A stretch of DNA of 64,000 nucleotides from Paracyclopina nana. Its lineage: Eukaryota > Arthropoda > Copepoda > Cyclopoida > Cyclopettidae. Numbering within the stretch: position 1 is the first letter of the stretch; each line of letters opens with the position of its first letter. The notes beneath the pieces are model-generated. The model did no database searches. It saw only the letters and a program-made list of their open reading frames with translations, and was not told the DNA's origin. Location: the NCBI GenBank assembly GCA_019096065.1, contig JAGUCH010000008.1, positions 2,547,001 to 2,611,000 of the forward strand, read 5' to 3'. The translations under genes and the position numbers were made by a program. This document shows positions 1 to 64,000 of this stretch, one piece after another.

Positions 1-104
1 TCATTGAGTCCAATGTGGGTCACGGGCGGGTTCTCGTTCATGTACAAAATGACCACGCGGTCGTACTCCGTCCCTAATTCGTCCTTGGGTGCTTGCGAAC
101 TCAT
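1..104 (-). CDS. 5' end of an unidentified protein-coding gene (partial)
   Basis: An ATG on the minus strand at 104-102 opens a frame that runs off the window edge, giving 34 residues that begin MSSQAPKDELGTEYDRVV and include NENPPVTHIGLN. The sequence is GC-richer than the flanking intergenic DNA and lacks stops, and the AT-rich stretch upstream could be its 5' UTR or promoter. I do not recognise the family from so short a piece. It could be a first exon or part of a longer uninterrupted gene. The start is the only ATG near the beginning of the open frame. Confidence 0.55.
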   Translation of the reverse strand, partial: MSSQAPKDELGTEYDRVVILYMNENPPVTHIGLN

Positions 105-503
105 TTTTAATCCTTTAATCGCAATTTTTCAATTTCCTTAATGGCGCCGGCGACGGTTATTTTCGCCTCTTGTGATTTAACGAGTTTTTTAAGCGAGCGA
201 CAGCTGAAAAATATTCACGAAAATTCTTGACGAAACTTATGTAAGTTGTTTTAACGTCAAAATAACTTATTATCCTTTTTAAGAAATTGAGATTAAAAAT
301 CGAAATTTTTTGCTGTTACGACTTGATTATTACATTTTTATGCATTACTAGAAACTGAAATTTGACGTTCAAGAATGAATAATCACATCTAAATGAACAA
401 TCTTTATTTCTTATAGGTTGAGTGATTTCTGTTACAAGAAATCCGCCAAAACGTAAACAACTACGTCACTGTCAGCTGTTGGCGCCCTCGGCTGCCATTC
501 AAA
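105..503. other. Intergenic region between divergent genes
   Basis: This 0.4-kb AT-rich stretch separates the minus-strand partial gene from the plus-strand transposase relic and probably holds both promoters. It contains a 17-mer at 438-454 that recurs exactly at 858-874 inside the transposase relic. No other gene is visible. Confidence 0.5.
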
Positions 504-3500
504 ATGGCTCGAAAAGTTACAAAGAAGAAAATATTAAGACTTGGGCCAACTGAACGTAAGCGCTTGGCTCGAGAGAAAGAGAAACAGTTACGAAAGCAAG
601 CGGAACAAGAATTGGACAGGATTCGCGCTGAGGAGATATTGCGATCTCAAACTCAAAATGACGTCGGCGAAAATGACGAGTGAGTATAAGCTGAAACATT
701 TTTATTAAAAGCATTACAAACAAATGCATTCAGGTCAGTTTACGGCATTGCGAATCAACTGCTTGGCGTCCAATCAACCTCGAGCCAGTCACATTTTATT
801 CGCCAAGGCCCATTCGCCGATATGGCAGTAATAAAGGCTAAACATGACGCATTACTTGAAATCCGCCAAAACGTGAGCAGGAGCGTGTGGATGCATTCAA
901 CAAAATGGACGCTGCTATTCATGAGCCTTTGATTGACAGGTAGGACGCTGACGTTAATTACTTAGCGTCATGTCATAAATCTTATTGACACCTTTTTAAT
1001 TAGTTTTGGCGACGACGCTGGTAATGAGGTTGGCTCTGAATCCTCAGGAGACGACAATAACGAGTTCACAGCTAGTATTGAATTTGAAACTCAGGAGCTC
1101 TATCCAGGAGAAAAATCCCGTCAAATCGAATCAATCAACGGCAACAGGAGGTCATCGACCCCATGATAAGTAGCCCAGAACTTCCAGAGCTTGTTGGCGA
1201 AGTTCTAGATGAGGTTGACAATGTGCAAAGTGACGCCGAAAATGAGGAGGACTTATTCAATAACGGAGAAAACATTTGTGTCTGATTCTGACAACGACGA
1301 TTCCAGTGACACTGTATCTGACACGGAGATTGAAAATGATGCTGACAATGAGATAAGACCATTAGTGCTCGAGGGTGCTGATTTCTTCGACAACGCTGAT
1401 AATGGCAGCGATGATGACATGGCGGACATTGATTTCTCTGGATCAGAAAATGAACTTAATTCTCAAGATCACGAAAACGTAAAATGAGCTCACTTGCAGC
1501 AATTTATTATTTACTTAAAATGATCTTTTTCTTTCTTCCATTTCAGGAAAGTGAATCTCTGATCAGTCACAGAAGCCAACCCGCTGCTGCTCCTAGTATC
1601 AACAACAATGTGCCTGAGCAGGAATCACAAACAGTCGACTACAATGCTTTTCTTGAAGAAGTTGATCAGAATATGAATGCACCGGATTATGTTGATCCAG
1701 ATGACGGGCATGCAAAAGTGAATAAGCTACGTGAAATGACGCGCCAGAAGTTTGAAGAGCTTTTGAGCATTTTGACAGCTTGCCAACAGATCAGCAGCAA
1801 AACGAAGCTTACTATCAGAATTACATGGCCATGTGTAGTGAACTCGCACTCAAGGAGGTACAAGCAAATGTGATATGGAATTATGTGAGTGCACTCATGA
1901 GTGATGTCAGGGATTGGCTGACTTATCCCACAATTAGGCAACATTTCGAAAAGGCCATTCCAAAAATTAGAATGATCTACGAATTTTATGATACTGTCGA
2001 TAAGGAGACGTATGCCCATGCGGGTGATAAATACCCAAGAAAAGAGTTCCCACGACCACGCTTCAAAATGATGTGTGAATGGGCCTATGTGTCCTTGTTT
2101 GAGCTGTATATGTTCTTTTAAAGATACATGAAGAGGAATTGGACAGCGTTGAGGGCAGAAAAAGGGAAGTTGACTTGTTTAGTGATGGTGTGCCCCTAAC
2201 GAAAAGTGGTGATGCATCTATGAATGTCACATGTGTCCGCTTCAATGAATGCCAGGAGGTTTGGCCACTAGCCATTCAAGTAAAAAGGAAAGGGCATGAA
2301 ACCAAAATGATGAACTTGATTAGCAAAATCATTGACGAAGCCATTGCTAAGAATTTTACCGTGAGAAAATACTTGGGTGACACACCAATGCGCTCAGCTT
2401 TTAAAGAATTTGTTGGTCACAATGGTTATTTCTCCTGTGAGCGATGCCTAGCTGTGGGGAAATACAGCAAGAAATTCAAGAAGATGACATATCCAGCTTA
2501 CACAGCCAAGTATAAGTTGCGTTCTATGGCTGAATGGATCGCAATTGCTGAGGCTATCAGAGATCGCCCAACTACAATTTCCAAGAACAAAAGATTCGGC
2601 ATCCAAGGATATAGTCCTCTCTTGAGACTCGAGTACTTCTCAATCATTGATGATTCACCCGTTGACCCGATGCATAACATCAATTTAGGTGTTTGTCGTC
2701 TTATCATGACCTTAATATTGCAGCCAAAAAAGACCAAAAATGGTTGAGTGATGCGGGCAACGTTGTGTCAAAGGCATTTGATGCAATTTGGATGAACATT
2801 GATTTGCCAAACGAATTTCCCAGGAGGCCCAGAGAACTGAACACTTGCTTCATTCATTTTAAGGCGGTTGAATTTATGTCTGTTGTAGTTTGCGGATTTC
2901 ACGCATTTTACAAGGCCTTAGAAAGTGATGTCTACAAGACAGTGAGAAGAGTTTGGCTGTATTTCATTGTCATTGTAAGAATGGCACTTATGCCAGACAG
3001 CATCATCTCACGTAAAATGACTGCAGAAAAGGCTTTGCTGTGGCACAAACGCTTTTACGAAGAGTTTGAAAAAGCATTTGGACAAGAAAACTGTGTCTTC
3101 AACATCCATGCCTTCAATCACACATTGCAGGTGCGGTCCAAGGGATTGTTGAGCAGTATGTCCGCCATCAAGTTTGAAGGATATTTTTCCTATTTGAAGA
3201 GAATAATCATTCCAAACACATTGTCGTTTGCTAAGCAGGTAATGACGAAGTCCTTCATCAATAACATGAAGAAACACAACTGCAAACCAAAAGTGAAACT
3301 GTCCGCACGTGAGGGACCAAAACGTGCCTGCAATAACATTGTTGTCACTTATCATGGTCATTACTACAAATTAGTTGATGATCATCCTGAAGGCTTCTAT
3401 GCTGAAGAAATATCAACAAGGCGAAAATTTTACCCTGATGTAGGGACTTTGATTTTAATGATGTCTTTGTAAGAGAGATTTCACCAAATCATGACGAACC

Positions 3501-3597
3501 AACAAAAGAGGTCTTGAAATTTGAAGACATTATGTGCAAGGCGGGAACTTGCCAAGATGTTATTTTTGCAATACCAAACGAATCATTCATTGTGTGA
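504..3597 (+). pseudogene. Decayed transposase-domain gene (animal Tnp2/Transposase_21-like family)
   Basis: Starting with a Lys/Arg-rich exon (ATG at 504, donor near 679) and an acidic Asp/Ser/Glu-rich segment, the locus continues into a conserved transposase-derived region. That region contains SCERC, DPMHNINLGVCR, FPRRPREL, FNIHAFNH and FEGYFSYLKRII, an order typical of the large animal family of transposon-derived proteins of this type. Introns can be placed at about 680-733, 957-1003 and 1479-1546. The coding frame is broken by a 17-bp insertion at 858-874 and by shifts near 1139, 1270, 1780, 2118, 2705 and 3455, so no full-length product is possible. A stop at 3595-3597 is followed by AATAAA at 3703-3708. 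It is most likely a dead transposon gene or a dead domesticated copy; terminal inverted repeats were not found. Sequencing error could explain one shift but hardly all of them. Confidence 0.75.
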
Positions 3598-6500
3598 TAT
3601 TTTAAACAGAATTGTTACAAATTGATGTTAAATTCAATATTATGATTGTCTATATTTCATTCTGGTTTTACTCAAGAAAGTTTTTAGTGATAACATCAAG
3701 TCAATAAAAATAATTGTCAAAAGAGTCATTATTAACATCCTCATTAAATCGCGAGAAAATCGTATTTTTCTTTAAAAATTGAATCATAAAAACTTTTCTA
3801 ATTTCTGGCGACGAAAAAGACAAAAAACTTCAATAAGTCATTTTAAGAAACATATTAAGCCATTATTAAGATCACCATACAATTTAAAATAAGATTTTTT
3901 CGTTATTACCTTATTAAGTTGTTAATAAGTAGATTATTGCAAAGGTAATAACAAACTGATTTGAAGTTAGAAATAAGTCAACAAAAGTTGAGCACATTTT
4001 ATTTTTTGGCGAATAAGATCTTAATAAGATTTTAAGAAAAAATTATTTGTTCCTTAACAAAAAAAACTTACAATAAGTCAAAAATAAGATTTTATTCACT
4101 TGGCCAGGCGACATCAAACACTTAGTGGGGCCACACATCAGACCAGATGATGTGGCACTTTGAAAAAATTCTTTACATACATAATGAGTGATGGATCTGG
4201 CGCAAAATTAACTGGACTCACTATTTTTTAAATTTCCTCCTCGGGCTGTAGCTAGTGGAGCTGCTTTGCACAATTTATTAGCCTTATGGCCAGCCCAAAA
4301 GGAGCAGACAAAAAGTGCTCTCGGCGAGAAGTAATCTCGGTCAAGAAATCTTGAAAGGTGTGGCTGGTCTTAAAACAGAAACAACACCACCTGATGAGCC
4401 ATAGAGGAATTTCGAAGTTGGCTGATAAAAAGCCTTGCAATAATAATAATAATTGCTGCAAACTAATCCAGAGCCCCGAGGGCTTTTTCACGAAGAAGAT
4501 GGCCACCCCCCACTGCGCGACAGGATATGTAGTTCTGGGCAATTACTAAAGCTCATCATGATCACTTCTTCGTCTTCTCTGCGCAACGAATTCGAGCAAT
4601 AAATTCCGGCCCAAAGGTGGAGGAAAAATTAATCTTTTCGTCATATCTCTCAGGAGATTATTGGTGGTTGTCTCAAATAATCGCATGACGATGCTCGTCG
4701 TCGCTTTTTTGCTGGGATGTCACAACAAATAAAGTGTGTTTTACCGTCTCACGTTTTGGACTCTGCCAAGAGAGTAGTGATTTCGACAATTCTGCAGCAG
4801 CAGCAGGCTCACCAAGAGTGCGCAGGGTTTTTACCCTGCAAGGGTCTTTCAATTTTTGTGCCATGTTATTTGCTGCCGCCTCCAGGGGCCAGAGCTACCT
4901 TTACTACTCACACAACGACACATCTCACGGTGGTGACCAGGATGGATTTGAGAGCCCAAATTATAGTCTTTGAGCACCAGCAGAAGAGGACGACTGTACA
5001 TACTGCAAAAGACAATGCCAGAGAGTTGTGGACCAAATGATGGGTCTGCTTCGAACCCACTAAGTGGCACTTTCAGTGCTTTTCACTCGATTCTAAAGAT
5101 CAGAAGCTGAAGCTGCTGGGGAAAAAAGTCTAGTTAAAAACGGGGACGCATAAGAGCTGATTTATGCACTCAGTCCACCTTGAGGGCATATTTGTAATAA
5201 TATGTAGCTACTTTTTTCCGCTGTACTATTGCATACAAGCGTAGTAGCGACCTCTAAAACATCTTCCATTACATTTGATTTTTTATAGCCTAGATCATAA
5301 GATTCAGTTCAGGATTTGGATTCGGAGACCAAATACCAGAAGCGGATTTTTCCGTTATTTATGTTTTTGGCATTTTTGACAGCCGAACGGCGAAAATAAC
5401 TTGCTACAACAACGTAAACAAAACGCCGCGCCATCTTGCGGCTTAGTTCCACACACGTGTTATGTGATACAGCATAAAACTCGCGTAGTTTTTCGCGCAA
5501 TTTTAATTCTTGTCACGTTATGAAGACGCGTGGCCCATTCTTCATTGCCGTCAACTAGCTGAGGATACTGAGCTTTTGTCCACGTGTGAGTATCACATGC
5601 ACATGTAGATTAGTCACAATATGCACAGCCTTCTATAATGTTGATATGCCGTCCACGTGTTATTAGTTTGTCCAAATTTTTGCAATGACATCAATCAATG
5701 CACTTTCTCTGCCCATAGTACGTAGATATGATAGTATATACTATTATAACTCTGGCATGATGCATTTGAGAAAATGTATACACATAGTATATGTACCACT
5801 GACCTTTACTTGGGTATAACGAAACATTGATAACTTGAGAATGACGAATCAGTTTTCGGGGCCACGCCTAATTAACGAAGTCTTCAGAGGGTATATTCCA
5901 AACACTCATCTCAGCATAGGACGGTTTGAAAACGAGCAAAGTTGTGCAATGCTCTGCTTTTTTTGTTTGGGAGTGACAAAAACCTTATTGGAGACTAGTG
6001 TCACAAATTATGGTGGCCTGGACGACGTTTTCCCCCTTTTTCTTGTTCAAGTTCAGCAGGTATTTTGAGCGGAAACATTAGATGACTTCAAGCCGAAAAA
6101 CTAATGTGCTATAGTGTCGAGTAGGAAAAATGTCCAAACTTTGAGAGAAATAATTGAGCCAGCGGGTGGTTCCTACTTCAAAATAGTGTATACCTATATG
6201 GTAAAACCGCGCGGCCATCTCCACACTGGAATCATTCTTCTCTGTCGGAAAATTGCAGCCGCGAGAATTCATTGCCTCGAAAATTAGAACGCACAAATCA
6301 AATCCTCATGGCTATCTGCAGTCCTTTTTTATTTAAAGCATTTAGGGAAAAAATTTAATTACATCAAAGAAAGCTGCCCTTTTTATATTCTAAACAGCAT
6401 GCAGAGTACACACAGAAACTTACTTTATTTTCTGTGGTGTAATATTAAGGCAAAAGTTGAGAAGACAAAAAAGTTCCATGCTGAATTAAAATGGCTTTCT

Positions 6501-7106
6501 CTGACAGCCTACTTTGTTCTTTCTCCATATTGCTACTGTACATACTGTGGAAGCAGCAGAAGAGCAAACAGAGAGACTAATAGGCCATTGTAGAGTGGAA
6601 AATTGCGTCAAACCAAGAAAAACAAGAAACATCCAATGCAGTTACAATAATGAGTACATAGTAGTAAAAGTGGGGGAAAACATGAGCATTTGTTGATGCA
6701 CATTCAAGCTCATGACTTGAGCTGCTGATGGGAATCTTCCACGCAATTAGCTACTATATGACATTTACGTCCAAATGCATTTCAGCTCGTAAAAATATGG
6801 CAAGCATGCAAAGTACGAATTTTCCTTTTTTTCAAAGCATAATGTTCATTTTTTCTCGACTACATTATAAATGGTGCTGAATCTGATGAAGGAGCTGCTT
6901 CGACCATGTTCAAAAGGAGCAAGAGAACGAGGAAACTTTTAATTCGCTGTCAGGAGTCCATCAAGAAAAACTGAGAGAAGCAGAAGAGCAATCATTTCAA
7001 AACCAGCCGTATAGCACGTTCTTCCAGCAAATTCTCCAGAGACTCGTTCCCTCACTTTACAAATAAAGAAAAAAATGAAAGCACGATCTACTCAGATATA
7101 GAAATG
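3598..7106. other. Gene-free region
   Basis: Sequence from 3720 to 4110 is AT-rich and repeats the octamer AATAAGTC and relatives, possibly the 3' part of the element that carried the transposase. From 4110 to 7106 only short, unconvincing open frames occur, with no splice-linked coding signal. I see nothing else that I can support. Confidence 0.45.
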
Positions 7107-7178
7107 AGGGGGCACATGGAGTTGAACCATGGACCTCTCGATCTGCAGTCGAATGCTCTACCACTGAGCTATACCCCC
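7107..7178 (-). tRNA. tRNA-Cys (anticodon GCA)
   Basis: Read on the minus strand, the sequence folds into a complete cloverleaf. It has a GGGGGTA acceptor strand pairing with TGCCCCC, a D arm with GCTC/GAGC, an anticodon loop CTGCAGA giving GCA, and a T arm CATGG-TTCAACT-CCATG. The internal A and B boxes are intact and there is no intron. A T-rich stretch around 7070 on the same strand can serve as RNA polymerase III terminator. It looks functional and would read the cysteine codons UGC and UGU. Confidence 0.95.
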
Positions 7179-8940
7179 TTGCTCTGTTAGAAAGTATCTT
7201 GAAGTTGGTATTTGCGCTTTTTGTAGAAAAGAGCAAACCATGCTCTGCAAAGAATGTCAGCAATTGTCTAACACGCATAGAGGATAGAGGCAGCTCAAGA
7301 AAGCTCATGTCAATATAGTGGAAAACGGATTCCAAAATGGTAATGTCGCGTGTAATTTGAATTTCAGATTCTTAGCTCGGCTCAAATGGGAAAGTGAAGA
7401 GAACAAAAGAAAAGTCAGGCCATTTTCCTCCAAGTTTTACCCGAAATAGACCTGTTTTGACACACGACATCTGGTACCCATCCGTTTTTCAGCGCCGAAT
7501 GATAATTTGAGCTTTTGATGAGGTACACACAAAAACACTTTGGGATACCGTGGGACACACGAGGGAAAATAAATAAAGCATCAGCTTTCTTCAACTCAGT
7601 TCAGGATTTAAAGTGACATGACCTCTTGAAAACAATATTCATGTCTCTTGTATTTCATGAGAGTTTGGGGCGCACATCCATTATCGAATGTGGTGGCGCC
7701 ACCTACGGCCAAAAGCATGCACTAACTTTTTAGATCTTGCGGAAGATCTATATTTTGTTACAGTGTTTTCTTCCGATTTGTTTTATCCCTGATTTCTTAG
7801 AGGCTGCCGACAGGAAACCGATGCGTCTTGGCAGTGACAACCAATAGTTCTCCTATAAGTTGAGCTTCGATGAGAATCCCAGTGTGACGCTTATAATGCC
7901 GAAAAAAACCTCGATCGAAGCTTTCTAATGTTTGCTTGCTCAATAAAGCTAATATTCAGCCCTTGAAAATGCGCTGTTTTCATGGTAGAAAGCTTTAAAG
8001 AATTGCTTTGCTGTGATGTCTCTCGTGGGAAGGGTTAGAGCAGAGCAGTAAAGAAATGCCAGTAGCTTTTTCCAAATTCGTGTCGTCTCCTGCAACTTTA
8101 TGATGTCAGTCAGTCTGACTCAAACGTCATAAAAAATACACATACAATTTCCTGGGAAACTGGACAGCCATAAATCTGCTGCTCGCCATGACTACAGCTG
8201 ATTCATTTTGCATCGGCATAGTATATTTCAAAGTTGCTTTCCAATTGGAATATAGGCAACTTTTTGGAGGGGAGGAGGAAGCCCAATTTAAAAAGGTGTA
8301 TTGTGTCGCTTTTACACATTGGGTTCAAGTGATTATTGTGTCTCTAGAGGAAGTCAAAGCAGCAGAGTCAGTTGGAAAAATAGTGACATAACGAGACAGA
8401 ATGGGAGTGATGGGCGGGTCGAATGAAACTAATTTTGAAAATTACTCACCCTTCTGCAAGCGCTCCAATATTTTTGACTCTTTCCAAAATGGAATTTGAT
8501 GCCTTCGCGCAGAAAAGCAGTTGACAAAGCATCTATGCAACATGGTGGTAACGCCACATATTTTCCTTTATATGGCGGTTTTTCTTCTTCCCATGCCAAG
8601 CCATGCAAATCCCTTGGGGGTGTCTTGGTGTGCAATCAATTACGACGAAATCGACTCCATTTTGTCAAACTTTGCCAGGTCTTTTTTTGTGGGAAAATGT
8701 ATTCAGATTCAGAGCTTTTTGCAGCCCAAATAATGTAGGCATTTGGCAGAATTTTAAAAAGGTCCTGCGATCAAAAGGATCAAAATTCCTTTTATGCACA
8801 CCGCTTGCTAAATACAGTATGCAATGTACAAGTACTATCAGGCTGCAGATGTACGAAGCCCAACCAGAAATTTTCCCAAGTTTTCTGAAAGTTATTGTAA
8901 CGTGTTATCACTCCTTCGTTTTACCCAGGTTGAGTTTATA
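7179..8940. other. Gene-free region
   Basis: No coding exon, RNA gene or clear repeat could be supported here. Short open frames around 8500-8940 overlap one another in several frames and lack any family signature or splice context. Confidence 0.4.
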
Positions 8941-9315
8941 AGGGCGATCCCATATTCGAATTTTTAGTCAAGTTACCTTGCTAAAACAGCAACCTTACTT
9001 GATCAGTCAAGTTCGGTTTGTTTTAGCAATGTTCAGTTGACCGCTGAGCTGACACGCCAACGCGTTGTACATCAGCAGCTGATGAGCAAAGTTAGCTTTT
9101 CTCAATTAAGCAAGCTTCAGCTACTACGCATAAGAGAACACTTTTTGTAGCTAAGTTCAGCTTGGCAACTGAACTTAGCTAGGCAAGCAAGCTAGTACTA
9201 CATAAAATTAAGCTAAGTTAAGTTCTACCTACATAAATATCTGGGAACGGAACTGAACTAAACTTAACTTTTTACCTAACTTAACTTCACTAACAGGTCA
9301 ATATGGGAACGCCCT
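8941..9315. mobile_element. 375-bp terminal-inverted-repeat element (MITE)
   Basis: The left end reads AGGGCGATCCCATATT and the right end is its inverse complement with one change (AATATGGGAACGCCCT), giving 16-bp terminal inverted repeats. The interior is rich in short AAGTTAAG/CTTAGC-type motifs in both orientations and has no coding potential. The target duplication is unclear (TA or a T/A-rich trinucleotide), so the superfamily is not assigned; a PIF/Harbinger-like or Tc1-like relic is plausible. Confidence 0.65.
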
Positions 9316-10077
9316 ATTGTAACATTAACTTCCGTACCACCTATGAAAAAAATTTGAGAAAAATCGTATGTGACACGGAAAATTTGTATTTTCGATTTTA
9401 CCAAGGTGTCAAGGCAGTTAATGTTACATAACGACTTGAACTCAATGTTGATAAAACGTATAAGTTTCACTGAGGGTTTTTTTGCCGTATGAGGGCCCAG
9501 AATTTCTGGTTGGGAGTAAGCTACTACAACTTGGCATAAGGCAAAAAGCAGCAGCGAAAGTATGCAGGCAAAAGGATTGCAGTTTTTAGCAACGCTAGCT
9601 TAGTTTTATACGCACTTAATTTAGTGCGCGGGTCCTAATGAGTGAAAGTTGTTGTAGCGTTTTAGCCTTAATTAATCCACTGCATGCAGTTTTTCCTCCC
9701 AAAAGTTTATTAAAGCCATTTTTCACAAGAAGGTATAGTCTCGGGTGTTTGATAGTGTGGAAAATAAGAAAAATCCAAGGTGAAGAGGGCCAAAGGCATA
9801 AATAATCCTTGCATGACTCCCTGCTGCACCAAAGCTTGTTTTGCATAATAACTTTCTGTCTAGCTGCTTCTGCAGCCTGGCAAGCTCATTTTGGCGAAAA
9901 AGGGGAGAGTCAACTGGAAAGTCCTATTATCACCTTGGAAGCATCTCTTTGTGCAATTGCATCCATGGCCACTGGCTCCATTCATCTTGCCGATAATATA
10001 CTACACATTCGAGCGAAAGGATATGACTTCGAGAGTGGCGTCATTATACTCAAATAGATTCAGGTGAAAGCAGTAAT
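9316..10077. other. Gene-free region
   Basis: This stretch lies between the 375-bp TIR element and the first CCGCTAGATGG repeat. It contains only short open frames without family signatures; nothing functional is supported. Confidence 0.4.
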
Positions 10078-10233
10078 CCGCTAGATGGAGCTGCAATTTG
10101 TTTTTTCGGGAATTACCGCCAAGACCGGACTATTTTCCCCATTCAGCTACCAAAAATGCCAAAAAACATTGATATTGGAAAAATAACACGTCTGGTATTT
10201 ATGCCTCCCTCGACGGTGGCGCCATCTAAGCAG
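10078..10233. repeat. CCGCTAGATGG repeat family, copy 1 (most complete)
   Basis: The copy begins CCGCTAGATGGAGCTGC, carries the internal phrases ATTTGTTT-like, AAAAATGCCAAAAA and CTGGTATTT, and ends GGTGGCGCCATCTAAGCAGG. The end is an imperfect inverse complement of the start, as expected of a miniature inverted-repeat element about 156 bp long. Related copies lie at 11988, 15332, 19887/20533 and perhaps 38887. Confidence 0.6.
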
Positions 10234-11987
10234 GCCGTGGAAAACGCCAGAACTTATAATTATCACGGCTATATACTGACCTTTCTTCGAATTGGCATGT
10301 TGTGTAGCTTTGCGATTTTGTTAAATTTCTCCATGCTTTTTCTAAAGACTGGTCAGCCAAATTACGATCGCCGTTATTTAGCGCTAAAAGTTACAAAAAA
10401 TGCAAAATAGAGGGCGTATCAACCCTCGTGCAAACTCACGGCAACATTTTCGCGCAAAAATTAAGAGGGCGGAGCTTAACCTCAGCTCCAGATGTGGTAT
10501 TTTGAATTAGGTGTCAAACTGGCATTTTTATGAATTAATCAACAAAATCGTCTAGTAGCACTGATGAAATAGAGAACTTCCATACAAAAGTTTGGGCAAT
10601 TTTTATGAGCAAGTTCGAGCTCAAAAGTTGTTCTTTAGTTCCAAATGGCATTTTTTTTAATGTTTTCTGACCCTAAGGCTTGAATTTTGGGTCTTTTGTT
10701 TCATTGACTTTTCTAATAGAGCAATGACTCCAACAGAATCTACCAAAATGCCTTTTAAGTGGGCTCTGAAAATCCAAGTTCGAGGTCATTTTCGATCCGA
10801 CTATTCTTCTTAGTGCAAGCTGCTGGGAACAACTGCTGCTTAAAAATGAGCACGATGCTCATGATCATCACTGATATGAAGCATGTATCTGCCAATTGGC
10901 CTCAACTATGACCAATTTTTAAGAAAATCATACCAAAATAATCACTGTAAAACAAGGATCTTTTTTATCAAATTGAATATCTTTGAATTAAGAGAATTCT
11001 CAAAATTATTTTCAAGCTTTTTTGTTTATGTTTGATGACGTCACATCTGCAAATGCTTTTACCGCCATCTGTTGCAGGCCTTTTAACTAAAATGTTGAGT
11101 TTGACGGCGATCGTAATTGACAGGGAAAAAGTTGAGCAAGAAGGGGCGTTGCAAAAACGCGTTAATTTTTTTCAAAATGAAAAGCCTTCATTAAACTGAA
11201 ATCTTGTCAAAGGCAGATGAGAACTCGAATTTTTTGAAGTTTTTCCCTTTTTCTTATCGCCCCTTTGCTTTGACAGACATGAAAGAACAATGTTATCCCA
11301 AGTTGTCTTTACCAGTCCTAAGCTTGTGACCTTATTGCCTTATTTGTTACAAACCAAGAAAAAAACTAGGTGACTTTTGTGCCTTCAAAAATTAGAAGCT
11401 TTGTAATCTTTTGCTATATCCGCTTTGCATTTACTTTAAAATTGCAACAAGACAGATACCTCCTATTGGGCCTTAAAAGTATTGACCAGTTTCATTACAT
11501 CTTTCACTCATTTCCCTGTACTACAGACGGATTAACGCGTGCCCGCAAGACTCAGACGGTGTTGACCAGTCTTTAAGAAAAGGAATGGAGAGGTTTAGAT
11601 TTTGTGATTTTTCGGCCATAAAGAAGAGGTGCCATAAAAAGAAAGCCATTTGGCCGGATCATCCTGTGTCAATTGGCCCGTTTTACTCGGTGCAGTGATG
11701 GACATTGCGACTTTGATCTCCCCAAGATGAATGGGAGATTTCCATTCTTCGGGGGGTGTTCTTGATGAATGGCGAAAACACAGCCTTCCTTTGCATATAC
11801 AAAGAATGTCTCCTTTGCTCGCACCCCACGAAAGGCTCCTTCTCAATCAATTGTCATGCATATTGGGTAAGCCATTACACACATAGTGCACCAGATCTTT
11901 CTCACAGCAGCAACGGCAGCAGCAACAAACAATGACACACATATTGCTTCAAAAAGGTATTTTACACAGCCTACAATGAAAATATCT
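10234..11987. other. Gene-free region
   Basis: No coding exon, RNA gene or recognisable repeat is supported here. The short open frames have no conserved motif. Confidence 0.4.
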
Positions 11988-12105
11988 CCGCTAGATGGAG
12001 TTGCGATTTGTTTTCGGAGAACTTCATAGCTATTTTGGCCATTTGATTGTCAAAAATGCCAAAAATATCAAAATGTAAAAAATCCACTTCTGGTATTTTT
12101 GTCCC
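11988..12105. repeat. CCGCTAGATGG repeat family, copy 2 (right end lost)
   Basis: It begins CCGCTAGATGGAGTTGC and proceeds through GATTTGTTTTCGG, CAAAAATGCCAAAAAT and CCACTTCTGGTATTTTTG in the same order as copy 1. The terminal GGCGCCATCTA is absent. Confidence 0.6.
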
Positions 12106-15100
12106 ATAGCTCTAAATTTTACTTTTTTTTCAATCTAGCCTTAACGTGGCATTCCAAAGCACATATACAGTATATGGGAAGGTTGTTGGCCCTCACCACC
12201 AAAAAAATGTGTGTGTCCACGTGCTTCTGTGGTCACTCGCAATTTATGGCAGTAAGCATGCGCCCATCGACCATTTGATTGAGGTTTTTCTATCTGCCAT
12301 TGTTTCAAGCCAGCTGGGGAATGCTATTTTGTGAAATTAGAGTGTGTCATGATGCATTGGCATGGAAGGTAGTCTGTTTATGAGTAGCTGATGTCCAAAA
12401 GTGGGCCAAGTTTCGCCCAGGGGCATAAAAAAGTTTTGCATGCCGCTGAGCGTACTACATAGCATAATAGCAGCTTTGCCTTGGGGATTGGCATCGTCAA
12501 CTTCATTGCAAAGCGCTCCATGGCGCGAGAAATCTTCATGTACTACTTCAGTACATATTATCATGGGCAAGCCAAGATTTGGCACTTTACGTGATTAGCC
12601 CCTTGATTGGTGGGTAGCCGAAAAATCAGAGCACATAGGGTGTTGCTCATCGCTAGCCTGACTACCTAATTAATACGTTCTTGGTAGCTGGCTGCAATAA
12701 TTTGCCAAAACTTTCTCTCCTGGACATAGGCCGACTGACTGAACAATTAAATTATCGTTACCAGCGAAACTTTCCTCACTTAGCGCCCGACCAAATAAAA
12801 ATTGAGCAGAAATGCCCGGTTAGGTGCCAAGAGTGGATGCAAAAGTTTTGCAGCTTCATCACCAGCAGCGGAATAACTTTGCGCTGAGAAATTTGCAGCC
12901 ATTTTGAATGTGGGGGAAGTCATGGGGGATTTTTGCAATATGCCGCCCCCAAATTATCCCCTTGCTACATGGCAGAGCTAAAGCTAGCTGCTGCTGGTTG
13001 TCCTTTATGTTACTTTTCCTTTTTTGTGATCCTGAGTTATTTATGATATGAGGGAACGTCTTTGGTCGTTAAAAGTAGCACATCTAGTAGTGAGCTGCTG
13101 ATATTATCCAGGGATGGGAAGTAGCACTAAAAATCTCTATAAACATCCCCCTCATGATCATCAGTAATGGCAGCAAAAGTCGAAGAAGAAGTAATCTTCC
13201 ATACACTCAATAATTGCAAGAAAGCTGCTGCCAGCACTTTTGGGGAATTTTGCAACTTGACTTGCCCACACGTGGCCTGATATTCATTACTCCTATATTT
13301 GTTTCGATCATCATTTGTCATCTTTTATGGTAGCTTCCATCTTCGCGAAATCTTGACGGCTTGACCTGCACTACACAATCAATCAGAAAATATGGCTCAG
13401 CCTGACTCAAGGCTTTACATAATTGTAGCCGCGGGCTAAAAGGCCGCCTTTGTGTTAACCTTGACTACAGGATAATCAAAAGTGCCGACGGATCAGAATT
13501 ACATAAGCACCATTATGTCCATCCATAAATGAGTTGCAGTCGATGCACTTTTGAGGTTCTAATTGACGTACTTCTATATATACGTGGTATACTATATGCG
13601 TGCCTATGCATTTTCCTATGGGTTTCCAGAGCAATAAAAAATGAAGCTGGCTCAAAAAAGCTCACCTCGAATGGCACGTGTTGTCTGAATCATATAATTA
13701 ACTTTTGCATCTGCGCTGAACACATATACTATATAGGATTCAGCATCAAAGGCTTTTTAGCTATGAATACGCAAATAAGGCTTTCACCAAATGGCATCTC
13801 TTTATGAATGGCATTCAAAGTGAAAGAAGCAAATAGATGCAATCATCTAATTACCGGTTGATTCATCTCCAGCCTCTCCAGGTTTTTCTCCAGTATCTTC
13901 AACATGCATAGAATGTTGTTGTTATTGGAGAACTATTTTTTCCCCTTGCTGCTTTTTGATAGCATACAATGTATGTTTCATAACCCTTCTGCTAGCTTCT
14001 TGCTCCATGAATTTAATTCCCCTACGCATCGGTGATTTTGTATCTCTGTCGGATTGAACTTTAATTCAATCAACAACGGGCGCGCAGAAAGGAATCTCGG
14101 GGATAGATATAGCTCGTTTGTCTCTCAAAATCTAATCCCCCTTCTCGCGCACACTGACTTGTAATAAAGAGTTAGCGTATTGAGCCAGCTAGATGGCTCT
14201 CGGTACGCAGCTGGAATTTTCAACTTTTCCATTGTGTCTAATTCATGGAGGATTCTTGGGATGTTTTCGGACAAACACACACTGTCAAGAACAAATGAAC
14301 GCTATGAGCTGTTGCCACCTTAAGATATCGCGGCTGAGCTTTATTGAGCGCCTCGAATTTATTGAGTGCACGCTGTAATAATTCTGCGAAATTCCTGCTC
14401 ACTGAGAAGTTAATGATCTCAGTCAGAAAAAGTGCACGCGTACGTTCTTCTTTATTTTGAAGCTTAAATCAAAGCAGGGTGAGCACGTTGAGAGGTGCTG
14501 GTCTCAAAACAGCCAGTTGCAGCCGATTTCCGCCAAATTGGCGCATTTCTCGAGCTATGTCCGGCCGTCTGGTAGCGCGAATGCCTTAATGTAAACAACC
14601 GAAATTCTGACGTTGGAAAAGTTTCAGATAGACGCTACTGATTGGAATCCTGTTGCTGCTGGCTACAACTTTGTGCAGGGAAAACGTGACAACTGTTTGA
14701 GTCTTCAGGAAAGGCCATTTTGGGTAAAAAAGCAAGGAAAAGAGGTGCCAGTTTTTTTTCACAAGTGTGTCACTTCAACAGCTTGCTTTCCAAGGAAGAT
14801 GGCACTTTTGACAGTGAGTGTTTGGTCCCTAAAAGTGGTACGCGTGGAGGAAGTTGTATGAGAGATGGCATTAAAAAAGGTTGGCAGTGCAGCTCGTGAA
14901 GACGAAAATTGGCACGCCCAAAGTTTGATGGGGAAACGCGAGCGCGAAGCGCCGTTCAGAGTTGGCCGCGAGTCTCTGGAAATCCGCGCACTTGTAACCG
15001 CGCGAGACAGACCGGAGCTCATATATGCTCAGTTCCAGTTGGAAACCAAAGCAGCTAACAATGAGTAGTGTAACGTGCCAAATACTGATGATCTGAGTCA

Positions 15101-15185
15101 ACAGTACGAGAATCACGCGCCAATTAAGCCACCATAGAAGTAGCCATTCTTAGGAAAGCTGTACCAGTGCTGTAGCAGAACAAGC
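12106..15185. other. Gene-free region and probable promoter of receptor gene A
   Basis: No conserved coding segment was found. The last 300 bp (about 14.87-15.19 kb) become CpG- and GC-richer, with CGCGAGCGCGAAGCG near 14936 and an Inr-like TCAGTT near 15029. This fits a promoter and 5' UTR for the signal-peptide exon at 15186. Confidence 0.45.
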
Positions 15186-18100
15186 ATGCAAAGAAACAGC
15201 AGCAGCAGCGCCATCTGCCGGATTTGGCTGCTGCACGCCACTCTACTAGTAGTGCTTTGCATCCTGACAGGTAAGACACAGTTTAAATCAACTAGTAGAG
15301 CTAGGCTATTGTCTTTGTTTGGATTTAAAATCCGCTAGATGTGATTTGTTTATATAATAGAATTACTATTTTCTCCATTTCACAATCAAAAAGCCAAAAA
15401 GCATAAGTAGCTAAGAAAACCACTACTGGTACTTTTGTTCTGCTATAGTGGCGCCATCCCAAGTAGCACGGAAAAAGCCTCAACTAAGGCTATACAGCCT
15501 TAGTCGTCAAATACTTCACACTTACAATCCATAAGTTTTTGTAACGTGTAAAGTATTTGACAACTCAGGCTGTATATGGCACACAAGCCTGATTGTAACG
15601 CGGTCCTCTTTCTAATTGGAACTTGGATCTTTTGATATCATCTCGCCAACGGGCTCCACCTCGATTTAGTGCTATGATAAGGCTTTTTTCCAAGGCATAT
15701 AAACTGCTACTACCTTGGGTTGTTCACCCCAATCAGTTTGGAAACGACGACACATGTCCGAGCGGAGAAGTCATCACTTTCGCATCATCCATTACTAAAA
15801 GCTCACCCCAACTCGCGTTGTAATTCAAAACTTTTGGACTAAGACGTATCCACTGCGTGAAAAGCTAGCTCAAAACCGTCAGCTATTCCGTGTGTATTTG
15901 AGGCAAATTCAATTTTAGTCGAGCGTGTCGATGCACTTCTTCATATTCGAGGGGTCAAAATGTTTGTTATGTCTCGACGCTTCGTATATATAATAAAGTT
16001 TCGGAATTCTGGTGCAAAAGTTGAACGGCTCAACTGCCAATGCCGGAGGAGCAAGTTATGATCAAAGATCATCGTTTCGCATAAAGTGAATGCATAATTA
16101 CTAGCAGCATTAGAAGTAGTAGTAGCTCCACTCTACCATGTCATGGCTTGATTCATTATCCTGCTGTAAAATTCCACATCGTTTTATAACGGCTGCCTTC
16201 TTCTTCGTATATGCTTCCAAAGCTTTTTGATCTTTATTGCTCATCGCGCTAGCTGCCATTGAAAAGCTGCATCTCTGGAAAAGAAAATGGCACTCAAGAA
16301 GTCGTCAACACCTTTGGCCATAAATTCTCGAATATCTGATTTCGACCTAATGACACTGCGCGCTGTGAGGAGATGTTCAACACTGATTTCCAGTCGTGCA
16401 AAAGCAGAAATTCCAGATGAAACATGTGCTGCAATTTCGGCAATTTTTCATAGCGTCCAACGTGGGACATATTGATGCTCCAGATGACATCGCTTTGTCA
16501 CAATAAGCGTTGCCACAGCCAATGCTAATCGAGAGTTTATCGATCCGAGAGCTTCATATTTGATCATTTGGAAGTCCTAAAGAAGACTCCTGTCTGTTTG
16601 CTTTTCCACTGAAGGGGTTAAAGATGTGGCAGTCTCTCCCTCTCGCTAGAAAGTCTCCCGAGTCCGGAAATCGCCACCAGACTTCGACTCCCTTGGGATC
16701 TTGGCGAAGAGTTGACAAAAAACTTTAGATTATCCAATAATATTAGCCGTCGCTAGGGATGCCCCCCTTGCTTGCAAGCTTTTGCCATAAGGAAATCCCT
16801 TATAGCTACACAACAGCCCTAATCTCTGCTGGCTCGAAGCTTATTTTCGGTAGTTGGTCGCAAATGATAATATGCAACCGAGTTTATTTGATGCGATCCA
16901 TCTGCCAAGAAGACGGAGAAGAAGAAGGGATATCAAAAGTTATGTGAGGTTGTAGCAGCAGCAGCACAAAATTGCTTTCTCAATCCGCATGTGCTATAGT
17001 ATATTGCTGAGATTTCGTATTCAAATGACTCATGCTTCTCTTCTCCCACTTTTTCGGATCCCTCTCCTCATCAAAATTTATAGTTCAATTTTACGCTGCT
17101 TTGGAGCAGACAGGTCGCAGTAGTAGTGTATTACTACCATTACAGCCATGGCTAAATCTGTGGCATATTTTCCGAAAGAATAGTATCTATAGCTATATGC
17201 GATGATACTATGATGCTGTATAAAGTACGTGAACGGAATCGTGGCTGCAAAAGCCAACTTTCTCCCTTCTTTGGCATATAGTAAAAGTGTATTATTACTG
17301 CTGCTCACCCAAATGATGGGCGACTTGTTTTTCATCAACGTGAATGATCCCTGTGAAAAACATCGATTGAATTGTCACACGATGAAAAATGTTGCCAGCT
17401 CTGTAAAGCAATGATGAATGGGGCTCAATGCTGCCATATAACTGCCAATTCAATCGTCTGCTGGTCAAAGTTCCTCCTTTGTGATGATTGCCACCTCTGG
17501 CCGCGATCAGCAAAAATTGTTGACGCCTAGCCTGAGAAAAAAAGGATTGATTCGAGGCAAAAAATTCGCCTTTTCATCTGTATTCCTGTTGGTAGCAATG
17601 CATTGTGGGAAAGGAGATGATGACGTTGATAGATGGATCATGACAACAGTGTCCCCCATTAAAAGTGGGTGCATAAATCTTGCAAAGAAGCATCCTCATT
17701 AATTGGAGCCTTGCTACATTTATCCCGAAAATCTTGCCAATATGTGGCAATATCAGGAAAGAAAGATGTTTTTCCTGGCCATTACAGATTTTCCATTGCT
17801 GTTTTCGGGCGTGGCTCGCGATTCATTTGCAATGTAAGAATTTGCTCCATTTTTCTACTTGGAAGAGAGTGGAGGCTCTCTCCCCTATTTTATATACACT
17901 GCGTAAGCTGTTGTCGATCCAATTTGATTGCACTCACGTTGAAGATGGTGTTCACTAGCTCATTGTTCGTACGAGGAGATCGAAGGAACAGCTTTTTTCC
18001 TTTGAGGCCTCTTTGAAAACTTTTTGAGCCTTCTTTGATAAAAAACCTGACACCACAACTTTTGCTTCCGATCGTTGCCTTGGTGATGTGGAGAAAACCA

Positions 18101-21100
18101 ATCTTGAAGTCATCTCCTCGCAGGAACTTGGTCGTTGTATTATAGTGAGGGTGAAAGATGACTACTGCTCACAAGACTCTCTTTCCGCCCTTGGAGGAGT
18201 AATTAGTCTTCCAAATCCTTCTTTTCACTAGCACACTGGAGAAAGAAAGCTTGTTAGCTGCTCTGCTGATCCTGCATGTCAAAAGTTCAACCTTGCCCAG
18301 CTGAAGAAGATAATGATAGCCTCGAAAACGCATTTAAAGGGTCAAGTCTCATAATAGCAATTTGGCTCATGCGGGCAAGGATGAAAAAGTTTGAGATTTT
18401 GAAATGGAATTTGCAAATGCTGCAGTGTACCGTGCACCAGCAGCAGAGGAATAAAACATGATAAAATAGCATATAGTAGAAAATGGCTCTCCAGGGCATA
18501 TAGCATATATATCTGTTTTTATGCTGACACTCTTGCTGTGAAGGCCCAAGTTCTGTTATTATGGCTTTTATACTGGACTCGAATGTTTGCGGTGCTTTGC
18601 CCATGGGCTAGCAGCAAACTTTTAGCCTGATTCTGCTAAATAATGCATGGTGCATAAAAGCAGCAGCAGCAGCTAGAAGCTCGGCTTGACGGAAACGATG
18701 AGAGCTTCTCGTAGCAGCAGAGGAGGAAATTCCCTAATGCGTTTTGAAAGCAACTTTGAGAGACTCTTTAAAAGGGGCTGTGGCCTTCCTAAAATCAAAT
18801 GAAAATTGCGTGCGAGATGTTCATCAAAGTAAAGTGCCGACTCAGGAGCAAGAAGAAAGAAGGTGCTTTCTTTTCTGCTTCGACGGCGTCTACTTCTGTG
18901 TCATCATCCCACGATTGGATGTGACCTTACACTACAATTGAGGTCCTCTTCCTTTGCTCTCAGTCCCTTTTTTGCAGCAAACAAAGGCTATCTCTGAATT
19001 GTTGTCATGATGTCTCTTTTCAGTCGTTTTAAAGCGCAGATGCTTTCATCTCCTTCATATACTATATAGCATAGGGAAAAAATGATTTCTGCTGAGCCCT
19101 ACCAAATTCTGTTTGCCAAGTCTCTCTACGGAACAAATAGTTAGTTTTATTGCAATTGAGCTCTTTATTGCCTCAGTTATAAAGCAGTGGTGGGCAAATA
19201 CTTGAACATAGTCGGAGCATAACTTTTGACTCCACGAAGCGCGCGATTGTTCCATTCCGCAAAACTTTATTCAGCTGAGGCGCGTGCAAACTTTGTATCA
19301 TTTCTTTTCCTATCCCTTTCAGGTAAGCCAGTCACCCAAAAGTCTCAATTTTCTTTTTTGGCGCAGCCACAGCGGTTTTGCGAGCTCCCGGCTTCCTAGG
19401 AGCATGACGACCTTTAAGAAAGCAATATCAAAAGCCCTTGTAGTGCAACTACAAAGTCTAGCTTTTAGTATTAGAAGCAGTAGTTTGTCGCAATGTCGTT
19501 GCTGCTTCTGCAGTTGGCAGGCCTGAGCTTATTAAGTGGCACCCAGAGGTTCCTTTTTAATCACATATAATGCTGCAAAACAATGCAGTGGCAAAAACAA
19601 TTCTCAGCTTCCTTTCTATATCCTACAATTAGGCAGAGAGTGCAAGTTTGCCTGAAAGCTCTCTTTAATGTGGCATTATTACCCGAGGGGGATTAAAGTT
19701 CCCCTTCACAGCGCCTTTTCCCTACAGCAATTAGCCTTTCGGTGATCAAAGTACAAAGTAAATCATGCAAAGACGTGGATCTTCCTTTGAGTCTGTCTGG
19801 AATTTCACCACTGTACTGTTCTTTATGAAACCAACTCAACAACTTATGCTGTATACTGGCTAGATTAGAATAATTGCGGGAAAAATCCGCTAGATGGAGC
19901 AGCAGTTTGTTAGGTATATCAGCCAAACTGAGAATCCACTTTTCCGCGATCCACTTTTCAGCGGTCCGATTTACCGCGATCCACTTTACCGCGATGTTAT
20001 TGTGGCTCTTTTCATTTTGCACATGCTGCATTTTATCGTTTGAACTTAACTTTTAGGCACCTTAATCACTTTTCATTTGACTACAAAGCAGCAGAAAATA
20101 TAGATGACTATTTTTGCTCATAGCTCCTGAAAAGTCTTGAGACCAAGTCTTGCACCACTTTGGAGCCTTTACTTTTTTTAAAAATCTTTCTTAAAGTATA
20201 TGTTCTGGAGGAATAAGGCTTCAAGCTAGTCCTACTTTTTGCATAGCTCTTTAGATTACTTATTTGCTCGATGCTTATGGCTTTTTCTTGGTAAAGAATG
20301 TTTTAAAGTAAGGCCAAAAAAATGCCAAAAACCGAAAACTTATTACATCCAAAGAAGTGAGTCCCTAGCTGACCTTACTGGCTAGCTTATAAATGTCTTC
20401 GGTTTCATCTTTAACATCTTTAATTGATCTAAAAAGTTCATTTGAGTGGATCGCGGAAAAGTGGATAGCTTAAAAGTGGATCACAGAAAAGTGGATCGCG
20501 GAAAAGTGGATTCTCGGTTTGGCAGTACATTCGTTTGTTATTGTGGAAATTGCTTGCGATTCCGAACGTTTTCCGCCATTTACCCATGAAAAAAGCCAAA
20601 AAGCATTTACGCTTAAAAATCCACTTCTGGTATTTTTCAAATTAGTTGTGAAAAAACGGCTGAACTACTTGAGCCAAGTTGAGGAGAAGTAGTTCGTCAT
20701 TTCATTATGATTAGGTGGGGTTAAGGGGCGAGGGCAACATCCGCTCATAAAAAAGCTCCACGTCCGTCAGTTGGAGAGATGGATGGACAATTAACGACTA
20801 GCAGATGTCAATTCGGTTTTCTCTTTCTTTTCCTCGCATTTTTTCACATTGCTCATAACGCTGACATGCGAAAATCAAGGGAAATCTCAGCATTTATCCA
20901 TGATGAATGCTGGCCGTTTTTGACTTGTTTTCAGCTCTCCCGCAGCTCTTTTGTGCACTTGTTCTCGCAGAAAATCCCCTTTGAATAGACAGAAGTATAA
21001 AAATAGAAGATCGTGTCCGAAAAGGGGTGTATAACATCCGCGTCAACGACGGTGTTTGTGATATGGATTCTTTTCGGCGTTGCTGCCAATGCTCGAATTC

Positions 21101-24100
21101 CTTCTGGTTTTCTGGAGCTACCTGGAGTTAATTTGGGGGCTAGCTAAGTAAATGGTGGGGTGACGAGACTGGCGGCAATGACAGGTATCTTTGGGCTATC
21201 TCCGTCATCAAGAAGAGAGCTGGCTACTCATCGCAAAGCCAGTGGTGCTACGTTTTTCAACTTGTAGCCCCGAGCCATCATTCAGTTGCGAGCTGCCTCT
21301 ATATTCAGTACAAAAACCTTGGGCCAGAATCTGCGTTGATGCTGCGATGTCTCTTTTTGAGCTTTGACAGTCTGCATGACGAATTCGTGGCATCACAATG
21401 CCATCGGTGATCACCTCTGATGGATTGCAATTTTGTGCAGTATTTTCTGATAATTTTTCCAAGATGCTCCAAAAGAAGGTGGCTTTTTATCATTATTGAA
21501 TGCAGTAGTGGAGCGCGCGGGGGTTGTCAGTGGGTGGTGTTTCAGAGATAAAAAAGGCTCATTTCAGCTCTTCTGCACACATTTCTGCACGCTGCTCAAA
21601 ATGCACGTGGAAAAATGAGTTTGGCCGGCAGCAGATCGCTCTATTGTATATTTTGTCCGTTTGGCACTGACCCACGCCCAAATTTAATGGTTCCGCCTTG
21701 GTCAGATTTCTCCTGTGTGTGTGTGTGTATTGAAGCAGCTTGGGCGTGCTCCTCTCGCTGCTTGGGTGAGGCCTGGGTCAGAATTGCTGTGAGAAGAACA
21801 CTTTCACCTTTTCGAGTCTGCTAGATTTGTCACTCCTCCTCTCGCTCCAAATCTCATCTGGTTACGTAGTGGTAGTACAGCAAAGGAAGTTTAGAGTTTA
21901 TCAGCAGCAGTGGCAGCAGCAGCAGCAGCAGCCCACTCATCGGCCATAAAAAACCAGCACAATGGCTCATGGTCTACAATGAAATATGCTCGAGACCGTC
22001 AATATAGCATCTAACGAACTCTGTGTGTATACTACGCACCGGTAGGATGCTTATCATAGCAAGAGAGAGAGAAGCTAGAAAAAAGCTAATCTAGCTCCAA
22101 ATCTAGCAGTACTTATGTTGTCACCACCTTCTTTGCTAAGAAAAAATGGCCCTTTGCACCTGCGTCTCGTTAAGACAGATGATGACCTTTTCTACCTGGT
22201 TAGAACACATAACGAAGCCCTTTTCCATGTCACTCTATTTTTATAGTAGTTTTGTAGAGGGGATTTTCTGCTTTATACTTTGTTGTGGCTACCTTTTCTG
22301 ATGAACAGGTTTTCGTGAGCTAGGCTGAACACACTGATGGTTGTTGCAATATCTTTGATGGCCATCTTTGTCACAATAGAGCTACTTTTTCATCCACATC
22401 ACATGACAAATGCTTTCGATTATGAGGCATACTATCTTTTTGCTCTGAGTTTCTTGCGAGCATACTATTTGGAAAAGGACGACAATGATGATAATATTTG
22501 GCTGGATTAGTCACGCAGCGCGAGCTACATAGAGCCCGAAGGCAGCTTTTCCATTTTGGGATTTACATGTGCAGAAAACCATGTTCTGGTGGTTTTTGGC
22601 ATCTCTCCTCTATTGGATGCGTGTCGAAGAAGAAGAAGACCAACTTTAGGCCATGGATGAGTAGGTCATTACCATATGAATCCGCGCTGCACGTAGTAGA
22701 GTACACGCGTGTACTTTTTTCAAATATGGAGGCTGCAGTCATGGCGGAATAATTGGCGTGGTCACTTTAATCCGTCGAACATCGGAGCGAAATGCCAGGT
22801 GCAATTTTTTATCGTGCATTTGCAGCAGCTAAATCTTTATAGGCTCATTTAGCGCAAGATGGCCGCGCGAACGGGCGAGATTGGATTTCTCTTTTTACTG
22901 CGCTGCAGTTGCTTGAGGGCGTGCAAAGGAGATTAGTATAGTGGTCAAAAAAGCGAAGGAAAGGCGTGAGTCAAAGTCCAGATATATTGTGTATGTAAAT
23001 CGGATGCTGCTACCTTCGAATGCGCGATTCGTGTCGCTCGCATAGGGGAGCTCGAAATTCGGCATTGCTACGCCGCCCAAGCCGAATTCCTACCTACTAC
23101 GTGTGATGATGCATTGTATGACTGTTGGCGATCTGAGGAAGTGGGTCAAGGGGCCTCGGGGCCTTTGAAAACTTGCCAGGCAACCAATCTACCGAGCAGC
23201 AGCCAAAGCCGGAGATTTCAACGGGGCAAAATGAATTTTATTTTTGCCCATAACCATTTCTATATGTGGCACGATGGTCATTTTCGTCCGCTGCCGCCGC
23301 ACCGAAAATAGGCTCAAAAGCTCGTTTATTCAGGTAGCAGCTCGAGGCAAAAGAGATCCGCGCCACCAGATATAGTGCATATAAGTGGTAATTGTGAGTT
23401 TATTATGCCTGCTGCTCAACAATTTCAACCCCATCACACATACTATATGATATACTTTTACAGCCTTGTGATGATGGCGGATATTGCGTAAGAACTCTGG
23501 CAAAATTATTCCGTTAGAGTTTTGCTTTGTTTCAAATGAGATTTGAGCACTATCATGCCATTTGTACGATTGGTATCAGTTGGTAAACGGATTACAGCAC
23601 TGTGTATACCTCAATCTATGATTATTGGCAGTTTGCAAAGTGAGCATTACATCAACCAGATGGCGCGCGAAGGACACACCATCTTTAATGCTTTTTCGGC
23701 GCCATTATTGCTCTCCTAAACGTGAAAGATGATTTAACGTGGATAAATGCCAAAAAATAGGCGTAGTAATGGATCACAACAGCAACAACGTGAATAGCTG
23801 CGGGCATTTTATTTCTCGTTTCATCGACGATGCTATGTAGTGCACACTGTAATTTCCGCCATCATTTATCGCGCCAATGTTTGCCTCCACCATTCAAATC
23901 TCGGCTTTTTTTCTCATCCAAGTTTTGCTTTGATGACAAAAACAGTGGGTGGCTGCTGATCATGCTGCTGTGGCCTTTTACAAACTGTGAAACGATTTCC
24001 ACGCGTTGTAATTCAGTTTTCCGTGATGAGGCGTAAAGTTACATTCCTCGCGTGCTCGGCCTTCAAAATATTCACTCGGCTTTGTCCATTTTCTAATCAG

Positions 24101-27100
24101 CTTTTAAAAAAAGGCCCGATTTTACGTTCCCGTGTTTTATGCGTATAAATATTATTACATGGTTGTTGCGGGCAGTAAAAATCATGAGCAACTGCCTGCT
24201 GCGAGGCTTAAATTTTCATCAAGAAGAATTGCTGTTGCACTACAGATGTGAAATCGATCTTCCCGCATGTACGTCTGGCTAACAAGCAATCAAGTATTTG
24301 TTAGACTCATGTGGATTTTTGATGCTACTCCACATTATTTTCGTCTTGCTAACCAAGATGGTGGCCGCGGTGGGTCAACTTTCTCGCGCTCAATGATAAT
24401 AGGCACCTTTGGTCGTCGTCGTCATCTCGCATCATGGAGTACGTGCGCTTTAAAAAAGCGAAATTTTTTTATGCCTCGAAAATTACACGTTAAGTGGTGC
24501 AGCACGATGCTAACATATCCGATAATTGACATGCTATCAGGGTTAGATTTAATCCTAAAATCTTGTTACGCAATAAAAGTGCCATAAGACCAATATTATG
24601 GGCAAAAGCACAAATAAATGGGTTTTCGCACTTAATTGGCTCCTGCTTATTTGTCGATGCATCAAATTGCCTCAATTCAATTTGGTCCCATCATGACGTC
24701 CACTTGGTATTCGACTTTTGCAACGAAGTTGTATTGTATTTGACCACCATCTTGGCTCTTTTTCGCGGGCATAATGCGGTTGTAGTACAAGCTTGGAAAG
24801 CTCTAATTTCCGCTTGATCGTAATCATCATGCTCTAATTTACAGTTCCTCTCTACATATGACTGGCTAATAGGCGAGGTCACACATAGTATGCGCGTTAC
24901 ACTCATACCTCTATGATCTTTTGCAGCATTGTGAAATTGCTCGCTGTCACGCCATTTGCTAGGAACAACAGCAGCAGCAGCGGAATATTGTAGATGCTTG
25001 CTTTTTGGGGTATAAATGGTCTTGTTAGCATGAAATCGGTCGTTTGCGCATTGAAATTCAGCCATATACCATCCTACTACAGTGCATATAACACTCAAGC
25101 ATATACGAGCTGAAGCTTGCAGAAACGAGGTGGTGTAGAATAAGTTATGACCTTTTTTCGAACTAGCTCTCATGTGGTTGAGGTGTACTATACGTTTTCG
25201 TTGCTGATTACATGCTATATACGTACGTTGTGGTTATTGCTGCTGCTGCTCGGAAGGGGTGACAAATCAGGCAATAATAAGAATCTGTGCTAGCTTTAGT
25301 CGTACAGCATTATATGTGGTTTTTCTCACGTCTCGCACTAAACTACCTGTACGGTTTATCAAGGCGCAAATTTATCGGGTCTGATAAAAAGGTGAATTAT
25401 GTGACATCGGGCCAATCTGCCACCAGTCAGTACATGCATTATTTTATCTCAGCTTCCCATCTCTTGTATCTTTCGCTTGATGGGCTTTTATGGGGAGTCG
25501 TAATCTTTGTAAATCAAAAGCTTCATTGCAAAGCCATGCAGCCAGGATTTTCCCATGATGAGCCGTATTTTTCTTTTTGCAGGTCTGGCCTCGTCTGCCC
25601 CCGATTCCAATACGCAAACAATGGACGTCCTCGAGGGCGAGACTGTCCTGCTCGAGTGCAAATTTCCCGAGGGCGTTTTCGACAGAGACAGCGCCTACAC
25701 TCACTACTGGATCAGGTCCAATAGGCACGGTCACGACAACGTGGCCATCGGCGGCCTCCAACTCGAGAACAACTACAACCTCGAGTTCCAGCCCGAAAAT
25801 GGCGTCTACCACTTACGCATCTCCAATGCCACGTATGACCGTGATAACGGCCAATTCGAGTGCCGCATGAAGGAGGGCAAAACAGGGAAAATTCTGCACA
25901 CCAAATCGTTCGAGCTGACAGTGCTGCTGAAGCCCTCCAAACCCATCATAAGTCCGGCAAATCCGACAGCCACCGAGGGCAGACCTTTCAATCTGACGTG
26001 CAGCTCATTGGGAGGCTCGCCTCCTCCTCAAATCAAGTGGTACAGATTGGGCCATTCCCAGATGCTTGATGCTACCATTTTGAGAGGAGAGAGTAAAGAT
26101 GAGCCCACCAGATCCGTACTGAATGTGATGCCCACCAAAAATGACGATGGTGCCTCGTACAGGTGCACCGTGTGGAACCGAGCCCTGCGTCAGGAGCACA
26201 GCCTCGAGGCAGGCACCAAGATTTATGTCAACTGTAAGCCACTTCAGATTAACAACTGTCATCCCATTCCGGAGGATTAACTTTTTTTCTCTCTCTCTCC
26301 ATCACAGATTTCCCTCGCATCTCGATGGGCCCAGAAAACCCACTGCAAGTGGAGAAAGATGACACAGCTCAGCTCAACTGCATGGTGGATGCCAAGCCAG
26401 CAGTTACTTCTGTCAAGTGGATGAGAAATGGTCGTTTTATCGACACGCATTTCAAACACACTATTCCCAGGGTGAGCCTGCAAGATGCTGGCACTTATTC
26501 ATGCTCTGCTGACAATGGACTCGGTCAAGTCGGCAAAGAAGACCTCAAACTGGACGTGCTCTATGCTCCTATTGTGACACTCCCGCACAGCCGTGAGGTT
26601 GATGAGAATGACAGTGTTGAGATTGATTGTCAGGTAGATGCCAACCCCAGGCCAACCTCAATCCAGTGGTACAAAGAGAACGATGATCGGTTTGTTCAAA
26701 ATGGGCCCACTCTCCGGCTGCAAAAGGTCACTGCCTTCCACAATGGGCGATATATTTGCTCAACTTCCAATGTGCTCCAGCCAACAGGCAAGGGCAAGGT
26801 GACACGCACTGGAAATGCCACCATTGACATCAACATCAGGCATGCGCCAGGGAAAACGTTCATTTCATCGGATCAGCCTGTGGCTGTCGACGGAAAGCCC
26901 ATCACTTTGAGGTGCGGAGCCTCGCCATCAGGATATCCAGTGCCCCAGTTTAAATGGTGGAAAGATGGCTCAGAGTCCTCTAGCCTGGCTGTTGGATCCG
27001 AATTCACCCTGGATCCTGCCAGGCTGGCCAACACTGGCATCTATCATTGTCAAGCCTCAAATGAGCTGGGCACAGCCTTGGAGGCCTCCATGTACTTGGA

Positions 27101-29179
27101 AGTGTTTAAAGCGCCCAAAATTATTACCCCTCTCCAGCCATCAATCATGAAGACAGAGGGTGAGCCGGGTTTTCACATATCATGCAGTGCTGTAGGTAAA
27201 CCCTTGCCCCGAGTGAAATGGTTCAAAGATGGCCTGGAAATAGATGCTGCAACCATGTACGAAGTATCGACCACAAACCAAGAGGGCGCCAATGAGGATT
27301 TTGCTGTGAGTGTGCACAGTGTGTTGCGATTCCAGGGCCCAGATAGGATTGGCAACAACCACCTCATGTCCACTGATCGCGGCCATTACTCGTGCCAATT
27401 CGAAAACCAAGTGTCCTCAGATGACAGCACAATGCTGCTGCGTGTCGAGCACTCCCCAGTGGTGCTGCACCGGTACAACAAGGTGGCTTTTGATGTTGGC
27501 GAGCCAGCATCCATCATGTGTCGCATGCAAGCCTACCCCAGCCCCAAATTCGACTGGTCATTTGGAAATAGCATCCTACAAGAGGACCCTCGTTTCTACA
27601 AAATGAACCTGACTGCCCAGGTGGAAGATGTGTACGAAGGGCTGCTCCTGATCAAGTCTGTTACTGATTCCAGCTATGGAGACTACGTGTGCAGAGCTAC
27701 AAACAAAATGGGATCAAAGAGAACCATAATTAAGCTGCAGCCCAAGGGGAAACCAGAGAAGCCAGAAAACCTGAAAGTGCAGTTCACAACTTATGATTCC
27801 ATTGGTCTGGCATGGGAGCCCGGCTTCAACGGGGGCTATGAAAATACCGAATTCGTAGTGCAATACAGGCATGGAAACGAGCTGAACTCACATAGCAAAC
27901 AATGCGAGCCGATGGCAACTATTTGTAATATTACTGGCCTCCAACCAAACTCTCCCTACTTGCTAAAAGTGAAAGCTGGCAATCCGCGTGGAGAAAGCAA
28001 ATTCACTGAGGAAATCGTAGCTATGACCAAAGTGGATGCATCGCAGATCCCTGTCCCTAGGAATGTCCACTTTGAGAAGACGACTCAGAAAGCATCATTT
28101 GCAGTCCTAGACAATTCCCTGGAGCTCATCGCGATGATCGAAGTGGAGAACGAGGATGGGACTTGGGCGCTCTTCGACAATTATCCCATGCAGTCCCAGC
28201 TCTTCGGAGAGATCAGCCTCCAAAATATGGTGAGCAATCTCCGCGTGAGATTCTGCCTGGAATTAAATGAGGCTCTGTGCGGTCCATATGCTGAAGCATT
28301 GGTGGTGGACGTGAGGCCCAATGCTGCAACCTCAGCCGCGCTCCGGGAGCCCTGGGTCATTGGCATCATAGTTGTCATCGTCCTTTTGGCAGCCATGGCT
28401 GTGCTCATCATTGTCAGATGCTGCTGCTGCAAGAAGAAAAAAGCGAAAGCTCTCAAAAACGACGACATGAACTCCAACCTCCCACCTCCCCCCTACACCA
28501 CTTCTTCAACGAGTGGAATCGATAATAAGGGAGTGGATACATCCCTCAAAGACTCGGAAGATGCGCTCAAGGCTCATCTGTATGGAGGCTCGTACCACGT
28601 GGAGCAGCCACATTCCAACTCCAATTCGGCCAACGGCGGATCTGTCAATTCTCAGGATTCTTTGTGGAACATCAAAAGTAATGGGGATGTGTACCATGTC
28701 CAACAGCAGCAGCAGCAGCAGCATGTGCCAGCAGGGTATTTTTACGATCCCAATGTGGTTGGCGGAGGCCACCATTTGATGCCTCGAGGTTACAACGCTG
28801 GCAACGAGGACTACACACACTACCCCTATCCGGACGAGTATTTGAACGAGCGCAACAGACAGTATGTGGCAGCAGGCAACAATCCAGTGGATCCATATGC
28901 TGCCATCAACAAGCCAAGACAGCATCAAGACTGTAAGATTGGCTTTTCCCATTTTGTTTTTCTCATCATTTGCTAAAGCTTCGTTTTCCCCTCGCAGATT
29001 CTCAATATGGTGATATTAGCGGGCTTCCGGATCCCTTCCACGAGAGTGCTGAAAGCCATCAAAAACCACAGCAGCAACATCCTATGCAACATATGAGTTT
29101 TGACGATCCCATGGCCGAGAGTGGCTTTTCAACGCCAACTTCGCGGAGTCGACGGATTATACGTGAAATCATTGTGTGA
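15186..29179 (+). CDS. ed/fred: Echinoid/Fred-type Ig-superfamily adhesion receptor, gene A
   Basis: Exons: 15186-15270, 25583-26233, 26308-28932, 28998-29179 (3543 nt, 1180 residues), all introns phase 1. Exon 1 encodes a signal peptide (hydrophobic core LLHATLLVVLCILT) and ends in G, which joins the GT at 25583 in frame. The extracellular part has seven Ig domains (the first begins near residue 35, the seventh near VLHRYNKVAF), a fibronectin III domain and a divergent second one. A TM helix lies at about 927-950, followed by CCCC and KKKK, and a 230-residue cytoplasmic tail ends REIIV. Seven Ig domains plus FN3, TM and EIIV match Drosophila Echinoid, a homophilic/heterophilic adherens-junction receptor affecting EGFR and Notch signalling, whose EIIV binds PDZ proteins such as Bazooka and Canoe. 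I cannot tell ed from fred. A possible polyadenylation signal is AATAAA at 29595. The paralogue lies tail to tail at 31064-44996. Confidence 0.88.
15332..15470. repeat. CCGCTAGATGG repeat family, copy 3
   Basis: It begins TCCGCTAGATGTGATTTGTTT, keeps AAAAAGCCAAAAAGC and CCACTACTGGTACTTTTG, and ends GTGGCGCCATCCCAAG. It therefore retains both inverted ends in degenerate form. It lies 60 bp inside intron 1 of gene A. Confidence 0.55.
15491..15576. repeat. 86-bp hairpin with 34-nt arms
   Basis: Left arm 15491-15524 and right arm 15543-15576 are inverse complements at 29 of 34 positions, separated by an 18-nt loop. It starts TATACAGCCTTAG and ends CTCAGGCTGTATA. It could be a tiny MITE or a pre-miRNA-like hairpin. 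Two mismatches are C-A on the plus strand and would be G-U pairs if the minus strand were transcribed. Confidence 0.55.
19887..20640. repeat. CCGCTAGATGG repeat family, copy 4, split by an insertion
   Basis: The left part (19887-19912) reads CCGCTAGATGGAGCAGCAG followed by TTTGTTA. The family resumes at 20533 with TTTGTTATTG and later shows AAAAAAGCCAAAAAGC and CCACTTCTGGTATTTTTC. The intervening 620 bp is a separate TIR element. Confidence 0.6.
19913..20532. mobile_element. TIR element inserted into an older repeat copy
   Basis: Inverted ends at 19920 (CAGCCAAACTGAGAATCCAC) and 20525 (inverse complement CTGCCAAACCGAGAATCCAC) continue into clusters of the motif TCCACTTTTCCGCGA in opposite orientations. 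The 8-mer GTTTGTTA flanks the whole insertion at 19905-19912 and 20533-20540, which suggests an 8-bp target duplication. Alternatively, CAG termini next to TA recall pogo/Tigger-type elements. The interior (about 20050-20440) has no transposase frame. Confidence 0.6.
26234..26307 (+). other. Intron 2 of receptor gene A with pyrimidine tract
   Basis: The donor is AACT/GTAAGC and the acceptor follows a run of CT repeats (CTCTCTCTCC). The homologous intron of gene B (33944-34010) has a longer CT run before its acceptor at the same codon and phase, so position and tract are conserved between the paralogues. Confidence 0.8.
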
Positions 29180-31063
29180 ATTCATAAGTTGCTACATCCT
29201 GCTGTGATCCATTTTTCCTGCTACGTACTACGATATGTTCTAGTCTGACTCAAAACAAATACCAGTCCCTAATTTCCACCGTTGATTGCTTTCTCCTCTG
29301 TAAGCTGCGAGTTGGATTAGGAGCCAGGGCATTTATTATGCTTAATAATAATAATTTCTGATGATCGATGACGTGTGACATTTGTTACCACAAATTGTTT
29401 ATCTAGGTGTCATTTGTGTTATGCCGTCTATATACATACTATAGTATATTAGGTTGCCACATTTTGCTCAATATTGGTTATTGAATGATCTCCCCCCACC
29501 GCAGACAAATACTTGAAAAATAATAATTTTTGCTAACGAAAATTCATGATGTGCAAAAGTGCCATTTATTGTTTGTGTCGACCGCACCCATCGAAATAAA
29601 CTGAATACAACAAGAATAAATGCGTTTTTTAAAAAGTCTCAAGTAAAAATATTTAAGATTGTCTCATTAGAAATCAGTGGGATTTTTTTTCCTCCTCATG
29701 CATGGAACCACGATGCTTCAAAGAGTGTGAGAGGTTGCGAGAATTTAATCGTACTTTCTTTCCGGTCGAAATCCTTTGCATTATAATTCACGCAAACTTT
29801 GCAATTTTGTGACGCTGTGATTTGTACATATTTTTGCGTTATTGGCACTCTCCTCATTTGGGAGAAATTGGTAAGAGGTGAAATGTGCAACATTAGCGCC
29901 TAACTACTAAATTGCGCGATCCTTGAAATGCGCGACTTGCGCTTCTCCTAAACGATCGCGCAGATCGACATGCGAACTGCTAAAACCTTTTTTTTGCAAA
30001 TTTTGGCCAAAAAACGAAGGTTGCTTTGGCAAACTCGTATTATTTGATTTGGTTTTGTAGCCGATTTTAGTGGCTACAAAATGCGAAAAATCACTACTAC
30101 AATGCGTGAATTAAACTGTGCAATAATTGTAAAAAAATAAATATTGATTAGCATGTACGCGTAGCGCATATTTTTATGTCCCGAGTGAAAACATGATAGA
30201 ATGAAAAGTAATTTTCTTACTTTGTAATGTTACATAGATTTGCTTCTATTTAACTCTAACGTAAAAATATACATTTTTAGTAAGAAAAAAACTTTTTCTG
30301 AAATCAAAGCTGTTAACCTTGTCAGACAATGGTAGATCAAGTTTTATAATTGAAGCCGCGTAAAAGGGGCCATTTTCTTCTTTATCAATTTTATAGCTAT
30401 AGTAAAAATTAAAGTAGGAGCACTCAATTATGGCTCTAAATTATGGCATGATGTGTGAAGTCGATGCTGCAAAAAGGGAGAGAGCACTCTGACAACTCAA
30501 AATACAACTAATGGTCCTACATGATACCGGTCCAACCCCTTTGAAACAAGAAGTAGTTTGGCAGGTTTATTGCAAACCAAAAAAATGCCTGCACCTTTGT
30601 GAGTTGCGCCCAATTATTTTTGCAGCGCCTTATCAAGTTGCCTCGTTAATGTAGCGCGTGAGCCAAGAAAAAAGGCAAATTTTTGCAATGCCTACAAAAT
30701 GGCAATTTTCGTTTATTTCACGATATGAGATCCGAAATTCGATACAGCAGAACATGATGAAAAATGAGCAAATAATATGGATAAAGTACGAATTGACAAA
30801 TACAAAAAATAAGTTCTCTAGCATCTTGATCTTTAAAATAGAGTGTGGGGAGTTGAGCTTTCGTTTAGGTAATTAATATAGAGAGTGTGGCACATGTAAA
30901 GTAGGTTGTAAAAAAGCGCCTAAAAGACGCCCTTTTTTTGACGATTTCTCTTCAGACATGAATCTTCTTGGAATTGCAGCGAGTGGTGGACTAGATGTCG
31001 TTCAAATGCACATTGACAGATTGCACAACATTGATAAAAACCTTCATCGATGAAAAATTACTA
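29180..31063. other. Convergent intergenic region between the two receptor genes
   Basis: This AT-rich 1.9 kb should hold both 3' UTRs. Candidate polyadenylation signals are AATAAA at 29595-29600 for gene A and, on the minus strand, AATAAA at 30717-30712 or 30571-30566 for gene B. No other gene is supported. Confidence 0.55.
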
Positions 31064-34000
31064 CTAGACAATGATCTCTCGAATAATTCTTCGTTGTTGA
31101 TGGCCAGCATTGTAGCTGCCACTGTTGTGTGTCCCGTCTATGGCGTCTTCGAAGGACATCTGGTTGCCACCAGTTGGCGTTTGGGGCTCTTCGAAATCCC
31201 CCATTTGCCCATGGTAGGGATGTGGAATGCCTCCCATATCTCCATATGGCGAATCTAAAAAAGGAGAGCAATTGAGGGCCATGAAGAAATACAAGGCTGG
31301 CATTAAACTTACATTCAAAATCTGCGTTGGGGTGTTGGCCAGTGTGCCTGTAGAATTCACCGTTGATGAATTGCTGGTTGCGCTCATTGAGGTACTCTTC
31401 TGGATGGGGATAATGAGTGTAGTCTTCAGGATATTGCTGCTGTTGCTGAAGCTGCTGTTGCTGCTGCTGATATTGCATTTGATGGTGTTGCTGCTGCTGT
31501 TGCATAGCCATTGCATCGTACACGCCATACCCTTGAGCTTGCATTTGATAGTGATGCAAAAGTGCAGGATCCTGATGCTTCACATTCCACAACGAGTCCT
31601 GAGAATTGACCGAGCCTCCATTGGCAGAGTTGCTGTTGCTCGCACTCTGAGCTTCGACTCCGTAGGACTGGCCAAAGTTGTTTTTGATCATCTCGTCGGC
31701 ATCCTTGAGGGTGTCCACGCCCTTGTTCTCAATGCCATGGTGGTAGGGCGGGGGCTGGGTGGAGTGGACTATGCTTGGCCTCTCGTTGACCGTCTTCTTG
31801 GAGGAAGGAGCAGCTTTCCTGCAGCAGCAGCACTTGATCGTAATGGCAATCGCTAGCAAACCGCCAACCACCACCAGGATGACGATAGCGATCAGCCAGG
31901 CTTGGCTGAGTCCGCTGCCAGTGCTGGGTCTCACGTCAACGAACTGAGCCTCAGCGTAGGGCCCGCAGAGCACTTCATTCGTCTCCAGGCAAAGCCTCAC
32001 TCTGAGGTTGTTGACAACCTGCGCAGCAATGGGCATTTCCTCCACAGAGTTGCGCGTAACCAGTGGCAAATCATCATAATGCACCCAAGTGCCATCGGGG
32101 TTCTCCAGCTCGACTTTGGCCACCAGGGGCAAGTAGTCGTTTTGCACGAGGAAAGATGCAGTGCTGGTCGTCTTCTCAAAGTGGACACTCTCTGCCATGG
32201 GGATTTGGGCCACGTCCACCTTGGTAACAACAGAAGTCTCCTGTGTGTACTTGCTTTCACCCTTGATGTTGCCGGCTTTCACTTTAATGTAGTATTGCGA
32301 ATGCTGCTCCAGAGCCGTGATGTTGCAATAATTTCGAGTCGAGCAATCCACATATTGGGGGAGGGATGAGTCATGCTTTCTGTATTCCAAGGAGTGCGTC
32401 GTGTTGTTATAGCCGCCATCAAAGCCAGCATCAAACCCAATCGTGATGAAGTTGTAGCCCACGTTGATGGGTCGCACGTTGAGGGGCTTCTCCGGCTTTC
32501 CCTTGGGCTGTAACTTGATTATGGTCCTCTTTGCTCCCATCGTGTTGATGCCCTTGCAAATGTAGTCCCCATAGCTGTTTTCAGTCACTTTGTTGATCCT
32601 CAGCACGCCCTCGTAGACGTCGTCTCCCAGGGCAGTAATGTTGGTGTCATAAAACTGCTGGTCATTCTGCAGGATACTGTTGCCGAACGACCAGTCGAAC
32701 CGTGGGCTGGGGAAAGCCTGCATTTTGCATCCGATGAAGGCAGTCTCGTCAAGGTCAAAGGCCACTTTGTTGTGGTGGTGGACCACAACTGGGGAGTGCT
32801 CAATCCTTAAAAGCATGCTGGTCTCGGCGGAGTCGACTTCATTCTCAAATCTGCACATGTACTGGCCCCTGTCAGTGGGCATCAGTTGCTTGGTGCTGAT
32901 CCTGTCAGGCCCAACATACTTGAGGGTGGAGAGGACATTGTAGGCCATATCCGCCACAGCTTCTTGCTCAGCGGTGCTGATTTGGTAGAGGTTCGACTCA
33001 GCATCCACGATTTCTTGGCCATCCTTAAACCACCTGACCTTTGGCTTGGGTTTTCCAATAGCCGAGCAAGTGATGTGGAAACCGGTGTCCCCTGCGCGCT
33101 TCATGATGGTTGATTGCAAATGAGTGATGATCTTGGGGGCTTGGTTCACCTCCAGGTCAATGCTGGCGGCTGAACCCTTGCCAAGTTCGTTGGACGGCTC
33201 GCAAAAGTACTTGCCAGCATTGTTGAGCCTCACCGAGTCAATGGTGAACTCAGATCCAACGGCCAGGGCTGTGTCGCTGCCATCCTTCCACCACCTGAAT
33301 TGGGGCACGGGGTATCCAGGGGGCTTTGCTCCACAAGTCAAAGTGATCCTGCGTCCCTCGACAGCCATTGGCTTCTCTGGCAGAATGAAGCCTTCTCCAG
33401 GCTTGTGCTTGATGTTGACATCAATGGTGGCATTGCCAGACCGTGTTAGCTTCCCCTTGCCTGATGGGTGGAGATGGTTGGTGGCTGAACAAATGTAACG
33501 CCCATTGTTTGTTGCAGTGACACCATTTAGGCGAAGTGTGGGACCATTTTGCACAAATCTCTCATCGCCCTCCTTGAACCACTGGATCGTGGATGGCCTT
33601 GGGTTGGCATCGACACGACAGTCAACCTCAATATTGTCACCCTCGTTGAATTCCCTCTGTGCAGGCTGAAGCGTGACCACTGGGCCATAGAGCACATCGA
33701 GCTTCAGCTCAGATTTGCCCACTTGTCCTAGTCCATTGTCAGCTGAGCAAACATAGGTGCCCGAGTCCTGGAGAGTCACCCTCGGGATGGTGTGCTTGAA
33801 GTGGGTGTCAATAAACCGCCCATTTCTCGTCCATTTCACCGTGCTGACTGTGGGCTTTGCATCTACTTGGCATTCCAATTGAGCAGTGTCATCTTTCTCC
33901 ACTTGAAGCGGATTCTCAGGGCCAACTGACACTCGAGCAAAATCTGGAGAGAGAGAGAGAGAGAAAAGTGAGTGAAACTGAGTTTTGGCTATATAGCTGT

Positions 34001-37000
34001 AAAGTCTTACAGTTGACAAATATCTTGGTAGAAGTCTCGTGTTTCTGATCCTCGCCGAGGGCCCGATTCCAAACTGAGCACATGTAGGTATTGCCATCGT
34101 CTTCCTTGGTGGGGATGATTGTCAGCACAGATTGGGTAGGCTCATCCTTGGTCTTGCCAATCAGCAAATTGGCATCCAAATCCTGCTCCTCCTGGCCCTC
34201 TTTGAACCACCTGATTTGCGGAGGGGGTGAGCCTCCGATGGAGGCGCATGTCAGATTTAATGGTCGGCCTTCAGTGGCAGTGGGATTGGATGGAGTGACC
34301 GTGGGTGGCGAGGGCTGAAGAAGCACCGTGAGCTCTATGGATTTGGAATGCAATTCGATACCCGTCCCACCCTCCTTCATGCGACACTCAAATTGACCGT
34401 TGTCGCGATCGTAGTTGGCCTGACTGATGTGAAGGTCATATTTGCCCTCCTCTGGCTTGTAGTCGACCCTGTGTAGGCATACAAATTGATGGATTAATTG
34501 ACATGATCATGCAACTTTTATGCAATGCTGAGTGCTTACACATAGCTGGCTTGGAAGGGGGTCTCTCCGATGGCCACGTTGTCGTGGCCCTTTCGGTTGG
34601 TCCGTATCCAGTAAAGGGTGGAGGTCTTTTGCGAGAGCTCCGGCGAAAATCTGCACTCGAGTAGGACATTGTCTCTTTCGTTGACGTCTATGCCTTGCTG
34701 TTGGCCATTTATCACGCCTGCCAGGGCTGCTGCAAAATAGAGAAGAATAAGAGTCATGGTTTTCATCATCATCATCATAAGGCTGACACACTTTCTTTCA
34801 GTCGTACATTGTTTTGAGTGGCGATTGTGCCATGCTACATTTGTCATGGTGGTACGAGCGCGGCAACAAATGGCCACATACTATCAAAAATGCATCAAAT
34901 CCTGCTGCTCTACGGTCAGATGTTCAGTGATTCCGCCTGGCGCAGCAAGAAGGGAGAAAGTTGGAGCGTAGGTAAATATTGGAAGATACTCTGGCCCGTA
35001 GTAGTGGATCTATGCTGTTGGAGTTTTTTTGTCATGCCATCCTCATCATCAATAAGCTCGTCTTTTCCAATAGATATCGTCGAAATCAAGGGCCTGGCAA
35101 TTTGTCCGAGGCCCCTCGATGTAATGGAATCGCGCGAGGAGAAATCCGAGCATCAAAAGTGATTAGTTTCTTTGCCTCAGTGACGTGATATGTGTGTGGG
35201 CAAGGCCCCGGGGCCTTTCGCCCATTTTACGAGGATAAAAGCCACCTCCGGCCCATTCATCATGAGGAAAACAATTGCGAGCTTGCAGCAAAATATAAAA
35301 TGCGCGACGTTGCCACAAGAGACTTTAACGGGGTGAGATCGCTATCGTTCATTAGGGAATGCGTTGCAATTGGCTTGCGGCCCTCAAAAATCTGGCTAAA
35401 TTGAACTAACTGGCCAGTTACTATTATCGTCATCATCATCATTTGGTTGGGCGCAAAAACCCAGTTGGTTAGAGTGGTGCGCGGCAAATAGCCGCGAGCT
35501 CGGCCAAGGATTTCTCAACTTTTCCCATGTAGCGTGATGGTGACGCCGAAAACTCAAGCTTCCAAAGCTGGCTGCTAATCATGCGTTGCTGCTTTATTCC
35601 CACCATTGTCTGAGGATGTCAGTTCACCTTTTAAAAGCGGCGTGGTGGCTTTGCTGACTCATTTCCTCCGATGACACTTTTTAAGATTTGCGGCCCGCTA
35701 ACGTCGAACATCGGATATCGGGCACGAAAATGCGGCGAAAGTTTTTAATTTGACTTTGACAAAGTCCGAGAGTCAAAAGCCATTAGCTAGGGGAGGATTC
35801 ATAACGTATGCCTCGAAACGAGCTTTTAATGGTTGCTCGCGTTGTCGTTTTTGGCCGCATTTTTCCCCTATATGTAGCTGCGGTACCATACATATATAAA
35901 CAGTGAATACGTGACCCGCATGATTGATACCGAAGAGTTGCAAAGCAGAAAGCTTCTGGTTGCGTGCTTCTTGCCCACTTGGCCGCGTTGTGGCCAGGTT
36001 TTAGGTTCGCTGACCTCAATCTTGGAGACCTCAACGCGCGGCGGCGGAAAGGCGCGCGCGCGCGAGCTCTCGCGAAGAAGAACTCCGCAGAGGAGGTGTG
36101 GAGCTACCCATCCATCCAAGCGAGCTAACCACCAAGCCAGGTAGAAGATATTGAGTGGAACTCAAGAATTTTGGACACCACAACCACGTACGTAGCCCGG
36201 CCAAGCCATCGAGCTGGCGGAGGAAAAACCAAGCTTGGCCTACCTACGCATCGAAATACAATCGAGAGCAAAAACGCCACGCTTTTAAAACCTCATTACA
36301 AGGGGGTCAAGAGGACGTTAGGGACGCCTCGTAAAAACTTGCACGACCCGCATTCATCTTTTTTTTGCGAAAAAGTAGTGCATAGGGCGTGGCAATGCTT
36401 GGTCATCGTTTGACGCCACTTTTCCAATGATTGGCAGGTAAAGGGGCAAACAATAACAAGTGCGTTTTACGACGATGATCCCCGTGGCCACGATGAATCT
36501 CGGCCAATCTGCAATTAGCGTTTGAGTGACGTTGGAAAACAAGTGGGATTGTTGCAACTACAATAACAGCAACCTTTGGAAGACTCTCCTTTGAAAACCA
36601 ACCATCCGTTCCTCCTCAGCGAAGAAAAGACAAATTGCGAGGCCAGATATGGATACATTGCCCATTTCACGCCGCTTGACTCTCCCATTACATGATGTAG
36701 AGGAAAAACGTTCAACTTTTCACACTCTGGTGGTAAAATGGTTTTCTGGCCGACAACGCCAGCAACTCGGCGCGATGATGGCTGGCCTCAAAACGTGCAA
36801 CAAGTGGACTAATTGCCGGCCATCTTTTACACCTTTCCGCGGGGAGATTTTTCATCACGAACCCACGTCGCAAGCGCACGCCTAAATTGAAAAATTCTTG
36901 GCACACTATTACTTGGCTTTTTTCATTACTGCGGCCAAGGATACGTACGTAATGATGACCAAAAGTCTTTCCACATTTCCAATGGCATTATTATTATTAT

Positions 37001-40000
37001 TGTAAGAGAGATCATTTAGGTGCGGCGTGAGGTGAAACTTGACTGGATGCAAAAAGATCAACCCCACCCTCGTGTTTACGATGCAAAAGTATGGCACTTA
37101 AAAAATGCACGTTCTACATGTACAAATTAGCCGTGTCGTCTCCGAAACGTAGAGCACATTTCCACCTTTTTGCTTTGACTCAAGCTCCATTTTGGCATTT
37201 ATAAACTCGATGCGTCATGACACGAGTTCTTGCTTGTTACGGCGAATTCTTGAACGCAGACCCATGGCGTTTTTGGGCGTGAAATGGTTTTGTACGAAGC
37301 CCATGTATCATAGTTCAAATAGAGAAGGAAAAAAACTTTCCAGACTCGAAGGGGAGAGAAATTGATTAGATGATCAAAAAACGAGACATCTAAGCAAACA
37401 TGGGGGGATTTATACAAGTGTGGACTCTAACTTTGGTACGTTAGAGGGGAGAGAGATCTTTGTGTGTCCGTCGTAATGCTGCAATGTCAACTATAGTATA
37501 GTGTATGTACTACGTATATACACTCAAGCGTCACTTTCTCCGCATATGCATGGGTCAGTTATTTCTTGGGCCTTTGCGCTGCACGCGCGCGCTTGTCCTC
37601 AAGCTCGCGCATTGCTTATAATGGCTCAAGAAGATGCTAGCTTTGCATGGGGAAAAGCTTCTCGGAAGAAGTTTGGGGCTTCCTTGAGCAACAGGAAATG
37701 AAGCAATTTCAAAGTTTGACTGGGTTTCAATTTTCCACATATAGAGACACTCGGTCACGAAGAATGCAAAAAGTGCATACACCATCACGTATTTTCGAGG
37801 AAATTTTCTCCGAGTATGCCACATTGTCGTTCGGGCTTAAAATGGCGGGTGATGGATGCCATCGTAGGGCTAAATTGGACGGCGAGAAATGCCGCCAAGC
37901 CAAGCCGTATGCTACACTGGGGCGGAGCTGGAATTCCTCCGGCAAGTCGAAAAAATAGGTGGAAAATTGCATGGTCACAAATCTCGAGATAAAAGGCTGC
38001 ATGGCCAAGATTAATTGAGCCATCCTCTGACCCGCGCGCGCGCGCGCGAACAAAGACCCTGGCGATAACCATAAAATGCCATCATCGTCATACTCCGTAT
38101 ATGACTCGTAGAAGGCTCGCGTGCTGCAGTGCCATATGGGGAGCAAAAGACAGACAAAATGCAATAGATGGTGCTGAATTTTTGGTTCTTTGGCGTACGA
38201 GTAAGCGTGCGTAGCAATTGCGGCAAAAATAGCGCTTCGAACAAAAAGTAAACAAAAAGTTTTTTAGAGTTGTAGGCAACAAAATGACAAAGAAAGCTCT
38301 CTTTTTGAGCTTGTAACAGTACAATTGATTCAAGGAACAGAATGGTACCATTTTGAGCAAGATTCATGAAAGTCAAGAAATTTTGGATCATGAGTCACAT
38401 CATATCCAGACCTGAGCATGAAGGATCGAATAAGAAAAAATAGCCTTACTTTTTGCAGCTCCACTCTGTGTGCGTTCAAAACAAACAAGTTCATCTAGTG
38501 TGGGTTCAATAAAAAGAGCCAGTTTTTTGACAAATAAGCCATTTCTTGCAATGAATTGAGGAAAAAGTATTTTCTGGTAATCATGATGGCCATGCTATAG
38601 TTGTTGTACTGGCATGGCAAAAGCTAAGAAAATTGGAAAAAGCCAGCCCAAAAGTAGTGAATTGTCCCTAATTTCTAGAAATAGTCCTCAAAAACTTGAT
38701 AATATCTTTGAATCTAGGGCTTTGAAAATAGGTATTCTTAGCATAGGAAATCTTTTAAACTACAAGTAGTTTAGAGAACCAAGGAGAACCAAAAGATACT
38801 GCACCTCTATTCAGAGAACCAGCCAATTTTAATTGAGAGTCCACCTAGACAAGGCAGTTCTCAGCCCTCCATGGTTTCAACTAAAATCCGCTAGCAGAAA
38901 TATGGTACTTCTAGTTTCGCCCTTACACTGCATTTAAGATTTAGCTACTTCTACTACTTGGTACTATTTGTACCTCAAAAAAGAACACACATATTTGCTT
39001 TTTTCGCTCGTGTTGACCGTTCTCATGGCTCCTAGAATAGCACGCTGAATTTGTGGTGCAAATGCAAAGGTGCAAAATTCTCCGTTTGTTTGCTCTTCTC
39101 CGCAGGAGCGAGCTTATGGAGTGACGTGGGGAGGGGTCCAAAAGGGGGCGCGTACTTTGTCCTACAGTCAACTGATCGCACATGAAACTACAAAACAGAG
39201 CGCACATCAAACTACAAAGATTTTTGGGCCAGAATGTAAACAACCCCAATCGCACATGAATCTACATACAACTAAACGCACTTGAACTACAAATGACGGA
39301 AACGCACACTAAACTACAAGCAAATCAAAGAGCACTTGGACAACAGGACGAACGCACATCAATATACAATGAACCAAGCGCATAAGAATACACAAGAGTA
39401 AGACTATCCTAAATAACAAAGCTACATCAATGCAGTTTTTCACAAACTGCTTGAATCTTTTGCTACTATGAAAACACTTAGTCAAGCCCAATTTCTGCAT
39501 GTTTTTGAAAATGTTACGCGATACGTTACGGGTGATGGCCCAGGAGTGGCCTGTGGCCCATTGGGGTTAGGAGGGGTGGCTGGGGTATTCCCACCTTCCG
39601 CATCGGATGATGGGTCTGCAGGTGGTGATGATGTATGCTAAACCAAGCACCTTTATAAAATAAGTTAAAAATGTAACAATACTGTCCTGATGACGAGTCC
39701 ATATAGGGTTTTTCGCTCATGAGTAGTCAAATGAAAGATCATCGAGTGGCGAAGCCACGAGTGATCTGGAATTTTACTACGAATGAGCGAAAAACCCTAT
39801 ATGGACGAGTCATCAGGACAGTATTGACATTTTTGTCAGCTTCGTGAGGGTCATAAGTCCCAATACACAGTGGGTCCCGTTGAAGCATTTCCTCCATTTC
39901 TGATTTTTCGTCAAATCGGCTGTGCATTAGCAAAGCCCCTTAATGACTGTAAAACTCGAACTTTCAACTCTTTCTAGCAAAGTCTTACGCACATCCACGC

Positions 40001-43000
40001 ACTTTTTTTGCAATCCAACCCTGTTCATATTACTTTTTCTCTAATTTGACAGTGTTATAGGTTGGACAACCTTGGACATAATAAGTTCTGCTAATATTTG
40101 GTTTAGTTTTACATGCAAATAGAAGAGTCATCTTTTTGGGTCAATTTTGACACTTATTTTAAATGAAATCCTGTTCTCTTGAGGCCTAAAATACTTAAAC
40201 TAACTCTAATTAATGGCTTCAACAAAAAAATTATAGTTCTAATGGAACAGTAGAAGCTTGTAGCCACTTTTTGACATTTCTTTTTTCTTAGATTTTTTTT
40301 AGCAAATTCGGGATGCTTCTCAAAAATGATCTTCAATTCACAAATCGAATTGAATTTAGAGCCTTTTAAATGGCCATTTCTGATCACCAAGAACCCATAG
40401 GAACTATTATAAGATAAAAAAAGTGTTTGAAACTTGATTTCATAATTTAGCTGAAATGGAGAAATAATGGTCTCCGTGGCCCACTGTGCAATAGTACTTT
40501 TAAAGGCAAAAAAATTGATTAATTTAACAATTAAATTGGCCTTAAAACAGATAGCTCGTTTGCAGGTAAAACTTTGCGGTCAATCGCGCGCGCGTATATT
40601 CAGGTTAGCAACACAAAAGCTCAGCAGTCAACAGTCACTGCTAAATGCGGAGTCATTTCAATAGATGGCGCTTTTACATGCAATTTTAAATCACACATCA
40701 AAGCCAGCCTTTTAATGTGCACTGGTGGCATAGTGGTAGTGTACAGGCCTATCACTCAGCAGACCCAGGTTCGAATCCTGGTGATGTCTTTTTTTTAGTT
40801 GAAGACGAATTCTCAAGTCATCAACCATACAATAATGGATATTATTTCTTCACATGTGATGAAAAATAGGTCATTATTGTACGGCAGATGCGAGCGCACG
40901 CCAAATCTCAGCAAAATACAGGGATTTTCGCTTCACTGCCGTATGTAGTAAACCCACCGCCAAGTTGACAAAAATGCTATTTTTTATTGTACATACTAAA
41001 AACCACACCCAAAAGCATTATTCCGCACCAGAGAGACACGCAGAGAGTCCAAAACTAGTCCTAACTCAAAAACTTTACTACACAGTGCGGTGTGCTAGAG
41101 GCCAAAAACGCGGCTGAAAATTGTAATAATAACACAGCTACAATCTCGCAACTTCCATTTTTCCTTAGGTGCGTTTAGTGAAATGTAGTTTCATGTGCGA
41201 ATCATCTGTGTTCATAGTGCTGACAGCTTTGTATGTAGGTTTACGTGCGTATCTGCTAAATGTAGCTTTAGTGCGCTTGGTTCAGTGTAGGTCCATGTGC
41301 GGTTGGTATAATAAAAAAAGTTTTGTAGATCCATGTGCGCGTCCGTTATTTGTAGTTTTGCGTGCGTTCTGTTTGTAGTTCCTGGTATAGGCATCCGTCC
41401 AAAACAATATATACTATAGCGGCTCAAGGAAATTCGAAACGCTCTGGAACAATGGACAGGAGCGCACAATGAGCTAAATAACCGGTCAGCTCTTCTCCTC
41501 TAGGTGATTATCTGTTGTAAAATTCAAGGGCTTTTTAGATCCTTTATCTCTTGTGTCCAGCTGGGGTGCCACTACTAAACACTACTGTTTTTACCTCTAC
41601 GCATTAGTCACTACTGTTTTTGAACATATATAATAGCAACTACGCTACTGACACACTAAGAACTACTGTCCATATACTGATGTAGTAACCAATACAGAAT
41701 TAAATATACTCATTTTGTACTGACATACTAAGCACTACACTACCACTGACACTTTAGTCACTACTCCTGTCACATTAGGAGTACTCAGATTACACATTGG
41801 TATACTGTTGGTATATATTATTTTAAGGCCAGGCTTTCAAGGTTTGGCTTTTACAGTAAAGCTTTTAAGGTAAGACATGTTAAAAGTTAGGTAGTTAAGG
41901 TTAGGCATTTAAGGTTTGGCTTGTGAGTTTATGTTTTTAAAGTTAGGCTTTTCCACTAGAGCTTTTGAAGTATGACATATTTAAGGTTAGGTAATTCAGG
42001 CTAGGCTTTCAATGTTTGGCTTTTGAAATCATGATTTGCAAGTTAGGCTTATAAAGGAAGGCTTTATAGGTTAGGCTTTTCAGGTAATACTTAAGAATTG
42101 GGAGTGTCCTTTTTTTATTTTGCTTTTTGATTTATTGTACAATGTTAATGTCTGACTAGTAGTTACTAATCTACATGTTCAAAAAGTGTAGTGGCTAGTG
42201 AGTATGTCAAAATGCTACTTGTTCAAAGAGTGTAGCGGTAAGTGTGTCAGTTCAGTAGTTCTTAGTAAGACTGTTCATAAAGTGTAGCTGTTGGTATGTC
42301 AGTACAGTAGTGATAAAAATTCGGGATTAGTGTGTCAGTACAATAGTGATTAGTAAGTTTCCCCTCCAGCTGCTGTTGCTCAAGAAGATTATGCGCGAGC
42401 ACTCCGATCACGGACCAATTGTTTGCGTAAAACCTAAAACCCCATGAAAAAACCACACTAATCATCATCATCATCATCTTTGGTTTCTCGTGACCGTAAT
42501 TGTTGCTCTCGGAGCTCGGTCATCGCATAACGTGATTAACAACACACAGTGGGGGGAAAAGGTCAAAAAGCCCCGTATACCTAACGAACCTCCGAGCATT
42601 GCATTGGGGCGTTGTTGGGGCTGGATCACAACATTTTTTGCCCTCGGGGCTACGCAAGCAATCTCGCATTTAATGCCAAAGAAGACCAAGAAGACAAACA
42701 CGATGGCCAGCAGCCAAAAGGTGAGAATGAGTTTTTGGGCAGGCTGCTGGTTATTTCATGGCTGCTCGCGCGGAGAAAGTTTACAGTGATGTGCCATCAT
42801 CATCCATCCTTCAGCCGTGGCGTTCGCATGTATTTAACCCGGCCAGCCTACCACGTACATAGTACACTATACAATATAAAGCTTATTATAGCTCTGCTGC
42901 TAGCTGAGCGCACGTCTCGTTTTTCTCCGAAAATAATCTTGATACAACCCATGATTTTTTCCCCGAGTACCACAACTATTGAATAACGACGTAGCGATTT

Positions 43001-44996
43001 TGGATGCATTGTGCCGCCATCTGTGGGCTTGCTGGTTTCTTGCCGCATAGAAAGTCGGACGAAGTAGTAGCAAATTGAGATCACGACAAACGAATTCATT
43101 GATCGGGAGCAGCGCTCGTTTCTCGACGGAATTCGTGAGCAGTCAAAAATGCTGGTGTCATGTTATGCCAATATGCTGTTGCTTCATGCATATTATACTT
43201 GCAGAGTGCGGCTCCAAAATTGCAACCGCACTACAGCCGATTCGGCCCATTTATTTACTTCTTGAGAGCAGCCCGCAGCTTGCATTTTCGGAGTCGCATT
43301 CTGCATACATACAGAGTGCGGCTCCGAAATTGCAACCGCACTATAGCCGATTCGGCCAAATTTATTTACTTTTTCAGAGCAGCCCGCAGCTTGCATTTTC
43401 GGAGCCGCATTCTGTATACATACAGAGTGCGGCTCCGAAATTGCAACCGCATAACAGCCGATTCGGCCCATTTATTTACTTTTTGAGAGCAGCCCGCTCC
43501 TTGCATTTTCGGAGCCGCATTCTGTATATATACACCTATTTTACTCCTCTTGGATTTCTTTGTAAAATGGCTGGAATTCTTTGCTGCTCCATCAAAAAAC
43601 AAAGAGGACGGGCATTGATTAATGGTCTGCCTCGACCTCTCGTAGCTAAGGGTCAATTAGATCATCTTGTGATGAGCAACGTTGGCGATCGAAGAGGACA
43701 ACGCCAAAGCTCGAAAAAAGTCGTGGGGCACGACGATTATTGCTGCACAAACTTCATTTAAAATATGGCCATGGGTCGACTCGAAAATCCCCCATGCAAT
43801 GCCACGCTTGCGTACAAGCGTTCGAGGGAAAACCGGCAATTTCAAGGTTTGACGCCCGAATCTCAAAGGATAAATAGCAAAGATTTTCGAGAAAAAGTCC
43901 AAATAGTAGCTATGGCAAGACAAACACGGACGACGTTGCTGCACGGTGGTGGGAACGAATAATCCCTAGGTAGCTCATAATAATTATCCACTTCCTGTGT
44001 GCCGATCCCGAGTCGAAAAATGCCCATTTTCTTTGCAAATGGGATCCACCTGCTAATAGCTGCTACCAGCAAACGAAGGTGCCCAAAACGACAAAGACAT
44101 TGACGACGACAATGCCAACGGCTGCGCACAAAAGGGAATCTCAAATTAGCCATTTTCTTCCTTTTGACGATTCGATCCAAGTTCACAGGGGGGGTGAGCG
44201 GCGATGAAAGCCGCCATTGTAGCCAATCTCTCTATTCTCGGCTCAGAAATAAATGATGATGGCCAAAGGCGTTGGCAGCTGCTCATAAACTTTTAACAAG
44301 ACAAGTCCAATGTCAATCCTATCCCCAAAACACGCGTAAAATTACTTGAAACCGGCTGGTAATCTAATGACAAAAAAGGATGAGTTTTGCTCTATCTGCG
44401 CAGAGCTCGTTAGCCAATTTTGCCAGATTGGAAACTAGCCATTATGATGGTCGCGACGTCAGGTGTTCGAAATCTTCTTGAGTCGTCGCGCGGTCACGGT
44501 TTGGGTCACCATGGGGGCGGGAAAGGGGTGATTATCGCCGAGGGACTCGAAAATGACGCTATGACAACTGCTCCCCGTACCCAAAGTTGTTGTTTTCCAG
44601 TTAACTTTATGCCAGCGATTTTGGCAGCATTGGCGACGGAAACGCGCACAATCATCCTACCAAATCTCTTTCACCAGCCATAACGACCAACGTTTTTCCT
44701 TTACCACGCGAGGGAAAATCAAAGTCATTTTGCAACCGAGATTGAAGGACAATTCTTGAGCGAATGATGGGCGGCTTTGCGAGCTTTTCGCATGGAAATG
44801 AAAAATATTCGCGATTTTGGGTCGCAGGATCGCATTATTAATTCCAAGCTCGTGGCCGTTTCTTGGAACGGAAAACGGCCTCAGGCGACTCATTTTCGCT
44901 ACGTACATTAAATAGGTGCCTTTTTTGCTTACCCAGAATCACTGCGATGACAAATAATGCGAGGCCGCGGTTGATGCGTGGCGTTGATCTCTCCAT
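31064..44996 (-). CDS. ed/fred: Echinoid/Fred-type Ig-superfamily adhesion receptor, gene B
   Basis: Exons, in transcript order: 44996-44933, 34729-34540, 34468-34011, 33943-31313, 31254-31064 (3534 nt, 1177 residues). Exon 1 encodes MERSTPRINRGLALFVIAVI, a clear signal peptide, and ends CTG G before GTAAGC; the G joins CA at 34729 to give ALAGVING. The protein then has seven Ig domains, an FN3 domain, a weak second FN3, a TM helix near 899-922 followed by CCCC, a glutamine-rich stretch and the terminal REIIV. Intron positions and phases match gene A, except for one extra phase-2 intron inside Ig1 (34469-34539). The body alone could also be read from an ATG-rich run at about 34.78 kb, but that run is the pyrimidine tract of the acceptor on this strand. 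Function is inferred from Echinoid: cell adhesion and modulation of EGFR/Notch signalling. Confidence 0.88.
38033..38048. repeat. (CG)8 dinucleotide run
   Basis: Eight consecutive CG dinucleotides occur inside intron 1 of gene B. Similar but shorter alternating CG stretches occur at about 36051-36063 and 40584-40592. Such tracts can adopt Z-DNA; no further function is visible. Confidence 0.8.
39667..39834 (+). other. 168-nt near-perfect hairpin with tandem G-A internal loops
   Basis: The sequence pairs with itself along its whole length to an apical TGGC-GAA-GCCA. Interruptions are 695-696/807-808, 721-722/781-782, 733-735/768-770 and 744-745/759-760 (add 39000). Each is GA opposite GA or an extension of it. 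Only one C-T mismatch (39728/39775) and two tiny bulges (39675-39676, 39742) break this rule. Tandem sheared G-A pairs stabilise RNA helices, so a plus-strand structured RNA or a palindromic mobile element is possible. No coding role is supported. Confidence 0.6.
40719..40796 (+). repeat. tRNA-like sequence (SINE head or tRNA pseudogene)
   Basis: It carries a perfect A box (TGGCATAGTGG, 40727-40737), a perfect B box (GGTTCGAATCC, 40768-40778) inside an intact CCAGG/CCTGG T stem, and an 8-T polymerase III terminator at 40789. The acceptor strands GCACTGG and TGATGTC do not pair and no proper anticodon stem forms. It is therefore a tRNA-derived SINE head or a decayed tRNA rather than a working tRNA. 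Confidence 0.6.
41565..42360. repeat. Composite inverted-repeat structure around a minisatellite
   Basis: The left flank (41565-41790) repeats CACTACTG and ACTGACACACTAAG. The right flank (42140-42355) repeats the inverse complement (CAGTAGT, GTGTGTCAGT, CTTAGTAAG). Between them lies the 14-15-bp minisatellite at 41821-42095. The arrangement is like a foldback element and sits 175 bp after the preceding composite element. Confidence 0.5.
41821..42095. repeat. Minisatellite, 14-15-bp unit TTAAGGTTAGGCTTT
   Basis: About 19 consecutive degenerate copies can be phased. Pairs of blocks about 100 bp apart resemble each other more than neighbouring units do (for example TTTGGCTT followed by GAGTTTATG or GAAATCATG, then AGTTAGGCTT), which indicates higher-order periodicity. 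The core GGTTAGG recalls the arthropod telomere motif TTAGG, but the period is wrong. Confidence 0.65.
43202..43524. repeat. Three tandem copies of a 102-bp hairpin unit
   Basis: Units at 43202-43303, 43312-43414 and 43423-43524 each begin CAGAGTGCGGCTCC and end GGAGCCGCATTCTG or close variants, so each is itself an inverted-repeat element. The 8-bp spacers are CATACATA or TATACATA. Units 2 and 3 are nearly identical. This looks like a MITE multiplied in tandem. Confidence 0.75.
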
Positions 44997-46083
44997 GTTG
45001 GCGCACTGTGCGCGTTCACTTGGCGCATGCAGAAGACTCTGCGAGATTTTGTGCTTTAGCTATGTTTTTGGCAGCAATGGCGTTGAAAAAGGTGCACAAT
45101 TGCAAAACTTTGCTTTTTCCGCCGTGGTGTCTTGGTGCGCGGATCACGTGCAACTGGTTGGTGGCCGGCGCGCTTAGGTGCGGCTCCGACTCGGCCAGGA
45201 TGACGAGGTTCACCTGGGAGAAGGCGCGATCCTCCTCACAGGCGCCGATGATGTCAGGTAGAAGCAGCTCTCGAGGAGGAGCCAGCCCAAAAAGTCAATT
45301 CGAGTGGAAGCCCGCAGCCATTGACAAGAAACGACGCACGCACAAAGCTTCCATATTATTTTCATGCTATGCAGGCAATGCTTGGAGAGTTGCGCGAGTC
45401 CCGCTTGATTTCTTCCGAACTTGAGTGAAATGAGTCAGTTGGTGATTCAGGCTGCGTTAATTGAATAATGGGAAAATGACTGAGATGTATAAATGAGTTC
45501 AGACTGACCCACTGATTTTTCCGCACGGGAAAAGTGCGAATTGGTGCGGTGCAAAATATGATCCTGGGCGCATCGAATTTTCTTATTAATCAATTTTAGC
45601 TATATTACGATAAAAATCTTTGAATTGCAGAGGCAACACTTAGAAACTCTAAAGGCAAGTCTTAAAATTCTTGAGATGTTAGCAAGTTAGCGGAGCCTTT
45701 TTTTGCAAAAGGATATAAAATATTCAAAGCTGAAGTTATGAAAAAAATCATGAATTCAATTATTTCCAAAGCTCGCATCAATAGAGCTATTTGGCTAGCG
45801 TGCATTTTTTGCGGCTCCCATTTGCAGAAGGGTGAGCCCCATTGAAGTGAGGTAGCTCACTAAAAAACTCCGTTCGCTCTAAAATATCTTCTTATGTACA
45901 TTAAAGTATAAAAAACAATTTTATGTTTATAAAAGTTAGGGAAGAGGTTCAAATTTGAATTTGGTTCCCATTGAGCTTTGATAATAATTTGTTTGCATAT
46001 CCAATTAGCGATTTAAGGAAAAATCAATAGGTCACGCTGTACGAATGCGTTGAAATGCTAGCGATATATTCTCTCAAAGCCAA
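44997..46083. other. Region upstream of receptor gene B and downstream of numb
   Basis: From 44997 to about 45430 the DNA is GC-richer and contains a 90-codon open minus-strand frame without ATG; this probably is the promoter and 5' UTR of gene B. From 45430 to 46083 it is AT-rich and should include the numb 3' UTR. No separate gene is supported. Confidence 0.45.
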
Positions 46084-49071
46084 TCAAACAAATTGTTGCT
46101 GTGGGCTCAGGCCCGATTGTTTCAGGGCCACGCTGACCCAATCCGCATCAAAGGGATCATCCATCAATTGCATGCCGCCATTGGACACCTGCTTGGCGGT
46201 CCCTTCCTCGTTATTGTTCACGGTCGCGTCGGCCTCCATCACGAGGTCGAAAGGCGACTTGTTCCCGTTGGACTCGAACTTGGCTGGTTGATCCGGCACC
46301 AAGTCCCAAGGATTGTCGCCCTCCATGGGCGGGAACGACATCTTGAAAACGTCCAAGGAGGTTGGACCCTCCGATGATGACTCTTCTGACGCGGGCCTCA
46401 ATGGAGGCTGCTGCTGAGGCTCCAATTGAATTGGAGCGGGGCTTGGAGGGAGAAAAACCGCGTCATCGTCTTCTGGTACCGTCGTTAATTCAGCCTGGAG
46501 CGAAAAATTTTTTAGACTTCACGGATGCCTTCAAAATGTCACATTTCAATTGTTACCTTAGTAAAAAGTGATGTGTTGAAAGAAGTCGGTTGGCTAAAAA
46601 AGGCTTCGTTTTTGAACTGCTCGCAAAGCTCCCCAAATGGATCAGACTGGCTTTGTACTGCAACTTCTGAAAAGAAAAATGAATTGATAAGGAATGTCAC
46701 AATAAGCCATTGGAGGGACAAACTTTTTCGCTAGATGGCGCTTTTTGGGCAAGTATATTTGGAAAAACTGTCGCGCGAGAAACTTGTCACGTGATCACGA
46801 GCTGCAATTTGATTGGCTGATCAGTGGAGCTAGGCTAGAAAAGTTTGGTTTCAGAAAAGAAAAGCTTTGAAATTTGTCTGAGTTGCATATGGTTTTATGG
46901 CTTGAAAGGGTGCCATTTTATCCGTAGATTATGTCATATTAATAAAGTTTTAAGAATTAGGGCACCAAAAGCAAAAAAATAGCCCATTTGTGATCGCCTA
47001 TGTAGTGCAGCCATGTCAAATGTACTTGCTCAAGTTTCCTGGCTAGATGGCGCTGCGAATCTAGCAACTTAAAGCCTTTGTCTTATAGTGCGAAAGCACA
47101 GATCATCGCTTCTTTGTTTAATGAAACAATTTGAGCTACAACTTTGAAAGTTGGTTTTAGCTAGAAGTCATGAGGAAAATTACAGATGACCTTATAGAGC
47201 GTATTTTCTAGCAAGAATTTACATTATGAAAAGACTCAACAATGCTTTTTCAACGAGACATAATTTGTCAATAATCCTCAACTTGATCACGAACGTTCAA
47301 AGCTCATTTAAAGACGCATAAGCGATGCAGCATCAGGATTCTTGGTACGTAATTTATAGTAGGTATGGCTAAATATTTTTAATTAAGAGCCTGTTTGGCA
47401 CCAACATTTGTCTGACTTGTTTTTAATTTGAAGGACCTAGTATCTAGTTCCAGCCCAATAATGCAGTGCGCAGCGCAGATCGCAACAGAGATGTTGGCCA
47501 AGTTAAGGTGCATATTAGCTGATCTTTGAAGTCTGCTTACTGTTAATTGAGCCGAATTCCGTTGCATCGTTACTTTTCCTCTCCAAACTCGAGGGCAGTT
47601 CACACACTCGTAAAGAAAGCTGGCGCTTGAAGGGCGATGTTCGGGACTGCAAGCGACTGAATTCTCTGAACGAGGTTTGCCTCTGGATCATCAAATCGGT
47701 GGCTCGTGGCCGAGCTATGGCAAATGGGTTTTCTGAAGGATCTTCATGGCTAGGCTTTGGAGGTGGCTCCGAGGGTTTGATTCCCTGCGCAAAAAAAGGC
47801 ACAATGAGTATTGAGTTTCATAGCGAAATTTGAATGAAGCCTCACCTGCGGGTCAAATAGGCGTTCTGTAATTGTAGCTTGACGGAAACTTCCAATTCTG
47901 GTAAAACTGGAATTCGAATTATCGAAACTCATTGTGACTGCACATTCTTGATCGCGTTTCTGCTTCTTCTCTAAACATATGGCAAAGGCACATCCAACGG
48001 CGTGGCTTAGACGGTCACCCTGTGCGCAAACGAAAATTGCAGTTTAACCTTCAAAAGATGAGCATTTAATTACCGTCTCTTTAACAGCCATAAATCCATG
48101 GCACATCCATCTGCGGGTGGTACCATCCCGGCAAATGTATGAAAAACCCTTATCGTAGTTATGGTCAGGGGCGCAAAACGAGACTTTCTCGATGGTCTGG
48201 TCGACTAGTAGGCCCTTGGTATCATGGTCGACCACCCGCAATCCATCACCATTCACATAAAGAATGGCACGAACTGCTTTCTTCTTTGAGCTCTTGAGCT
48301 TTTTGAGTGCCTCTTCGCAAATTGTCATGCCCCGCGATTCGAAGACTTCGATGCATCCTAAATACTTGACGTCAAAGTTGCACGTTCCAGCCCGGACTGC
48401 GATCTCGTCCTGCTGAAATATTTTCGACTTGCTGCTCCCACCAGTGCGGTCCTTGACAAAGTCCCCAGTGCTGCCCTCATCTTTGTTCTTCTTCTTTCGA
48501 AAGCTGGCTCTCAGTGACTTCCTCAGGTTCTCCATGCCTCGCTTCGTGGGAGAGTTGTCGACAGCCTGAAAATTCACGTGACACAGGAAGAGTGAGATAA
48601 TACTGAGGCTTTCTGATACGCAAGGCCGTAAAAACATGATTGGCATGAAAAATGCAACGAAAGAGAAAAAAAATATGCCATGCTACGTACATCCTACGGG
48701 GTCCCTTTTGTTACCTTGAACGACGAGGCCAAGTTTGGGTTGCTGCTACTGCGAGTATGATTGCTGCTAGCGTACGAGGGTCTCCGGAGCGAAGATGCCT
48801 CATCACAAAGATTGCTAGGCCCACTGTCAACGACTTCAAGCGTTGTGCTGCCATCACTGTTATTCTGCGGCGGCGGCTGCTCCTGAGGTGGCCGGTGCTT
48901 CGAGTGCCTCTTGAGCTTCTTGGCTATGGACTTTCTGAAGGAAGTTTGCCTCTTGAAGCCGAGGTTTTTTAGGTGGTCATTCCGCTGCTTTTCACGCAGG
49001 TAGGCCTCCAGCGGCTCGTCCCTGGCTTCAGCCGCACCGTGACTCTTACTGCTGCCTTGGCTATTACCCAT
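46084..49071 (-). CDS. numb: Numb, endocytic adaptor and cell-fate determinant
   Basis: Exons: 49071-48715, 48565-48074, 48019-47846, 47784-47541, 46666-46557, 46494-46084 (1788 nt, 595 residues). The start MGNSQG fits N-myristoylation, as in Drosophila Numb. Exon 2 begins with the conserved basic [15 protein letters not shown] and then carries the phosphotyrosine-binding domain through [18 protein letters not shown]. Downstream are RQTSFR and FKRQLSLR, basic serine motifs like those phosphorylated by aPKC in Numb. Further on are ENPF (EH-domain binding) and two DPF motifs (alpha-adaptin binding) at SDPFGEL and DDPFDADW. The family antagonises Notch after asymmetric division. A possible 5' UTR intron runs from the donor after 49220 to an acceptor before 49115. 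The length is close to Drosophila Numb. The divergent neighbour is PDHB. Confidence 0.95.
46667..47540 (-). other. Large numb intron containing AGATGGCGC boxes
   Basis: This 874-bp intron separates the KRQLSLR exon from the DPF exon. It contains GCTAGATGGCGCT at about 46731 and 47041, the terminal sequence of the CCGCTAGATGG repeat family, as isolated remnants. Confidence 0.6.
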
Positions 49072-49826
49072 GGTAAAGCTAATTCGAACTCAAAATCAGC
49101 ACACGCAAAGGGGAACTAAAGCAAACGAAAAATAAGTAAAAAGGAACAATGCAACGAAATCGTAATGAGACGGACTAATGAATATTTCATGCGGTGCTCT
49201 GACACACGCAATGGCTTACCTGGTGAAAGAATGGAGGTGGTTTCAGTGCGTTTTGCAGGGCCTCAGTTGAGGTTGCCTCGACGACATGATCTTGGTCATA
49301 ACATCTACTACACCTGGGTGCTACAACCCAGAGGCACGAATGAGCTGGCTTGTTCAATTGCTGCTGCTGCTGCTACAATGATCTAGGGCTTGACTGGACT
49401 TAACTCACACACACGCACTCAAACTGTTTGTTCCTGCCCTCCTGGCTCGGCTCTCGCGCTCCTCCTCGCCGATCCGCTCTTCCACTGACAGCAGCTGAAT
49501 ACCTTAAAGCCACTCTAATTGTGTCTGTGGGCCATTAAAACCGAAAAATCTCTCAAGTCACACTTAGGGCGCGAAAGACGGCCATCTCAATCAGAATGAG
49601 CAAGCTAATTTGCTGCTGAGCAGACTGCTGAGCTGTGTTTACATTTTTTTCAAATTTCCCAGACTTTTTGTGTCCTCTGATTGGCGCAGCTGCTGCATCA
49701 CCTTCATTTTTATTGGCTTGAATAGTTCGTGAAAAGGGGGAGCGTTACGCAAAAAAGATAGGCTAGAAAACCACTAACGCTTTTTGCTTGAAGCGCCCTA
49801 CGGTTGTTTTGTTGTGCAGCAGAAAA
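49072..49826. other. Divergent promoter region numb / PDHB
   Basis: It contains the probable numb 5' UTR intron (49116-49219) and CpG-containing sequence between 49420 and 49580 that could serve both genes. The proximal PDHB 5' end around 49790-49826 has no upstream ATG in frame. Confidence 0.5.
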
Positions 49827-51198
49827 ATGGCGACCAAGATGGGACGAGGATTGTTTCTTGTGAGATCTTTGGGACGGCAATGCCGATCCTCGTTGTCAAC
49901 CTCGACCACGTTCAATGCCAAAAGCCTGACAGTCCGTGATGCGTTGAACTCTGCCATCGACGAAGAATTGGCGAGGGACGAAAGAGTTTTCGTGCTTGGA
50001 GAAGAGGTTGCTCAGTACGATGGCGCCTACAAGGTACTGCAATGTCTTCTTGACTCTTTCAAGTAAAATAGCGTTGGCATTTAGGTGACAAGAGGCTTGT
50101 GGAAAAAGTATGGAGATAAAAGAATCATGGACACTCCCATCACAGAAATGGGCTTTGCTGGCATTGCTGTCGGAGCTGCCATGAACGGTCTCAGGCCTAT
50201 CTGCGAGTTCATGACATTTAACTTCTCAATGCAAGCCATTGACCACGTACGTAATTAAGGACTTTCATCAACTTCCATCTCGTGTTATCATTTCTTTGTC
50301 CATTATTAGGTCATCAATTCTGCTGCCAAGACCTTCTACATGTCAGGAGGAACTGTCAACATTCCTATCGTGTTCAGGTATGGGTTGTTAAAAAGCTATA
50401 ATTTTTCCTTGAGATTCTAATTTATTTCAAAAGAGGGCCTAATGGTTGCGCTGCTGGTGTAGCTGCCCAGCATTCCCAATGCTTCGCTGCCTGGTACGGA
50501 CACTGTCCTGGATTGAAGGTCATCAGTCCCTATGACTCAGAGGATTGCAAGGGATTGCTTAAGGTAAAGAGCAATAGTATTTTATGCATGAAATTCAATA
50601 CCCTGTGATAATCGAATTTGCAGGCTGCCATCCGAGATCCTGACCCAGTTGTGTTTCTTGAAAATGAACTCTTGTATGGCCAGTCTTTTGACATCGATGA
50701 CTCCGTGCTCGATGAGGACTTTGTCCTCCCCTTTGGCAAAGCCAAAGTCATGAGGCAAGGCAAAGACATTACCCTGGTGTCTCACTCCATCGGCGTTGGT
50801 TTTTGCGTTGCTGCTGCCGAAATGCTCGCCAAGGAAGGCATCAGTTGTGAGATTATCAATCTGAGGTCCATCCGCCCTCTCGATATTGACACAGTCAACA
50901 AGTCAATAATGAAGACCAACCACCTGATCACTGTTGAAGGTACTCGCTTACCAACAACTGTAGCTATTTGCATTCGCATGTCTGTATTATTTTAGGTGGC
51001 TTCCCATTGTTTGGTGTTGGAGCTGAAGTTTGCGCTCAAGTGGTCGAAGGCCCTGCATTCCACTACCTCGATGCCCCTATCATCAGAGTAGCAGGAGCTG
51101 ATGTTCCCATGCCTTATGCCAAGAGCCTTGAAGTCAGGGCCACTCCTCAAGCAGATGATGTTGTTAGGGCTGTCAAGAAAGTGTTGAACCGAAAATAA
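49827..51198 (+). CDS. PDHB: Pyruvate dehydrogenase E1 component subunit beta, mitochondrial
   Basis: Exons: 49827-50033, 50085-50246, 50310-50377, 50434-50563, 50624-50939, 50996-51198 (1086 nt, 361 residues; human protein 359). The first 30 residues are Arg/Ser/Leu-rich without acidic residues, a mitochondrial presequence. The mature part opens [14 protein letters not shown] and keeps [35 protein letters not shown], the [12 protein letters not shown] segment, [16 protein letters not shown] and the C-terminal transketolase domain ([14 protein letters not shown]). Together with E1-alpha it makes the thiamine-diphosphate-dependent decarboxylase of the pyruvate dehydrogenase complex in the matrix. 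The ATG at 49827 (AAAAATGG context) is chosen; an upstream frame extension has no ATG. Its 3' end faces DIMT1. Confidence 0.97.
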
Positions 51199-51320
51199 CT
51201 TTGGTTGTGACCCACTGCAAATCTTACGTTTTGGCCAACTCAAATAGAAATGGTATTTATAGTGAAAGTTGGTTGGCCCCCGTAACTGAGGCAACAACAA
51301 CTAACTCGAAATGTGTTTAT

Positions 51321-52477
<1,157 letters not shown>

Positions 52478-54733
52478 ATGGAGCTAATGGCTACGCCGGA
52501 GGCCTCTACGTCGAAGGTGGGGAAAAAGGCCAAGAAGACGAAGACCTACCGCTTCGAGCTGAGCCTCGAGGTTGCGAAAAATGGCTACCCTGACTTCAAC
52601 TGGCTCGACTTGGTGGCCAATGAGGAGGAGGCAAGAGCGGAGGCCAAAAAGAGGGAAGCGCTCGACCCGTACGCCAGCGATGATGATGATCAGCTCAAGG
52701 CGTTAGCCAAGAAGTTTGAGGAGAAGTATGGCGGAGCTGGTGAGAAGATTCGCAAGAAGAAGAAGGCTCGCAAGCTCGATGATTATGCCGACCTAGGCTT
52801 CGGCTATGACTCCAATGACCCGTTCATTGACAACTCAGATGTACATGACGAAATTGTGCCCGAGAGCCTCACCACGGCTCATGGGGGCTTCTACATCAAT
52901 TGCGGCCCGCTTGAGTTCAAGGCAAGAGAGTCTGCTGATGAAGACTCAGACGTTGAAGCGGTCCTTGCAGAGGGTGAGAAGGCAGTAGCCAAAAAGCAAC
53001 GCAGTAAAAAGGAGATGGCTGCTGAGCCTAGCTCGGACAAAAAGCCTCCAAGGGCCCGTAAAGAAGGATCCAAGCCTTTGGGACGGCCAAAGAAGAGGAA
53101 CCCAGATGGGTCACTCATGCATCCACCACGGCAGAAGAAGAGGGTGGCCACTGAGGCCACAAGCAATGATGAGAAACAGTTGCTGGAACAGCAGCGGGAG
53201 GAAATGCTTCAGAAGCAATTGCTTCAACAAGTCCAAGAAATGCAGCGAAGACAAGAGGAGCTCCAGAAGCAAAAGGCTGAGAGTGAGAAGAAGAGAAAAG
53301 CAGCTGAACAGGAGCAGAAAAGGCTCAAGGAGACCCAACAGCAAGCAGAACTAGAACAGCAGCTAATCAGAATGTTTGAGCAGCAAAGAAAGCTTGAACA
53401 GGAGCAAATGCAGCAAAAAAGGCTCCAGCAGTTGGAACAACAACGCAAAAACGAGCAAGAGAAAAAGAGACTTCAGCAGTTGGAGCAACAAAGAAGGCTC
53501 CAGCAAAAGTTGGAGCTCCAGAAGAAGGCGGCTGAGAAAGAGCAGCAGCAGAAGAGACTTCAGCAGCAGCAACTTGAGCTCAAACGAAAGGCTGAACAGG
53601 AACAACTGCAACAAAAGCGGCTCCAGCAATTGGAGCTGCAAAAAAAGGCTGAACAGGAGCAACTGCAACAAAAACGGCTCCAGCAATTGGAGCTGCAAAA
53701 AAAGGCTGAGCAGGAGCAACTGCAGCAAAAACGACTACAGCAGTTGCAGTTAGAATTGCAAAAGAAGGCTGAGCAGGAGCAAAAGAAACATCAGCAGCTG
53801 GAGCAACAAAGGCGAGAACAGCTTGTTCTTCTTGAGCAGCAAAAGGCTGAACAGGAAAAAAAGCAGCAACAACTCAAATTCATTGAGCAGCAGCAGCGAC
53901 AGCAGCAGCAAAAGGTTGAGCTAGAAAAGAAGAGAAAAGCGCTTCAGCAACAGCAGGAAAAACAGCGACAATTTGAGGCTCAACAAAAAATGATGCTTCA
54001 ACAGCAGCAGGAGCAGAACAGGCAAGTTGAGCTGCAGAAAAAAATAGCGGAGCAGCAAATGCAACTGAAGCAACAAGAACACCAAAGGCTTCTGAAACAA
54101 CAGCAATTGGAGAAGCAACGGCTTGCGAAGCAGCAGCATATGGAGTCACCTAGGTTTACGTCGCCGCAGCATGATCAGCAGCAACGCACCTTGATTGTAC
54201 AGGCACATGGAGCAAGCAACAAATCTGGCCTGACCATCGAATCCCTCAAAATGAGCCCGCAAAGTCAGGCGCAGCAGTTGTTGCAGCAGCTCCAGCAGCC
54301 CTACCCATCAACCTCTTTAACCAATCTCAAGCAACCATCAACTGGTACTATGATAACTCCCGAGAATGCCTCGCAAATGCTAGCCAGCATGCAGCCTCAA
54401 CCTCCATCATCTTTGGGCCACTACCTGAAAACACCCAATTCCACTCCCCCCAAGCAGCAGCACCTTACACCCAATAGCAACTATTTTGAGCAAACCCAAA
54501 GTATTAGGCTGCCAACAGTGCCAGTGCCTTCCACTTCGGTTTTCTCATCGGGACTAGTGTCTCCTGTGATATCGTCCCATGCAGCTCCCACTTATGTGAA
54601 CACACCCACGGCCCAGTTGCCAACTTTTAGCATGTCATTCACACAGCCAAACCAGGCCTCCCCCACCACTACCGCATATGTCATCCCGAAGGACTCGTAT
54701 CAACACTTTTTTAACAACTCTGCACCAAAGTGA
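52478..54733 (+). CDS. Ubinuclein/yemanuclein, HIRA-complex histone chaperone subunit
   Basis: A single-exon frame of 751 residues starts at ATG 52478. Residues about 105-150 contain GFGYDSNDPFIDNSDVHDE and LTTAHGGFYINCGPLEF, the HPC2/ubinuclein (HRD) domain that binds HIRA and helps deposit histone H3.3. The N-terminal KTYRFELSL segment is also typical. Then come a basic AT-hook-like stretch (KPLGRPKKRN), a long Gln/Glu/Lys-rich coiled coil (about 235-570) and a Ser/Thr/Pro-rich tail. The coiled coil contains tandem 19-residue repeats. I do not see the ubinuclein middle domain, so this homologue may be divergent or shortened; Drosophila yemanuclein is longer. AATAAA at 54735-54740 lies 1 nt after the stop, and the gene converges on TMEM50A 24 bp away. 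Confidence 0.85.
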   Translation: MELMATPEASTSKVGKKAKKTKTYRFELSLEVAKNGYPDFNWLDLVANEEEARAEAKKREALDPYASDDDDQLKALAKKFEEKYGGAGEKIRKKKKARKLDDYADLGFGYDSNDPFIDNSDVHDEIVPESLTTAHGGFYINCGPLEFKARESADEDSDVEAVLAEGEKAVAKKQRSKKEMAAEPSSDKKPPRARKEGSKPLGRPKKRNPDGSLMHPPRQKKRVATEATSNDEKQLLEQQREEMLQKQLLQQVQEMQRRQEELQKQKAESEKKRKAAEQEQKRLKETQQQAELEQQLIRMFEQQRKLEQEQMQQKRLQQLEQQRKNEQEKKRLQQLEQQRRLQQKLELQKKAAEKEQQQKRLQQQQLELKRKAEQEQLQQKRLQQLELQKKAEQEQLQQKRLQQLELQKKAEQEQLQQKRLQQLQLELQKKAEQEQKKHQQLEQQRREQLVLLEQQKAEQEKKQQQLKFIEQQQRQQQQKVELEKKRKALQQQQEKQRQFEAQQKMMLQQQQEQNRQVELQKKIAEQQMQLKQQEHQRLLKQQQLEKQRLAKQQHMESPRFTSPQHDQQQRTLIVQAHGASNKSGLTIESLKMSPQSQAQQLLQQLQQPYPSTSLTNLKQPSTGTMITPENASQMLASMQPQPPSSLGHYLKTPNSTPPKQQHLTPNSNYFEQTQSIRLPTVPVPSTSVFSSGLVSPVISSHAAPTYVNTPTAQLPTFSMSFTQPNQASPTTTAYVIPKDSYQHFFNNSAPK
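53578..53770 (+). repeat. 57-bp coding minisatellite in ubinuclein
   Basis: About three and a half tandem copies encode KAEQEQLQQKRLQQLELQK. Units 2 and 3 are almost identical at the DNA level (TTGGAGCTGCAAAAAAAGGC recurs). Length is therefore likely to vary between alleles. Confidence 0.75.
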
Positions 54734-54757
54734 AAATAAATGAACATGTTTTATTTT

Positions 54758-55414
<657 letters not shown>

Positions 55415-55459
55415 CTTGCCCTGAATTTAACTCCGTCTTTCAGTTTACTCTGTCATTAC

Positions 55460-56018
55460 CAGAGTTATCAACGGATTTTTAGGCTTCCGACCACCTTTTT
55501 GGCCAAAAACGACCACTTTTGCGACCACCATTTTTCAGGCTATTTCGAAAACGACCACTTTTCCGACCACCTACACAAAAACGGCCAAAACTCACACAAT
55601 TTATGCATAAAATGTCCTTTTTTTATCTGCAAAGTCTTTTTGAGCAATGTTTGCTGTAAAAAATATGTCACTTAGGAAAATGTTTACAAGAAATCAGAAT
55701 TTTTATTTTGATGTCGCATCTCTGAGCAAAAAAGTAGCCTTACTCATGAGAAGCTGTTTCTCATCTAATTTCATATTTCTTTTGAGACCAATCTTATTTG
55801 CTAAGTTTATATATTTTAGATTACTTCCCAAAGGAAAAAATGTGCAATTTTAAATTGGAATTTTGGTCCTTTTTTGTCTAAAAGTGCCTATTTTTAGCTA
55901 GTTTTGGTCAGTTTCAAAAACGACCACTTTTCCGACCACCGACCACCAATTTTTTTTCCGACCAAAGTCAGTCAAAAACGACCACTTTGGTCGTTTCCGA
56001 CCACCGTTGATAACTCTG
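55460..56018. mobile_element. Non-autonomous hAT-type element, 559 bp
   Basis: The element begins CAGAGTTATCAACGG and ends with its exact inverse complement CCGTTGATAACTCTG. It is flanked by a perfect 8-bp duplication GTCATTAC (55452-55459 and 56019-56026). CAG-type termini and an 8-bp duplication are diagnostic of the hAT superfamily. The interior has clustered ACGACCACTTTT/CCGACCACC motifs and no transposase frame, so it depends on a transposase encoded elsewhere. Confidence 0.9.
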
Positions 56019-56026
56019 GTCATTAC

Positions 56027-56760
56027 AACAAAAACAGAGACGAGCCAACAATTGTAAGGCAAACAGCTGTCCTTTGATAGCTTTTAATTTACTTTTTGAA
56101 ACATTTACCGTCTTATAACTTCCAGATCTTTGCTTCAAATTTTAATAACAAGAAGCTTATAGAAAGCACCAGATTCAAATGCAAAAAACGACCTCACTTT
56201 CGCTTGGCATATCATGCTCGACCTCCAGCTGAGCACTCCACAATGACGTCATTTTGACCGGATGACCAGATATGGCTATTTTTCGCCAAATCAACCATTT
56301 TGACCTTTGTGTGGCAACGGAAAAGACTCAAGTGCTACAGCCATTTTGAACAGCCGAAAAGCATAAATATTTTACTAGATAAGCCCTCGAAAATCTCTGT
56401 ACTGTATAAGTCCGTCTTATTATCAAAAATGAGCTACCACAATTAGGCACCTTGAAATGTGGCTATTTTTCTGGAGAAATCTGGCTACAAGGCGCTCAAC
56501 AAAACTGGTCACCTTGAATTTTCATTCTCAGCTCTCTTTAAATCGCTCAGTGTTGTTTCAAATATTTTTGACTTTTCTTTATGTCTTGACATGATTGCAG
56601 CTTTCTTCTTAAGAAAAGCTTCACTTGGACTTCAATGATTGGTGGCAATTCAGCAATCCACAAAAAGGTCGCCTGCCAATCAGCATGACTTGCCCGCTTG
56701 GAATTTCGTGAAATTATTGATCAATGGGCGGCTTTCTCTCACATTTCAGCTATAAGCAAT
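56027..56760. other. Intergenic region upstream of HACD3
   Basis: No gene is visible. A 3' splice site-like TTTCTCTCACATTTCAG ends at 56749, eleven bases before the HACD3 start codon, so a non-coding first exon probably lies within this stretch. Confidence 0.5.
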
Positions 56761-57976
56761 ATGTCGCTGAAACCTTTTGTCTACTGGGCTCAAACAGAAA
56801 CTGACGTGTTTCTCAAGGTGGACGTGAAAAAAGTGGAAGAAAAGCCAAACGTGTGCATAGAAGAGGAAGAGATTGAGTTCACTGCCAAAGGAGTTGGATC
56901 CCAAGGTGACGGCCTGGTGCAAAAGTATCATTTTGTCATTGAGTTTTTCTTGCCCATCGACCCTTCCCGGTCTCAAATTGACGTTGTCGAGGACAAGGAG
57001 ATTCGAATTTGCCTGAAAAAGAAGGATGCCGATTGGTGGCCTCGACTTTTGTACGAGCAGCGAAAATTGGCGTGGCTGAAAATTGACTTTGACAAGTGGA
57101 GAACCCATGACATTGATGACACTGACGAAGAAGCTACCAGCCCTCTGCAAGATGGCATTTCTGCTGCGGATGCGTTGCGCCAAAAGTATCCTGAGGTGTT
57201 TAAGAAAATGCAGAAAGAAGAGCTTGGCTACATCAGCGAAGGCCGGAGAAAAATCTACTTGTTCTGCTACAATTTGTTCATGTTTTGCGGATTTGCATAC
57301 GCATTCAGTGTCATTAACATTCACTACGCAAGGGAAGGCGAGGAATTCATTCCGAAAACGTACAACTACGTTGGCAATGTTTTCAAGATGTTGCACCTTT
57401 TGATGGTCCTCGAGGTGCTCCATCCTATTTTTGGCTATACAAGGAGCTCGTTGAAGGAGGCGTTGATGCAAGTGGGAGGACGAAATTTCATTCTATTTGT
57501 CATGCTGGAGGCTGAGCCACGAATGCAGACTAAACCCGTTGTGTTCTACCTATTTTTCATCTATACGATCATCGAGCTTATTCGATATCCCTATTACATG
57601 CTGAGGACTTATGATATTGACCTTGGGTTTCTCACCTGGTGAGTTTTTATGCTTAAAATGGCACTGCCTGATTGATGCATTTTATTATTGTAGGATTCGC
57701 TATACTGCTTGGGTTCCGCTTTATCCAGCTGGATTCGTGTGCGAGGGAGTGATTATGCTCAGAAACATTCCATACTTTGAAGAGACTGGCAAGTTCAGTG
57801 TTTCCCTTCCCAATAGCTTGAATTTTGCCTTCCACTTTCCTAACCTTTTGCGAGGGTTCCTTCTCTTTGGATTTTTCCCTGTGCTCTACACTATGATGAA
57901 CTACATGTACCACCTTCGGTGCAAAAGGCTCAACATCAAGCAGCACAAGTTGAATCGTAGAAAAAAAGAAGATTAG
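56761..57976 (+). CDS. HACD3: Very-long-chain 3-hydroxyacyl-CoA dehydratase 3 (HACD3/PTPLAD1 type)
   Basis: Two exons, 56761-57638 and 57694-57976 (1161 nt, 386 residues; human HACD3 362). The N-terminal 110 residues are a CS/p23-like domain (KPFVYWAQTETDVFLKVDVK to WLKIDFDKW), which distinguishes HACD3 from HACD1, 2 and 4. The C-terminal PTPLA domain has several TM helices and keeps the catalytic pair in YPAGFVCE (Tyr303 and Glu310), preceded by the hallmark ELIRYPYY. The chain ends KKED, a di-lysine ER-retrieval signal. The enzyme removes water from 3-hydroxyacyl-CoA in the third step of very-long-chain fatty-acid elongation in the ER. ATG 56761 is chosen because the upstream frame has no ATG and is preceded by a splice acceptor. 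AATAAA lies at 58010. Confidence 0.96.
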
Positions 57977-58137
57977 CTTGATATAGCCTGACTCTTCTCT
58001 TTCTATGGTAATAAAGTCACCCTGAGATGAAGCCATACTCAAGTTCTCCGAGTCTAATATAACTTTCTATTTCATATGAAAATCTGACAACAAAAAAAGC
58101 ATTCATAAAAAATGATCGAGTCACACCATAGATTCAT

Positions 58138-59190
58138 TCACTTCTTCGACAAGACGTCTGAAAGGATATCTTTAGCTGCACCGCTTAACCTGTCTGGGAA
58201 CTGGATGTCAAACTTGACTACTAGATCGCCTTTTCTGCTTGGGTCTTTTGGGAATGGCAGGCCATAACCCTGCATCCTTTTCGTCGAGTTGGGCTTGATC
58301 ACTTCGTCCATTAGGTTAAGGCCGACTTTGCGCCCATCCAGGGTTGGTACTTCAACGACTGCTCCGCAGAGAGCGTCTCTCAATGTCATCTTATGTGTGT
58401 ACACTAGGTTGGAGCCATCCCTGGTGAACACAGGATGGGGCTTGTCACGGATCACAAAGGCAATGTCAGCTGGGATCTTGCCCGGAATGCGATCACCCTC
58501 TCTCGCGAAAGTGATCTTGGTACCCGATTTCCATCCTGGTTTCACGGTAACTGTGAGTACTTTTTCCTCTGCTCTGGAGGTTCCGTTTTCATCGTAGACC
58601 CTGCGAGATATCTTCATCTTCTTATCAACGCCCTTTGCAATGTCTTCAAGGCTGACTGGAATTTCTTTTTCTATGGTGGCATCTTGAACTCGGCCCTCTT
58701 TGGGACCTCTTCCGGACATGTCACTGCCATTGAAAGTATGGGACCTGAAGGGGCCTCCGCGGCCTCCACCGAAGCCCCCAAGGAGATCTTCGAGATCGAT
58801 GTCCATGCCTTCGACCCCACCAGAGCCAGCTCGCCCGTTCATGAACATTTCGAACGGATTGGAAGTTCCGAAGAATTGTGAAAAGGTTGCCCTTGGATCA
58901 CCATGATAGGTATAAGTGAAGCCATCAAAGTTTCCAGCATGTGATGTTCCGCCACCGTTGCCAGCTCCGCCCTTGAGCCCTTCCTCGCCGAATTGGTCGT
59001 AGATTTGCCTTTTCTTGGGGTCGCTCAACACGTCGTATGCTTCTCCGATCTCCTTGAACTTTTCCTCTGCTCCAGAGCTTTTGTTCTTGTCAGGATGATA
59101 CTTGAGTGCCATTTTACGGTAAGCTCGCTTGAGCTCATCGTCGCTGGATCCTCTCTTCACACCGAGAATAGCGTAGTAATCTTTGCCCAT
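58138..59190 (-). CDS. DnaJ/Hsp40 co-chaperone, DNAJB1/4/5 type
   Basis: An intronless frame of 350 residues, typical for the class (human DNAJB1 340). The J domain (1-70) has the HPD triad at residues 32-34, which stimulates Hsp70 ATPase. A Gly/Phe-rich linker follows ([29 protein letters not shown]). The C-terminal beta-sandwich domains start near [20 protein letters not shown], and a dimerisation tail ends SDVLSKK. No zinc-finger cysteine repeats are present, so it is class B. A heat-shock element 80-110 bp upstream of the ATG (59270-59299) indicates HSF control. It converges with HACD3 and diverges from the C2H2 gene. It is the counterpart of Drosophila DnaJ-1, inferred by domain layout. 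Confidence 0.95.
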
Positions 59191-59269
59191 TTTGCAATTG
59201 CCAAAGTAGAGCTTCTAAATCGACTGAAGTCTGAAAATGATTTCAGGCACTTCTTGACGTGCGCAAAGG

Positions 59270-59299
59270 TTTCGAGAATTTGACAGAAGTTTCCAGATG
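59270..59299. promoter_or_regulatory. Heat-shock element of the DnaJ gene
   Basis: Six contiguous 5-bp units read TTTCG AGAAT TTGAC AGAAG TTTCC AGATG. Four match the alternating nTTCn/nGAAn HSF site exactly, and the third and sixth are degenerate. An Inr-like TCAGTC on the minus strand lies near 59225, about 45 bp downstream. A weaker candidate (AGAAA AGTCT CGAAG TTTAG) is near 59377. Confidence 0.7.
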
Positions 59300-59801
59300 T
59301 GACACTAGGGCCTGTATGGCTGCCGATCTGCCCATTATAGCATAGCCTCAGCTCAGCCACCAGCCCTTTCTGCCGAGAAAAGTCTCGAAGTTTAGAGCAA
59401 CTTGTAGCCAATGAGTAATCTAAAAAAGAGGGCGCTTCTTGCAATTTATCTTTTAACGCGCAACGCTTTAGCGGAAAAAACTGGTAACTTGCAAAAAAAG
59501 GGAACCGATTTCCATTTTCATAGGCTACAAAAAGGGAAAATATTCAACACAGCTTTTGTGGATATCTTTTGTGAGGAGAATTATTTGTATTTTTCATAGG
59601 AGAAAATAAACTGAAAATTATTTTTCACGATTCTTTGGTTCATTCTAATGTGTACTAACCTACAAAATTAGCAGGCCATTAGGCTAGACTTATTTTGAGC
59701 TTTTTCTACGAAGCGCAGCTAAAGGCAAGTGTAAACAACAAATATCGAGTAAAAAGCGCGGGTGTGAGGAGTGAAAAGATAAAGTCTCTCAAGATTGCAA
59801 A
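59300..59801. other. Intergenic region between DnaJ and C2H2 genes
   Basis: This divergent intergenic stretch contains the secondary heat-shock-like cluster near 59377 and otherwise AT-rich DNA. No gene is supported. Confidence 0.45.
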
Positions 59802-60836
59802 ATGTCGAGCTTCGTGAGCCTCGAGAGCTCCAATACTGTCAATGTTAATCAAGGCCCCACGGGTTTATCTGCCAAATTTGATGTTGACTCCCAATCGGAC
59901 GCGCCGCGGCAAAAGCGGCTAAAATTGAACTTGCGAAGTTTTGAGCATTCCCACCTTATAACCAACATTGAAACACTCTTTGACGAGTGCTTTGAATGCA
60001 TGGAATGCTCGGCTCGGTTCGAAAACAGCGATCATCTCCTGCAGCATTTGGACACGCATCAGCATTTTATGCCTCCCTCTGACAGAAGAGAAGAGGATAA
60101 TTACGACTGTCCACTTTGCCCATACTCCTTGAAAAAAGTAAGGGACATGATGCCTCAAGCTGACCTGAAGGAGGCCTTGGAAAAACACACCATACTGGAG
60201 CATTTCAAGGCAAAAATTCCACCGATTTTGATGGAGCCGCCAGCCGCAATTCACAATGACACCCCAGCGGAAATTGGCCTACCTAGCGTCAATAGCACGG
60301 GAGTGTTCAAATGCAGCGTTTGCACTAAATCCTTCGATCAGTTGTACCAGCGACGCATTCACGAGCGTTACAATCATGAAGATTCGGTGACGAGAAATAT
60401 TGCTGAAATGAAGAAGCTCATCAAATGTCCCACCTGCAAATCATTATGCAGAAATGAAAAGCAGTTGAAGCTGCACAAGGAAATGTATTGTGACGTGGGA
60501 TTTCCGTGCCAGCAATGCACTGACAGGTTTGCCAAAATCACCCAATTGGCTTCTCACATGAAGTTGAAGCATGGCGCTGTTGCTGGGGTGAAGACGCGAG
60601 AAATTTTCATTCCGGTGAGCGCCCCAGAGGAAGATCAAACTGGAGCCCCAACGAGGCATAAATGTGTCATTTGTGGAGTTATGCCGGCCTCTGGTGAAGA
60701 CTTGGTCGTGCATATTCTAAATCGGCACAAGTTTGACATTACCTCTGTGAAGCCAGCTCAGTGTGACAAGTGCCAACATAGAGCATCCGATGCAAAGACA
60801 TTTGCTGATCATTATCGACGACAGCATTGCTCATAG
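59802..60836 (+). CDS. C2H2 zinc-finger protein, seven finger-like modules
   Basis: An intronless frame of 344 residues begins MSSFVSLESSNTVN. Cys-X2-Cys modules occur at CMECSARF, CPLCPYSL, CSVCTKSF, CPTCKSLC, CQQCTDRF, CVICGVMP and CDKCQHRA. Each is followed by His-X3-5-His or a variant (the fourth ends H-X4-C). The second module has a long insertion between Cys and His pairs. The N-terminal 65 residues are low in recognisable motifs, and there is no BTB, ZAD or KRAB domain. A nuclear DNA- or RNA-binding role is likely, but I do not recognise an orthologue. AATAAA at 60845 gives a very short 3' UTR. Confidence 0.88.
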   Translation: MSSFVSLESSNTVNVNQGPTGLSAKFDVDSQSDAPRQKRLKLNLRSFEHSHLITNIETLFDECFECMECSARFENSDHLLQHLDTHQHFMPPSDRREEDNYDCPLCPYSLKKVRDMMPQADLKEALEKHTILEHFKAKIPPILMEPPAAIHNDTPAEIGLPSVNSTGVFKCSVCTKSFDQLYQRRIHERYNHEDSVTRNIAEMKKLIKCPTCKSLCRNEKQLKLHKEMYCDVGFPCQQCTDRFAKITQLASHMKLKHGAVAGVKTREIFIPVSAPEEDQTGAPTRHKCVICGVMPASGEDLVVHILNRHKFDITSVKPAQCDKCQHRASDAKTFADHYRRQHCS

Positions 60837-61441
60837 ATTGTTCTAATAAAACTCTTGAATTATACCAACTTGCATTTCAGCCCTCGCATTGCACATTGAC
60901 CTGGGTTGCACCCAAAAGTTATGTATAGTATTCTGAAAGCGTATTCATAGGGTTCATATGCTCTTAATTTTAAAATTCTGGACCGTCCCTTCCATAGCAC
61001 AACATCTTAGAAACTTTTAGCATCCCCAATTTTTTATTTTTTGGGATATTCAATATCAATGGCCCCTTCTGAAAAAGCAGCTCTGTTATTGCATAAGTCT
61101 CTGGTTGCTACCAAACATATCACACAGCTCATCCTGGCGATTTCAAAAAGAAGTAAGATATGTTTTATTTTCTAACTTCAGAAAGGGTCATTGCACCTAA
61201 TTATCCCTAAAAAATTTAACCGTATATGCGCTAAAACTTTTTAAATTGTTTGCTAGGATAATTCTTTTAAAACGTGTGCTCTTTTTCGGGCATATTTCTT
61301 TTCTCAATCGATTAGCTCGAGCTAAAATCGATCCATTGAAAACAACAACACAAGTACAATACGACTACGAGTTAGAGTTACAACAGCGGCTTGAACATTG
61401 ATCAAGCTGCAGAGATCTTTCAAAATTTTTCCGTCGTTCCA
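60837..61441. other. Intergenic region
   Basis: AT-rich DNA between the C2H2 gene and acylphosphatase. Nothing beyond the polyadenylation signal at 60845 and a presumed promoter near 61.3-61.44 kb can be supported. Confidence 0.45.
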
Positions 61442-63821
61442 ATGGCAAAGCTAATCCGGCTGAATTTTGAAGTATTTGGAAAAGTGCAAGGTGAGCTCTA
61501 GTTCCATGTTGCATTTTCTCCGTTATTTTCAATGTTAGCTCTTTTCAGGCGTGTTTTTTCGTAAGGTGAGTTTTTGAGCACTGAATCTCTCTGCACGCGA
61601 ACATTTTCAAAAACATGGGCAGCTCCTCCGAGTGCTACAATCTCACGTGGAACGAGTTCCAGTCCAGCGTGGCCAACAGCTTTGTCAGCTTGAGGAACGA
61701 AGAGGACTTCCTCGACTGCACAGTGGCCATCGATGAGGATCACCAGTTGCAAGCCCACAAGGTGATCTTGTCAGCCACCTCTCCCTACTTCCACTCAATG
61801 CTGAAAAGGAACCCTTCGCAACATCCTGTCCTTGTCATGCCGCCAAACGTTCGTTTCTCAGACTTGGCTGCTGTCATCGACTTCATTTACCAGGGAGAAG
61901 TCAAGGTGCCAATCGGCGAGTTCACCGAATTCATGGCACTTGCTGAGCTCCTGAAGATTCGAGGCTTGACAGAAGATGGCAGCAAAAACAAGCCGACAAG
62001 CGGCAAAGCCAAGCCAATTATTCCTCCAACGGGAAGAATGGCTAGAAGGCGTTCTGGACCCACGCTGCCTTCACCCAATCCAGGACAGCCTCAACAAGTG
62101 GCCAAGAGGCCAAGAATGATCCCTCCAGCAGCCATGAATCCGCCAAAGTTTCCTCCTGTTCCGCCTCCGCCCTCAGCAGAAGAGGACGAGGATGTGCACG
62201 AGCTGGACGATGAAGGCAGTGACATGTATGGAGAATTTGACGAGTCCTTTGAAGGCCAAGAATTCGCGCTGGAGCAGCCTCCGCCAGCTGGCAATCCAGC
62301 TGTGCCCGGCCCTTCAACGCAGACACCTTCAGCATCGCCAGGACTGCAATTGACTGGACTGTTGTGCCCCAAGTGTCGTCAAATGTGTCATGGAGTGGAA
62401 GCGTTGAAGGATCACATGGCAAAGTCTCACGGAATGGCAGCCAGCAGCAGTTCTGGGGAGCAACCAGCCAAGCAACCAGCTCAGGACGAGGAGAAGCTTT
62501 ATATCTGCCACATTTGCGACAAGGGCTTCAAAACGTCCAAGTATGTGCAGGCTCATATCAAGCGAGTCCACAAGGTGGGAGCCTCGTCCATGGGAGAGCA
62601 CCATGATGAAGCCGAGGGAATGGATCCGCAAATGCAAGGCGCTGTCGTCACCCCTGGAAAGAAAAAAGGCCGTCCAAAAAAGCAACAGCAGCAGCCTCAA
62701 GTGCAACAACAACAGCAACAGCCTCCCTTGCCAGGAATGTCACGACCCATCGGGCAAGTGTCACCTGCCCCCCGACCTCCCTTGGGAGATGGCAAGGATG
62801 TTGTTGTTGCTCCTGAACCTATGCCAAGGCCACCTGTGTCTCAACAAGACCGATCCTCATCCTTGGTACCCATGGCTCCCAGGCCAAGAGTGCCTGGAAT
62901 GATGTCCCCGAGTGGACTCAAGAGGCCTATGCCTCAACAAGGCATTTTAGGGCCTGGCATGAGACCCAGGGGCCCTGCTCCCCCTCAACAGCAGTTCCAG
63001 CCTCAGTCGTTTCCCCACCAGCAACAGCAGCCTGTTGACATCAAACGACTTGGGATGAAGCTTGGCGGAGCCATTTCCATCACTTCTTCGGATCAAGGCC
63101 AAGGAGGATCGTCTATGGTTGCAGCCTCGGTTCCCAGGAGGCCGATGGGAGGCCCCAGCACAAGTGGTAGCAGGGGTCACGTTTCCAGTCCTAAAAGTGA
63201 CCCTTTGGCTACTCCTCGGCCTCCAGTGGCATCAGCTCAGAGGCAAGCTCAAGACTCGCAAGTTATCATCAAGGAGGAGCCCATGGATGATATGTATGAG
63301 GAAGGCGAGGAAATGGGGGAAGATTTGGAAGAAGAGGAGGATGAAAACTTTGGCGAGGAAGAGGAGGAAGAAGAGGAGGAGGAAGAGGAGGACGATCATG
63401 AATATGCAGAGGGCATGTATGGAGGCGAGGCTGCATATGACGATGAAATTGAGCACGATGGAGGAGCTTACCAGCAATGAATGACGACGAAACATGGAAT
63501 AATTGCATATATATTTAAGTAACGCACACGATATGACTGTATTCGAATTTGAGGTTTCTTCGTTCCATTGTAATAAAATAACGAACATTGTTTCAGTACA
63601 CGCAAAAGGAAGCTGTTAAAATAGGTGTGCATGGCTGGATCAGGAATACTGCCAATCGTACTGTTCAGGGCGAGCTTGAAGGTCCGGAGGAAAAAGTGGC
63701 TGCGATGAAAAAGTGGTTGGAGAAAACTGGGTCGCCCTCGTCACGAATTGACAAAGCAGTCTTCTCAAATGAGCGAGAGATTAAAGAGCAAGTGTTCAGC
63801 GATTTTCAAATTAGGCATTAA
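61442..63821 (+). CDS. Acylphosphatase with a gene nested in its second intron
   Basis: Exons: 61442-61490, 61549-61565 (17 nt), 63597-63821 (291 nt, 96 residues; family usually 98-99). The product runs MAKLIRLNFEVFGKVQG, then VFFRK from the micro-exon, then YTQKEAVKIGVHGWIRNT to GSPSSRID. The catalytic Arg21 in GKVQGVFFRK and Asn39 in GWIRNT are present. The enzyme hydrolyses acyl phosphates such as 1,3-bisphosphoglycerate and carbamoyl phosphate in the cytosol. Splice joins are phase 1 then phase 0 with GTGAG donors and TTTTCAG/TTTCAG acceptors. Intron 2 (61566-63596) encloses the whole BTB-zinc-finger coding region on the same strand. AATAAA for this gene is at 63838. Confidence 0.93.
61615..63480 (+). 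CDS. BTB/POZ C2H2 zinc-finger protein nested in acylphosphatase intron 2
   Basis: An intronless frame of 621 residues. The BTB domain (about 1-125) shows the insect signature YNLTWNEFQSSVANSF, FLDCTVAIDE, QAHKVILSATSPYF and FIYQGEV. Two C2H2 fingers follow at about 250-273 (CPKC to HMAKSH) and 296-318 (CHIC to HIKRVH). After them come an AT-hook-like KKKGRPKK, poly-Q, a Pro-rich region, IKEEPMDD (a likely SUMO-acceptor site) and a run of acidic residues. It is probably a nuclear transcriptional regulator of the tramtrack-type BTB group; no specific orthologue is claimed. The ATG lies 49 bp after the 5' splice site of the host intron, and its AATAAA (63572) is 20 bp before the host's third exon. 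Absence of introns suggests a retroposed origin. Confidence 0.93.
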   Translation: MGSSSECYNLTWNEFQSSVANSFVSLRNEEDFLDCTVAIDEDHQLQAHKVILSATSPYFHSMLKRNPSQHPVLVMPPNVRFSDLAAVIDFIYQGEVKVPIGEFTEFMALAELLKIRGLTEDGSKNKPTSGKAKPIIPPTGRMARRRSGPTLPSPNPGQPQQVAKRPRMIPPAAMNPPKFPPVPPPPSAEEDEDVHELDDEGSDMYGEFDESFEGQEFALEQPPPAGNPAVPGPSTQTPSASPGLQLTGLLCPKCRQMCHGVEALKDHMAKSHGMAASSSSGEQPAKQPAQDEEKLYICHICDKGFKTSKYVQAHIKRVHKVGASSMGEHHDEAEGMDPQMQGAVVTPGKKKGRPKKQQQQPQVQQQQQQPPLPGMSRPIGQVSPAPRPPLGDGKDVVVAPEPMPRPPVSQQDRSSSLVPMAPRPRVPGMMSPSGLKRPMPQQGILGPGMRPRGPAPPQQQFQPQSFPHQQQQPVDIKRLGMKLGGAISITSSDQGQGGSSMVAASVPRRPMGGPSTSGSRGHVSSPKSDPLATPRPPVASAQRQAQDSQVIIKEEPMDDMYEEGEEMGEDLEEEEDENFGEEEEEEEEEEEEDDHEYAEGMYGGEAAYDDEIEHDGGAYQQ

Positions 63822-64000
63822 TGCAATAATCAATGCAATAAAAGTCAATTTCTGAACATTTTTGTTGGGAGTCGAGCTCAACCGCGAATCAAGGCGGAGA
63901 GCACGGTTTGAGGCTTGATGAACTAAACAATTTCGCGTTGATAGCTATGATTAATTCATATATCACGTATTTTAAGAGTACATGATGAGGAGACTGTCCG
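63822..64000. other. 3' flank of acylphosphatase
   Basis: AATAAA at 63838-63843 marks the probable end of the acylphosphatase transcript. The remaining sequence shows no supported feature. Confidence 0.5.

Follow-up and report, generated by a model that had tools for sequence, protein, structure and literature searches.

Introduction

Genes nested within an intron of another gene and transcribed from the same strand represent an already well-known arrangement. In Drosophila, 865 host genes contain 1,651 nested genes, 727 of which run in the host's direction, and in both of the pairs tested, ytr-eIF6 and xl6-nop5, the host RNA ignores the poly(A) signal of the nested gene; deletion of the 5′ splice site gave intronic poly(A) signals back their function (PMC3890989, in the portion available). 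Among simple nested pairs, the two genes share a strand in 76 of 296 human and 55 of 248 mouse cases; according to the portion available of the same study, nested genes are mostly opposite-strand, and external genes are long and contain numerous large introns (PMC8467205).

Acylphosphatase genes are present in copy numbers of 2:6:2 in bee, fly and mosquito (in the source's order of naming), and the available portion of that source reports a nested cluster other than one in an acylphosphatase intron (PMC1847477). None of the literature matches listed describes an acylphosphatase intron that harbors a nested gene, which is weak evidence of absence, and nothing was found among them on acylphosphatase intron positions in other animals.

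Here we describe such a pair in the copepod Paracyclopina nana, within a 64,000-nucleotide stretch of contig JAGUCH010000008.1 (the window, to which all coordinates refer). A complete BTB-zinc-finger gene, the guest, occupies the second intron of an acylphosphatase gene, the host, on the same strand, confirming what the initial annotation had reported. The pair is tidy and very tightly packed.

Organization of the nested pair

The features of the locus are listed in Table 1. When joined, the three host exons encode a 96-aa protein that matches the Pfam acylphosphatase family PF00708 (2.2e-23, 82.7 bits; cut-off 22.5), aligns gap-free over residues 4–94 with structure 6cbu (Acylphosphatase-1, ACYP1; 5.9e-32), and also matches structure 1urr (CG18505 protein, presumably from Drosophila; 2.1e-26). 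Arg and Asn are the catalytic residues of acylphosphatases; host Arg21 and Asn39 align with those of ACYP, and intron 2 separates the one in exon 2 from the other in exon 3. A Pfam search of the whole compact genome (92 Mb, 10 contigs) recovers a single acylphosphatase stretch, which is the host gene, and querying the genome with the joined protein, with E values up to 10 allowed, returns two matches, its own exon 3 and exon 1, and thus no second copy of either; a very diverged or intron-broken copy could be missed by these searches, and the 17-nt exon 2 on its own is too short for them. Because the host protein is full-length and the sole acylphosphatase detected, any working enzyme of this family in the species would require removal of intron 2 by splicing.

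Table 1. Sequence features of the acylphosphatase host gene and its BTB-zinc-finger guest.
Feature	Position	Strand	Remarks
Two ATCGAT (DRE-like) hexamers	61307–61312, 61327–61332		Candidate host promoter elements
Acylphosphatase coding exon 1	61442–61490	+	49 nt, 16 codons + 1 base
Host intron 1	61491–61548	+	58 nt, GTGAGC...TTTCAG
Acylphosphatase exon 2	61549–61565	+	17-nt microexon coding Arg (residue 21)
Host intron 2	61566–63596	+	2,031 nt, phase 0, GTGAGT...TTTCAG
Guest CDS, BTB-zinc-finger protein	61615–63480	+	621 aa, one open frame
Guest poly(A) signal AATAAA	63572–63577	+	17 nt ahead of acceptor AG
Candidate branch site TAAC	63579–63582	+	Adjoins poly(A) signal; motif only
Host intron 2 acceptor AG	63595–63596	+	Weak, 3.5 by small own-genome matrix
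Acylphosphatase coding exon 3	63597–63821	+	225 nt including stop; codes Asn (residue 39)
Host poly(A) signal AATAAA	63837–63842	+	Motif

The guest product has an N-terminal BTB domain (Pfam, 2e-21) and a zf-C2H2 match at residues 296–319 that falls just under the Pfam curated cut-off (E 2.1e-4, 22 bits against 25.2), in which the four zinc ligands can all be read; inspection by eye revealed another C2H2-like motif, LLCPKCRQMCHGVEALKDHMAKSHG. We take it to be an arthropod TTK-type BTB-zinc-finger protein. Neither a gap-free enzyme nor a 621-codon ORF containing a BTB domain is due to chance.

The guest fills the intron, as proposed initially: its CDS covers 92% of the length, leaving 165 nt, and the guest start codon does follow the host 5′ splice site by 49 nt, as reported. 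The guest AATAAA is likewise close to the host acceptor, at 17 nt rather than the 20 nt claimed, such that poly(A) signal, candidate branch point and acceptor all lie within 25 nt. It is the sole AATAAA or ATTAAA from 61400 to the host acceptor, with none inside the guest CDS. None of 11 reference introns (described below) has an AATAAA in its last 40 nt; host intron 2 has one, followed by TAAC, and the branch-site motif YTRAY has no match in 63481–63600. With the poly(A) signal inside host intron 2, splicing of this intron and polyadenylation of the guest are mutually exclusive on any single RNA molecule, a consequence of the layout that had been anticipated.

Neighboring genes

A second zinc-finger gene, a single-frame C2H2 gene encoding 344 aa (59802–60836, + strand), is situated directly upstream of the nested pair and ends ~600 nt ahead of the host ATG. 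Further to the left are two multi-Ig membrane-protein genes arranged tail-to-tail (25555–28976, + strand; 31044–34380, − strand) that are similar by eye; the Pfam analysis covered 25555–26277 and 31044–34097, and we presume both to be nephrin- or hibris-like. A Ubinuclein/HPC2-domain protein (HUN, 1.7e-20) with a very long Q/K/E-rich stretch is encoded at 52469–54733, and is adjoined on the opposite strand by a ribosomal RNA adenine dimethylase gene (51321–52073).

Splice and start signals

Splice sites were scored with a matrix built on 11 introns inferred in BTB paralogues of the same genome; all are in BTB genes and were picked by best profile score, and the scores are rough. Locus L052, the halves of which overlap (best candidate 37 nt), was omitted from this set for that reason. 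Host acceptor 1 scores 10.2, level with the top of the reference acceptors. Donor 2 (61566) scores 6.7, which places it in the top 1.3% of the window's 3,178 GTs; the same matrix rates every GT in the guest CDS lower, so transcripts containing donor 2 should be spliced there. Acceptor 2 is weak, its score of 3.5 being reached by 11% of the 4,058 AGs of the window and by 17 AGs inside intron 2 itself; set beside the reference acceptors (leave-one-out range 1.8 to 10.2) it is the third lowest, within the range but low.

Three AGs are located near the guest ATG, at 61565 (AAG, the end of exon 2; score 4.0), 61570 (GAG; −3.4) and 61578 (GAG; 3.4), and the first and third of these score like acceptor 2. 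The two GAGs are the only AGs from donor 2 to the guest ATG, and YAG is absent from the 49 nt that separate this donor from the start codon. The guest ATG has a good context (−3 A, +4 G) and that of the host is weak (−3 C).

The two ATCGAT hexamers, which we take to be DRE-like, are 20 nt apart and lie 135 and 115 nt ahead of the host ATG. This hexamer occurs at 13 sites in the window versus 19 expected by composition, and these form the only pair within 30 nt; the next closest, at 51375 and 51411, are 36 nt apart. There is no TATA box and no strict Inr (TCAKTY) in 61000–61660, so an independent guest promoter draws no support from these motifs.

Transcription of host and guest

The reading that we prefer, tentatively and at a little under even chances, is that the guest mRNA starts no earlier than the host 5′ splice site and is polyadenylated at its own signal, and that RNAs bearing the splice site give rise to acylphosphatase. 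RNAs with the 5′ splice site at 61566 would be defined as host pre-mRNA, in which the guest poly(A) signal would be silenced, the 2-kb intron removed and acylphosphatase made; this silencing step is suggested by analogy to the two Drosophila pairs and reporters. Guest mRNA would derive from RNAs starting at or just past 61566, a predicted start position that gives a leader of no more than 49 nt. With no 5′ splice site upstream, the AATAAA at 63572 would become exonic, and cleavage would probably fall on or near the host acceptor.

Several observations argue for this order of events. The guest has a start, stop and AATAAA of its own and a CDS free of earlier poly(A) signals, donor 2 is strong, the region from this donor to the guest ATG offers just the two GAGs as AGs, and both same-strand nesting and a nested poly(A) signal ignored by the host have precedents in Drosophila (PMC3890989, portion available). 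Counting against it are the position of the only promoter-like motif pair upstream of the host, the shortness of the leader, the weakness of acceptor 2 (3.5), which would also suit intron retention, and the AGs at 61565 (4.0) and 61578 (3.4), which permit a spliced shared leader. From the limit on leader length follows a sharp prediction for CAGE. Provided that both genes are active, the locus would offer a compact, natural setting in which to test the silencing of a poly(A) signal by a 5′ splice site upstream of it, because the poly(A) and 3′ splice signals are confined to 25 nt and the 5′ splice site is 49 nt from the guest ATG. It is unlikely that the arrangement acts as a cis switch between enzyme and transcription factor, set by the side of one 5′ splice site on which the RNA starts or by whether that site is bound; in such a switch, the closeness of poly(A) signal, candidate branch point and acceptor would make cleavage factors and the spliceosome compete for one stretch of RNA.

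A real possibility, improbable on balance, is the one-promoter switch suggested in the initial annotation, in which both RNAs start from the host transcription start site. Splicing of intron 2 would then yield acylphosphatase; alternatively, intron 2 would be retained, or exon 1 spliced to a weak site preceding the guest, the RNA would be cut after 63572, and ribosomes would reach the guest ATG by leaky scanning through that of the host. The abutment of a weak host acceptor and a poly(A) signal fits such a choice, as does the placement of the hexamer pair. In an RNA that has lost intron 1 but retains intron 2, the sole ATG upstream of the guest is the weak host ATG, whose frame ends after 25 codons, short of the guest's own strong-context ATG; when polyadenylated at the guest signal, this RNA would encode from the host ATG a 25-residue peptide without the catalytic Asn. 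The candidate acceptors at 61565 and 61578, similar in score to acceptor 2, would serve the spliced form, but with either of them the host-ATG frame passes the guest ATG (58 or 68 codons), so the guest would depend on leaky scanning. Also unfavorable are the strength of donor 2 and the finding in Drosophila that intronic poly(A) signals are silenced by a 5′ splice site upstream of them, their use being described as very rare (PMC3890989, portion available).

A host-guest fusion protein was considered separately and rejected: the host frame stops after 25 codons when intron 2 is kept and after 19 when both introns are kept, and splicing to the weak acceptors at 61565 or 61578 puts the guest out of the host frame.

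Origin of the guest

A genome search with the guest gave at least 57 matches including the guest itself, and 48 regions covering the 56 others were fetched. The best other match is 49% identical over residues 1–123 (the BTB domain), is single-frame there, and sits in a 726-codon open frame that also has a C2H2 finger. A tree of 47 paralogue rows puts the guest in an unresolved fork; L031, L049 and the first half of L052, each covering half a domain, were omitted from it, and the second half of L052 was kept. The BTB domain is in one frame in 36 of the 47 rows, some of which cover only part of it (L052, a half domain, was counted as unsplit), and is split by an intron in the other 11. Elsewhere in the genome, the BTB domains of L026 (C7) and L028 (C3) are nearly identical and on different contigs, probably reflecting a recent duplication.

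The 11 introns inferred in BTB paralogues have a median length of 64 nt; nine are 50–105 nt and two about 500 nt. Together with the 165 nt left of host intron 2 when the guest CDS is subtracted, these lengths suggest a probably short intron prior to the arrival of the guest. The present intron would thus be long only because of the guest and otherwise of ordinary short length, and the guest may have moved into an acylphosphatase intron that was probably short.

An unlikely origin, and one that would be compatible with either expression model, is insertion of the guest into the host intron as a retrogene that acquired a promoter there. A single-frame CDS is expected of it, and the GC content of the guest is 0.545 against 0.44 in the host CDS, but with most paralogue rows also single-frame over the BTB domain the lack of introns is not diagnostic. 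Eight exact bases shared by the flanks, at 61598 and 63582, are placed like a target-site duplication and extend to 12 matches in 14 columns in a gapped alignment. This similarity is reached by 581 of 3,000 whole-flank shuffles, and by 79 of 3,000 when the test is confined to a stretch picked post hoc, and four different 8-mers are common to the wider flanks. No poly(A) tail was seen at the guest, and there is no recent parent, the best paralogue being at 49% over the BTB domain and itself single-frame. As a recent event, the retrogene raised in the initial annotation is not supported, given the divergence of the best paralogue, the non-significant flank repeat and the frequency of single-frame paralogues.

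A target-site duplication as such is not supported, since the match near both guest borders is not significant against shuffles. The two copies themselves read CGAACAT(TG)TTTCA, at 61598–61609 ahead of the guest ATG and at 63582–63595 at the host acceptor.

That the host gene is not spliced as modeled and the nesting is only apparent, as the weak acceptor 2 might suggest, is highly implausible given that the three exons yield a gap-free acylphosphatase with both catalytic residues and that no other exon 1 or exon 3 copy was found in the genome.

Comparison with known nested and shared loci

Several described loci share features with this one. As in mouse H13/Mcts2, a gene is nested in an intron; the activity of the nested gene there affects host 3′ processing, its transcription leading to host polyadenylation at an upstream intronic site under imprinting (PMC13309782, portion available). 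The C. elegans unc-60A/unc-60B locus resembles the present one in having two coding fates through processing of an early intron, but its products are related proteins and a common first exon is spliced to both series, whereas the proteins here are unrelated (PMC3469465, portion available). The VAChT gene of Ixodes ticks, in intron 1 of ChAT, likewise has its ORF whole in one exon on the host strand; there, RT-PCR confirmed splicing of an 82-bp exon 1, common to both genes, to the guest exon (PMC7524744, portion available). Unlike this cholinergic locus, the present one has only weak candidate acceptors ahead of the guest ATG and no known functional link between the two genes.

Contrary to the nested genes and long external genes described in the available portion of PMC8467205, the guest is on the same strand and its host is short. 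The Drosophila pairs ytr-eIF6 and xl6-nop5 share with it a same-direction gene with its own poly(A) signal in a host intron (PMC3890989, portion available); the gene families differ, and in the present pair the guest CDS takes up 92% of the intron and its poly(A) signal is 17 nt from the acceptor AG.
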